NCBI GenBank assembly: GCA_028698305.1
Contig: JAQVDN010000005.1
Coordinates: 1 to 64,000, forward strand
Reading direction: 5' to 3'
Length of the DNA stretch: 64,000 nucleotides
From: Candidatus Altimarinota bacterium
Lineage (GTDB): Bacteria; Patescibacteriota; Gracilibacteria; BD1-5; UBA6164
The position numbers and the translations under genes are program-made. Positions 1 through 64,000 of the stretch are shown piece after piece. The notes under the pieces were generated by a model. The model was given only the letters and a program-made list of their open reading frames with translations. It did not search any database and was not told where the DNA came from. The stretch's first letter is position 1, and every line of letters starts with the position of its first letter.

Positions 1-425
1 AATGAAACGGATGAATATTATTAGATAAGAATTGAAAACAAATTTCACCAGAATGAAAATATTATGGTAATTTTAATTTTAATTATTTTGCAGAAACATG
101 AATGATAGTTTCATCTGAAAAATGAAAATGAGAAGTATTGTTAGATAAGAACTGAAAACAAGTATCACCAGAATGAAAATATTATAATTATTTTAATTTT
201 AATTATTTTGCAGAAACATGAATGATAGTTTCATCTGAAAAATGAAAATGAAAATGAGAAGTATTGTTAGATAAGAACTGAAAACAAGTATCACCAGAAT
301 GAGAATATTATGATGATATCAAGTATCATGCTGCTAAAAATAAATTTTATTATGATAGTTTATTTTTTAGAAAGTATATCGATTTAGATAATAATTCTGG
401 AGATATTTATTATGACGAGGATTAA
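1..425 (+). CDS. WG-repeat-like protein, C-terminal part (5' end outside window)
   Basis: The reading frame starting at base 3 is open with TGA as Gly and ends with TAA at 423-425; the 5' end is missing. The visible 140 residues hold two to three copies of a roughly 40-residue unit containing LLDKNGKQVSPEGKYY and FAETGMIVSSEKGKG, encoded by near-identical 117-126 bp DNA repeats. This pattern resembles WG (KWG) repeats, which form beta-rich modules in many bacterial proteins of unknown role. The near-identity of the DNA repeats suggests recent repeat expansion. The tail after the repeats is acidic and tyrosine-rich. No function can be assigned. Confidence 0.7.
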
Positions 426-461
426 TTAAATACAATTATATAATTTTTAAACTAAATTTTG

Positions 462-504
462 AAAAAATAAGCTTGTTTGTATAATACAAACAAGCTTATT
501 TTTT
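462..504. terminator. Intrinsic terminator hairpin
   Basis: A 19-bp perfect inverted repeat (arms 462-480 and 486-504, core AAGCTTGTTTGT) with a 5-nt loop and a run of T follows the WG-repeat gene. It ends that transcript before valS. Confidence 0.85.
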
Positions 505-606
505 AACTTTAAAAATGGTAATATGACAACATATTATTTAGATACACGAGTCATAAGTTAATATTTTCTATAACAGGTAATTATTTTAAAATTTTAACAA
601 ATAAAT

Positions 607-3288
607 ATGACAAATATAAATGAATTTCCAAAAAAATATGATCCTAAAAGTTTTGAAGATAGATTATACAAAACTTGGGAATCAGAATGATGCTTTTTGC
701 CTAAACCATCAAAAACAGGACAAAATTTTTATATACCAATGCCACCTCCAAATGTAACTTCAAAGTTGCATGTATGACATTCTGTTATGCTTACTTTGGA
801 AGATATAATGACTAGATATCATAGGATGAAATGAGATAGTACTCTTTTATTACCTGGTACTGATCATGCTGGTATATCAACTCAAGTTAAGGTAGAAGAA
901 AAACTAGCAAAAGAAGGTAAATCTAAACACAACATTTCAAGAGAAGAATTTTTATGAGAGTGTTTTGAATGGACTAAAAAATATGGTTGAGAAATACAAA
1001 GCCAATTTAGAAAAATGGGTACAAGTTGTGACTGGTCAAAAGAAAAGTTTACTATGGATCCAGATATGAATGAAAAAGTAAATAAAGCATTTGTTGATTT
1101 ATACAATAAATGACTTATTTATAAATGAGAGTATATGGTAAATTATGATCCAGTTTTAGATACTGTAGTATCTGATCAAGAAGTAATTTATAAAGAAGAA
1201 AAATGAAAACTTTATCATATAACTTATTTTGTTTCTTGAAGTGATAACGAGATAATCGTAGCAACTACAAGACCAGAAACTTTGCTTTGAGATGTTGCTG
1301 TTGCTGTTCATCCTAAAGATAAAAGATATAAAAAATTGCTTAAAGCAGGTAAAAAACTTATATTACCAATAGTAAATAAAGAAATCCCTCTTATTGCTGA
1401 TGAAATGGTAGATATGGAATTTTGAACTGGTGCGGTTAAGATAACTCCAGCTCATGATCCAAATGATTTTGAAGTAGCAAAAAGACATGATTTGCCATTA
1501 AATAGAGTTGTTTTAGGTAAAGATTGAAAAATGACAGAAGTTTCAGGTATATTTGCTGGGCAAGATTTTATGACTGCTAGAGCAAATATAGTAGAACTTT
1601 TAAAATCAAAATGAAATCTTGTTAAAATTGAAGAACATACTTCTAAAGTTGGTTATGGAGAAAGAAGTCATGCAAAAATTGAAACTATTATTTCAAAACA
1701 ATGGTTTGTAAAAATAGAACCAATTGCAAAAAAGGTAATTGCAGGTTATAAGAAAAAAGATTTTGAAATAGTTCCAAAAAGATTTAATAAGACATTTGAA
1801 GACTGGATTTATAATCTAAGAGATTGGTGTATATCAAGACAACTTATTTGGTGACATCAAATACCAGTTTGGTATTGACCAGATGGAGAAATGTTTTGTG
1901 CAGAAAATGAAAAACTTGCTTATGAAACTGCAAAAGCTCATTATTGAAAAGATATAGAATTAACAAGAGATAAAGATGCTCTTGATACTTGGTTTTCATC
2001 TGCTTTATGGCCATTTGCAGTACTAGATTACAATATGGATGATATATCAAATCAAAATGATTTAGTAAAACAATTTTATCCTGCAAGTGTTTTGGAAACT
2101 GGACATGATATCATATTTTTCTGGGTAATTAGAATGCTATTATTTTGATATGAATTTACAGATCAAACTCCATTTAAAACTATTTATTTACATTGACTTG
2201 TAAAAGATAAGATTGGTAGAAAAATGAGTAAATCATTAGGTAACTGAGTTGATCCAGTTGATATGATTGAAAAGTATGGTACTGATGCACTTAGATTAAC
2301 TCTTTCTATTTGAAATACTCCATGAAATGATTTAAAATTTGATGAAGAAAATGTAGAAAATAATATGTTTTTTATTAATAAACTATGGAATGCTTCTAGG
2401 TTTGTTGCTTCAAATTTGAGTTCTATTGAAACTGATATAGATTCTTTAGAAGAAACTTTGATAAAAAATTATGATTCTTTGATGTTCCATGAAAAATGGA
2501 TCTTATCGAGAGTTAGATATCTTTCAGATTTAGTTACTGATTCTATGGAAAGTTTTGATTTTTCAGATGCTGGTCAAGAACTTCAAACATTTACAAAAAA
2601 TGAATTTTGTGATTACTATATAGAGGAATTTAAACTTACAAAAGAGACTTCTAAGTATGGAGATAAAGTTATAACTTATGTATTAAATATATTACTTAAA
2701 TTATTACACCCATATATCCCGTTTGTAACTGAAGAAATATATTATAGATTATGATTTTCTTGAAAATTGATAGATGCTTCATGGTGAAAAGTAAGTGTTT
2801 CGAGAGATGAAAACTTAGAAAAAGATAATGCACTTGTATTTGATGTAATAAGAGAAATAAGAGCTATAAGAGCTGATAATAATATATTACCTAGCAAAAC
2901 TATAGGTTTAAAAATATATGCAAAGCAAAAAAATAAAGAAATATTAGGAGAAGTTTTAGAACTTGTTGCATGAATAGTAAAAGCAGATAGTTTTGAAATG
3001 GTAGATAAAAAACCAGCATGAGATAATTTTGCTTTTTGAGTTATAAAAGCTTGAGTAGAGGTTTATGTTGATACTTCAAATGCTTTAGATGTAGATAAAG
3101 AAATAGAGAGAATAAAACTTCAAATAGATGATACAAAAGAATATATTGCTATACTTGATAAAAAACTTTTAAATGAGACATTTATAAGTAAAGCTCCAGA
3201 AAAATTAGTAAGAGCTGAAATGGAGAAAAAAGAGCAAGCTCTTGATAAGCTTAGAAAATTGGAAGAAAAAGTTAGTAAATTAAAATAA
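607..3288 (+). CDS. valS: Valine--tRNA ligase
   Basis: Class I aminoacyl-tRNA synthetase that charges tRNA-Val in the cytoplasm. The 893-residue product is of usual ValRS length. It begins [19 protein letters not shown], has [16 protein letters not shown] with the HIGH-type motif HVGH at about residues 55-58, and [12 protein letters not shown] at about 539. The editing (CP1) domain lies between them, and the C-terminal end is a charged coiled coil (residues about 820-893, rich in K and E) typical of the ValRS arm. TGA stands at the glycine of HVGH and of LGNGVDP, good direct evidence for TGA=Gly. It is a single-gene transcript between two terminators. Confidence 0.97.
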
Positions 3289-3324
3289 AAAAAATGAAAA
3301 GATTTAATCTTTTCATTTTTTTTA
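3286..3324. terminator. Bidirectional terminator between valS and the minus-strand repeat gene
   Basis: Inverted repeat with arms around 3287-3304 and 3306-3323 (core AATGAAAAGATT) flanked by A and T runs on both sides, so it can serve both convergent genes. Confidence 0.85.
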
Positions 3325-5484
3325 TTTTGTTCTAGTTGAAATCTCTTCATAAACTATTTCTCAAAAAGCAGTCAATAATATATAATTATTAGAATTTTTA
3401 TTTTTTGTATTCGCTAATAGAGATTTAATTTTAATATATATTAACTCTAAATCATTTTTTGATTTTCATCTTATTACAGGTATAATCAGATTTTGAATTT
3501 CACTTTTTTTCTTTTGTATTTTTTTATCTTCTGATGAAAGTTCATTATATATTATATTCCATTTATCTTTTTTCATACATGTAAAAGCATGTGTAACTCA
3601 AACAGAAGAAATATCATAATCTCTTATATATTGACATGGTCAATATCTATTTCAATTATAATTTATAAACTCTCTTCAATTACTTTTGAATATAAATATA
3701 AATCATCTTCAATCTTCAGAAACTTTTAATCATTTAATATCTTCAAAAGGTCAATGAGTTTTTTCATTTATTGTAACATAACTTTCTGTATTTTTATAAA
3801 TAAATCCAAATTTATTAGAATCATTAAGAGAAAAAACTAAATCAATAAGATTATCATAAGGTCAATATTCTTTTCAATTAAAATTAAAATATTTTTTTCA
3901 TCATTTTTCAAAACGATAATTATATGTTTTTCAATCTAGTGAATAATTTAAATAATCTGAACGAAAATAAGGTCAAAAATCATCTTCATTTAATTTTATA
4001 TACCAAGCATTATTTAATTCATATCTATAACTAAATCATTTTCAATCACCACTAAAATTAATTGCATCTATTTGATCATAAGGTCAATATTTTTTTCAAT
4101 TAATTACAATATATCTTTTTCCATTTTCTCTATAATTATATAAATATCAATTATTAGAATTAGAAAAAATTATATTTTCAATTGTTCATAAATCATAAGG
4201 TCAATAGCTTTTTCAATTTAAAAATATATAATCTTTTCACCATTCTTTGTCTGTAATAGAAACTCACCAAGAATTATTTAGAAAAGAATAATTATTAATT
4301 TTAAAAAATGGTCAATATTTATTTCATTTTACATTAAAATAATTTTCTCTTACTCCATTCTCTTTTAAAATTGTATATTTAAAACCAAAGGGAGTATTTT
4401 CATTAGAATACATAATATTTAATGATTCTACATTTGTATCTACTTTATATGATGTTCAATTGATATTTACATATGTAGTATTTATTATTGTTTCATTTCA
4501 TTCTGAATCCTTAGACGACTCTTGTTTGTCATATATATATCAAAAATCTTTTCAATTTTCAGATATTATTTCATCTCTTATACTTTCAAAAGGTCAATTT
4601 ACATTTCAATTTACATTTATCAATGATTTAGAGTTATTATCAATATAGGTAAATAGAAATCAATTTGTATCAAGTCATGTTTTTAAAGTATTTAGATTAT
4701 TTAATCATAAGAAATCTTTATTTTCAGTACTTACTCAGCTATTTCAATCTCTTTTGTAACTCATAATATATTTTGTTCAATTTGAAGAAAAATAAAAGTT
4801 ATTTTCTTCATAACTATCATAAGGTCAATATTCTTTCTTATTTATTACAAAATAATATTTTTCATCTTTTTTATAAACAAATCAAAAATTTTTTCAATCT
4901 AGAGAAATTTTTATATTTCAAACCCAATCATATGATTCTCAATATTCATTTCAATTAATATTGAAATAATATTTCTCTCCTTTTTTATATCCAAATCAAT
5001 AATTTGTTCAATCTATTGAAAAAAAAGTTTCATCAATTTGTGTATATGGTCAAAATATTTTTCAATTTATGACTATATAAGTATTTGAATTTTTTTCGTA
5101 TATAAATCTATAATTTTTACCTGTTTTAGACGAAAATTGAAAATCACTTATAGAATCAAATGGTCAATAAGAACTTCAATTAATATTTATATATCTTTTT
5201 TGATTATATCAATATTGAAAAACAAAATCACTTGATTCTTTATTGAAAAAAAAATTTTCAGTTTCAATTTCTTCATAAGGTCAATATTTTTTATTATTTA
5301 TCTCAATATAATTTTTATCTCATATTTTATATATTGATCAAAATGATAATCAATCGTATGATATTATTGTTTTTGATACATCATCTATTCAAGTTTTTTC
5401 AATGATTGCTCAATTTGCTATATTACTAAATTGAATGAATAATCATATCATAAATAATATATACAATTTTTTTATTTTTTTCAT
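3322..5484 (-). CDS. Secreted tandem-repeat protein (YGPY-type repeats)
   Basis: Open frame of 720 residues on the minus strand. It starts MKKIKKLYILFMIGLFIQFSN, a clear signal peptide, and then consists of about 15 tandem units of 36-40 residues, each with a core like INGKKYGPYDS preceded by a W/Y-rich beta strand. The glycine before PY is nearly always a TGA codon. Repeat starts checked at 3860, 4082, 4199 and 4310 are spaced by multiples of three, so the frame holds. The unit resembles WG/KWG repeats; a surface-exposed or periplasmic beta-structure is likely. Function unknown. The gene converges with valS across a shared terminator. Confidence 0.75.
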
Positions 5485-5665
5485 AAAGAATTTTTGTTTA
5501 AAAAATAAATCATATTAAATATATTTATTTTTTTTATAAAATATATATTTTTTATATATATTAACTTTACATTATTTTTAAAATGTTTATAATTTTTTTA
5601 TTTTTTTATTTGATTAAATAGATAATATTATTATATTTATCTTAGTTTATATCTTAGTTTTTTAT

Positions 5666-5956
5666 ATGAAAAAGTTATTAACAATAATTGTCTTATTTTT
5701 ATGTTTTTTACCTATAGTAAATGCAGATTATACTAGAGATAGTATAAGTAGTTTTATTAATAGTGTTTCACTATCAGAAATAGATAGCATAGAAGATAAA
5801 AAACTTAGATTTTGTGAAAAAACTTTTTTAAAAGCATATATGAGAAGAGATTTTACAGAGAAAGAAAATATGATTTGTAGAGATATTTTTGCACAAAAGA
5901 TAGAAGCACAAATGAATTATATGAGATCAGTTTTTGATGAAAGAGATTTATATTAA
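5666..5956 (+). CDS. Small secreted protein, unknown function
   Basis: Encodes 96 residues beginning MKKLLTIIVLFLCFLPIVNA, a textbook signal peptide with likely cleavage after NA. The mature part of about 76 residues is charged, helical-looking, with two cysteines (RFCEK and NMICRD) that could form a disulfide. It contains no TGA codon. It is followed at once by a terminator and stands alone. I do not recognise a family. Confidence 0.75.
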   Translation: MKKLLTIIVLFLCFLPIVNADYTRDSISSFINSVSLSEIDSIEDKKLRFCEKTFLKAYMRRDFTEKENMICRDIFAQKIEAQMNYMRSVFDERDLY

Positions 5957-5978
5957 ACTAGCTTTGGCTAGTTTTTTT
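5955..5978 (+). terminator. Intrinsic terminator
   Basis: Stem AAACTAGC/GCTAGTTT with a 4-nt loop and seven T, overlapping the stop codon of the small secreted protein. Confidence 0.85.
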
Positions 5979-6030
5979 GTTTTTTGAATATTTATGATAT
6001 AATTATTTAAATACAATTTTATATATAATT

Positions 6031-6819
6031 ATGCTTAAAAATATTCCTCCATCTTCTGAAATGAACTTAATTTTAGCTTGAAAGTTATCTGATTTACCAA
6101 GAGAAGTTGTTGATTATTCAATTTCAGAATCAAAAATATGAAAAATAATTGATAGATTATCTGTATTTTCAGATTCAAATTCTATAATTTGAGAATTTTT
6201 GATTGAATTAGATATAAGAAATGATTTTAATTTAATAGATTTAATAAATAATATAAGAGTAAAGGGTTTTAATTTTTTACTTATATTATATTTATTTTCA
6301 GAAGATGATATAGATGATTTTATGAGTATTCCATGAATAAAAATTTCAGAAGAAGAAAAATATTTATGAGAAACATTATCTGCAATAAATATTGAGTGAG
6401 ATAAGGAAATAAAAATTTTTATGAAATTTAAAAAATTTATTTCTCTTATTTATAAGTGAAAAGAACCTAATTTTAATGTTAAAAATGAAGAATGAGAAAC
6501 GTTTTTAGAATTTTTATTATCAACTTATTCATATTATTTATTTTTTAAAGTTACAATAAATTGATGAAAGTTGGTATCAGATAAAATTTTTAATTTTTTA
6601 TCATTTCTTCTTAAAGAACATAAATTGTTTTTTGATAAAAAATTAATTTTAACTTTTATAGATACTTTATTTAATAAAACAGATGATATTGATTTTAAAG
6701 AATGAATGGATGATTTAAAAAAATTATTTAATAATTATGATTTTAAATTAAGTGTTGATGAATTAAATCCAGAAGTTTTTAAAGCACTTGAACATTATAA
6801 GAGAATATCAAGAATATAA
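6031..6819 (+). CDS. Hypothetical cytoplasmic protein
   Basis: Reads as 262 residues, starting MLKNIPPSSEMNLILAGKLSD. It is acidic, rich in D, E, F, I and K, with no signal peptide or membrane segment, and looks all-helical. TGA glycines are frequent, matching native codon use. It ends at a palindromic terminator. I do not recognise a domain; its neighbours (a secreted protein and ychF) are separate transcripts and give no clue. Confidence 0.7.
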
Positions 6820-6851
6820 TAATTTAGAGTTAACTCTAAATTATTTTTTTG
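6819..6851 (+). terminator. Intrinsic terminator
   Basis: Perfect palindrome AATTTAGAGTTAACTCTAAATT-type stem at 6821-6842 followed by a T run. Confidence 0.8.
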
Positions 6852-6905
6852 AAAAAATGGTTTTGTTCATATAATAAGCAAAATTTTAAAAATAATTAGA
6901 AAAAT

Positions 6906-7991
6906 ATGAAAATAGGAATTGTTTGATTACCAAATGTATGAAAATCAACTTTATTTAATGCTTTGACAAAAAATTATAGTGCTGATGCACAAAATTTTCC
7001 ATTTTGTACTATAGAACCAAATGTTTGAATAGTTAATGTTAATGATGAAAGACTTGAAAAAATAAGAGTTGCAGTTAATTGACAAGCAGTTATTCCAGCA
7101 ACTTGTGAATTTATAGATATCGCTTGAATAGTAAAATGAGCAAGTGCTTGAGAAGGTTTATGAAATAAATTTTTAGCAAATATAAGAGAAGCTGATGCAA
7201 TCTTGCAAGTTGTAAGAGTTTTTAATAATGATGATATAATTCATGTTCATGGTAAAGTAGATCCAAAATCTGATATAGAAGTTATCAATGCAGAACTTAT
7301 TTTAGCTGATATAGAAACAGTTACAAAAAGAATTGCAAGTGATGGTAGAAAAGCAAAAAGTGATAAAGATGTTGCTTTTGCAGTTGAAGTTTATAATAAA
7401 GTACTTGAAAGTCTAAATAGTTGAACTTTAGTTACAAATATGTGACTAAACGAAGAAGAACTTAAAGCTATAAAAGATTTACATCTTTTAACAAATAAAG
7501 AATTTGTCTATGCTTGTAATGTTTCAGAAGATATGATGGATACAACAGAAGAGGAATTAAAAAGAATTTTATGACTTGAAAATACAAAAAATAGGGTAGT
7601 TCCAATTTGTGCAAAACTTGAATCAGATATGATAGAAATGTCTAGTGAAGAAAAAACAGAATTTTTAACTGAAATGTGATTAAAAACTACAGGGTTAGAT
7701 GATTTGATAAAAACAAGTTATGAAGCATTAGGCCTTATGTATTATTTTACTGCTTGAGAAAAAGAAGTAAGAGCTTGGACTATTCATAAATGAGATACTG
7801 CACCAAAAGCAGCATGAGTGATACATAGCGATTTTGAAAAATGATTCATCAAAGCAGATGTTGTAAACTGGAAAGATTTAGTTGAATTTGGCGGTTGGAC
7901 TAAAGCAAGAGAAAATGCAAAGGTTTCATTGCAATGAAAAGATTATATAGTTAAAGATTGAGATATAATGCTTTTTAAATTTAGTAATTAA
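6906..7991 (+). CDS. ychF: Redox-regulated/ribosome-associated ATPase YchF (OLA1 family)
   Basis: Obg-related P-loop NTPase of 361 residues, the usual YchF length. Residues 1-15 read MKIGIVGLPNVGKST, giving the G1 loop; FCTIEPNVGIV and DIAGIVKGASAGEGLGNKF are the family's G2/G3 signatures. The C-terminal TGS-like region contains YYFTAGEKEVRAWTIHKGDT and KGDTAPKAAGVIHSDFEKGF, very typical of YchF. It binds ATP in preference to GTP and associates with ribosomes in studied bacteria. Most of the glycines in these motifs are TGA. Confidence 0.97.
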
Positions 7992-8055
7992 ATATTGACT
8001 TTTAGTGAAATATATTAATAATTATATACTATATAAATTATTAATATATTTTTTT

Positions 8056-9141
8056 ATGCAAGTTGCTTGACTTAAAATGTGAACTTATACACATGATGTT
8101 TATTTATGACTTTGAGCTCCTTGAACTTATGTTCCTCAAAATTGAAATACTGATACTATTAGATTTTTAAGAGAAAATAGAGCTGTTTGATTATTACCAA
8201 AATTAAATGTTTATTGAGGACCTGTAGAAGAAGTTATGTGAAATGTATGGAAGATTAGAGAAGCAATAATGCTTTGATATTTTCCTTTGAAAATAAAACA
8301 TGTTTTAGCTTGAAATCAAAATTGATCAATTGAAGAATTATTAGAAATTAGAGCACATCCACAAGCACTTATGCAATGTTCTCTATGACTTAAAGAAATA
8401 TGAGCAAACCCAGAAGAATTATTTAGTGAAGCATATAAAACCCCAAATTTATATGAATCTTCTCAAATTATTTTGGAAATTGAAGATAAACCATGAAGTC
8501 TTTCTAATTCATTGGAAGTTTTTTCAAGAAATGGTATTAATTTACTTTATCTTCATTCTACACCATATGACAGAAATAAGTATAGATTTTATATACTTAT
8601 AGATGAAAGCGATCTTGATAAGGTTAATTCTGAAACATTGAGAGATGAATTATTATCTGTTTGATGAAGTATTGTATGAAATAATCTTTCTGGATTATGA
8701 ACAGAAAAAATAATATTAACAAAAACTAAAACAAATGTTGATTGAATACCAGATGCTAAAATAAATCCTAGTATATGAGTAATATGTAGTAAAGAAACAG
8801 CATTAAAACAATGATTAAGAATTTATAAAGACCCATTTTGTCCTCCTGATAATGAAACACATTTCAGTGTAGTTTCAACTATGAAAAATGATGTTACTAA
8901 AGAATTTAAATGACTAGTTAAAGATAAGATTATGTGATTATTGACTCTACCAGATAAAACTTGAGCATTATCTTCTGCTTTAAAAATAATTAGTGAATCA
9001 TGATTATCATTAAGTTTTATTATGTCACTTGCCAATAATATGTGATGATTTGATTTCCCATTGGTTATGGATAATTCAAATGCTATTTTTTGAATTCAAA
9101 AAAATATAATTAAACTAGGATGAAATTTAAGAGTTTTATAA
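8056..9141 (+). CDS. Prephenate dehydratase-like protein with two ACT domains
   Basis: 361 residues. Residues 1-125 resemble the first half of prephenate dehydratase, including LGAPGTYVPQN (compare LGPEGTFS) and RAHPQALMQC (compare YSHPQALAQC). An ACT domain follows (IEDKPGSLSNSLEVFSRNG). Then comes a stretch like the missing second half of the dehydratase, ending CPPDNETHFSVVS where canonical enzymes have NTTRF, and a second ACT domain (LPDKTGALSSALKIISESG). Prephenate dehydratase converts prephenate to phenylpyruvate for phenylalanine synthesis, and ACT domains sense the amino acid. The TRF to THF change and the apparently inserted ACT make activity uncertain. The gene lies 9 bp upstream of a TyrA-like gene, supporting the family call. 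Confidence 0.7.
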
Positions 9142-9150
9142 TTTTTTATT

Positions 9151-9951
9151 ATGAATAATATATTTATTGAATGATGATTTTGAAATCATTGAAGAGATTT
9201 AATGTCAAGAAATATTTTTTGATGATTTAAGTCACCAATATTGATTTGAAGAAATCAAAGTTTTTTATTACCATGAAATCATGCAATAATTACTCCAATT
9301 AGAATTACAAATGAAATAATAAAAAACATATTATGTTTTTGAAATAATAGAACTCAAATTGTAAATTTTTCTTGAATTATGTGAACTTCATCTGGAATTA
9401 ATGATGCTAGAGTTACAAATATTCATTGTCTTTTTTGACCTTGAGTTAATACAAATCTTACAGCAGTTGTTACAGAAGTAAAAAATGAATTTTCATTACA
9501 ATTGGAGAAAAATTTAGAAAAGTCAGGAGTTAAATTATTAGAATTATCTCCTGAAAATCATGATGAAAAAATGGCTATAATTCAATGATTAGCAAATTTT
9601 TGTGAAGTTATTTTATGATTTTATTTTTGAAATAGACCAGAAGTAGTTGATTTATTATCAAAATGGCAAACAAATGAAACTGTAATTGAAGATATGATAT
9701 TTTTAAATAAATATTTTGATAATATAAGAGAAAATATTTGTTTATTATTAAATGAATGAAATGATCTTAGTGATATTTTTTTATCAATTTCTAAAAAGTA
9801 TTTAAGTGATACTGATTTTAAAAAATTGTGTACTCCTAATTTTTTAAGAGTTTTTAATCTTTTTTCTAAAAATAAATGATTTATTATTAATCAAGAAATT
9901 AATAATTCAGTTAGTTTTTTAGATATGATATGTATTGCTAAAAAAATTTAA
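9151..9951 (+). CDS. Prephenate dehydrogenase-like (TyrA family) protein
   Basis: 266 residues. The start MNNIFIEGGFGNHGRDLMSR has a GGxGxxGR-type dinucleotide-binding loop. Later segments IHCLFGPGVNTN (TyrA: LHPMFGP), SPENHDEKMAIIQGLANF (TyrA: SAEEHDRAMALIQALRHF) and the helical tail match E. coli-type TyrA in order and spacing. The family oxidises prephenate to 4-hydroxyphenylpyruvate with NAD+. The catalytic histidine environment is only partly conserved, so substrate is an inference. Translationally close to the preceding PheA-like gene (9 bp gap), the two form a probable operon that ends at the terminator near 9950. Confidence 0.7.
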
Positions 9952-9990
9952 AAAAATAAAGGACTTTTAGTCCTTTATTTTTTTAAATTT
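9950..9990. terminator. Bidirectional terminator
   Basis: Stem AAATAAAGGAC/GTCCTTTATTT with A and T runs on either side, between the TyrA-like gene and the convergent methyltransferase gene, whose stop codon lies within it. Confidence 0.85.
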
Positions 9991-10923
9991 TGCTATAAAG
10001 AATCATTCACTTTCAAAACTAGGTAATATCCTAACTGATTTTTCTACTTCATTTTTAAAAGCAGTATTATTTAGTTTCTTTATTCATTTTCTAGCATAAT
10101 TATAATCAAGATTTATATCTTGAATCTTCATTTCTGGAAAATTACACAAGATCATATGAACAATTGCTTCGTTTTCTTCAGGTGAAATCGTACAAGTACT
10201 ATAAACTAATTCTCAATCTTCTTTAAGTAATGGGATTGTATTTTTAATTATTTCCTTTTGTAATTTATAATTTTTATTTACGACTTCTTGTTTCCAATAT
10301 GCATAACTTTTTTCATTGTTTAAGTTAAATTTTCATTCTGCACTACAAGGTAAGTCAGCTATAATCTTATCAAAATAGTCTATATATTCAGGATGATTTT
10401 TTCAAATATTTCTAGCGTCTTCTTTTATGATAGTTACATTTTTTGCTCATTGTCTTTCTATTGTAAATTTTAACTTATCTATCCTTATAGCATTATTATC
10501 ATTTGCAACTATTTTTCAGTTGTTCTTCATTTTTGCTGCTGCTTGTGAAGTTTTTCATCCTGGTGCAGCTGTTATATCAAGTATTGCATGATTTTCGTTT
10601 ATATCAAGTAATTCAACAGGTATTTGGCTAGATAAAGATTGTAGATAGATTAATCAATTTTTAAAAATATCTAAATCCCATAAATCATTTTCTTTTGCTT
10701 CGTCTAAAATATATGCATTTTTTAAAAATCATACTTTTTTAAATACTATATTTTTTTCATTTAATACTTTTTCTATTTCTTCATTGTTTGTTTTTAAAGT
10801 ATTTACTCTAAAAACAGTTTTTCTTTTTAGAGTTTTAAATCAAACTTCGATTATCTCTATATCATCTTTTGTATATATTTGATTTAATTTATCTAGGAAT
10901 TCTTTATTTAGTTTATTTAGCAT
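9967..10923 (-). CDS. rRNA cytosine-C5 methyltransferase (RsmB/RsmF/NOP2 family)
   Basis: 318 residues on the minus strand. An N-terminal RNA-binding part (KRKTVFRVNTLKTNNEEIEK) precedes a Rossmann SAM-binding domain with DITAAPGGKTSQ (motif I), DLPCSAEG (motif IV, with one catalytic cysteine) and STCTISPEENE (motif VI, with the second cysteine). These motifs define the two-cysteine RNA m5C methyltransferases. The exact rRNA target cannot be told from sequence. It lies 16 bp downstream of the recombinase gene on the same strand and may share its transcript. Confidence 0.92.
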
Positions 10924-10939
10924 TTTTTTTTAGTTAATT

Positions 10940-11761
10940 TTAAAAAGGTGATTTTATATTTTTGATATTACTATTCATAACTTTTGTATAAATTTGTGTA
11001 GTTTTGATACTAGAATGTCAAAGCAAATCTTGAATATATCTAATATCAGTTCAATTTTCAAGTAAATGTGTAGCAAAACTATGGCGAAGAGAATGAAAAG
11101 TTGCTTCTTTTTTAATTCAAGATTTTTTTAGTGCTTCGCTAAATATTTTTTGAAGTGTCCTTGTTGTTAATTTTCATCCTCTTTCAGATTCTATGAGTAA
11201 CTCATTCCCAGATTTTAACTGACTTAATTTGAATATGTCCTTTTTAAGACTTTCTGAAAAAATAGTTATCCTATCTTTTTCTCACTTTCATCACTTGATG
11301 TGTAATGTTAAATTTTCTAAATCAAAATCTCAAACTCTAAGATTAATAACATCACTTACTCTAAGTCAAGCACTATAAGCTAGAGTTATAATGAATTTAT
11401 GTTTTTCATTTTTAATATTTTCTATAATGGATTTTATCTCATTTTTTGTCAAAACTATCGGTAATTTTTTGGCTTCGCGAGAGAATTTTATATCCAAATC
11501 TTGAGATATTTTTAAAACTTCCTTATAGAAAAATTTAATAGATTCTTTATAAAGGTTTATAGTTTTGGGGGCTTTCTTTTTTGATTGTAAATCTAGAAAA
11601 AAATCGATAATTTCATCTCTTCTAATATTTTCAGGATTTTTATCTATTTTTTCTAGAAAAAATTTAATACAAGTTCAATATGCTTTTATAGTCCTTTGCG
11701 AATAATTTCTGTATTTAAGTTCTCTTTCAAGTTTTAAAAGATATTCTTGATTATTTTGCAT
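10940..11761 (-). CDS. Tyrosine recombinase, XerC/XerD type
   Basis: 273 residues. The N-terminal SAM-like core-binding domain (YSQRTIKAYGTCIKFFLEKI) is followed by the catalytic domain with the Arg of LAYSAGLRVSDVINL, the Lys of IKGGKGEKDR, HSLRHSFATHLLENG, LLGHSSIKTTQIY with the nucleophilic tyrosine near residue 256, and an end KSPF. All RKHRH-Y residues are visible. It lacks the 16-20 residue insertion before HxLRH that marks integron integrases (IntI), so by sequence it is Xer-like. Yet it sits directly beside, and is transcribed away from, an array of palindromic elements and cassettes, the arrangement of an integron. It could serve chromosome dimer resolution, cassette movement, or both. 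Confidence 0.93.
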
Positions 11762-20643: not shown

Positions 20644-21549
20644 ATGCTTCCATCTTGGTATAATGAATATAAAGATTTAATAGAAAAATCGCTAGATAAA
20701 TATTTAGTTGACTATTTTGATGATGAAAAAAATATTTGATTAGATATCATAAAAGAAGCAACTTTGTATGCTGTAAAATGATGAAAAAGAATAAGGAGTA
20801 TTTTAGCACTTGAATTTTATTTTATTTTTTCAAAAATGGATTTTGAAAAAATAAATCATAAATCTGATATTATAAAATTTTGTATTGCACTTGAATTATT
20901 ACATGCATACTCATTGGTTCATGATGATTTACCAGCAATGGATAATGATGATTTTAGAAGATGAGAATTAACAACTTGGAAAAAATATGGAGAAGCTAAT
21001 TGAATCTTGGTTTGAGATTTATTAAATTCGCTAGCTTTTGAAATATTATGAGAAATTTGAAATTCATCATTAATAAAGGAATTTTGAAAAGCAGTATGAT
21101 TAAAATGAATGATTTGATGACAAGTTCTTGACTTATATTATGAAAATAATTTTAATGAATTGACTTTAGAAAAATTATTAGAATTACATAATAAAAAGAC
21201 TTGAAAACTGATTGAAATATCAGTTTTATGATGATTAATACTTTGAAATAAATCAAGAAATCCAAAAGAAAAATTTAAGAAAGAAGATATAGAAAAATAC
21301 CTAGATTTTTGAAAAAAAATAGGTTTAGCATTTCAAGTAAAAGACGATTTACTTGATGTAGAATGAACTCTTGAAGAAACAGGAAAAAGTGTATGATGAG
21401 AAAAAAAGGGATTTGTTTATTTTATATGAATAGAAAAGACAAAAAAATATTTAAATGATTTAATAGAAGATAGTTTTTGAATTATAAAAAATCTTAAATC
21501 ACAAAAATTGGAATTTTTGGTTTGATATATAAGAGATAGAAAAAAATAA
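20644..21549 (+). CDS. Polyprenyl (farnesyl/geranylgeranyl-type) diphosphate synthase
   Basis: 301 residues of the trans-prenyltransferase family (IspA-like). [11 protein letters not shown], the first Asp-rich motif [15 protein letters not shown], the KTGKLIEIS region and the second Asp-rich motif [12 protein letters not shown] are all visible. It makes the allylic diphosphate used as primer by UppS just upstream. Chain length cannot be fixed by eye. Followed by a terminator. Confidence 0.93.
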
Positions 21550-21577
21550 AATTCCTAAAAGGAATTTTATTTTTTTC
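21548..21577 (+). terminator. Intrinsic terminator
   Basis: Stem AAAATTCCT/AGGAATTTT with a short loop and a T run; also usable by the convergent channel gene. Confidence 0.8.
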
Positions 21578-22407
21578 TACATTTTTTTTCAACAATTACT
21601 GCAATAAATAGCTGTATCTCTGTTCTTGCTTCAGCAATTCTTACATATATTATTTCTTTTTGTAAATTGTACTATTTTAGATGTTTCAAGAAATATAATC
21701 ACTGTTATTGATGATATAATTGCAATAACTACAGGTCATAAAATCATAAGAAAACTTGCTACTATTTTTCATATAGTTGTTATTGGTAACATATCACCAT
21801 AACCTGTTGTACTCATAGTAACTATTGCCCACCGAAGAGTATTTGGTAGAGTGTTAAAAGTATCAGCATCTCACCATTTTTGTTCTGCAAAATATGTAAT
21901 AGTAGATGAAACTATTAATATTATTAAAATAACTGATATTCATGAAATATATTCAAGTCTATGTTTATATATAGACTTAACTAAGTTTTTAATTATATTT
22001 ATTCTTTTTATGAGTTCAAATATTCTAAATACTCTAAATATCCTAAAAACTACAAATATAGAATAAGTACCAACTCAATATAGTATTACTAGTATAAAAA
22101 ATGGTAAAAATGAAAGTAAATCAAATATGTTTAATATCTTGAAAGGAAATCTTTTCTTATGACTAGATCTAAACCATCTATAAATATATTCTATGAGAAA
22201 TATAGTTGATATAAAAAAGTCAACTAAAAAAAAATGTATTAAATATTTTTTATTTAATGATGGAATACTATCTAAAAAAACTACTAAAATTGATAAAAAT
22301 ATAAAAAATATGATTAGATAATTTGCATATAATCATATTTTTGTATTTGTTTTTTCAAATAAGGTATTTTTATCTTCATCAGAAATCTTGTATTTCTTTG
22401 TATTCAT
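21577..22407 (-). CDS. Voltage-gated-like potassium channel with C-terminal zinc ribbon
   Basis: 276 residues with six membrane segments. S4 has arginines every third residue (FRIFRVFRIFELIKRI), the pore helix and filter read TLRWAIVTMSTTGYGD (the tryptophan region and TTGYGD filter), and S6 follows. The last 25 residues hold two CxxC-like pairs (NICKNCG and YCSNCGKKM), a zinc ribbon. Acts in the plasma membrane as a tetramer passing K+. It lies downstream of clpP on the same strand with a 9 bp gap. Confidence 0.9.
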
Positions 22408-22416
22408 AAATACTTA

Positions 22417-23022
22417 TTATTTTATAATCTTATCAATCAACCCATATTTTAGTGCTTCTTCAGCAGTCATAAAATTATCTCTATCACAATCTTTTTCTAC
22501 TTGTTCTACTGTTTTTCAAGTATGTTTTGCAAGTATTCTATAAAGTCTTGTTCCAGTTTTGATTATGTGTTCAGCAGCAATTCTGATGTCTGTTGCTTGT
22601 CATTCAGCTCATCCAAGAGGTTGATGAATCATAATTTCACTATGTGGTAGTGCAAATCTTTTTCCAGCTTCTCCTCAAGCCAATATAATTGAACCCATAC
22701 TTGCAGATAATCCTATACTTACAGTATGAACTGGACATTTTACATATTGCATAGTATCGTAAATCGCAAGTCAAGCAGTTACATGACCACCTGGACTATT
22801 TACATACATAGTAATTGGAGCTTTTGGATCTTGTTTTTCAAGAAATAAAAGTTGTGCAATAACAGTATTTGCAACATGACTATCAATAGCATCTCAGAGG
22901 AAGATAACTCTATCTTCAAGTAATCTACTATATATATCATAAGCTCTTTCTCAAGTTGGTGTTTTATCAATAACTGTTGGAATTAAAGTATTTTTAATTT
23001 GTTTTTTGCTTTCTACAAACAT
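22417..23022 (-). CDS. clpP: ATP-dependent Clp protease proteolytic subunit
   Basis: 201 residues, the usual ClpP size. The catalytic triad is visible: Ser in [13 protein letters not shown], His in [11 protein letters not shown] and Asp in [13 protein letters not shown]. ClpP forms a 14-mer that degrades proteins fed by ClpX or ClpC-type ATPases, which are not in the window. Its ATG at 23020-23022 follows a 166-bp AT-rich intergenic region shared with the divergent TPR gene. Confidence 0.97.
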
Positions 23023-23188
23023 TTTTTTGTTTATTAAGTATTAATATATTTATTTTATCACATATCTATTTTTTATCAAATCTAGCTTATAAAATAATAG
23101 TTGATTATATTTATATTTATTTTATAAATAATTTGACTATTTATATATTTATTTATAATTAATAAAATATTTTGTAATTTATATTAAA

Positions 23189-24058
23189 ATGAAATTATTA
23201 CAAGAAGTTAATAGTTGATTAGAATCTACATATGCATTATTGGATACTAATACAACTAAGCCCAAAGAATTTCCTTTATTACTAATTGTAAAGGAAGTAG
23301 TTTTAGATATTTTGTGAGTTAATAGTTGAAAAAAATTATCAGAAAAAGCAAAAAAAATAATTGATTCAACAGATATAGATGAAATAGTTTGAGCATTAAA
23401 GACTCCTAGACAAAAAGAAAGATTTATGGAATTATTTGATCAAAATCCAGAGGCTAGTTTCTTAAATTTTTCTTGAACAATAAATAATTATAATACGAAA
23501 TTTTATAAGGCATCAATTGATAGTGATGAAAAAAAATGACTTTCACCAAATTGGAGAGCAAGTTATAATTTATGAATAAATCTTTTAAATTTATGAAAAT
23601 ATCAAGAAGCAATTATTCATTTAAGAAATTCATTAATTGATGCTCCAAAAGATTTTTTAGTAAGTATTTATACAAATCTATGATTTTGTTATAAATCATT
23701 ATGAGAATTTGAAAGATCAATACAATACTATTTTACTGCTTTATTAGGATTTTTAACTAATGAAGAATTTTGAGAAATATGTAATTATATTTGAGAAGTA
23801 TATGCTTATGATTGAAAATATAAAGAAGCAATTAAATATTTAGAAATTGCCTTAGATAAAAATCCTAATTTAGATGAAAAGTGGAAAATTTATGCAAGAT
23901 TATGAATATCATATTATTGTTTATGAAAATATGAAGAAGCAAGAAAATATTTATTATCGGTATATACTGATAAAACTATACCAAATAATGTAGGAAATGA
24001 TGTTAGAATAAAAACTTTAGATTTTCTTAAAAAACTTGAAGAAGTTGATTGTATGTAA
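23189..24058 (+). CDS. TPR-repeat protein
   Basis: 289 residues. The middle and C-terminal parts carry three to four tetratricopeptide repeats (LGINLLNLGKYQEAIIHLRN, IGEVYAYDGKYKEAIKYLEI, LGISYYCLGKYEEARKYLLS). The N-terminal 110 residues are helical without a recognised domain. TPRs bind partner proteins. The gene stops at TAA 24056-24058, and the same frame stays open for another 87 codons (see next entry). Confidence 0.85.
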
Positions 24059-24064
24059 AGTAAT

Positions 24065-24322
24065 ATTGTATTTTTAAATTGGGAAAATTCTAAATGATGA
24101 TTTGAATCTGTACCAAGCACAAAAGAAGTTATAAAATTTCTTTTAAAAAATCAAATTAAACAAGTTATAACTTGACCTATTGTTTTTGAATTCTTATGAA
24201 TAGAATCACATTACACAGATGATGACTGAGATGAAGTAATAAAATGAGAATTAGATGATTCAACAATAAATGAAATGAGAGAAAATTGAATTGAAGTAAT
24301 TGTTTTAGATGAGCTGCTTTAA
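24065..24322 (+). CDS. Short ORF downstream of the TPR gene, no canonical start
   Basis: The frame following the TPR stop codon is open to TAA 24320-24322 and looks coding: NWENSKGGFESVPSTKE, LKNQIKQVITGPIVFEFLG, DDGDEVIKGELDD, IEVIVLDELL, with TGA at plausible glycines. No in-frame ATG, GTG or TTG lies between the upstream stop and the protein-like part; ATT at 24065 is the only near-canonical start. It could start at ATT, be reached by readthrough of the TPR stop, or be the remnant of a longer protein. No family recognised. Confidence 0.45.
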
Positions 24323-24366
24323 AAATAAAATAACTTAACTAATTAGTTAAGTTATTTTATTTTTAT
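24323..24366. terminator. Bidirectional terminator
   Basis: Palindrome AAAATAACTTAACTAATTAG with its complement and a T run, between convergent genes. Confidence 0.85.
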
Positions 24367-24923
24367 TCCAATCTCAATTCAGCTTGAATACCTGCTTCTT
24401 CTTCACGCCAACCCTCCACATCTTTTATAAATGTTCTATTACCATCTATTTCTCTTCATCTTGAAACAAATTTATTTTTTACTAAAAACAATCATATTAT
24501 TACTTCTACGTCTTCTTTTACACCAGCTAGAATTACACTTATTATTTCTGAATATTCAGATTGAAATTGACATATTCATCAAAAATTTAATATTCTTAAT
24601 CAATCTGATGAGAGTTCATATAATTGTTTATTATTTAAAGTATTATTTCAAATGATTTCCATAACAAAAATGATCCTATATGGATTATTGTCTATCCTAT
24701 AAATATTGCTTATATCAGCTATTCAATCTAATTCTATTGATATTAATTGTTTTTTTCATGAATCAAAAATAATCGTGCTTTTGCCTTTATTTTCTTCAAA
24801 TGTGTCTTTTACATATAATCTAGTTCAATGTTTTATTTTTTCAAATCAGTCTAGAAGTTTTTTACTATACCTTAAGATTTTATGAAAAAATATTTTTTCT
24901 TGAATTTGTCAAAAAGTTTCCAT
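24363..24923 (-). CDS. Hypothetical protein
   Basis: 186 residues starting METFGQIQEKIFFHKILRYS and ending GIQAELRLE. Predicted mixed alpha/beta, with strands such as STIIFDSGKKQLISIEL and RIIFVMEIIGNNTL. No membrane segment or signal peptide. Family not recognised. Only gene between terminators, so single transcription unit. Confidence 0.7.
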
Positions 24924-25238
24924 ATTTATTTATACATATTAATATATATAGCATATTATATATATTACACAATATATTTTTTTATGTCAAATAATTATCC
25001 TTATATTTTATTACAAATTAAATATTTTTAATTTCTTTAAAAAATACAGCTTTACAAAAGCATTATTGTGTATACAATAAAAAATATTTATAAATAAATG
25101 CGAAAAAACTTCAAATTTCTTCGTCAGAAAATTTTATTTCTCAGTCACTTACATTAGAGTAAGCTCCTTTTGAAAAAATTTTTCTTTCTCGAACTTATTG
25201 TTTTTGCACATTTCCATTATTCTTTAATTGATTAAAAA
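24924..25238. other. Gene-free stretch upstream of gltX
   Basis: 315 bp without a credible gene. The right half (25100-25210) is less AT-rich and contains CTTCTTCGTCAG, CTCAGTCACTTAC and a small hairpin ACTTAC-ATTAGA-GTAAGCT at about 25148-25166. It may be a 5' leader RNA of gltX or a minus-strand small RNA; no named class recognised. Confidence 0.35.
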
Positions 25239-26840
25239 ATGCTAGAAGATTTACTTTTCCCTGAAATAAAAGAAACACCAGATGATATAATTACAAAATA
25301 TCCTAGAAGAAATAGTGATTTAGTGGTTACTAGAATGGCTCCAAGTCCTACTTGATTTTTACATATAGGAGCTGTTTATTCTACACTTTTAGATACTGTT
25401 GTTGCAAAAAAAAATAACTGAATAGTTTTTCTTAGGATAGAAGATACAGATCAAAAAAGAGAGATAGAATGAGCTGCAGAAAAATTTGTAGATATTTTTA
25501 AGATTTTTGGACTTAACTTTGATGAATGACCAGTTTGAGAAAATTATAGTGATGTAGGGAATTATTGACCTTATACTCAATCAAAAAGAGAATATATTTA
25601 TAAGGTATTTATCAAAGATTTAGTTGCTAGATGACTGGCTTACCCATGTTTTTTAACTGAAGAAGAAATAAGCGAAACTAGAGCAATTCAAGAAGCTTCA
25701 AAGGTACCAACTGGTATTTATAAAGAATATTCTCCTTGGAGATATGCAAGTATTGATGATGTAAAAAAAGCTCTTTCAGAAAATAAAGAATTTGTGATTA
25801 GACTTAAATCTAGTTGAGAATTAACTAAAAAAATTGATGTGAAGGATATAGTTAAATGAACTGTTTCAACACAAGAAAACTTTTTAGATATAGTTATTTG
25901 TAAGAAAACGGGTATTCCAACTTATCATTTTGCTCACTTAATTGATGATTATTTGATGTGAACAACTCATGTTATAAGATCTGATGAATGGTTTGCATCT
26001 CTACCTCTACATTTGGAATTATTTAATATGATGTGATGGAAAGCTCCTCAATATGCTCATTATTGACCACTTGTTAAAATAGATTGAGAAGGGAAGAGAA
26101 AGCTTTCAAAAAGAAAGGATTTAGAAGCAGATGTAGAGTATTATTTTAGAGAATGATATATGGTAGAAGCAATTATTGATTTTCTATCAAATATGATAAA
26201 TGCATGATTTGAAGATTGGAGAAAACAAAATCCAAATGAAAATTATCTATGATTTGATTTTAAACTTGAAAAAGTTAATACAGCTTGAGCTTTGGTTGAT
26301 ATAGATAAATTAAATTGGGTAAGTTCAAATACTATTAAAAATACTCCTAGTGAAGTGTTATATGATAGATTATTAAAATATCTAGAAAAATATGATCTTG
26401 ATTTTTTTAAAATAGTAAAAAGCTTTCCAGATATATATAATCTAAAAATAGTTAGTGAATTAAAAACAAAGATAAGAAAATTTAGCGAATATAAAGAAAA
26501 TACTTTTTTTCTTTATGATGAATCAAAAATACCAAGTACTGAATTACTTGTAAATCAAAAAATGAAAATAGATGATTTAGAAACTGCAAAAAATTGATTA
26601 GTTTTAGCTTTAAACTTACTTGAAAAAAGAAATAAAGTTGACTTTATAAGTACTGATGAAGTAAAAAATGATTTTGTTTTGGCTATAAATGAAGCACAAA
26701 TGAAAAATGGTCAAGTTTTATGGCCAGTTAGATGCGCTCTTAGTTGAGAAGAATTTTCTCCTTGAGCATTGGAATTAGTTTATATATTGTGAGTTGAAAA
26801 ATCTATTTCTAGATTGAAAAATGTTTTAAATTCTTTATAA
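25239..26840 (+). CDS. gltX: Glutamate--tRNA ligase
   Basis: 533 residues, normal GluRS length. [15 protein letters not shown] carries the HIGH-like motif at about residue 42, followed by [12 protein letters not shown]; the KMSKS-like motif is [10 protein letters not shown] at about residues 286-293. The C-terminal helical bundle is the anticodon-binding domain. Whether it is discriminating or also charges tRNA-Gln (with GatCAB) cannot be decided here. Preceded by the 315-bp gene-free region. Confidence 0.96.
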
Positions 26841-26934
26841 TAAGAAAACAGAAAGTCAAGTAAAATATATATTATTTTTTTTGAAGTTTTGAAAATTAGT
26901 GTTAAAATTATTTTAATATTAATAAATTGAAGAT

Positions 26935-27303
26935 ATGAATTACGAAGCATTAAAATTACTTGTAAATTCCCTTGTTGCAAATTTTAAATGTACAAACTGT
27001 ACTGGTAGTGTAACAGAAAAAGATATAAACTTGCTAGCAATAGAATGACAAAAAATAGTTTTAGATATAAAATGTCCTAATTGTGATAAGAAAACTCTTA
27101 TTAAATCAGAAGTTGTTTCAGTTGATTTAACTAAAATGAATTTAAGCCAAGAGCAAATATCAATGTTGAAAAATAAGATTGAAATTACTAATGCAGCAAA
27201 GATTATGACTAGTCAAACAAACATAAATGATAAGATTATAGTTGATCTAAATAGAGATTTAAAAAAAGAAAATTTAAATGTTTCTGATTTATTTGATGCA
27301 TAA
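26935..27303 (+). CDS. Small zinc-ribbon protein
   Basis: 122 residues. FKCTNCTGSV and IKCPNCDKKT form a CxxC...CxxC zinc ribbon at about residues 17-62, followed by a helical tail. No family name can be given; ribbons of this sort occur in nucleic-acid-binding or scaffold proteins. It ends at a strong terminator. Confidence 0.75.
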
Positions 27304-27325
27304 TAAAATCAACTTGATTTATGAT

Positions 27326-27366
27326 TAAAATAAAGTATATTTTTAAAAATATACTTTATTTTTTCT
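27326..27366 (+). terminator. Intrinsic terminator
   Basis: Stem AAATAAAGTATATTT/AAATATACTTTATTT with T-rich tail. Confidence 0.85.
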
Positions 27367-27375
27367 TTTAAAAAT

Positions 27376-27834
27376 ATGATTAAAAAATTATTTTTTATTA
27401 TAGTTTTGATATTAACTTTATATATTGTACTTATTTTTATTTCTCCAGCTTTGGCTGATAAAATAGAATCTACTCTTTGATTTGAATGATTAAATGAAAA
27501 AATAAGAACTTTAAAATCAAGTATGGATGATACATACACAAATATACCTTCTAAGGATCAGTTTTTAAATACCATAGATGAAGTTAAAAATCAAGCAGAA
27601 ATAAAAACAAAAGATGCATTAGATTGAGTAAATGAAGTTAAAAATACTATAGATTGAGTTAGAAGCACTTTGAGTTGAGCTGCTAGTACATATAGTGAAA
27701 TAAAATGATCTATAGATGAAACAAAAACTCAAATAGAAAATTCTGTTACTGCTATAAAAGATACAGCAGATACAATAAATAATATTTGACAATCGATAAA
27801 TAATACTCTTTCAGGTACTTTAAATAATAATTAA
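27376..27834 (+). CDS. Membrane-anchored or secreted coiled-coil protein
   Basis: 152 residues. N-terminal hydrophobic segment (KKLFFIIVLILTLYIVLIF, ending SPALA) is a signal peptide or anchor; the rest is an amphipathic helix with repeated NEVKNTIDGVRSTL-like heptads. Likely periplasmic coiled coil. Seven bases before dcd, so probably cotranscribed with it. No family recognised. Confidence 0.7.
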
Positions 27835-27841
27835 TATATAT

Positions 27842-28417
27842 ATGATATTATCAGATTCAAAAATAAAGCAAAAATTAAAAGATGGTAGCTTAGAAGTTAT
27901 TTCTTTATGAAATTATGATATAAATGAGCAAATTTGACCAGCAAGTTTAGATTTTAGATTATGAACTGCATTTAAAATTTATAGAAAATCAAGACAAACA
28001 GTTATTGATTCTAGAATTTGATTTGATAAAGATCATATAGAAACTATAACTTTGGTTGATTGAGATAAATTTATACTTCATCCAGGTGATTTTGTACTTT
28101 GAGTTACTATGGAAAAAATAAAAATTCCGTATGATTTAGTAGCTAGATGTGAATGAAGAAGTAGTCTATGAAGATTATGAGTTATAATCCATTCAACAGC
28201 TTGATTTATAGATCCAGGTTTTGAAGGTACAATTACTTTAGAGATGACTAATATAAATGAACTACCAATTGCACTTTATGTTGGTATGAGGATTTGACAA
28301 TTTGCTTTTGAAACTATAGATTGAGTTGTTGAAAATACTTATGATAAGAGAAAGTGAAGTAAATATATGAATCAAGTTTTACCAGAAGAAAGTAGAATAA
28401 CTTCTGATTTATATTAA
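27842..28417 (+). CDS. dcd: dCTP deaminase
   Basis: 191 residues. PASLDFRLG, EGRSSLGRLGVIIHSTAGF and PGFEGTITLEMTN are the family's substrate-binding and catalytic signatures, with the catalytic glutamate in FEGTITLE. It deaminates dCTP to dUTP (or directly to dUMP in the bifunctional form) for thymidylate supply. Several signature glycines are TGA. Followed by a terminator. Confidence 0.94.
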
Positions 28418-28442
28418 AAAGACATTATTTGTCTTTTTATTT
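28414..28442 (+). terminator. Intrinsic terminator
   Basis: Stem AAAAAGACA/TGTCTTTTT-type with small loop after dcd. Confidence 0.7.
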
Positions 28443-28463
28443 AATTAATAATTAAAATTATTT

Positions 28464-29915
28464 GTGAGAAAATATTATATAAAGACATTTTGATGTGCGA
28501 TGAATCAAGCTGATAGTGAAAAGATAAATATGATCTTATTGCAATCATGATTTATGATAACTACTAATTGGTTAGATGCTGATTTAGTTGTTTTTAATAC
28601 TTGTAGTGTAAGACAAAAATGAGAAGATAAAGTTTTTGGTTTTATCGAAGAAATTCATAGAGAAAATGAAAAAAGAGAGGATAAAAATAAACATATCAAA
28701 GTTTGAATAACTTGATGTATGGTTAGAAAAACAGGACTCGATGATAAATATCTTGATTGATATAAGAGAGATAAAAATAATAGTAAAAAAATAAATACAT
28801 TAAATGATTCAAAAGAAATATTTAATAATGATGATAAACTTTTCCCTAGAAATAATAATAAGATAGATTTTGTACTTAGGATAGAAGATATAAAATTTTT
28901 ACCTTTAATGCTGACTCATATCTATAAAGAAGCTATATGAAATGATTATAAATTTGATGATTATTTAAAGTCAAAACAATTAAGAGAAAGTAATTTTTCA
29001 GCTACTATCATAATTCAAACTGGTTGTGATAATTATTGTTCTTTTTGCATAGTTCCATATACTAGATGAAAAGAAAATTCTAGAAGTATAGAAGATATAG
29101 TTACTGAAGCAAATGAAGCAGTTTTAGCTTGAGCAAAAGAAATAACTCTAGTATGACAAAATGTAAATTCTTATTGAAAACAATTCGTTGATAGAAAATT
29201 TTGGAATGAAGAAAAATGAAAATGGAATGAATGACTTTGAAAATCTCCATTTAGACAATTATTAGAAGAACTTGATAAAATAGATGGTCTTGATAGAATC
29301 AGATTTACATCAAGTAATCCTCATGATATGACTCAAGATATACTTGATGCACATTTTGATTTAGAAAAAACTTGTAATTACTTACATTTTGCACTACAAT
29401 CTGGAAGTAATGAAATGCTTAAAAGAATGAATAGAAAACATACTTACGAAGATTTTAAAAAACAAGTTGATTATTTGAGAAGTCGTGACCCATTTTTTTC
29501 TATTTCAACTGATATAATTGTATGATTTAGCGGAGAAACACAAGATATGTTTGATGAAACTGTAAAAGCATTTTCTGAGTGTGAATTTGATTTTACATAC
29601 AATGCTAGATATAGTGTAAGGACTTGAACGATAGCAAGTAAGATTTATCCAGATGATATAAGTGATGAAATAAAAGCTGATAGATGGCATATATTAAATG
29701 AAGAATTGCTAAAATCAATAACAAAGAGAAATACCTCTATGCTTTGAAAAGTAGAAGAAGTTTTGGTTTCATGACAAAAAGACGAATACTTTTTTGGTAG
29801 AACTAGAAATTTTAAAGAAGTATATTTTATCGCAGATAATGTTACAATTTGAGATATTGTTAATGTAGAAATAATTGAACTTGATAGATATGTTTTAAAA
29901 TGAAAAATAGTTTAA
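28464..29915 (+). CDS. miaB: tRNA-2-methylthio-N6-dimethylallyladenosine synthase-type methylthiotransferase
   Basis: 483 residues with GTG start at 28464, chosen because the family's opening motif KYYIKTFGCAMNQADSE follows at once and no ATG lies upstream. The MTTase domain has the three auxiliary cluster cysteines (FGCAMN, NTCSVRQKGEDK, TGCM); the radical-SAM CxxxCxxC is CDNYCSFCIVPYTRG; the TRAM domain closes the protein. The enzyme adds a methylthio group to A37 of tRNAs reading U-starting codons. A roughly 60-residue extra linker separates the two domains. Its stop overlaps the start of the next gene by 16 bp. Confidence 0.92.
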
Positions 29916-31210
29916 ATAATAAAAATATGAAAAAAATAGTAAATCTAATTATAATTTTGTTTTCCTTTCTAAGTTTCCCAACTCATTTGATTTTTGCAAA
30001 TGAGACTCTTAATAATGAAAATAATATAATTATTGATGCTTATAGTCAAAGAAAAAATAGAATTTTAGAATTGATAAGTTGATGAAAACTGGAATCAGAA
30101 ATAACAAATTTGAAAACCAAATTGGAACAACTAAAACTTTGAAGTAATCTAAATAATGATACAAAGAATAAACTTATATCAGATATAGAAAAGCTAGAAC
30201 AAGAAGTTATATCTATGAATAATGAAATAAAAATAAATGTTGAAGATAGTAAAGAATTTGAAGAGATAGTAGATAAATATAATAATGAAATAAGATTAAA
30301 AAAAGAATTAGTTGAGGAGCTTAATAATTCTATAAAAGAAAATGAAATTAATTCAGAAAAAATAGATTTATTATTAAATAGATATCTAGCTGAAAAAACT
30401 AAATTAGAAGAGACAGAAAATAAGAAAATGACTTTGAAAATATATATATTTATATTTTTTACATTGTTATCTATTTTAATATATATTGTTACTAGAAATC
30501 TATCAAAAAGCTGAAAAATTAATTCTAAAAAAAATATATATATAAATTTCTTCTTACTTTTTATTTATATTATTTTTCTTATTTGGTTTTTCTTTTATCT
30601 TTATCCACAATTATCAATTTTTTTAATATTCATTTCATGATATTTATTGGTAATTAATTCCCATTTAATTGGTTCTTTTATATGAAGTATAGTTGTTTTA
30701 CAAAGATTTAAAATATGAGATGTAGTTAAATTTTGAAGTGTATTTGGCCAAGTTACAAGAATTAGTCCTCTATATATTGAATTGTTACCAATGACTAAAG
30801 AGGGGATCTTTAATCAAAAACCTATCTTTGTTCCTCATATAAATATACTTAAAGAAAATGTAACAAAAGACATAACAGCAGATAACTTTATACATAATTT
30901 TGAAATCACAATTAGAGATGATTCTTGAATTGATGTAATAAAATTTTTAGAAGAGGTTGAAAATACTATCCTTTTAAAGTTTTTACATAATAAACTTTCT
31001 TCTATTACAAATACAAATGATTTTTATAGGATATCGTTTGATAGAACAAATTTTGGGCATATAGTTGTAGTTTTTACTTGGAGAGGTGATGATATATTGA
31101 ATAAAAAAGTTGAAAGAAAAATAATCTGATTTTTTTCTAAATCTATCTTAGAAATAAAAAAACAAAAAGAAGAACAAGAAAAATTAAAAGAAGATAAAAA
31201 ACAAGATTAA
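29900..31210 (+). CDS. MscS-like mechanosensitive channel with N-terminal coiled coil
   Basis: 436 residues. Start is at 29900 or, more likely for the signal peptide, the in-frame ATG at 29927 (MKKIVNLIIILFSFLSFPTH). A periplasmic coiled coil of about 130 residues follows, then three to four membrane segments, and the MscS beta domain GSFIGSIVVLQRFKIGDVV, FGSVFGQVTRISPLYIELL. MscS channels release solutes at hypo-osmotic shock. The charged tail (KEEQEKLKEDKKQD) is cytoplasmic. Overlaps miaB by 16 bp, so it is translationally coupled. Confidence 0.85.
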
Positions 31211-31228
31211 TATCTTGTTTTTTATCTT
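31196..31228 (+). terminator. Intrinsic terminator
   Basis: Stem AAAACAAGAT/ATCTTGTTTT with a 4-nt loop and T run. Confidence 0.8.
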
Positions 31229-31270
31229 CTAATATGTTATTATTAATATATATATTATTATAATCATATA

Positions 31271-33889
31271 ATGGAAAATAGTGAAAAAGTAGAATGACAA
31301 AATAGAATAATAAATAAAGAATCTATAAGTCGTTTAGATATTACATCAGCAAATATAGCAAATAAAATTTTTTTAATTATAGATTCTAAAAATAAAAAAA
31401 ATTGAATTGATTCAAAAACTGAAAATTTTAAAGAATTAAAAGAGATTGTATTGTTATATTTTGCAAAGTTAATAGAAAGAAGAAAAAATATGAATTTATT
31501 GGGTTCATATTATGATAAATCCTTGTTAAGAGAAAATAAATTAATATGGAAGATAGAAAAAAATATTATGATTTATCTACCTATATTAGTAAATTATATA
31601 TCAAATAATATGGATTGAAAAACTGATGAAGAGGTTAGATTTCTCATAAAAGAATCATTTAAAAAGATGATTATATTGTTTTTTATTTATTGAGATAAGA
31701 CAAATTTATCTCTTTTTAATGAGTGATTAAAACTAGATATAGAGGTGCTGAAACAAGAAGAAAATGATTTTTTAAAAAAACAAGAAACATTAGAAGATGA
31801 TGAATCAAAAATCAGAAAAGGTTCATCAATAGATACAGATTTATCTGTAAATGATTTATTTACAAGAACTTATAGATCTATATTATGAAAAAGAGATACT
31901 GTTTTTTTATATAAAAAAACAGTATCAAAAAATACCTTGATTAATAATATAATTTCAGAAGAAATAAAGATCACTTATAAATCATTGTATAATTTATTTT
32001 TAAAAACCTTAGAAATAAATTTAAGTTTAAATATAAGACTTAATAAAATAAAAGAATCTTTTGAATTGCTATTTTGAATGATAAATTCATTTAAAAAATT
32101 GTGAATATTATCACAAGATTTCTTAATTAATGAAAATTGAAGGTTTAATAATAAATATTTTATATCTTTTATTGATTGAATAGAAGGAAAAAATCTAGAT
32201 TTAAAAAAATTTATTGAAAATTATAGAAATGATATAAAGCATAAAAAACCAGTCAAAAATAAAAAAGAAATTTCAGATAAAGAATTCCAAAAAATTACAT
32301 TTTTAAATCTTATGATACAACAATGGTTAGAATTTTCAACAGACCAAAAATATATATTTTTTTTAAAAAAAGTATTAAGATTGGATGATTGAAATATAAC
32401 TATACCTAAAAGAATTAATTTTAAAAGAACAAAAGAAGATACTTATACAAAAAATTTTACAAGTAAGTATAATTATTCATTTCAAGAATTTATTGGATAT
32501 ATGAAGTTTTTTGAATCAAGAAAAAATTTCAAATTATCAGATCTAATTGAAAAAGACATAGATAAATTTATTTTCTTGTATAATTGGTTTGAATTTTCAA
32601 TATTAAATTGAAGTACCAATATAAAAAGGCCAGATTTTTTAAAAGATATTATAAAAAAATTAAAATCAAATGGAGAAATTGATTGAGATGAATATTTAAA
32701 ATTAAAATGAGATTTATATAATCTTTCAGCAGTAAGTACGTGAAAGCAAATTAATTATATTTTTAGAGATTTATCTAGATGAAATATCCAAATTTCAGAT
32801 TTACATATTTGAAATGTCTCTTTTAAAAACAATGTATCACTATATTGTTCTTGAGATAAATCAAATATAATTGAATCACTTGATTATTTAAATATAGCTA
32901 TAAATGCTTGTATAAGTGTATTAAATTGAAGAAAGTTATCAGTTAAACAAAGTAAATATATTAAAATATTACAAGATTTTAATATATTACCAGAAAATTT
33001 AGAAAAATTATCATTATTAAATAAGGATAATTTAATTAAATTAATTTCTTGATTAAAAATAGTAAAATGAAAAATAGAAGATATCCAACAAATGAAAGAT
33101 ATTTCAGAAAAAGATTCAGATATAGTTTCAAATTTATTTTCAAATGTTTGACTAGAAACTGATAATTTTAATGAAAAAGTATGAAACAAGATTTGACCAG
33201 AAAAAAATTTTTGAAGAGTTTTAATAAAGTTAATTAAAAATTATGATTGAGATTTTCATAAGATATGAGATTTAAATAGGTTTAGAATAGTATGAAGGAT
33301 ATGAGTTGATGATGAAAATTCAATAGAAAAACTTATTAAAAAAATAATTGGAATAAAAGATCAAGATGGTGTTATAAGTGTTTCATTTGAAAATGAAGCA
33401 TGACATTTATTATCTAACCCACCTAAAAAAACTGCTTATAGGGATTTTAAAGCCAATATATTATTAACATCATGAAATATTGTTGAAGTACAAATTCATT
33501 TTAAAGAAATGATAGAAGTAAAAGCAGGTGATTATGATTTGGATACCTCAACAAAATATTCATTAGAAAGAAAAAATTCGTTATTAACAAGTGCAGAATT
33601 AAATGATTTTATAGATATATATGAATCAGTTTTTGGTAAATTACCTTCTAAAAATTTAGTTTTAAATATTTCTAATGTAAATGAATCTCAGCTTGAAAAT
33701 TATAGATTATGAAATTGACAAATTAATTGTGATATGATTTATAAGATTAATAGATCTCTTGATCAAAATAATAGTTTATCTATTAAGCTCACTATGCTTG
33801 AAAGAATATTATTTAATAATGTATGGTCAAAAATAGTTATTAGATACTTATCAAGATTATGAATTAATTTTTTAAGTAATGATCAATAA
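31271..33889 (+). CDS. Large cytoplasmic protein with RelA/SpoT-like C-terminal domain
   Basis: 872 residues, helical and lysine-rich over the first 600. The C-terminal third contains IGDLNRFRIVGRI, TAYRDFKANILLTSGNIVEVQ and IHFKEMIE, which in order and spacing resemble the (p)ppGpp synthetase core (DxxRFRI, GYR and EVQI motifs of RelA/SpoT and small alarmone synthetases). If so it could pyrophosphorylate a nucleotide or tRNA, as toxic small alarmone synthetases do. The N-terminal part matches no family I know. Single gene between terminators. Confidence 0.5.
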
Positions 33890-33932
33890 AAATAAAAACT
33901 TAAAAGGCAAAGCCTTTTAAGTTTTTATTTTT
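33890..33932. terminator. Bidirectional terminator
   Basis: Stem AAAACTTAAAAGGC/GCCTTTTAAGTTTT with flanking A and T runs between convergent genes. Confidence 0.9.
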
Positions 33933-36900
33933 ATTCTATCAATCAATTAACTGTTTCACTCATAAAATCAACTACTTCTCAACAAGGAGTTACTGGATAT
34001 CTTTTTACTAAACTTCATAATATTTTTTTTAGATAATTTTCCAAGATTCATAGATTTTGAGAATTATCTGGATTTTCATTATACATATAATCAAAATTTA
34101 AATTAATTTCAATTCAATTAATGAGTAAAGTAGTATATTCTAAACTACAAGTTTTAACTTCAATTTGATGGAGTTCATTAATTTTTAATCAATCTTTATT
34201 TTCTTCTACAAGAAATGCTTTATAATTACTATCTATATCACTAAAATAATCATTTAGAGACCTTCATATCCTTAAAGAATTATTTCAAATAGAAACAATC
34301 TTGTCTTTCTCTTCATTTACTCTATTTGAATTAACAAATTGTATATATTCTCATCATCAAGTTGATATTATTTTATTTAAAGGTATCTTTGTTCAAGAAC
34401 TTTGATATGAAAATCTATATTCTAATACTCAATTCTTAATTAAAATTGATTCCATATTTCAAGCTGTATCTTCAAAAACAGGAGATAAAACTCAGTTATA
34501 AACATAAAATGGTAATATAGCTTGTTTCTTAGAATCATATAAATGAACTATTTGTTTTCCAAAAAATTCTCATCTTTCTTTAGTTTCATAATAATCTTTT
34601 CAATCTACTTTTACTATCTTTGTTTTTCAATCGTTCATTAAAATTTCAATTCATGTCCAACCAATTAAATATGATTCAGTTAAATCACTTGAATTTAATT
34701 TTAATCATTCTGGAATTAATTTTTCTCTTATTTCTCAGGTTTGTATATCATATGTATGATATTTATCAAAATCATCAGAAATTATTATAAATTCATTAGG
34801 ATTATTTGTTTTTACTGGAGCTTGTGAAGTTGGAATTTTTCCAATTATAGTATTACTTTCTTCATCATAAACAACATATTGATTTTTTGTGGCTCAATTA
34901 TCATCAACTAAAGCAAGATGAATATTTCAAGGAAGTAGGTCGTTTGCTTTTGGATAAATATAATTACCACAGTTAGTCTTTTTTAAACCAGTTGTATCAG
35001 TATATTTTTTACTAATTGAACTACAAGAAGAAGTTCTTATATGAATTGAACTTAATGATTCTATTTCAAATATTTGTTTTCAGTCTGTTTTATATAAAAA
35101 GTATTTTTTAGAATAAAATCAATTATTATTACATAATATATAATAAGATTTTCATCAAATTTCAACTTTTGGTAAGTCTTCTATTTTTTCAGCTTTTGAA
35201 TGTTCTCAATTAAGTCAAATAAATTGTACTCTCAAGTCTCTATTTTCTATATAAAATTTTGTTCAAGGAGTATATAGATACTCTGTTCAAGGAATAAGTT
35301 GTACCTTGTTTTCAATAAAATCTTTAAAATATTGTTCAACATCTTTCTCTTCTTCTGGAATTGTTATAGTTGTTTCAGAAGCTAATTGTCTATAATTATT
35401 TACAACATTTAAAACATAGATTACTTTTTTTCAATCATTTTCACAAACTATAAATGTTTTGTTTTCTCTAAATTCTACAAGTGGAAATCAATTACTTCAA
35501 AATATGATTTTTGAAATACTATTTTTATTTTCTCAAGGTTTGTAAGGAATAAATTCTATTTCTCATTTAGATATATTTCATCATATATTATCTTTTCATC
35601 ATATATAGATTAGAGTTCAATCCTCTTTTAAAACATAATATCTATAGTTTGAAGTTGTATCTTGATTATTTGTAAGAATAACTAATCATACATTTGAATG
35701 TAATCATACAACTCTTACTCAACTTTTTAAATTTTCGCTATGTGATGATTTTTTTTCAAATCTATTTTCAGAATTTATTTCTATAACTTTTCATCATCTA
35801 ATAGCTAATAATTTTTTATCTCAATTCTTTGTTAATACAAAAGCATAATCAACTCAATTTTCTCAGCTAAATCAAGTATTATATTCTCAATTACAATATA
35901 CTCTTTCTTCAAGTATAGGATAATCATTTCTACAAGCGAAAGGTATACTATTAAATCTTTCATTATCTTCATCTAAACCAAGATTAAATTGTTTAGATTC
36001 AATTTGTTTAAATGTATATAAGTTATTTCTTATATTAAAATTTTTATTTGGTAAACCTTTAATTAAAACATCTAATTTTATATATTGAGTTTTTCAATTT
36101 TTATCTGTTAATCATATGAAAATAAAATCATCATCTATCTTATATCATTTAGGATCTTCTATCTTGTATCACTCCAAAACTCACTCTAATATAAATCATT
36201 CTTTATCAGTAAAGAAAGTTCTTCAAAATAAATCAATATTAGGAATTTGAATACTTTCAAGTGGGTAAAAACAAAATTTTATATCTCTATTCTCATATCT
36301 ACCGTAAAATGAATTTCATTTAGTATGATAAATACCTTTTATAGGATTTCAACAAAATGGCAATTCTTTAACTTCTTTTTTTCATACTATATCAAATAAA
36401 TGGTTATTCATTACATAATATCAATCTCATAATAATCTACTTTCTTCTGGAATTTCTATAAAATTCATTTTTGGTGACATACCTTCTACTATACATTCAT
36501 TTCTTGTTCAATATAATTTTATCCTTCTTTCTCTTTTTAATTCTAAAGCAAGATATCATTTTTCATCTTCATTTATTAAATCTACTTCTGAGTAAATAAT
36601 GTACACTGAATTATTGACTACTACTAAAGGATTTTCTATATTTTTTACTCTATAAGTTTCTGCATCTTTTCAAATAAGTTTTAAATATCAATCTGTATTA
36701 CTTGGTCAAGCTATAAATATAGTTTTTTTTCCATTATTTTCAATAGAAAAATATCTAGGTTGATTTGTGTTTGAATCCCAAAAAACTCTAGAAATTCTAC
36801 CATTTATACTTATAGTAGCTGTATCTCAATTTCTTTCTAGTAAAGTTATTTCAGGAAAATAAAAAAATAATCAAAAATTAATTGGAGATTTTTCTCAGAT

Positions 36901-36987
36901 TGAAATATTTGAAATATCTATAGATTCAACTCATAACGGTGTTGTATTTGGTAGATCATAATTATCTACTGTACCATCAATACTCAT
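33931..36987 (-). CDS. Large protein of unknown function, beta-rich
   Basis: 1,018 residues starting MSIDGTVDNYDLPNTTPLG with no signal peptide. It is made of short alternating strands with recurring patterns such as NGKKTIFIAG, KNGDKKLLAIRGGKVIEI, VLKEDGTLIYIGGK and DGKQIFEIESL, consistent with beta-propeller-type or WD/kelch-like blades. Codon sampling at 34801, 35341 and the ends shows one uninterrupted frame. TGA glycines are frequent, so the gene is native or long resident. Function unknown; neighbours are RNA- and nucleotide-metabolism genes. Confidence 0.7.
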
Positions 36988-37061
36988 AGATTATAATTTT
37001 AAAATATAAATATGTTATTTATATATAAAAATATAAGTATGTCAAATATATTTTTATTTTA

Positions 37062-37096
37062 AAAAAGTATGATGTAAATATATCATACTTTTAAAA
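37062..37096. terminator. Intrinsic terminator
   Basis: Stem AAAAGTATGAT/ATCATACTTTT flanked by A and T runs, downstream of the minus-strand methyltransferase gene. Confidence 0.75.
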
Positions 37097-37102
37097 TTAT
37101 TA

Positions 37103-38248
37103 TTAATATCTTATTTTTAGTTTAAAGATCTCTCTTCAAACCAGTTGTTTATCTCTTTTATAAAGTAAGCTTCAAGCTTTTGTAGTTATATTTTCAAAAC
37201 TAGTAGGGAATAGAGGTTGTATATCACATAATATAGATAATGTTTTATATACCTCTTCAAAATAAATATATTTTCAAGATATTTCCCAAAATGGAAAACA
37301 TATAACTATATTTCAAGTATAATTTATCTTTTTTAAGTTTTCAAAAAATTTCTCATATATAGAGATTAAACTCTCTTTTTGTTTATTTATTCTATCTATA
37401 CTTATATTTTTTTGAGTCATTATTTCTCAAAGATATCATTCAGTAACTATTGCATCTATATTTTTTTCTAGTAAAACACTAGATTCATTTATAAATTTAG
37501 CATTTAGTTTTATAAATTCTACATCTTCTAAAATAATATTGTTTTCTTGTGCAAATTTAAATATATTGTTTCTACTATGTTCAACCATAGTTTGATTTAA
37601 ATCACTTCCATAAATTTTTTTATTTCACATAAGTATAGATTCAATTAAAACAGTTCAAAGTCATACAAATGGGTCATAAATAGTTTTTCAAGAACTTATA
37701 TTTATCATCATTTGGCAAAGCTTTGGTGGTAACATACCAGTTTGCATATCTCTATCTTTACTATAATCTCTTTTACTATAACTATCTATATCTTGAACCC
37801 ATATAGTTTTTCAAATATACTTTTTTTCCCCATCAAATACAAAACTATAATCAGTTCCACTTTTTACTAGTTTTTCTCATATTATTTGAGCAGAACTAAG
37901 ATTTTTAAAATCTTTATTTATAAATCTAGATGAAACTCAATTTTCTTTTAATATTTTTTTTGTAGAATTAAGTATTTCTTTTAGATTTTTTTTATCTCAA
38001 AAAGTACTGATTCCATATTTAAATTTTCATTCTACCTTTAAAGCATCATCAATTATTTCATTTTCAGATATTTCAAATATTTTTATTGTTCATCATAAAA
38101 AATCAGCTTTTTCTAAAACTTCATTTTTATCAATTCATTCAAGAATTAATACATCTTTATTAAAATAAACAGTTTTTCATAAAGGAAAAACTGCAAATAT
38201 TTCAGCTATACTTAGTTTATATTCTCTTCATAGAGCAAATCAAATCAT
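37103..38248 (-). CDS. Trm11/TrmG10-like RNA guanine-N2 methyltransferase
   Basis: 381 residues. The N-terminal half resembles a THUMP-containing region (SIAEIFAVFPLGKTVYFNKD). The C-terminal SAM-binding domain has RDMQTGMLPPKLCQMMIN, IYDPFVGLGTVLIESILMG and GSDLNQTMVEHSRNN, followed by IVTEGYLG where DPPYG-type enzymes have the catalytic motif IV. This matches PF01170 enzymes that methylate guanosine 10 of tRNA. Target not proven. Its start codon overlaps the stop of the adenylate kinase gene (TAATG), so the two are translationally coupled. Confidence 0.8.
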
Positions 38249-38862
38249 TATAATCAAAGTTTAGTAATTAATTCTTTAAATACATTTTCTATAGCTTGGT
38301 CAGCATTTACAGTGATAACTCTATTTTCATTTTTTTGTAATTCTACAATAGGTAGAGTTTTAGATTCAAATTCTGATATTCTATTTAATATAGCTCATTC
38401 ATCTTTATCATCATTTCTTTTTATTAATTTATCTCATGAAACTGGGTTTATTGTAGTTCAAGATGGAAAAGTTTCTCATGTTTTTTCATCATACATTCTA
38501 CCAAGAAGTCTATTTTTTGCTTTTTCAATTGGCAATTCAAAAAATATAACTTTATAATCAGGTAATAATCTATCAAAAATTTCTTTATTCCACTCATTTC
38601 TAACAAAAGCATCATAAACTATATTTTCATTATTTAAATTATTGTTTATAGCTGTTTCCATGACCTTTATTCATAATTCTCATGGAACTTGAAATCAAGC
38701 ATCAATTATTTTTTTAATTTCATTTCAAAGTTCTGTTCATGAGTTAATAATTTTTCTAAATTCTCATCACATTTCAAGTAATGTAAAACCATATTTTTCT
38801 ACAAGTAATCTTGCTTGAGTTCATTTTCAGCATCCTTGTATTCAAGTAAAAACCAATTTCAT
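38248..38862 (-). CDS. Adenylate kinase family nucleoside monophosphate kinase
   Basis: 204 residues. P-loop GIQGCGKGTQARLLVEK, the AMP-binding region and LLGRMYDEKTGETF from the LID domain identify the adenylate kinase family, which balances AMP, ADP and ATP. The loop has IQGCGKG in place of the usual GPPGSGKG, and the LID is short without zinc cysteines. Overlaps the downstream methyltransferase start by one base of a shared TAATG. Confidence 0.88.
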
Positions 38863-38894
38863 ATTTTATTATCTTATTTTTAAATATTTTTAAA

Positions 38895-39300
38895 GTGAGA
38901 GTAATAAGCCGGATTCTGTGTCTAAGTATCAATCTATCTAGGCCTACAATCACTCATAAGCTCGAGCTGGGTATAGTTTTTTGAAGCAATAGAGAGAATA
39001 ACCTCTAAAACTACCATTCCCATTGCATCACATACAGTTTACCACTTCTAGTTTCCTAGAAATCATCTATAGCTTAAAATTATCACACACACTAGTATAT
39101 GTAGTAATAAAAATAAACACTAAATGACTTTTCACCTTTTTTCCTTACGGAATAGTATAGTCTCTGTGGCACTTGTGGTATTTAAGATTTATTTATTATA
39201 TTCTTAAACCGAAGTTGTTATCTTCTATGTTTCTCTCGTGATGTCCAGACTTTCCTCCCTTCGTAGCTTTATGCGTAGAAGGGTAGATACTTCCTCTCAC
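38895..39300 (-). ncRNA. rnpB: RNase P RNA (bacterial type A)
   Basis: Minus-strand RNA of about 406 nt closed by P1 (GTGAGAG with CTCTCAC). Diagnostic elements are GAGGAAAGTCTGGACATCAC near the 5' end (P4 strand), GTGCCACAGAGA, and GACACAGAATCCGGCTTAT at the 3' end. It is the catalytic RNA that matures tRNA 5' ends. Located between adenylate kinase and dnaA. Confidence 0.95.
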
Positions 39301-39568
39301 GGTTAGTAGTATAAATTTTTTTATAAAAAATACAACAAATTTTTGTTTTTAACAATCATATATAAAATATTTTTATTAAAAATGTTAAAAACTAAAAAAA
39401 GCTAGCATTACAAAAGGAAGTCGTATGTTGTTTACAAAATTTAAACATAAAAACTCGTCAAGGGAAAATATAATTTTGACTAGAAGTTTTATTTCCATAG
39501 AATAGCTTTAATGAAGTTCAGAGATATAACTAATCTCCAATTTTATTTATGAATTTACGACTAGAAAG
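39301..39568. other. Intergenic region between rnpB and dnaA
   Basis: 268 bp, AT-rich, holding the divergent promoters. It includes GAAGTCGTATG, CTCGTCAAGG and CTTTAATGAAG but no cluster of TTATCCACA-type DnaA boxes that I can see, so I do not call it an origin. Confidence 0.4.
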
Positions 39569-40990
39569 ATGCAAAATAATTATAAATTACAAAATATAGT
39601 TTCAAATATTATTGAAAGAGTAAAAAAACAAGATTTTTTGGTATATTTTAGAAAGATTTCAATTGTTGAATTGACTGGTACGAAAATTACATTTTGAGTA
39701 GTTTCTTGATTTATGAAAGATAATTTAGAAGCAAAATTTTATAAAGAAGTTTTAGAAGCAACTCAAATTGAAAATCCTGACATTAAAGAAATTGAATTTA
39801 AAGTAGATTTAAATATAGATAATCCTTCAAATACTGATGTAATTGATTGTGCTACATTTTACAAAGATGAATCAAAATCAAAAAAATCAAAAGCTACATT
39901 TGGATGAACTGGAGAAAATAAAGTAATTAAAACTGATAAATGTGTAAATGATAGATATAGTTTATCAAATTTCATAGTTTGAACTGATAGTCAACTAGCT
40001 TATTCTGCTTGTGAAGCTGTTTGTAGAAATCCAGGTAAATCATACAATCCATTGTATATTTACTGAGATGTTTGATTAGGTAAAACTCACTTATTACAAG
40101 CAACTTGAAATGAAATAATTAAAAAATTTAGAGATAAAAAAATAGTTTATACTACTGCTGACAAATTTATAACTGAATATGTTACTGCAGTTAAAAAAAG
40201 AAGTATAGAAAGACTTAGAGAAAAATTTAGAGAAATAGATGTTTTGATTATAGACGATGTTCAATTCTTATCTAAAAAAGAACAAACTCAAAATGAATTA
40301 TACAATATTTTTAATATATTGTACGAACAAAATAAACAAATAATTATATCTTGAGATAGAGCTCCAAAAGAATTAGAGGAACTTGAACCAAGACTTAGAA
40401 GTAGATTTGAATGGGGTATAACTGTAGATATTGGTAGACCAGATTTTGAGACTAGACTTGCAATCCTTCAAGAAAAAGCAAGAGCAAAAGAATTTATGAT
40501 TCCTCAAGATATAGCTGAATTTATTGCTGCAAATGTAACTGAAAATGTTAGAGAACTTGAATGAGTTTTAAATCAATTGATAGCAGAATATGAGTTAACT
40601 GGTATAACTCCAAGTTTAGCTAAAGTTGCTGAAAAACTTAAAAAACTTAGTTTTACAACTGATTTACTTGGTTCTAGTAAAACAAAAATCGAAAAAACTA
40701 CAATTAAATCTTATGAAGATATAATTAAAAGAGTTTGAGAACATTTTGGTATAGAAGTAGAATGAATAACTTGAAATAATAGAAAAAAAGAATTTATGAT
40801 CCCAAGACAAGTAAGTATGTATTTATTGAAAACAAAGATGAATTATACTTATGAAAGAATTGGTAATATTTTTTCTGGTAGAAATCATGCTGCTGTTTTA
40901 TATAGTTGTAACAAGCTTGAATCAATGATTAAAAAAGATCAAACTTTATTACATGAAGTAAATATAATAAGAGATAGTATGGGAATATAG
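39569..40990 (+). CDS. dnaA: Chromosomal replication initiator protein DnaA
   Basis: 473 residues. Domain III AAA+ carries YGDVGLGKTHLLQA (Walker A, about residue 165), DVLIIDDVQFLSKKEQTQ (Walker B), SGDRAPKELEELEPRLRSRF (sensor/arginine region) and ENVRELEGVLNQL (sensor 2). Domain IV, the DNA-binding helix-turn-helix, has IPRQVSMYLLKTKM and FSGRNHAAVLYSC, the DnaA-box reading motif. It melts the origin with ATP. Walker A glycines are coded by TGA and GGT, confirming the code. Terminator follows the stop. Confidence 0.98.
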
Positions 40991-40995
40991 AAAAG

Positions 40996-41030
40996 CAAAA
41001 AAGCCAGCATAGCTGGCTTTTTCTTTTTTC
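40996..41030 (+). terminator. Intrinsic terminator after dnaA
   Basis: Stem AAGCCAGC (41001-41008) and GCTGGCTT (41012-41019) with a T-rich tail; same stem as the cassette-2 terminators at 13929 and 14949. Confidence 0.9.
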
Positions 41031-41170
41031 CTCCTTTTCCCTTTATTTTCTTTTTCCACCCTTTATTTTTGTTTTTTCCAACCCTTTTTATTTTTTTTCT
41101 TTTCATTTCTCGGATTTTGTCTGGGCATAATGCCTCCTAAAAAAGTTTTTCCTTCAGCCCAATGCTTCAG
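41031..41170. other. Pyrimidine tract and mini-ORF downstream of dnaA
   Basis: From 41031 to 41105 the plus strand is nearly all C and T in three rough repeats of CCCTTTATTTT...TTTTTCCAACC. On the minus strand this reads as a 21-residue basic peptide (41128 to 41063), starting MPRQNPRNEKKK, preceded by AGGAGG four bases before its ATG, the clearest Shine-Dalgarno-like site noticed in the window. It may be a tiny RNA-binding protein gene or only a polypurine structural element. Coding status unproven. Confidence 0.3.
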
Positions 41171-41289
41171 GTTCTTAAAAAATAATCAAATAGTTAACTA
41201 TGTCAAATATTTTTTTAAAAATTTTTAATTATTCTTGATTAAATAAATAAAAATAATATGATTAAATAAATAAAATTATTAAAAATATT

Positions 41290-43401
41290 ATGGATAAATT
41301 AAATGATTTAGAAACAAATCTAGATGAAAATATAGATTTATCGGATTCTATAAAAAAAGATATTAAACCTAGTAAATTATGAAGTAGAGTAATTTATGAT
41401 ATTTTTAATTTTAAAAAAGCTGATATAAATCTAAAATTGGATAAAAAAATAAGAATAAATAAGTATAAAACAAAAAATTTTGATAGTTTTTCAAAAAAAG
41501 AAAAAAATAGTGATATAGATTTGGTTAAGCAAAACAAAGATCTTTCTTTTTATTTTGATAGTGCTATTAATCCTTTTAAAAAAAGGTATATGATTTATAA
41601 GATAAATAAACCAAAAAAAGTTTTTAGATTTAAAAAATATAGTTTATTTATTATCTTTATATTGTTTTTCTTTTTAACAAGTAAGATATTGATTGAAAAT
41701 CTGGTTACTTCTTGATATCAAAATATACTTAACCTTAAAGAAGATTTTTGAAATAATACTAAGGTTTTATCAGATATAAAACAAGCAAAAGTTTCTTTTT
41801 TCTTTGCTGATATACTAGTTAAACCATTTACTTTTTTACCAAATGATAATGTAAAAAATGTAGTTTATATCGTAGATTGATGAAAGGATTTATCAAAACT
41901 TGCTTGAAAGGTTTATGATTTATATACTAAAACAAATCTATTTATAGACTCTAAATGATGACTTGAAAATATATATTTTACAAATCTACTTGTTAATATA
42001 AGAGATAATTATGAAGAAATCTATTTTTTGCTTTATAAATCTCTTTACAATTATTCTAAGGTTTGAGATTTATGAAATCCATATTTAAATGAAAAATTGA
42101 CTTTTACAAAAGAAAAACTGAGAACTTGATTATTGTTACTTGAAACTATAAATAAAAATTATGATACTATGCTTGATATACTTTGAGCAAGATCTGAAAA
42201 GAAATATCTAGTTATTTTTCAAAATAATGATGAGATAAGAGCAACAGGTTGATTTATGTGAAGTACAGCACTTATTACTATATCAAATTGAAAAATTTCA
42301 AAAATTGAAAATAGTGATATATATGCTCTTGAATGGCTTATAAATAAAGTTTATACTGATAAAGAAAAAGCTCCAGAATGACTTAATACTATAACTTGAA
42401 CTTTTGGTTTAAGAGATGCAAATTATTATCCATTATTTAGTGATTCTTCATCAAAAATCAAATTTTTTCTTGACAAGATTGATTACAAGATAGATTGAAT
42501 TGTTTATATAAATCAAAATGTTATTTTAGATTTACTTGATAAGATTGATTGAGTTGATTCAAAAGTATTAAATCAAAAAATCACAAGTGATAATTTTTCT
42601 CTTATCTTATCAACACTTGTTGAGGCAAAAGTATTTAAGGTTTGAACACTTTGAAGTCCAAAACAAGTTTTATTTGATTTTGCTTCTGAATTCAAAGAAA
42701 AATTATTAGAAAAAAAGGATTATTATGCTTATGTAAAGGTGATTTTAGAACATATTAAAAATAGAGATCTAGTATTTTATTCTTTTGATAGTGAACAAAA
42801 TAGCTTACTTTGGAAATTGTGAATAAATTGAGAATTAAACATTAATTCTACTTTTGATTTTAATTATCCAGTATATATCTCAATTTGATGAAATAAAACT
42901 GATAGATATGTAGAATATAGATATGATAAATATGTATCAAAAATAGAATGATCTTGTGATTATGAGACAAAACTAGATATATATAAATCACATCATTTTT
43001 CAAAATTTGAAGATCAAAAAGTAAATGAATTACTTGATAATTATTGAGTTGCAAATAAAACAGATATCTTAAATATTCAATGAAGATGAATAAATAAAAG
43101 TTTTACTAGAATTTTACTTCCAAAAAATGCTATAGTTTCAGAAAAAAAATGACAAAAAGTTTATGAAATGGAAAATTATAAAATCGTGGAATTATATATA
43201 AATACTGAAAAATTAGAGACAAGTTTAAATTCTATTTCTTATGTTTTAGAAAATCCAAATTGTAGTGACTATACTTATAAATTTTTCAAACAACCAGGTA
43301 TTAAAAAGTACAATATAAATTTTGATATTTTTTCTAAAAAGGATAAATATAACTCTATAAAATCAGATTTTATATATAAAAAAGATATTATTTTAGAATA
43401 A
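41290..43401 (+). CDS. DUF4012-domain membrane protein
   Basis: 703 residues. An N-terminal cytoplasmic tail (about 110 residues) is followed by one membrane segment (KKYSLFIIFILFFFLTSKIL) and a large extracytoplasmic domain containing LVIFQNNDEIRATGGFMGS, the DUF4012 signature (usually LLLQNNNELRPTGGFIGS). DUF4012 proteins are common in Patescibacteria and are thought to act at the cell surface, sometimes near polysaccharide genes; the exact role is unknown. Single transcript. Confidence 0.85.
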
Positions 43402-43477
43402 TATCTTTTTTTGTAAAATAACTAGCATTTTAAAGCATTTTAGTTATTATATAAAAAATATTTATTAAACTTTTTTT

Positions 43478-44785
43478 ATGACTAGTATTAAAAAATTATT
43501 TGCACTTGATAATCCTTTTAGGTTAGCTTATCATAAAATGAGAGCTATTTTAGCAAATATTATTTATGGTTTTCCATCTAAAAATATGATTATTATTTGA
43601 GTTACAGGTACAAATTGAAAAACTACAACTTCAAATATAATTGCAAAGTGATTAAAAGAAGCATGAAAAAAAATTTTTATGTTTACAACTGTAAATATAA
43701 TAATTTGAGATAAAGAGTATGTAAATGATACAAAGATGACTTCTCCAGATGTTTTTTTATTACAAAGATTATTCAAACAAGCAAAAGATGAGGGATGTGA
43801 AATTGCTGTTATTGAAACTGCTAGTCATGGTATAAAGATGTCTAGAGTTTGGTGACTTGATTATGATATCGCTGTACTTACTAATATAACTCAAGATCAT
43901 CTAGATTTACATAGAACTATGAAAGATTATGTGAATACAAAACTGAGTTTATTTAAAAACCTTATTACTTATAATAGAAAACCAGGTATTAAAAAAACTG
44001 CGGTTATAAATGTATGATCAGAATATAGTGAATTATTTGTTGCTGAAACATATGATTCAGTTTATCTTTATGGAAAATGAAATTGAGCATCATTAGTTGC
44101 TAGTAATATTAGAATAGAAAATACTTTTACAAAATTTGATGTTAAATTACCTTGAAAGACTATTACGATAGAAACAAAATTAAAATGAGATTTTAATATA
44201 GAGAATATATTGGCAGCAATATGAGTCTTTATGTCATTTTCTATACCATCTAATAAAATAATTGATATTATTAAAAATATATCTTGAGTTCCTTGAAGGA
44301 TGGAACTTGTAGAAAATGATCTTGAAGCAGATATATTTGTAGATTATGCACATACACCAGATGCACTTGAAAAAGTTTTAACTACACTTAAAGATATTTG
44401 ATACAATAAGATAATTACTGTTTTTTGAGCAACCTGAGATAGAGATAAAACAAAAAGACCTATTATGTGAGAAATAGTATCAAAATATAGTGATATAGTT
44501 ATTTTAACTCAAGATGACGATTATACTGAAAATACTGAAAAAATAATAAAAGATGTGTTACCATGAATCAATAGAATTGAGTGAAATGATTTTTTTGTCA
44601 TACCAAGTAGAAAAGAAGCTATTGAAGTTGCTATTACATCACTTGAAAAATGAGATGCATTACTTGTTGCTTGAAAATGAGATGAACATGTTATAGTTAC
44701 AAATGCTTGACCATTAGAATGGCATGATAGAACAGTTATAAAACAAATATTAAAAGATATTGATGATAATAAAATTATAGTTTAA
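43478..44785 (+). CDS. murE: UDP-N-acetylmuramoyl-tripeptide synthetase (MurE-like Mur ligase)
   Basis: 435 residues. [18 protein letters not shown] is the ATP-binding loop (about 43-60), [18 protein letters not shown] and [18 protein letters not shown] are MurE-typical, and [13 protein letters not shown] with [15 protein letters not shown] identify MurE rather than MurD/C/F. It adds the third amino acid to the peptidoglycan stem. The usual N-terminal MurE domain is short, as 435 residues is less than the 490 of E. coli MurE. Eleven bases precede dnaX, so they are cotranscribed. Confidence 0.9.
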
Positions 44786-44796
44786 TTTATATAAAA

Positions 44797-46215
44797 GTGA
44801 GCTTATATTTAAAATATAGACCAAGTGATTTTGATAATCTTGTATGACAAGATTTTATAAAAGATACTTTAAGAAAAGCTGTTGCAAATGAAAAAACTGT
44901 TGGAGCTTATCTTTTGTGTTGACCTAGATGAACTGGTAAAACAACAACAGCTAGACTACTTGCAAAAACAATAAATTGTTTAAATCCCCATGATTGAAAT
45001 CCTTGTTTAGAGTGTGAAATATGTAGAGATTTCTCAAATGAAAGCTTAGTTGATATAATAGAAATTGATGCAGCTAGTCATACTTGAGTTGACAATATAA
45101 GAGAACTTATAGAAAGAGCTCAATTTTTACCTACAAAAACAAGATATAAGATCTATATAATTGATGAAGTTCATATGCTTAGTAAATGAGCATTTAATGC
45201 CTTATTAAAAATTTTAGAAGAACCACCAAGTCATGTAAAATTTATACTTGCAACTACTGAAACTCATAAAGTCCCAGAAACTATTATAAGTCGTTGCCAA
45301 AGATATGATTTTAAAAGGATTTCTCAATCAGATTTAAAATATAGATTATCTTATATAGCAGAAAAAGAGGGGATAGAAATAGACGATGAATCTTATGATT
45401 ATATAATTAAAAATAGTAATTGATGATTAAGAAATGCAATTTCATTATTTGAACAATTAATTACTGATAAGAAAATTTCTTATCAAGATATAGTTTCAAA
45501 ATTGGGTATTATTTCTAGTGAAGAAATAAGTTTATTTTTAGATAAATTGCTTCTAAAAGATCCAAGTGTAATAGAGATTTTTGATAAGATAATTCAGGAT
45601 TGAAAAAATATAAAATTATTTTTCAAAGAACTTATTTTTACTGCAAAAAATATAGCAATAAACAGACTTAAGACTGGCGAAAGTATAGAAAATTATATAT
45701 TTATCTTAGATATACTTGACGATTACTATTCAAAAACTAAAAACTCTTTAGATGAAAATACTACTTTTACAATTGCAATATTAAAGATAATTTGAAAATA
45801 TGAAAATACAGCTAAAAACGAAAATTTTACACCAAAAAATATAGTAAAAGACAATAATAAGGAGTCTAAAAATATACCTATTGTTCAAAAAATAGATGAA
45901 GAAACTGAAATTAGGATTTCAAAAAATGATATAGAAGATATTTTTGATTTTGAGCAAAAAGAAGAAAAATCACAAACAAATAATTTAACTTTTGATATAA
46001 ATTTATTTATAGATAATTTAAAAAAAATATGAGCTAAGTGATGATTAATCACTGCAACTAAATCATCTAATATATCTTTTGATAATTTATGCTTAACTAT
46101 CAAAAACTCTAATAATATATATAAAAAATCAATGGATAATGTAGAAAATTTTAATTTAATGTTAGAGGCTCTTTGATTAATGTGATTTTCAGATATTAAG
46201 ATAAAAATTATTTAA
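44797..46215 (+). CDS. dnaX: DNA polymerase III subunit gamma/tau
   Basis: 472 residues, GTG start at 44797 fixed by the family's opening [35 protein letters not shown] is the P-loop, [19 protein letters not shown] the zinc-binding module, [20 protein letters not shown] the Walker B and [15 protein letters not shown] sensor/arginine finger. The clamp-loader motor part is complete; the C-terminal tau region is short. Stop is two bases before the priA start. Confidence 0.96.
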
Positions 46216-46216
46216 T

Positions 46217-47170
46217 ATGTATGCAGTTATAGTACCTTTTTGAAAGACTTTTGATGAACAAGGTTTAACTTATAAGATACCAGATAGTTTATTATCTGGT
46301 ATTGTTTTGTGATGTCTTGTAGCTATTCCATTAAAAAATAATCTAGAATATGGCATAGTTTACAAAATAGTAGAAAATACTTTTGATATAGATATTAAAA
46401 TAGAAATAAGATCTATTATAGAAATAAAAAATAATAATTTGATAATAAATAATTATAGATTAATTCTACTAGAATTTATATCTATAAATTATTTTACACC
46501 AATTCATAATAGTTTAAATTTATTTTTACCAAAAAATCTAAAAGAAAAACTTATTAATAACAAACTAGATTTTTTTAAAACCTCTAACTATAATTACAAT
46601 TTTGAGTTTGATAAATCACTTACAAAAAATCAAGAAAATATTTTTCATGATATAATTAATAGTAATGAAAATAAATTTTTATTATTTTGAGTTACTTGAA
46701 GCTGAAAAACTGAAATTTATATAAAACTCATACAACACTATATAAAACAAGATAAACAAGTTTTACTCCTTATCCCTGAAATTATTTTATGAAACCAGAT
46801 TTATAAAAAAATATGCCAAGTTTTTTGAGATAATGTTCTACTTTTAAATTCTACAGTTAGTGAAGCAAAAAAAACAAATTATTTTTTAGATATTTATCAT
46901 AATAAAGCTAAAATTATATTATGAACGAGATCTGCTTTATTTTATCCGTTTTCTTCCCTTGGACTCATAATTATTGATGAAGAACATGATAATAGTTATG
47001 TATCAGACCAATCTCCCCGTTATAATTCAGTTGAAATTGCAAATAAGATTACTGAAATTAATAATAATAAAATGCTGCTTGCTAGCTGAACTCCAAGTAT
47101 AAATAGTATGTATAAAGCAGTTAAGTGAGAGTATAAATTACTAAATTTACTTGAAAAATATAAAAAATAG
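46217..47170 (+). CDS. priA: PriA-like primosomal protein, C-terminally truncated
   Basis: 317 residues, against about 700 in typical PriA. It has the N-terminal 3'-end binding domain (YAVIVPFGKTFDEQGLTYKIP), helicase lobe 1 with LFGVTGSGKTEIYIKLI (about residue 157), GTRSALFYPF, LIIIDEEHDNSY and LLASGTPSINSMY. Then it stops after a GEYKLLNLLEKY segment, before the cysteine-rich zinc module and helicase lobe 2. PriA restarts stalled forks. No remnant of lobe 2 was seen downstream, where the macA-like gene begins 60 bp later. Either lineage reduction or a damaged gene. Confidence 0.8.
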
Positions 47171-47230
47171 TGTCACTATTTCATTTCAGTTTCGTTATAA
47201 TTTTAAATTATAGTTATTTAATTCATTTTT

Positions 47231-49408
47231 ATGAAAATCTTTAAAAATAAATTTTTTATTTCATTTTTAGTATTATTAATATCAACTTCATGAATATATT
47301 ATTTCAAGTTTTATAAAAGAGATAATTTAACAACATCAGTTTGAAATGATGTTTTTTACACTGTATCAACTTGATCTCTTGTTTCAAGTATAAATGTACT
47401 CTGAGAAACAAATCTTTTAAATGAACAAAAATTAAAATTTAACTTAAACTGAACAGTTAGATGAGTTTATGTAAAAGAATGAGATTTAGTAAAAACCTGA
47501 GATATAATAGCTGAACTTGATAAATGAGAATTGAATAATGAATTAAAAGAAGCATATTTAAAGCTAGAAAATTCAAAACTAAATTTAGAAAAATCTCTAT
47601 CAAAATTTAACTATGAAGATAAGATAAGAGCAGAAATAGAAATAAATAATAAAAATAGAAAATTAGATAATTCTATACATGATTTTTCAATTCAAGATCT
47701 AAATGATCTAGATAGGATAAAATTACTTGAAGAAAATATTAAAAAATCTACTTTAGATTTAGATAAGCAAAAAAATGAGTTAGAGTTAGAAAAAACAAAA
47801 TATGAAAAAGATTTTTTACTTTCAAAAAATGATTATGAATATAAAATTTCAAATTTTGAAAATGAAAAATGGAAACTTGAAAAAGCTATTATAGATGAAG
47901 AAAAATCACTTAATGATAAAATAACACAATATAATAGAAGTTTAGAAGATATAAAAGAAAAATTATATACAAATTTAAATGAATATGATTCTTATTTGAG
48001 AAATACAAATTCTATACTAAAAATTGATAAAGATTATAATTATTCAGGTGATATAAATATATATTTTTCAGCAAAAAATTCCATATATAAAAATAATGCA
48101 GAAATATCTTATTGGGCAGTAAAATGAAGTAAAATAGATTTAGAAAAAGCATTTAATAAAACTATTGATTTTAAAAATATTAATAATCTGATTTATTTAC
48201 TTGAACAAGAGTTAAAAATTTTTGATTCACTTTATTCTCTTTGAGATAATATTTCTAAATGAGCTGCAAATAGTATAGAAACTTTAGATTTTTCACAAAG
48301 TGAAATTGATTCTATAAATAGTTTTGGTACTTCTATTAGAAGCAGTGTAACTTCATCAAAAAATAATTCGCTTGATAATATTGATAAATTAAAAAATCAA
48401 GATTCTATTGATATTTTGAAACAAAAGTCTCAAATTGAAATTACTCGTTTAAAAAATGATTTATTAAATTTAAAACCAAATCTTGAAAAAGCAGAACTTG
48501 ATTATAAAACACAATCACTTTCTTTACCATATAAAATAAATGAATTAGAGATTTCATATAACACATCAAAACTTAATTTAGAAAAACAAAAAAGAGAACT
48601 AAGTGATGAATTATATAAAATAGAAAATACCAAAAAAGATAGAGAAAATGAGTTAAAATTATCTAAACTTGATTATGAAATTTCTCTAAAAGAATACCAA
48701 AAAAGATATGAAAGTAATTCTCTTCCAGAAGAAATAGTTTTATTGCAAAATGACGTAAAACAAGCAGAAATAAATATAGATAATGTAAATAAGAAAATCG
48801 AAAATTATGAGATTAGAGCTCCTTTTGATTGAATAATCGATAATTTAAATTTAAAGGTTTGAGATAATCTGAATAATAATTCAACTGAAGAAAAGTATAT
48901 AAATTTGGTTAATCCAAATATTATAGAAGTAAAAATAAAATTAGATCAAATTGACATAACTAAAATAAAAAAATGAACAGTTGTAAATGCAATTTTTGAT
49001 TCTTATCCAGATATGACATTTACATGAGCTATTTCATTTATAGATTCAAAACCTACAGATGACAATTGATCAAAAAAATACATTGTAAAATTTTTACTTG
49101 ATAAGTGAGATTTAAATATATATTCTGGTATGTTTTCAAATGTTGAAATTGCACTTGAAAGAATAGAAGATGCTGTAATTGTACCATCTATGTCAATAGA
49201 GCTAGATAACGATAGCTGACAAAATTTTGTTACTATTTTAGTTGATGGAAAAAAGGAAAAAAGATTTGTTGAGTTATGAATAACAAGTAATTCTATGACT
49301 CAAGTAATATCTTGATTAGAAGTTTGAGTTCAAGTCTTAGAAATCAATTTTGATGCAAATAATTTTAATGTTGAAGATTTTAAATGATGAGGCTATTATT
49401 GAATATAA
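47231..49408 (+). CDS. MacA-like periplasmic adaptor with extended coiled coils
   Basis: 725 residues, about twice the usual MacA length. Signal anchor (FFISFLVLLISTSGIYYF), a lipoyl/biotinyl half motif (GTVRGVYVKEGDLVKTGDII), two very long coiled-coil blocks (about residues 105-220 and 395-520, rich in E, K, L, N), the second lipoyl half (YEIRAPFDGIIDNLNLKVGD) and a beta-barrel domain. Membrane-fusion proteins link an inner-membrane ABC transporter to export. The next two genes encode that ATPase and permease, so this is a three-gene exporter operon. A tall hairpin of this length would reach far across the envelope. Confidence 0.85.
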
Positions 49409-49415
49409 TTAAAAT

Positions 49416-50081
49416 ATGATAAATCTAAAAAATATAAAAAAAAGTTATAATTTATGAAAAAATAATTCAATAGATATATTAAAAAATATAAATTTAGAAA
49501 TAAAACCTTGAGAATTTGTTGCTATTGTTTGACCTAGTTGAAGCGGTAAATCAACTCTTATGAATATAATTTGAATGCTTGATACTCCAAGTAGTGGAGA
49601 ATATTATTTTTCTTCTGAAAGAGTAGATAAATTAAAAGATTCTAAATTATCTCAAATAAGATCAAGAAAAATATGATTTATTTTTCAAAACTATTCTTTA
49701 CTTCCGAGAATGTCAGCTTTAGAGCAAGTTATTCTTCCATTAACTTATCAATGACTTTCTTGAAAAGATTCTAAAAATAAGGCTATTGAATACCTAGAAA
49801 AAGTGTGATTATGAGATAAGTTAAAAAATAAACCAAATGAACTTTCAGGTTGACAATCTCAAAGAGTTGCTATTGCTCGTGCTTTAGTTATCGATCCGGA
49901 TTTAATTTTAGCAGATGAACCAACTTGAGCACTTGATTCAAAAACTTGAGAAGAAATTTTAAATATTTTGAAAGAAATAAATAAAGCATGAAAAACTATC
50001 ATTATTATTACTCATGATAACAATATAGCAAGTCATGCAAATAGAATTATAAAAATAAAAGATTGAGAAATAGTAGATTAA
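49416..50081 (+). CDS. MacB/LolD-type ABC transporter ATPase
   Basis: 221 residues. AIVGPSGSGKSTLMNIIG (Walker A with two TGA glycines), FQNYSLLPRMSALEQV (Q-loop), LSGGQSQRVAIARAL (signature), LILADEPTGALDSKTG (Walker B, D-loop) and IIITHDNNIASHA (H-loop). Family is the lipoprotein/macrolide exporter ATPases that pair with MacB-type permeases. Seven bases after the adaptor gene and fifteen before the permease gene. Confidence 0.95.
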
Positions 50082-50096
50082 AATTAATTTTACAAA

Positions 50097-51311
50097 ATGA
50101 ATATTTTAAAATATTTTATAAGTGCTGTATCTTCATTACTCAAAAATAAACTTAGAACAACATTAAGTACACTTTGAATAGTTATATGAATATCCTCTGT
50201 AACTATAATGTTAGCTCTTTGAGAGTGATTAAAAGCTCAAATGCTTGAAAATCTTTCTGTTTCAAATGATGTAATAAGTATAGTTGAAAATAATAGTTTT
50301 CCATGAGAATGAGAACCAACAGAAACACCTTACATAAAAGTAAACGATATATTTAATGTATTAACTATTGATTCTATACAAAAATATGTTTGAAATATTA
50401 AGTGAGTTGCTGGTCTTGCAAGTAGTTATTGATGAACATCAAAATTTGACTGAAAGGATTTATATTCTCAGATAACATGAATAACAAAAGATTATTTAAA
50501 GTTAAAAAAAATTAATATACTTTATGGTTATTGATTCACAAATAATCATTATAATTATAAATCTAGAGTTGTTATCTTGTGAAATGACTTAGTAAAATAT
50601 GATCTTGAATGAAAAAATCCAATTTGAAAGAATATAATGATATGATGATATAGTTATGATATTATAGGAGTGCTTGATAAATCAACTGACTGGCAATTAA
50701 ATTATTCTATGATAGTTCCTATAACTACACTAGAATCTAGTTTTTGAGTAAAAAAATTAACAAATATGTATATATTTGTTAATGATATATTAAAAATTGA
50801 CACTACAAAAAAAGATATCTTATTTTTACTTATGAAATTATCATGATTAGATATACCATCTGATGCAAAATTTAGGCTTGAATCAAATGATGAAGCAATA
50901 AAAGAAATAAATAAAATGATAATGCAAATGCAGTTATTTTTATGATGAATTGCTTGAATTTCACTTCTTGTTTGATGAATATGAATAATGAATATAATGC
51001 TTGTTTCTGTTATAGAAAGAACTAGGGAAATATGAATAAGAAAAGCTATAGGAGCAAAAAAAAGCGATATTATCATACAATTTTTAACAGAAGCTATAGT
51101 TATAAGTATATTAGGTTGTATTATAGCATTTGCTATTAGTTTATTGGGTGTGTATTTAGTTAATAAATATTCTCCTATGCCTGCAAAATTTAGTTTAAAT
51201 GTAATTATTTTTTCTAGTTTAGTTTCTATGGCTATGTGAATAATTTTTTGATTATTTCCGGCATGGAAAGCAGCAAAAATGAAACCAATTGATGCACTTA
51301 GATTTGAATAA
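50097..51311 (+). CDS. MacB-type ABC transporter permease
   Basis: 404 residues with four membrane helices: one at the N-terminus (STLGIVIGISSVTIMLALG), a roughly 230-residue extracytoplasmic MacB_PCD domain, then three helices with GGIGIMNIMLVSVIERTREI and IGIRKAIGAKKSDI, the FtsX/MacB family signature. It moves peptides, lipoproteins or toxins by mechanotransmission. Forms a unit with the adaptor and ATPase upstream; terminator follows. Confidence 0.94.
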
Positions 51312-51346
51312 TAAAAGATAACTTTTAAGTTATCTTTTATTTTATA
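51305..51346. terminator. Bidirectional terminator
   Basis: Stem AATAAAAGATAACTT/AAGTTATCTTTTATT between the permease gene and the convergent cNMP-binding gene. Confidence 0.85.
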
Positions 51347-52182
51347 TATTCTTTATCTCTATTTTCTTCAAAATATTGTTTTTGTTTTATAAATCAAGCA
51401 ATAGATACAGAAATAATTCATATTGATTTTTTTTGTGATTCATCAAAGTCATTTTTTTCATTTCAAATAACCAAATATCAAATAATTTCATTTCCATTTT
51501 TTAATTCTTCTAGTATGTTATTTTTAGAAAGATTTACTCATTGTTTTTTTAAATTTGATATATTAAATTTAAAATCTTTTAAATCAATTATATCTTGTCA
51601 CATCTTTCACTTATTTCTTGAATCATATTTTAATGTAAAAATATTATTAAGTACAGGATTTTTTTCAAAATATAAAACATAATCTGAAAAAATTATCTTA
51701 CTTATTTCATCTAGTATATTAAATAAACTCCTATTATTAAAATCATTTATTTCGGAAATATCTTTATTTATTTTATAACTAGATGTCAGTAAAAAATTCG
51801 ATTCTAATAATCTTTTATTTGAAATATAAATAATTGATGATAATAAATCAACTCAATGTTTTGTATGCTTTAATAAAAATTTTTCAAATCAATTTGTTGC
51901 TTCTATTAAAAGAAGTACTGTTTTTTTATTTGCTAAAATTTTTACTTGTTTTTTTCATCATCATCAAATAGATCATTCTCAAAAAATTTCTCAATTTCAT
52001 AATACAGCCAATATCTTACTTTCTTTTTTTTCATTTGTTGTATATTTTTCGATTGATAATTCTCAAGACTTAACTATATATAAATTATTATCAATATCTC
52101 ATTCATCAAATAATAACTCTCATGCTTCAAGAGTTTTTATTTTAAAAAATCAGGAATTTTCAAGAAAATTTATATTTATCAT
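51337..52182 (-). CDS. Cyclic-nucleotide-binding-domain protein with possible GAF domain
   Basis: 281 residues. The first 110 match the cNMP-binding fold: FLENSGFFKIKTLEAGELLF, DEGDIDNNLYIVKSGELSI, GNGEIFGEGSIGGG. The second half, with FDESQKKSIGIISVSIAGF near the end, looks like a GAF domain. No helix-turn-helix is present, so it is a regulator without DNA binding, not a CRP. It follows pilT with a 15-bp gap on the same strand, hinting at control of type IV pilus retraction or twitching. Confidence 0.75.
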
Positions 52183-52197
52183 ATTTAATTATTATTT

Positions 52198-53283
52198 TTA
52201 ATCTAACATCATTGAAATACTTTCTTTATCTCTAACATAACTAAGTAGAGTTTCTTTTGTTATTATATTTTTAGCATGCAATGCTAATAAATATTTATCC
52301 ATTAATATCATTCATTTATTTTTACCTACCTCAAGTACACTATAAAGCTGATGAGTTTTTCATGTAATAATCAGATTTCTGACAGCATCATCACTTATAA
52401 GTATTTCTCTTGCTGGAATTCTACCAGGTTTATCATCTCTTGGTATAAGTCTTTGACTGATAACTCAAACTAAACTTTGACTTAATTGCATTCTAATTTG
52501 AGCTTGTTGACTACCTGGAAATATATCAATAATTCTATCAATTGTTTGAACTGAATCATTTGTATGTAGAGTTGACAATACTAGATGACCTGTTTCAGCA
52601 AGTGTAATTGCAGTTTTTATAGTTTCAGGATCTCTCATTTCTCAAACCATTATTACATCTGGATCTTCTCTTAAACTTGATTTCATAGCATTTCAAAAAT
52701 ATATAGTATGATTTCAAATTTCTCTTTGATTTATAAGTGATTTATCTGATTTAAATGAAAATTCTATTGGATCTTCTATTGTAATAATATGTTTTTTATG
52801 ATTTTTATTTATATAATCTATCATTGCAGCCATATTAGTTGATTTTCATGATCATGTTGGTCATGTAATCAATATTAATCATTTTGATTTATTACACATT
52901 TCTTTTATTTGTTCTCATAATCATAATTCTTCCAAAGTTGGTATCTTGCTAGGTATGATTCTAAATGCTATTGAATATCATAGAGAATCAATATAGCAAT
53001 TTACTCTATATCTATCTCAATTTGTTATCATATATGAACTATCCATTTCTTTGGTTGAAATAAATTTATTATATCCTTCTTCTCAAAGTAGGACCTTTAT
53101 TATTTCTATGACAGATTCCTTTGATAATATTTCTATTTTTCAATTTCAAAAATCTTTTACTATCTCTATTTCTCAATTATTATTTCTAACTCTAATTGAA
53201 GAATTAGAGTTGATATGAACATCAGAATAGTTATTTTCAGATGCATAATTTAATATTAAATCAATTTGTTCTTTTGCATTCAT
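52198..53283 (-). CDS. pilT: Type IV pilus retraction ATPase PilT
   Basis: 361 residues. ILITGPTGSGKSTNMAAMID (Walker A), ITIEDPIEFSFKSDKSLINQ (Asp box), SLREDPDVIMVGEMRDPET (Walker B) and LVLSTLHTNDSVQTIDRIID (His box) are all PilT hallmarks. It powers pilus retraction at the cytoplasmic side of the inner membrane. In Patescibacteria type IV pili are common and often implicated in host attachment and DNA uptake. Confidence 0.95.
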
Positions 53284-53335
53284 TATTTTGAAAATTATTG
53301 ATTATTTAAATTATTGTAGCATAAAATATTTTTAA

Positions 53336-53370
53336 AAACAAAAAAAAGACTATTTTTTAGTCTTTTTTTA
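53336..53370. terminator. Intrinsic terminator
   Basis: Stem AAAAAGACTA/TAGTCTTTTT with a T run, at the 3' end of the rlmD-like gene. Confidence 0.8.
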
Positions 53371-54826
53371 TCAAACTTACAATAGTTTCTATATGATGAG
53401 TATGAGGGAACATATCTTTTGGCTTTATTTTTTCTATCTTGTAGTCACTATTTTTAAGTATATATTCTAAATCACGAGCCAAAGTTGCAGGATTACAAGA
53501 TACATATATTATTTGTTTTGTGCCAAAACTAAGTATATTTGGTAGTGCTCCAGGATGCATTCAAGCTCTAGGTGGATCAATTATAAGTAAATCTGCTTTT
53601 TCTCAAGCTTTTATGTACTCTCATAAAAAATCTTCAACTTTTGCATTTATAAATTCTATGTTATTTAATCAATTTAATTTTGCATTTTCTTTTCAATCAA
53701 GTGATGCAGAAGTTACCATTTCTACACTTTTTACTTTTTTAGCTCATGCTTTTGCAAAAATCATACCAATAGTTCATGTTCAACCATACAAATCAAGAAC
53801 TATTTGATTTTTTAAATCATCTTTTTTTGCAAAATCTAAAACCATTTCATAAAGTTTTTCTGCTCAACTACTATTTGTTTGAAAAAATGAAGTAGGCGAG
53901 ATATTAAAATCAAGTCATAAAAGTCTTTCAGTTATAGTTTTTTCTCCATAAATAACTTCTAAATCTCAGATAAATGTATCACTTTTATTTACATTGTGAG
54001 AAAAATATACAGATTTAATTATAGGATATTTTTTTGCTAAATTTATAAAAAAATCTTTAATTAATGCTAATTTTTCGTCTTTATTTAATTTTGTATTAGT
54101 ATCAAAATAATTTGGATTAAAACTAAGTAAGATCATCATCTCATTTGTAAAATGAGTTTTTCTTATAAGTAAGTGCCTAAAAAATCACTCAGCTCTCATT
54201 TGATCATAAACAGGCAGTCATATAGTTTTTGTAAATTTTTTTATTTCTCTAAAAATTTTATTTTGAGTTTCATCTATCAATGGTGTTCAATCATAATCTT
54301 GTACCTTTGAAAATTCTCCTTGTTTATGAAATCATAGATTAAAATGCTGTTCTATATTATCTCTATTAGATAAATATTTACCAAAACTAAATTCTACTTT
54401 ATTTCTATATCAATCTATGTTAGGAGAAGCTTCTATAGGTAAAAATGGAAGATTTTCTTGAATTTTTTCAATCAAATGCATACTTTCTTTTATTTGATTT
54501 TCTTTTATTTTTAATTGTTCTTCATAAGGTATATTTATCCATTTCCAACCTCAACTTTCTCAATATATATTAGTCGCATGTATTTTTTCGATAGGAGATT
54601 TTTTCACTATATCAATTATTTGTGTTTCAATAAAAGCTTTTTTCTTTTTTAATACTCTTAAATTTACTATACTTCAAGGTATAGCTCAACCAGTAATAAA
54701 AATAACTCTTCAATCTAAATCTGGATTTTCATGAGATAGTTTAGCAAATCATTGTCAACCAAAAACTAGTTTTTCTACTTCTATATTTTCGATTATATCA
54801 TTTTTATTTATTCCTTTTTGTTGCAT
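53357..54826 (-). CDS. 23S rRNA (uracil-5-)-methyltransferase, RumA/RlmD family
   Basis: 489 residues. N-terminal TRAM-like domain, then SGGCKW (one of the Fe-S cysteines of the family), [35 protein letters not shown] (SAM motif), [18 protein letters not shown] and the catalytic [17 protein letters not shown]. It methylates a specific uracil at C5. The full CX5CX2C cluster is incomplete by eye. Single transcript. Confidence 0.9.
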
Positions 54827-54966
54827 TGTTTTTACTTATTTTTAAATTTGCAAAAGTATATAAAAAAATGACTATAAATCAAGTAAACAAAATATTATTT
54901 TTTATTTTTGTTTTTATTTTTTTATAATTAAAATGTATTAAAATATTATTTTTTAATTTTTTAAAA

Positions 54967-56049
54967 ATGTATAAAAAAATAATTCTATTTTCAATAATAT
55001 TTTTTTTCTTTTTTGAAAATAGTTTTGCAAATAATTATATAGAAAGAACAATAGATTGACATAAATTTAGAACAATAAAATATGATGTAAAATCAAAGGA
55101 TTATATATTTAAAATCTGAATTAATCCAGATTTTTGAGCAACATCACTAAGAGAACTTATGGAAAAAAACAATTGAGTTTCCGCTATAAATTGAGTATTT
55201 TTTTGTCCTGCAAGTTATAGTGAATGTGGTTGAAAAAATTTTACAAATAATGAAAGATATTTTAAATGAATCAAAATTGGTACAAGCTCATCTACTCAAG
55301 ATAGGGTAGTTTTTGCAATTGATAAAAAAAATAAACCATTTTTGTATCAAACTAATAAATTAAATATGGATAGGGAATCAGACATATACTATGGTTTTGC
55401 AAATTTCCCACTTTTATTACAAGATTGAGAAAGTAAGATACAAGATTATATAGATTTGGGTTTAGTTGATTCTAAAATGACAGCTAAAATAGACAGAAAT
55501 TTTATTTGTAGTGATATAACTAATAGATTTATATATACTTGATATGTTTCTAGTATTTCTCTTCTAGATTTACCTGATTTACTATTAAAATTTGGTTGTT
55601 ATAATGCTTTAAATCTCGATGCTGGTTGATCTAGTGCTATGATTTACAATGGTAGATATATATTGTGACCAGCTAGAGATATAATGGATTGAGTAGTTAT
55701 TGAGAGAAAATGATTAGATACTAAAAATATAATTGATAATTCAGTAAAGGTAGTTTCAATAATAGAAAAAAAGATTTCAAAGATGTCTTATAATGAAAAA
55801 ATAGATTATATTAATAATTTAATTTCATCATTAACAAAATTAAGAACATCTATTTATGAAAAAAATAGCAAGGATTTATATGATTTAGAAACTTGAAAGA
55901 AAAATGGTTATGAAATAGAAATAAAAAGCCTAAAAAATATTGAAATAATTTATATGGTCAATTATATAAACAAATTATTTTCTGAATTAAAGATTAAATT
56001 AACAGATGAAAATAATCAAATAGAAGACAAAAATAATTTGTTGTTTTAA
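54967..56049 (+). CDS. Secreted phosphodiester glycosidase (NAGPA domain)
   Basis: 360 residues beginning with a signal peptide (KKIILFSIIFFFFFENSFA). The NAGPA/phosphodiester glycosidase domain has SAINGVFFCPASY and the family signature NLDAGGSSAMIYNGRY. These enzymes cleave GlcNAc-phosphodiesters, for example in teichoic-acid-like or exopolysaccharide links; substrate here unknown. The C-terminal 100 residues form a coiled coil. It ends at a terminator just before the CRISPR array. Confidence 0.85.
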
Positions 56050-56085
56050 AAAAAATATATCCATAAAATGGATATATTTTTTTTA
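56048..56085 (+). terminator. Intrinsic terminator
   Basis: Stem AAAAATATATCCAT/ATGGATATATTTTT with a T run, separating the glycosidase gene from the CRISPR array. Confidence 0.85.
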
Positions 56086-56087
56086 AA

Positions 56088-58195
56088 TTTATAAAGTAGA
56101 AATTTATTGGTGGCTTTAAATAATGTAATTGATAAGATTATTAATCCTAAATCTACAAAAGTAGAAATTTATTGGTGGCTTTAAATCAGGATTTTCTCCG
56201 AAAATTTCAATATATCTACAAAAGTAGAAATTTATTGGTGGCTTTAAATTAAATTCTACTGCAAAAGATTTCATATCTACAAAAGTAGAAATTTATTGGT
56301 GGCTTTAAATGCAACTCTAACTTGTCAATAAGCATAGGATCTACAAAAGTAGAAATTTATTGGTGGCTTTAAATTATAATTAGACCACATAAGATAGTAG
56401 AATCTACAAAAGTAGAAATTTATTGGTGGCTTTAAATAATCAGTATTAAGATTATCATCTTTGATCTACAAAAGTAGAAATTTATTGGTGGCTTTAAATT
56501 ATAATTAGACCACATAAGATAGTAGAATCTACAAAAGTAGAAATTTATTGGTGGCTTTAAATAACATCAACAGAATGAACAAAAGTCCTATCTACAAAAG
56601 TAGAAATTTATTGGTGGCTTTAAATTAAGAGATATGAGAGAAAATAAGTTAATCTACAAAAGTAGAAATTTATTGGTGGCTTTAAATATATTTCAATATC
56701 AAAGTAATAATAAAATCTACAAAAGTAGAAATTTATTGGTGGCTTTAAATATTCAAATTATAATTTCTTGACCGAATCTACAAAAGTAGAAATTTATTGG
56801 TGGCTTTAAATATTCAAATTATAATTTCTTGACCGAATCTACAAAAGTAGAAATTTATTGGTGGCTTTAAATTTTTTGCCGCTTGATTCCCTTCTTTTAT
56901 CTACAAAAGTAGAAATTTATTGGTGGCTTTAAATGTGCAATAAGTATTGCTTTAATGCTTTATCTACAAAAGTAGAAATTTATTGGTGGCTTTAAATGAA
57001 AAAGCAACTTTTGAAAAAACTCTTATCTACAAAAGTAGAAATTTATTGGTGGCTTTAAATACAATGGCTAATAGAACAAAATTATATTATCTACAAAAGT
57101 AGAAATTTATTGGTGGCTTTAAATTACAACTCATTTTAAATCTAATCATCTATCTACAAAAGTAGAAATTTATTGGTGGCTTTAAATTACAACTCATTTT
57201 AAATCTAATCATCTATCTACAAAAGTAGAAATTTATTGGTGGCTTTAAATAAAAGCCAAAAGTAACACAACCTACTAATCTACAAAAGTAGAAATTTATT
57301 GGTGGCTTTAAATGAGTAAATGGAACATCTTGATCAACATATCTACAAAAGTAGAAATTTATTGGTGGCTTTAAATTTGACAATTGGGCTGTTAAGGGTA
57401 TAGATCTACAAAAGTAGAAATTTATTGGTGGCTTTAAATTTTTCTATTAGAATCAATAAAGCTTTATCTACAAAAGTAGAAATTTATTGGTGGCTTTAAA
57501 TACAAGAACAAAAAATCAAAGAAGCAAATCTACAAAAGTAGAAATTTATTGGTGGCTTTAAATACAAGAACAAAAAATCAAAGAAGCAAATCTACAAAAG
57601 TAGAAATTTATTGGTGGCTTTAAATTGATTTATTAATGTCTGATTGAATAAATCTACAAAAGTAGAAATTTATTGGTGGCTTTAAATGCTATAAATGCAG
57701 GATTTGCTAATTGTATCTACAAAAGTAGAAATTTATTGGTGGCTTTAAATAAAAAAAATTTAAAAAAGAATTACTTAATCTACAAAAGTAGAAATTTATT
57801 GGTGGCTTTAAATTTTCAGAGGAATAGTGATAATTTCTTGATCTACAAAAGTAGAAATTTATTGGTGGCTTTAAATTCTTTTTTGTCAAACTCAAAATAG
57901 AAGCATCTACAAAAGTAGAAATTTATTGGTGGCTTTAAATATTGAGCTACTCCAGTTAATTATTATATATCTACAAAAGTAGAAATTTATTGGTGGCTTT
58001 AAATATAAGGGGGGTATGAGATAAAACTATTTATCTACAAAAGTAGAAATTTATTGGTGGCTTTAAATACTGCTAAAATATTTGCTTGAAACCAAATCTA
58101 CAAAAGTAGAAATTTATTGGTGGCTTTAAATCAACTATGTCAAATTCGCTTGAAAGCTCATCTACAAAAGTAGAAATTTATTGGTGGCTTTAAAT
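56088..58195 (-). CRISPR. CRISPR array, type V-A-like repeat, 34 repeats and 33 spacers
   Basis: The 36-bp repeat begins ATCTACAAAAGTAG and ends TTGGTGGCTTTAAAT on the plus strand. Its minus-strand 3' end, AATTTCTACTTTTGTAGAT, is the Cas12a-type handle with stem TCTAC/GTAGA, so the array is transcribed right to left. Repeats are identical except the leftmost (56088-56121), which is degenerate and marks the trailer. Spacers are 25-29 bp. Four occur twice: three as adjacent duplicates (ending in repeats at about 56776/56837, 57152/57215, 57528/57590) and one with a single spacer between copies (before 56402 and 56527). Confidence 0.98.
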
Positions 58196-58420
58196 AGCAT
58201 TTTTATTTTAAACAAGCCAAAAAGATACAAATAATTTATATTTCAAAATTATGACTTATGGCTTATTTAAAGTATTGTCTAAATATTAAGACTTAGGTTT
58301 ACATTTTTTTTAAAACAAACAACATAACTTCCACTTTTAATAAAATTTTTTATTAAAAGTTACAGATTATTTTAAAGAACTTTTAATCATTATATAAATA
58401 AAATTTACTTTTCAAACTTT
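58196..58420 (-). promoter_or_regulatory. CRISPR leader
   Basis: 225 bp of AT-rich DNA between the last perfect repeat and the cas2 stop. Repeat degeneration at the opposite end and minus-strand transcription place the leader here. Contains an AACTTTTAATAAAA/TTTTATTAAAAGTT-type inverted repeat (about 58330-58363), which may end the cas transcript. Confidence 0.7.
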
Positions 58421-58699
58421 TTACAAAAATAATATTTCTTCTTCTTCCAAAGCAGGTTGTCAGTACCTAATTACCTTATCATTATTTGCCTTTGAAATAG
58501 GGAATAATAATATACTATCTGCTCATGTAAATTTTTTACTATATACTTCTTCTATTTCTCTTTTTAGTATATTTAAAATCCTTTCACTATTTTTAATTTC
58601 AAAAACACTATATTGTAACCTTCTACCATATTTTTTTAATAATTTACCAAATTTAGTTCTTGTTTTGTCATCATGTATGTCATATGTAACTATTAGCAT
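58421..58699 (-). CDS. cas2: CRISPR-associated endonuclease Cas2
   Basis: 92 residues starting MLIVTYDIHDDKTRTKFGKL, the Cas2 ferredoxin-like fold with the active-site aspartate in TYDIHDD, then YGRRLQYSVFEIK. With Cas1 it forms the spacer-integration complex. Start is two bases after the Cas1 stop, so it is the last gene of the operon. Confidence 0.96.
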
Positions 58700-58701
58700 A
58701 T

Positions 58702-59667
58702 TTATTCATTAATTTTAAATTTTGGAAACTCATTTCTTCATTTCATAAAATATTTATAATAGTCTTTTATAAATATAAACATTTCTTTTTTGTAACTAAG
58801 TAATTCTTTAAAAAATATAGCATTGTATTTCCTAGAATTTTCCCATGGTAAAATGTATTGTCAGTTTTGAAACTTAAAATCTTTTTCATTGATCTGTCAT
58901 AAATTATATGCTTTCAAAACTGCCTTATCTATGATACACCTAAATGGTTCCATTAAATCAAGTGCTAGAGATTTTCTAGCATACCAAGTTCTATGATATA
59001 CTCCATAGTAATTATCAAATCAATATAACCTCAATAAAGCTTCTATAAAATGAAATAAATAAGTATATCATATATCTAAAAGTAGATTTTTTATATCCAT
59101 CTTTGTTCTAGGAGCTCTTTTGTACCAGCCTATTTTTTTGAAATAATTTGTAAAAAATAATTTTGATACATTTCATTCATAACCTAATAAGCTCTCATAA
59201 TTATCAACACTATCAATTTTTGTGATTATACCATTTATCTTTGTTATATCTCATTTTATATCTAAGTCTTTTTCTCTTATAGCTTTCAATAATTCAAGTT
59301 GATTATGTGTTTTTAGTTTTATTATACTTTTTGCTATTTCAAGCATTTCTTCTTCTGTTTTTTCGTATTGTTTTTTTCTAAGTACATAGTTTCACTCTGT
59401 TTCGTTTCATATAACTAGATATGGAGTAAAGTTTTTTTTCATCATAACAAGTGTGATTCAATACTCTTGAAATTTTCTTATAAGCACACTTGTAATAGTT
59501 GTTTCTCAAATTAAGAATATAGCAAATATCTTGAATAAGCTAATTTTATTTTTTATAATTCCTTCTTCTTTTATAGTTAAATTTTCGTTTTCAAAATTTA
59601 TATTTTTTGTATCAAAACTTTCTATAAATATAATTTGTTTTTCATCAAAATCTGGTAATTGAAGCAT
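58702..59667 (-). CDS. cas1: CRISPR-associated endonuclease/integrase Cas1
   Basis: 321 residues. The N-terminal beta domain precedes the helical catalytic domain with GYTYLFHFIEALLRLYGFDN, YYGVYHRTWYARKSLALDLM (His) and MEPFRCIIDKAV (Asp region), the Cas1 metal-site signatures. It integrates protospacers at the leader end. Nine bases separate it from cas4. Confidence 0.96.
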
Positions 59668-59676
59668 ATTTATAAG

Positions 59677-60282
59677 TTATTCAAATAAATGTAATTGAGG
59701 ATAAACTTCTCAAATATAATAATCACATAATTCTCTATAAATACATTTCATACATTTACTTGTATTTTGAGACCATTTTTTTGTGTTTGGATTAAATCTT
59801 CTATATTCTTCAAGTAGATTTTGAAACTTTATAAGTCATTTATTATCAGGCTTATAAATAGGGTACTTTTTGTTATCTTTCATACTATAAAGAGATATCT
59901 TTTTTATATGATATCATAACTCTTCCAGGCAAAACATTTGTCACCGAAGTTGGTATTTGTATCAAGTATAGATTTTTTCTTTGTTGTTTTCATCTCTATG
60001 TACTTGATTTTTTCTTTCTATTAATTCTCAAGTTTTTGTATTAAATATGTCTATTTTTCAAGAAATCTTAAAGTTTTCACTATATACATCTAGTCATTGT
60101 AGTATGTATTTACTTGTTGAATAGATTTTATTATCTATAGTTTCATGAGCTATCGTTCAAGCAATTTGAACCTCATCTTGATAGAGTTTTTTCTCATAAC
60201 TATCATATAATGTATGATAATAAATACTTTTGGGACAAAAGATAAAATCGTTTAGAGTAGATAATTTTATATAGGATTCCAT
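59677..60282 (-). CDS. cas4: CRISPR-associated exonuclease Cas4
   Basis: 201 residues. STLNDFIFCPKSIYYHTLYD carries the first cluster cysteine, VQIAGTIAHE the RecB-type histidine region, GKIDIFNTKTGELIERKN the nuclease D/EXK core, YKYQLRGQMFCLEEL the QxxxY-like motif, and SKCMKCIYRELCDYY the three C-terminal Fe-S cysteines. It trims protospacers and selects the PAM side. Its ATG lies two bases after the stop of the restriction endonuclease gene. Confidence 0.93.
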
Positions 60283-60284
60283 AG

Positions 60285-61346
60285 TTATTTTTTTAGGATA
60301 TCAATATTGTACTTGTGAATATAATTTTTTCTTTTTTCATTTAATAGAGTATTGATTATTTTATAATTTTTATTGTTTGGAAACATCATTTGTAGATATT
60401 TTTTGTAATCATCATTTGTAAATAATATTTCTCCATTTTCATTAAAATATATCTTATTATTATCATATAACTTATGAAATTGAGTAGGTAAATTAACTCA
60501 ATTATTTTCATCTGCTATCATATACCAATATCTTAAATCTAATTTTTTTATCTCAGATACTGGGTAAATATGCGCTGCTTCACACATATCTTCAGGTAAT
60601 TCTCAAAATAAATGATCGGTTGGTTTTATATTTCTTAATCTGTTTTTAAATATTCTTCTTAATTTTCATATTCTTAATTCATTTTTTTCTTTTTCATCAT
60701 TTATTTCTATTTTATAATTTGGAGATAATATTAATTCTATAAATTCATTTACATCACTAGAATTATCAATTTTATTTGTTATTTCATTTATTTCGTTAGA
60801 TTCCAATGCTGTAAATAATACTTTATTAAAATCTAGAAAATTACTTTTTATTTTAGGAAACATATCAAAATACTCTTCTAAGTTTATTTGTTTTAAATTT
60901 GAGTTCCTGATATAATTTTTTTCTTTATCTCTAATATTTTTAAAAAAATTAATGAACATATATTGATTATACTTTCATCAATATATTATATAAGGTGTCC
61001 TTTTTATATTGTAATCACTTCATGTTGGATTACTTCAAGTAGTAAATTTATCATGACTCAATATAGTTCATAAATTATTGAAAAAATAATTGTTTATATA
61101 TCTTATTTTTTCACTTGATAATTTTTCATTTGTTTTATAATCTCTCATTAATTCTTTTCTAAATTTAATAACATTTTTATCAAATTTAGTTCAATATTTT
61201 TCTTTTCATCTAAATTCTGTTCATTCTAAAAGCTCACACCATTCATCAATTATTAATCACTTATCATTAATCACATATTTTGCAATTCATTTTGTAAATG
61301 ATTTTGCTTTTGGTTTTGATACAAAAGGGATATTAATTATTTTCAT
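60285..61346 (-). CDS. HNH-family type II restriction endonuclease
   Basis: 353 residues. The N-terminal 230 residues show no known domain. The C-terminal part has CEAAHIYPVSEIKKLDLRYW (the first HNH histidine, about residue 256), ADENNGVNLPTQFHKLYDNN (Asn and final His) and IYFNENGEILF, the standard HNH order seen in many restriction enzymes (AAHI-P...NGI-L...H-LFD). With the adjacent C5 methyltransferase it makes a type II restriction-modification pair. It starts three bases downstream of the methyltransferase stop. TGA glycines are frequent, so it is adapted to the host code. Confidence 0.82.
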
Positions 61347-61349
61347 ATA

Positions 61350-62474
61350 CTATAGATAAAAATTAAAAATTTCTTCCAATACCTTAACATTTATTGAATT
61401 TCAAGCTAAAAATTTAATTTTTGCTTCTGAAATTCAGTATTTAACTAAATTATCATAAAAATCTTTATTTATAAATCATTGTAGTTTTAAATGTTCGTAA
61501 GCATTTAAATATATTATTTTTTCATTATGAAAAATTTTTATTCTTGATTGTGCTCCAGATGCAGTTATAGTTGGTGATTTTCAATCTTTAAAATATACAA
61601 AACTTTCAGCATTGAAATTAGAATATCACTTTATATAACTTTTTTTAATTCATGTTTTTTGATTCATTTGAATTATTTCAAATTTCCTATTTGTTTTAAA
61701 CAAGTCATGATTTAAGTTTTTTTCAAATATATCATCAATAAATTTAGTATTATTTATTTTATTTAATTTAAATTCATTAGGATTATTTCATAAATATGAA
61801 ACAATAAAGACTCTTTCTCTTCTTTGAGCTTCTCATAAATCGGCAGAATTAACTATAAATGGTTTTGTTGACTTATATCACATTTTTTCTAATTCAAATA
61901 TCCACTCATCTAAATCAGTTTTAAATGCTTCATTTAATATTGCTTTAACGTTTTCCATTAATAAAACCTTTGGTAAATATTTTTTATCTTTAAAATATAT
62001 TTCTTTAAGTATTCTTTCTATTTCCCATAGTAATCATGATCTTGATTTAGATTCTTTTGAAAATCATCTTTGTTTTCATTGCTGACTTATATCTTGACAG
62101 GGAAATGAATAAGTAAATAAATCTATATTTTTTTTCATTAATTGAACTCATTCTATAAACCTAATATCTAAATTTCAAAATTTATCTATTACTTGCTTTA
62201 AAATGGATAATTTTTCTTCACTTAATCATCATAAATATTTCGCTCTTTTTTTACTATCAAGACTTAATGAAAATTTTTCTAAAAATAATAAAACTTCTTT
62301 TTTATCTATACTTTTTGACTTTAATCTCAAGTGATTAACTCAATATGCAATAATGGCATCAGTATACCAATCACTAATTCAAGCAATATTAACTTTATAT
62401 CACAAATTTTTCAGTGCTTGATGTTGACTTCAAATTCATGAAAAAGCTTCAAATAATACAATTTTTTTACTCAT
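61350..62474 (-). CDS. DNA (cytosine-5-)-methyltransferase
   Basis: 374 residues. Motif I EAFSGIGSQHQALKNLG, motif IV FTYSFPCQDISQQGKQRGF with the catalytic PCQ (about 123), motif VI LLMENVKAIL, motif VIII EAQRRERVFIVSYLG, and motif X KIKFLAGNSINVKVLEEIF. The target-recognition region lies between VIII and IX. It protects host DNA from the HNH nuclease encoded next. First gene of the tight operon methyltransferase - HNH nuclease - cas4 - cas1 - cas2. Confidence 0.95.
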
Positions 62475-62747
62475 AAAAAGGCACTTACTATATAAAGTAA
62501 ACGCCATAAAACTAAAAAGTATAAAATACTTTTTTTAATTCAAAAATAGATTTTTAGGCAATATAAAAAGGAGGAAATTAGCTACCTGATTATATCGCCA
62601 AAAAACCTAAATATGTGTAAAAAAACATAAATAAGGAGAGGAAAAGCTAATTTCCTCCTTTTTATTTTCTTTTACACATATATCATATTTAGTTTTTTTG
62701 GCTTTTTAATTCTAGTCGTATTTTAAAAGAATTCAAGCAAAAGAAAA
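62475..62747. promoter_or_regulatory. Intergenic region with two interleaved long inverted repeats
   Basis: Arm B1 (62565-62583, core AAAGGAGGAAATTAGC) pairs perfectly over 19 bp with B2 (62645-62663). Arm A1 (62597-62621, GCCAAAAAACCTAAATATG) pairs with A2 (62671-62702) apart from a 7-nt insert in A2. The order B1-A1-B2-A2 cannot form two nested hairpins, so an RNA from here would be pseudoknotted or switch between two forms. It must also contain the promoter of the R-M/cas operon. No gene seen. Confidence 0.7.
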
Positions 62748-62775
62748 AAACTACCATAAAATGGTAGTTTTTAGA
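62748..62775 (-). terminator. Terminator of the type V effector gene
   Basis: Stem AAAAACTACCAT/ATGGTAGTTTTT overlapping the stop codon, with a run of T in the minus-strand sense. Confidence 0.85.
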
Positions 62776-64000
62776 GTCAAATTTTACAACATATATTATA
62801 AGCTCAATTATCATCTCAATTTTTAATTAAATCTAAATTTAATCATTCTTTTTTATATTTTTTTATAACTATATTATTATCTTTTCAAGTTATAAATCAA
62901 CAGTCACTACAAGTTGTAATATTATCTTTTCTCTTTACATTTATTGATTTACAAATAGGACATCTTTTACTTGTGTTATGTGGTCTTACAAAACTAACTA
63001 TTCAAAACTTTCTATAGTTTTCAGTTTGAACCCATAAAATTTTTTCTTTTTCAAAATTTAATTTATTTACATTATCTAAAGAATTAAAAAATGGAACTAA
63101 ATGTAATATTCATTCTTCAACCGAAACTTTATATAACTTTCTTAATAACTGATTTTCAAAAAAATGATAAGTTCACATTCAAGCTAAAGCTCAATTTTCT
63201 TGATCTTTAAAATTTGTTTTTATTGAAATATAACTGTTATTTAATCAATCATTTTGTCACATAAAAGATTGATTTAAATTTTCAACTGCAATTTTTACTT
63301 TATAATCATATTTTTTCATTAAATAAACTATCACTCAAATCATATTTGCAATAACTCATTTTTTTAAATCTTCACTAGAATCAAGCTCAATTGTAAGTTT
63401 CATTAAATTTTGTTTTTCTATTTCTGATAAAGTTTTATCATTTTTCAACTTTTCATAGTTTTCAAACATTTCTTCAAAAATATTTACTGGCAAATCTTCA
63501 AAATGATGTCATTCTTTGTAAGGAGTTATTAATTCTTTTATATTATTTTGTCTTTCTTCTTTTGTTTGATACTTTTTTAAAAAATTCAAAACTCATTTTT
63601 CATTTGAAGACATTTGATATTGTAACTTTCTTATATAAGCTAATTGCTTTAATTTTATATTTTGTTTATTTGTTCAAGTTGAATTTCAATTTTCATCTTT
63701 TGCTTCAAATAGAGACAAATCAACTAAAAATTTATTTCAATCTTTATCTGATTCAATTTTTAAATTTGTTAAATCTAAAATTCATTCAATTCTATTCTTT
63801 TTATATTCCCATTTTTTAGAATTATTATTAAAATATTTTGTATAAATCTCATAACTTTGAATAATTCAATTTTTGTTTGTAATACATAATGTAGCTAATT
63901 GTTTTATTCACCTATCAATTCAAAAAATATAATAATCATCTAAACTATCAAAATATTTATTTACTTTTTCTTTATTAAAATTTTGAACTAATTCGTTTTG
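62771..64000 (-). CDS. Type V CRISPR effector, Cas12a2-like (C-terminal 409 residues; start outside window)
   Basis: The frame enters from the right edge and ends at TAA 62771-62773. Visible motifs: RuvC I in YYIFGIDRGIKQLATLCI (about residue 25), RuvC II in KVKIAVENLNQSF (about 237), then FGIVSFVRPHNTSKRCPICKS and ITTCSDCGF, a CxxC...CxxC zinc ribbon (about 344), and RuvC III in NGDDNGAYNICCKIGL at the very end. In Cas12a the segment after YVPAWNTSKIDP opens the Nuc domain; here a short zinc ribbon replaces it, as in Cas12a2, which shares Cas12a-type crRNAs but cuts nucleic acid non-specifically on recognising target RNA. Other zinc-ribbon Cas12 types cannot be fully excluded without the N-terminal part. 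Confidence 0.8.

What the first reader, a model, noticed from the sequence alone, without database searches (positions are those of the whole stretch)
58421..62474. Restriction-modification genes fused into the CRISPR adaptation operon
Seen: C5 methyltransferase, HNH nuclease, cas4, cas1 and cas2 run in one direction with gaps of 3, 2, 9 and 2 bp. Type V loci normally have the effector followed directly by cas4-cas1-cas2; here an R-M pair stands in that place. Inference: joint expression could couple R-M cleavage, which supplies DNA ends, to spacer capture by Cas4-Cas1-Cas2.
Basis: partly seen in the sequence, partly recalled or inferred. Interest (0 to 1): 0.85.

Follow-up and report, generated by a model that had tools for sequence, protein, structure and literature searches.

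The report
Restriction cassette captured inside Cas12a locus
In one Gracilibacterium a portable DNA-methylating and DNA-cutting gene pair, carrying its own switch-like RNA leader, sits between the Cas12a gene and the spacer-acquisition genes, so the acquisition genes are probably now expressed from the pair's leader.

Summary
The gene order is real: under genetic code 25, dcm, hnh, cas4, cas1 and cas2 run on the minus strand with gaps of 3, 2, 9 and 2 bp.

The order is unique here: 0 of 22 other cas4 neighbourhoods fetched from the class carry dcm or hnh. A homologous dcm-hnh pair stands alone in one relative. Both pairs follow a ~155-nt structured leader with two mutually exclusive, covarying folds, seen at E<=1e-4 only in this order. 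In 22 of its 30 best-scoring loci it precedes R-M genes of several types; elsewhere also pilin-like and zinc-ribbon genes.

In relatives the cas12a-cas4 interval often holds toxin-antitoxin genes, and cas4 often has its own upstream hairpin, absent here. No terminator separates hnh from cas4.

Best reading: transcriptional capture of the adaptation genes by a portable R-M cassette. Transcription is inferred from sequence only.

The parts
62771..64000 (-). cas12a, 3' part (whole gene C13:66442-62771, 1223 aa, divergent Cas12a branch)
62746..62772 (-). intrinsic terminator-like hairpin + T run overlapping the cas12a stop
62709..62736 (-). candidate promoter of the R-M unit (TTGAAT-16-TAGAAT); other leader copies have promoter-like sequence at the same position
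   Evidence: (promoter-like sites are at chance frequency overall); inferred
62548..62703 (-). structured leader element with two alternative folds (class I)
62480..62505 (-). terminator-like hairpin + TTTTT abutting the dcm start codon
61350..62474 (-). C5 cytosine DNA methyltransferase, nearest solved relatives 8c56/4dkj (M.MpeI-like; enzyme name recalled)
60285..61346 (-). HNH endonuclease, MAG4270 family putative restriction endonuclease
59677..60282 (-). cas4 (type V)
58702..59667 (-). cas1 (type V)
58421..58699 (-). cas2
56093..58190 (-). CRISPR array, 34 repeats (the one at 56093 degenerate), 33 spacers of 25-29 nt, 29 distinct; repeat contains AAATTTCTACTTTTGTAGAT

Best explanation
This is a type V-A CRISPR-Cas locus into which a portable type II-like R-M cassette has been inserted between cas12a and cas4. 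The cassette is a C5 methyltransferase plus a MAG4270-family HNH nuclease, headed by its own promoter-like region and a two-state structured RNA leader. Shown by sequence: order and gaps, terminator-like site after cas12a, leader before dcm, no terminator-like site before cas4, absence of the hairpin that most family relatives carry before cas4, and a homologous stand-alone cassette with the same kind of leader in a relative. Inferred: the cassette works as an ordinary R-M defence and possible addiction module, and cas4-cas1-cas2 are transcribed mainly by read-through from its leader-controlled promoter, so the coupling to CRISPR is shared regulation and not shared chemistry.
For: Order and gaps. 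Cas12a upstream with terminator-like site. Leader is real: z=-8.46; homologues in 18 of 353 class genomes by DNA at E<=1e-4, 36 of 353 by model R1 at E<=0.01; model R2, built without class I copies, recovers the window copy at E=1.3e-7, and its 38 positive genomes of 353 all lie in one order. In 31 copies, own-copy helices beat swapped ones for B/B', A/A', A'/A'' and the variable stem, 0 of 2000 permutations each. Of the 30 distinct R1 loci with E<=1e-4, 22 are followed by an R-M or restriction gene. dcm-hnh with leader alone in G124: 68% and 58% identity. Hairpin before cas4: 5 of 7 family relatives, not in the window.
Against: No transcript data. Promoter-like sites occur at chance frequency (47 found, 47.3 expected), so a cryptic promoter inside hnh cannot be excluded. 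Single instance in one draft genome (88% complete); no independent strain. The leader also precedes non-R-M genes, mainly among R2-only hits, so it is not an R-M-specific device. Model R1 includes the window copy in its training set. Inside class I alone the A/A' and A'/A'' tests are weaker (11 and 39 of 2000 permutations reach the observed value).
Confidence: 0.6

Rival explanations
1. One reading: the HNH nuclease cuts unmethylated invading DNA and the ends are captured by Cas4-Cas1-Cas2, co-expression having been selected for this.
For: 2-bp gap and same direction; all five proteins match their families.
Against: Order absent in 22 of 22 other neighbourhoods; the pair also lives away from cas genes; unrelated toxin-antitoxin genes use the same interval; no spacer signal testable.
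Confidence: 0.1
2. Chance insertion without consequence: cas4-cas1-cas2 keep enough expression from a cryptic promoter in hnh, or adaptation is silent.
For: Single case; a close Cas12a relative in G099 (75% identity) has an array but no cas4, cas1, cas2 near it and no cas4 match in the genome.
Against: cas4, cas1, cas2 reading frames are intact with family scores over cut-offs; array of 33 spacers.
Confidence: 0.25
3. Addiction guard: the cas12a-cas4 interval is a slot where addiction modules (toxin-antitoxin or R-M) are kept because losing the CRISPR locus would then harm the cell. This can be true together with the best explanation.
For: Toxin or toxin-antitoxin genes upstream of cas4 in 7 of 22 other neighbourhoods; a related TA-like pair directly upstream of cas12a here; ParE matches are rare, 17 in 9 genomes, and 3 of them are in this interval. 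TA pairs guarding CRISPR are known in principle (CreTA, PMC9458426, search listing).
Against: 8 of 22 intervals are too short for any gene and 2 hold other cargo; toxin activity not tested; several Pfam matches are under the curated cut-off. The 9 genomes include G073, chosen after its TA pair was seen.
Confidence: 0.3

Closest known systems
Type V-A (Cas12a) CRISPR-Cas
   Same: Cas12a effector, type V cas4 and cas1, cas2, V-A-like repeat, order effector-cas4-cas1-cas2-array
   Different: dcm-hnh cassette with its own leader between effector and cas4; effector from a branch unlike that of three other loci of the family tested
Type II R-M with M.MpeI-like C5 methyltransferase and MAG4270-family HNH nuclease
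   Same: adjacent methyltransferase and HNH genes; near full-length match of dcm to 8c56/4dkj; NF045952 full-length
   Different: located in a CRISPR locus; preceded by a structured leader; sequence specificity unknown
Attenuators / riboswitch-type leader RNAs
   Same: promoter-like sequence, alternative base-paired states, terminator-like hairpin before the start codon
   Different: no Rfam match; ligand or signal unknown; seen at E<=1e-4 only in one order of the genomes searched
Vampirococcus lugosii type V locus (PMC8080830, passages read)
   Same: extra gene between Cpf1 and Cas1 in a related lineage
   Different: the extra gene there is a 1158-aa protein proposed as an effector; no R-M pair in the locus is described in the passages read
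CreTA and immunity-suicide coupling (PMC9458426 search listing; PMC3506569 and PMC12737573 passages)
   Same: addiction or toxin genes placed inside immunity loci
   Different: here protein toxin-antitoxin or R-M genes; no crRNA-like antitoxin found

Membership tests
Type V-A CRISPR-Cas | Cas12a effector | tested here: met
   P0006 matches PADLOC Cas12a PDLC01232, 299.7 bits, residues 11-1219; no NCBIfam Cpf1 match, so divergent
Type V-A CRISPR-Cas | type V cas4 and cas1, cas2 | tested here: met
   TIGR04328, TIGR04329, TIGR01573 over cut-offs
Type V-A CRISPR-Cas | array with V-A type repeat | tested here: met
   33 exact copies of the 20-nt motif in one array and nowhere else in the genome at up to 1 mismatch; that the motif is V-A type is recalled
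Type II R-M system | DNA methyltransferase with intact catalytic motifs | tested here: met
   PF00145 150 bits; PCQ and ENV segments aligned to 8c56; that these are catalytic is recalled
Type II R-M system | candidate endonuclease next to it | tested here: met
   NF045952, HNH_2; same pair in G124
Type II R-M system | endonuclease and methyltransferase share one recognition site, cleavage blocked by methylation | not testable with these tools
   needs biochemistry or methylome
CpG-specific methyltransferase (M.MpeI group) | CG recognition | tested here: inconclusive
   similar over nearly full length; CpG depletion is family-wide and not tied to dcm presence
Attenuator / riboswitch-type leader | covarying, mutually exclusive helices | tested here: met
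Attenuator / riboswitch-type leader | regulated read-through in response to a signal | not testable with these tools
   needs expression data
Known Rfam family | match over gathering score | tested here: not met
   window 55900-64000 and four loci with leaders: none over gathering score on a leader
CreTA | ectopic repeat-derived antitoxin RNA | tested here: not met
   no repeat-core copy outside the array at up to 1 mismatch; more degenerate copies not excluded

The most novel reading that the evidence does not exclude
An order-specific bistable leader RNA is a common control switch for R-M and other accessory genes, and by capturing cas4-cas1-cas2 it makes CRISPR spacer acquisition respond to the same signal as restriction, so innate and adaptive defence turn on together.
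Probability: 0.25. Interest if true: 0.8.

Novelty: new variant of a known kind. Interest (0 to 1): 0.55.

Why it matters
It gives a natural case in which CRISPR adaptation genes appear to have been put under the control of an R-M cassette, a testable form of cross-talk between innate and adaptive defence. It also exposes two further things: a structured leader RNA family without an Rfam match that heads R-M genes of types I, II and III in one candidate-phylum order, and an interval in Cas12a loci of these bacteria that repeatedly holds toxin-antitoxin genes.

Tried and rejected
HNH structure prediction from a two-row alignment gave mean pLDDT 36, useless, so no fold search was run. Relatives of the HNH in viral contigs (186 pattern hits, none confirmed), phages and plasmids: none. 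The genome-contig scan returned only the G124 relative; its two short peptide patterns may miss distant homologues. CpG depletion as a footprint of the methyltransferase was rejected: all f1 genomes sampled are depleted (rho 0.07-0.59) whether or not they carry dcm. The idea that the leader marks only R-M operons was rejected: among 40 further R2 loci fetched, I recognise R-M or HNH genes at four (L183, L189, L192, L193), while others head pilin-like, zinc-ribbon or unassigned genes. The leader before other cas4 genes: no match at E<0.1 in the 22 other neighbourhoods. A Shine-Dalgarno reading of the AAGGAGG in the leader was rejected: most class II copies lack it and 0 of 49 window ORFs have an SD-like motif within 18 nt of the start taken. 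The leader as an integron or transposon end was considered because of its inverted repeats and rejected because nearly all class I copies point at the next gene from a short distance and carry promoter-like and terminator-like parts.

Limits: of the 22 R-M calls among 30 R1 loci, genes were assigned by Pfam for the window, L097, L098, L101, L103, L139, L146, L147, L150, L151, L153, by tblastn to the L139 pair for L096, L099, L100, L102, L104, L105, L140, L141, L142, L144 and to the window dcm for L154's locus in G124. The eight without an R-M call are L106, L107, L138, L143, L145, L148, L149, L152. The covariation test used 31 copies: these 30 plus L156 (E=0.0017); two weak R1 hits that I had fetched, L155 and L157, were left out of it. 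Outside the order R1 has seven weak matches with E from 3.6e-4 to 0.0095, not followed. Of 70 R2 matches, G102:C3:677899 was not fetched. Of the 23 other genomes with a cas4 match, G352 (27 bits) was not fetched. I did not analyse the 3.3-kb interval of L053, the unseen one of L059, or the truncated cas4 of L060. In L055 no cas12a was detected on the contig.

Full report
Observation. The genome uses TGA for glycine; table 25 gives long frames where table 11 gives none in this region. The window is C13:1-64000 of a draft genome of 1.29 Mb in 18 contigs. Beyond the window the gene at 62771 continues to 66442 as a 1223-aa Cas12a. It matches PADLOC Cas12a at 299.7 bits but no NCBIfam Cpf1 model, while three family relatives tested carry ordinary Cas12a branches. 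The full order is therefore cas12a, terminator-like site, leader, dcm, hnh, cas4, cas1, cas2, array.

Survey. In 353 genomes of the class, 24 have a type V cas4 match and 22 are over the cut-off, own genome included. I fetched 22 of the 23 other neighbourhoods; tblastn with the window dcm and hnh hits none of them. The HNH family is over its cut-off in only 2 of 353 genomes: the own genome and G124. In G124 the pair (68% and 58% identical) is followed by unrelated genes, and none of the six query proteins other than dcm and hnh hit the 18 kb examined. G124's contig is recorded as Candidatus Gracilibacteria.

The interval. Between the large ORF in the effector position and cas4, 8 of the 22 other loci have about 0-125 bp (L040, L042-L047, L049); 7 carry toxin or toxin-antitoxin genes just upstream of cas4 (L041 PemK twice; L048 YafQ; L051, L054, L055, L056 ParE and in L051 also Phd/YefM by Pfam, some under the curated cut-off; L057 by similarity to L051 and to the window's pair); 2 hold other cargo (L050, L058); 2 have room but no recognised gene (L039, L052); 3 were not assessable or not analysed (L053, L059, L060). 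The own genome has a TA-like pair directly upstream of cas12a, 64% (toxin) and 75% (antitoxin) identical to that of L057. ParE matches at E<=0.1 number 17 in 9 genomes, 3 of them in this interval. In 5 of 7 family relatives a hairpin plus T run stands shortly before cas4 (a sixth, L055, by eye); the window has none. So the R-M pair occupies a place often used by addiction-type genes, and the hairpin that relatives have before cas4 is missing.

The leader. The 263-nt gap between cas12a and the longest dcm ORF folds far better than shuffles (z -8.46). A second copy in the same genome precedes an EcoRI-type methyltransferase with a GmrSD-HNH partner. Copies in other genomes share a plan: promoter-like sequence, arm A, variable arm, segment B, partner B*, variable arm', arm A', segment B' with a T run, arm A'', and often a hairpin plus T run touching the start codon. 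A' can pair with A or with A'', and B with B* or B'. With 31 copies, own-copy pairing scored 34.9 against 18.7 for swapped copies (B/B'), 26.4 against 17.4 (A/A'), 23.2 against 16.2 (A'/A'') and 28.5 against 17.0 (variable stem); none of 2000 permutations reached the observed mean in any of the four tests. Inside class I (13 copies) A/A' and A'/A'' are weaker (11 and 39 of 2000); inside class II (18 copies) all four give 0 of 2000. Permutation does not remove relatedness. By my script a hairpin plus T run lies just before an ATG in 19 of 31 leaders (in L096 before an alternative ATG) and in 0 of 49 window ORFs, whose first ATG was taken as start, so that dcm itself counts there as negative.

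What it heads. Of 30 distinct R1 loci with E<=1e-4 (25 genomes; overlapping opposite-strand matches dropped), 22 precede R-M or restriction genes: 13 EcoRI-type methyltransferases, 5 N6/N4 methyltransferases (L098, L101, L146, L147, L150), 2 C5 methyltransferases (window, G124), 1 type I HsdR-like (L097), 1 Mrr-like (L153). R2 finds 70 matches in 38 of 353 genomes, all in this order; among the 40 newly fetched, R-M or HNH genes follow at four, including a Tsp45I-type enzyme with a methyltransferase (L192), and pilin-like (L170, L195) or zinc-ribbon genes (L161, L188) at others. Only ten proteins of these 40 loci were family-tested. The element is thus a leader of accessory genes in general, with R-M as the main class among the copies nearest to the window's.

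Mechanism. Shown: anatomy, lack of a terminator-like site before cas4, leader conservation. Inferred: transcription from about 62703 through cas2 under leader control. The methyltransferase aligns over nearly its full length with 8c56, which I recall to be M.MpeI; M.MpeI is described as CG-specific in PMC10899764 and PMC5944983 (search listing), so CG is a candidate site, untested here. A 2-bp site would demand tight control of the nuclease, which would fit a regulated leader (inference).

Literature. Passages of PMC8080830 report an extra gene between Cpf1 and Cas1 in a related bacterium and several R-M systems. [quoted passage not shown] Passages of PMC3506569 and PMC12737573 discuss coupling of toxins and immunity. 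The searches listed no paper whose title or start of abstract describes an R-M pair inside a Cas12a adaptation operon or a leader RNA of R-M operons in this lineage; the full texts were not read through and most subscription journals are not held.

Verdict.

Noticed in passing
G000:C12:73739-73897 (-) and 70 R2 matches in 38 genomes: A structured leader RNA family without Rfam match, confined to one order at E<=1e-4, heading R-M, pilin-like, zinc-ribbon and other accessory genes.
   Followed up: partly
L051, L054, L055, L056, L057, L041, L048: Toxin-antitoxin or toxin genes in the interval upstream of cas4 in Cas12a loci of this class.
   Followed up: partly
L143:1038-3676: Behind a leader a 776-aa ORF without family match is followed by a 36-residue remnant (97% identical) of the GmrSD-HNH gene, as if one cassette had replaced another behind a fixed leader.
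   Followed up: no
L160:8467-12234: G099 has a Cas12a 75% identical to the window's, an array and a single repeat core beside cas12a, but no cas4, cas1 or cas2 nearby.
   Followed up: partly
L058:4776-5321: A 181-aa HNH protein resembling the IscB HNH region starts 3 bp after cas12a.
   Followed up: no
L059:6011-8712: A response regulator and further genes (histidine-kinase-like by eye) on the opposite strand sit between cas4 and cas1.
   Followed up: no
window 1-64000: CpG is strongly depleted (rho 0.34), family-wide in the loci sampled.
   Followed up: partly
window 56093-58190: Four spacers occur twice in the array, three of them in adjacent positions.
   Followed up: no

Follow-up and report, generated by a model that had tools for sequence, protein, structure and literature searches.

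Leader RNAs that act by transcription attenuation and the expression platforms of riboswitches combine competing helices, strand exchange, and an intrinsic terminator located before the gene. In the antisense RNA-mediated attenuation of plasmid replication genes of the pT181/pIP501 type, loop-loop complementarity is found together with a terminator just before the gene. Restriction-modification (R-M) genes must be controlled on entering a cell. The known means of R-M control comprise controller proteins, methyltransferase autoregulation, promoter methylation, and antisense RNAs, e.g., those of EcoRI and Eco29kI, which are reverse-promoter transcripts from within the R gene (PMC3874152, PMC12707154). 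Two reviews of R-M regulation also describe hairpins limiting access to translation starts, and a term search of both retrieved neither a riboswitch nor a leader attenuator of the present kind. The RCd22/abiF RNA motif neutralizes one toxin family by direct binding and acts in cis and in trans (PMC12373285).

The element described here lies in the window, i.e., the whole 64,000-nucleotide stretch of DNA that was analyzed. Judged from sequence comparison and folding, it is probably the structured minus-strand 5' leader RNA of a methyltransferase-HNH-cas4-cas1-cas2 operon, acting as a bistable transcription attenuator. The RNA family to which it belongs is firmly supported and previously undescribed.

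Anatomy of the leader and its genomic surroundings

The sequence-only reading of this locus had noticed two long inverted repeats in the interleaved order B1-A1-B2-A2, which was borne out. B1 and B2 constitute the perfect 19-bp inverted repeat that had been described (see B1' and B2' in Table 1), and their complementarity is 96% when stretched to 24 nt; in Markov-1 sequence of the same composition, ~0.01 perfect 19-bp inverted repeats within 150 nt would be expected per 64 kb. The pairing of A1 with A2 is likewise present, but it consists of two adjacent imperfect arms (62589-62631 with 62661-62710) with 85% and 90% complementarity, between which A2 has 7 additional nt. The repeats themselves are beyond doubt, since homologues keep both pairings despite different sequences. 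The functional strand is the minus strand. The AGGAGG seen within B1 is incidental: it is missing from the other sequence classes and hence no conserved feature of the family.

The whole element is larger than the two repeats (~62475-62736). The leader of ~230 nt (window 62736-62475, minus strand) carries its own predicted promoter at the 5' end, and its 3' end is an intrinsic-terminator hairpin adjoining the start codon of the gene for a C5 DNA methyltransferase. The order from 5' to 3' is promoter, A2', P2 5' strand, B2', D, P2 3' strand, A1', a loop with B1', C', P4, E, terminator, and ATG (Table 1). Transcription is predicted to start at or beside position 62702, and the -35/-10 pair lies at the same distance from the conserved 5' end of the leader in nearly all copies. 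The predicted fold of most copies comprises P2, P3 (A1':C'), and P4 plus a long A2':E stem. By-eye inspection of the leader revealed no conserved reading frame for a leader peptide. An internal TATAAT promoter was rejected, as the TATAAT-like motif found inside P3 in sequence class 1 is absent from class 2.

Table 1. Features of the leader and its operon (window positions; primed names refer to the minus-strand RNA, repeat names to the sequence-only reading)
Feature	Position	Strand	Sequence or signal	Partner or role	Support
Predicted promoter	62709..62736	-	-35 TTGAAT (62731-62736), 16-nt spacer, -10 TAGAAT (62709-62714)		
A2', proximal strand (repeat A2)	62692..62702	-	GCCAAAAAAAC	RNA 5' end; partner A1' or E	
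Variable stem P2, 5' strand (distal part, repeat A2)	62664..62691	-			P2 fold; own-versus-other duplex test, 0/5000
B2' (repeat B2)	62645..62663	-	AAAAAGGAGGAAATTAGCT	Partner D locally or B1'	Covariation
D	62633..62645	-	TTTTCCTCTCCTT	B2' partner in local hairpin	
Variable stem P2, 3' strand (distal part, repeat A1)	62608..62632	-			
A1' / P3 5' strand	62590..62607	-	GGTTTTTTGGCGATATAA	Switching strand; partner A2' or C'	Two covarying partners
B1' in P3 loop (repeat B1)	62565..62583	-	AGCTAATTTCCTCCTTTTT	Partner B2'	Covariation
C' / P3 3' strand	62549..62566	-	TTATATTGCCTAAAAATC		P3 pair counts
P4, small hairpin	62514..62534	-	AAAAAGTAT TTT ATACTTTTT		
E	62503..62513	-	AGTTTTATGGC	Imperfectly complementary to A2' in the window copy; overlaps terminator base	
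Intrinsic-terminator-like hairpin	62475..62505	-	GGCGTTTACT-TTATAT-AGTAAGTGCC + TTTTT	Adjoins start codon	
C5 cytosine DNA methyltransferase	61350..62474	-	ATG at 62474	First operon gene	PF00145, 1.3e-43
HNH putative restriction endonuclease (MAG4270 family)	60285..61346	-			
cas4, cas1, cas2	58421..60282	-		Contiguous with R-M genes	

The methyltransferase start was taken as the ATG that directly follows the terminator, although another open frame, beginning at 62507, is longer. In table-4 translations, TGA positions match expected conserved glycines (e.g., in the DnaA Walker motif), and translation table 25 was therefore used. The operon runs from the methyltransferase via the HNH endonuclease, cas4, and cas1 to cas2 and is followed by a CRISPR array (window 56093-58196) with 34 repeats and several duplicated spacers (e.g., 56338/56463, 57089/57152, and 57473/57535). 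The repeat of this array belongs to the Cas12a type and does not resemble the element, which was accordingly rejected as a CRISPR repeat or tracrRNA. Two further observations in the window are tandem arrays of one 54-base unit, 1 kb apart and apparently within coding sequence (13625-13811 and 14645-14831), and a 101-nt Rfam tRNA match (16063-16163) that was not reported by ARAGORN and possibly has a long variable arm or an intron.

The upstream neighbor on the minus strand is a type V effector gene with a stop near 62771 and its own terminator (62743-62772). The effector (window 62771-64000) is present at its full length of 1223 aa in locus L010 (L010:1772-5443, minus strand) and is most like Cas12a2, its sole PDB match being 8D49/8D4A/8D4B (E of 2.5e-216), of which 8D49/8D4A are Cas12a2 entries (PMC9849127). 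It has a zinc-ribbon-like C terminus, and the CRISPR array next to it is of the Cas12a type; the genome encoding it translates TGA as glycine. A Cas12a2-type gene that is 75% identical was found in a relative (L189; G011:C1:101000-113500), where no cas1/cas2/cas4 or R-M genes were seen adjoining it and where a reading frame resembling the translation of the repeat marks an apparent CRISPR-repeat remnant nearby. Since this gene of genome G011 has neither R-M genes nor the leader, the leader travels with the R-M module and not with the CRISPR effector.

An RNA family with covarying, mutually exclusive helices

A second copy in the same genome, which precedes an EcoRI-type methyltransferase and a GmrSD/HNH gene, keeps both helices through compensatory changes. 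DNA searches yielded 13 class-1 copies in the bacterial family, and the class-1 covariance model led to a second class that is unlike in sequence but has the same plan; conversely, model R2, which contains no class-1 sequence, finds the window copy with an E value of 5.7e-9. A second family within the order has a third class, which is located before EcoRI-type methyltransferases. With covariance models, 70 copies were detected in 38 of the 77 genomes of the order (E of 1e-5 or better), and the RNA family comprises ~75 leaders in total, in three sequence classes with one shared architecture. Some genomes contain many copies, e.g., G032 with seven and G030 and G036 with four each. The host order is Gracilibacteria-like and uses TGA for Gly; in a search of 242 genomes of the class, the covariance models found no copy outside the order, the 378 further genomes of the phylum yielded none either, and a pattern scan of genome contigs returned chance matches outside Gracilibacteria. 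Viral contigs contained no match to the conserved class-1 string and phage records none to the element. No family of Rfam 15 was found at or above its gathering score, the scores of a permissive search being far below gathering, and literature searches retrieved no description of this element.

According to Pfam, about half of the copies detected via the RNA are followed by R-M or DNA-nuclease genes, namely, C5, EcoRI-type, and N6/N4 methyltransferases, an HsdR-like ResIII protein, Tsp45I, HNH, and Mrr. The other genes behind the leader encode zinc-ribbon, pilin-like, YccF, subtilase, membrane, and secreted proteins. Of 20 EcoRI-type methyltransferase loci that were searched in the order, 18 have the leader directly upstream, including L172, whose score is weak (E of 0.06) and whose architecture is complete by eye; it is absent from L165 and L167. 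Adjoining one leader copy, a gene for a GajB-like helicase and an upstream OLD-type AAA/TOPRIM gene form a Gabija-like pair (L026:2694-5446).

The sequence-only reading had named covariation across homologous loci as a check, and both pairings are indeed kept in ~50 copies of differing sequence. Covariation of the B2':B1' helix was seen independently in classes 1 and 2, with 95.2% and 93.8% of the cells paired and with four and seven pairs changed on both sides, respectively; none of 500 shuffles reached the paired percentage or the covariation score. For P3, 97.9% and 91.1% are paired. A2':A1' is nearly invariant in class 1, which hence provides little evidence, but 95.7% paired in class 2, where 6 of 11 pairs are changed on both sides. 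The A1' columns that covary with A2' are the same that covary with C', and two covarying, mutually exclusive partners of a single strand are the signature of a bistable RNA. In a duplex test of own versus other strands in 51 copies, strands matched the partner from their own copy better than partners from elsewhere, with 0/5000 permutations for A2':A1', A1':C', B2':B1', and A2' with its downstream partner; for B2':B1' this test picked the best register and is thus biased in its favor, whereas the alignment counts are free of that bias. The signal of A2':E is weaker than that of the other helices, and a C':E pairing is also possible (14/5000).

With the register chosen neutrally, by Watson-Crick pairs only, the ratio of G.U to A.C pairs on the minus strand amounts to 84:6 for P3, 32:1 for the B helix, and 45:7 for the A helix. 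This wobble bias indicates that selection acts on the RNA transcribed toward the methyltransferase, and the same counts rule out a plus-strand RNA. Sensing of a Shine-Dalgarno or anti-Shine-Dalgarno sequence via AGGAGG/CCTCC was rejected as well, as classes 2 and 3 carry other sequences. Of the explanations originally offered, a pseudoknotted RNA and a two-state switch controlling the operon have gained support from the covariation of both helices, the two covarying partners of A1', the conserved strand being the one transcribed into the operon, and the terminator at the start codon.

The same data leave very little room for a DNA element, be it the end of a mobile element, a cassette site of the integron type, or the control-protein operator that had also been suggested. 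Inverted repeats and adjacent defense genes among accessory, often horizontally moving genes might point in this direction, but the wobble bias specifies one RNA strand, promoter and orientation are constant, and the repeats vary in sequence yet retain their pairing, a pattern for which a single DNA-binding protein would not account. The likewise suggested footprint of the R-M insertion is not supported, as each gene has one copy, in constant orientation and with a promoter, the other flank has none, and non-R-M genes are preceded as well. The two strong matches in this genome are each located 5' of a gene with none on the other flank, i.e., they do not flank a mobile element; an attC site sits 3' of each cassette, whereas the element is 5' of genes and has its own promoter; and with respect to a C-protein operator, the window locus contains no controller gene and the sequences differ between loci.

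Proposed terminator control and competing explanations

A GC-closed hairpin with a T-run ending just before the ATG was found at 38 of 56 leader genes, as against 3 of the 229 remaining genes of these loci; 18 of the 56 copies have no abutting terminator by this criterion. E overlaps the base of the terminator hairpin and changes along with A2', e.g., GCTAAAA/TTTTAGC (A2'/E) in L108 and G048, GCCAGAAT/ATTCTGG in G036, and CCGAG/CTCGG in class 3. When A2':A1' was forced in silico, the probability of the terminator base was 0.92-1.0 in all 19 R-M leaders; when A1':C' was forced, it fell in all 19, to 0.2-0.95 and mostly to <0.6. The imperfect E of the window copy limits the decrease there to one from 1.0 to 0.85. 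In the full-length RNA, A2':A1' is 2-11 kcal/mol less stable than P3, a comparison that ignores the B2':B1' pseudoknot, which the folding program cannot treat together with P3. The element hence has the sequence features of an attenuator, i.e., a 5' location between promoter and first gene, an intrinsic terminator before the gene, and mutually exclusive helices affecting this terminator, as indicated by covariation, the predicted terminator change, and A2':E, with the latter effect being weak in the window copy.

The sequence shows that A1' can pair either with the 5' end of the RNA (A2'), which extends P2, or with the downstream C' to form P3, and that B2' in the tip of P2 has two alternative partners, D and the B1' of the P3 loop. 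According to the attenuation mechanism that we infer, E would be free as long as A2':A1' holds, the terminator would form, and the operon would be off. Formation of P3 by A1':C', with B2':B1' as the bridge to P2, would release A2' to E, and the A2':E pairing would remove the terminator base and allow transcription into the genes; the B helix would stabilize the arrangement of P2 and P3. Since C' can in principle also pair with E, the terminator could be blocked in either fold at equilibrium, in which case OFF may be a kinetic state. As the switch must serve differing R-M enzyme families and other accessory genes, a shared cellular signal or a timer based on folding kinetics is a likelier trigger than the product of one system.

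Three further explanations at the RNA level have to be weighed. A trans-acting structured small RNA might merely end at the terminator, with the genes being read through by default or transcribed from another promoter. A compact RNA does lie between promoter and terminator, the predicted multibranched fold pairs its 5' end with its 3' end, and up to seven copies per genome occur; nevertheless, we regard this scenario as rather unlikely, as the T-run adjoins the start codon and leaves little room for a separate promoter, the element tracks specific genes in cis as in the EcoRI-type methyltransferase loci (18/20), and the RNA of the 18 of 56 copies without terminator would run into the gene.

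The fold might instead be the aptamer of a metabolite-binding riboswitch, e.g., for S-adenosylmethionine, which is used by all methyltransferases. The 5' position, the platform of the terminator/antiterminator type, and the pseudoknot-capable fold would suit such a function, which is unlikely given that the conserved bases are nearly all in helices and that the sequences of the three classes are far apart, as would not be expected of a conserved binding pocket. Furthermore, the element also precedes genes for zinc-ribbon, pilin, protease, and membrane proteins, and Rfam riboswitches do not match it. That control is mainly translational, with the last hairpin hiding the start codon, or that the element is an RNA thermometer seems still more doubtful: the hairpin is within a few nucleotides of the ATG and lacks a clear T-run in some copies (L107 and L112), but most R-M copies have a classic GC-closed stem followed by T5-6, and the ATG of the window copy lies after the stem and not within it.

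Relation to known regulatory RNAs

Beyond the present operon, the bistable attenuator may represent a general leader switch, used in one order to bring newly acquired or accessory genes under a single common signal at the RNA level, a proposal that we put forward tentatively; these genes would above all be various R-M systems and, in the present case, CRISPR adaptation genes as well. If true, the timing of methylation and restriction would be independent of any protein of the R-M system, and a shared, movable RNA leader before unrelated R-M systems would be a new answer to the problem of R-M control. A CRISPR adaptation operon adjoining a Cas12a2-type effector is likewise linked to this shared leader. 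With its covariance models, at least 70 copies, and three classes, the family is well defined, and the mechanism is directly testable in vitro.

The proposed RNA-level control of R-M genes resembles that by the EcoRI and Eco29kI antisense RNAs, but the element is a sense-strand leader common to unrelated R-M types. RCd22/abiF provides a precedent for a non-coding RNA associated with a defense gene, whereas the proteins encoded downstream of the element belong to different families. With the pT181/pIP501 systems, the element shares loop-loop complementarity and a terminator directly ahead of the gene; in contrast to these, the complementary strands are part of one RNA, and a conserved antisense promoter is absent. 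With transcription-attenuation leaders and riboswitch platforms, the element has the 5' leader, competing helices, terminator, and strand exchange in common. It differs from them in that no leader peptide, ligand, or regulator was found for it and no Rfam family matches, in that its switching strand has two nearly identical partners and is accompanied by an interleaved B helix, and in that it precedes R-M genes of several enzyme families. The element belongs to a new RNA family, probably of a known general kind, the leader switch, in an unusual place, i.e., before R-M and accessory genes.
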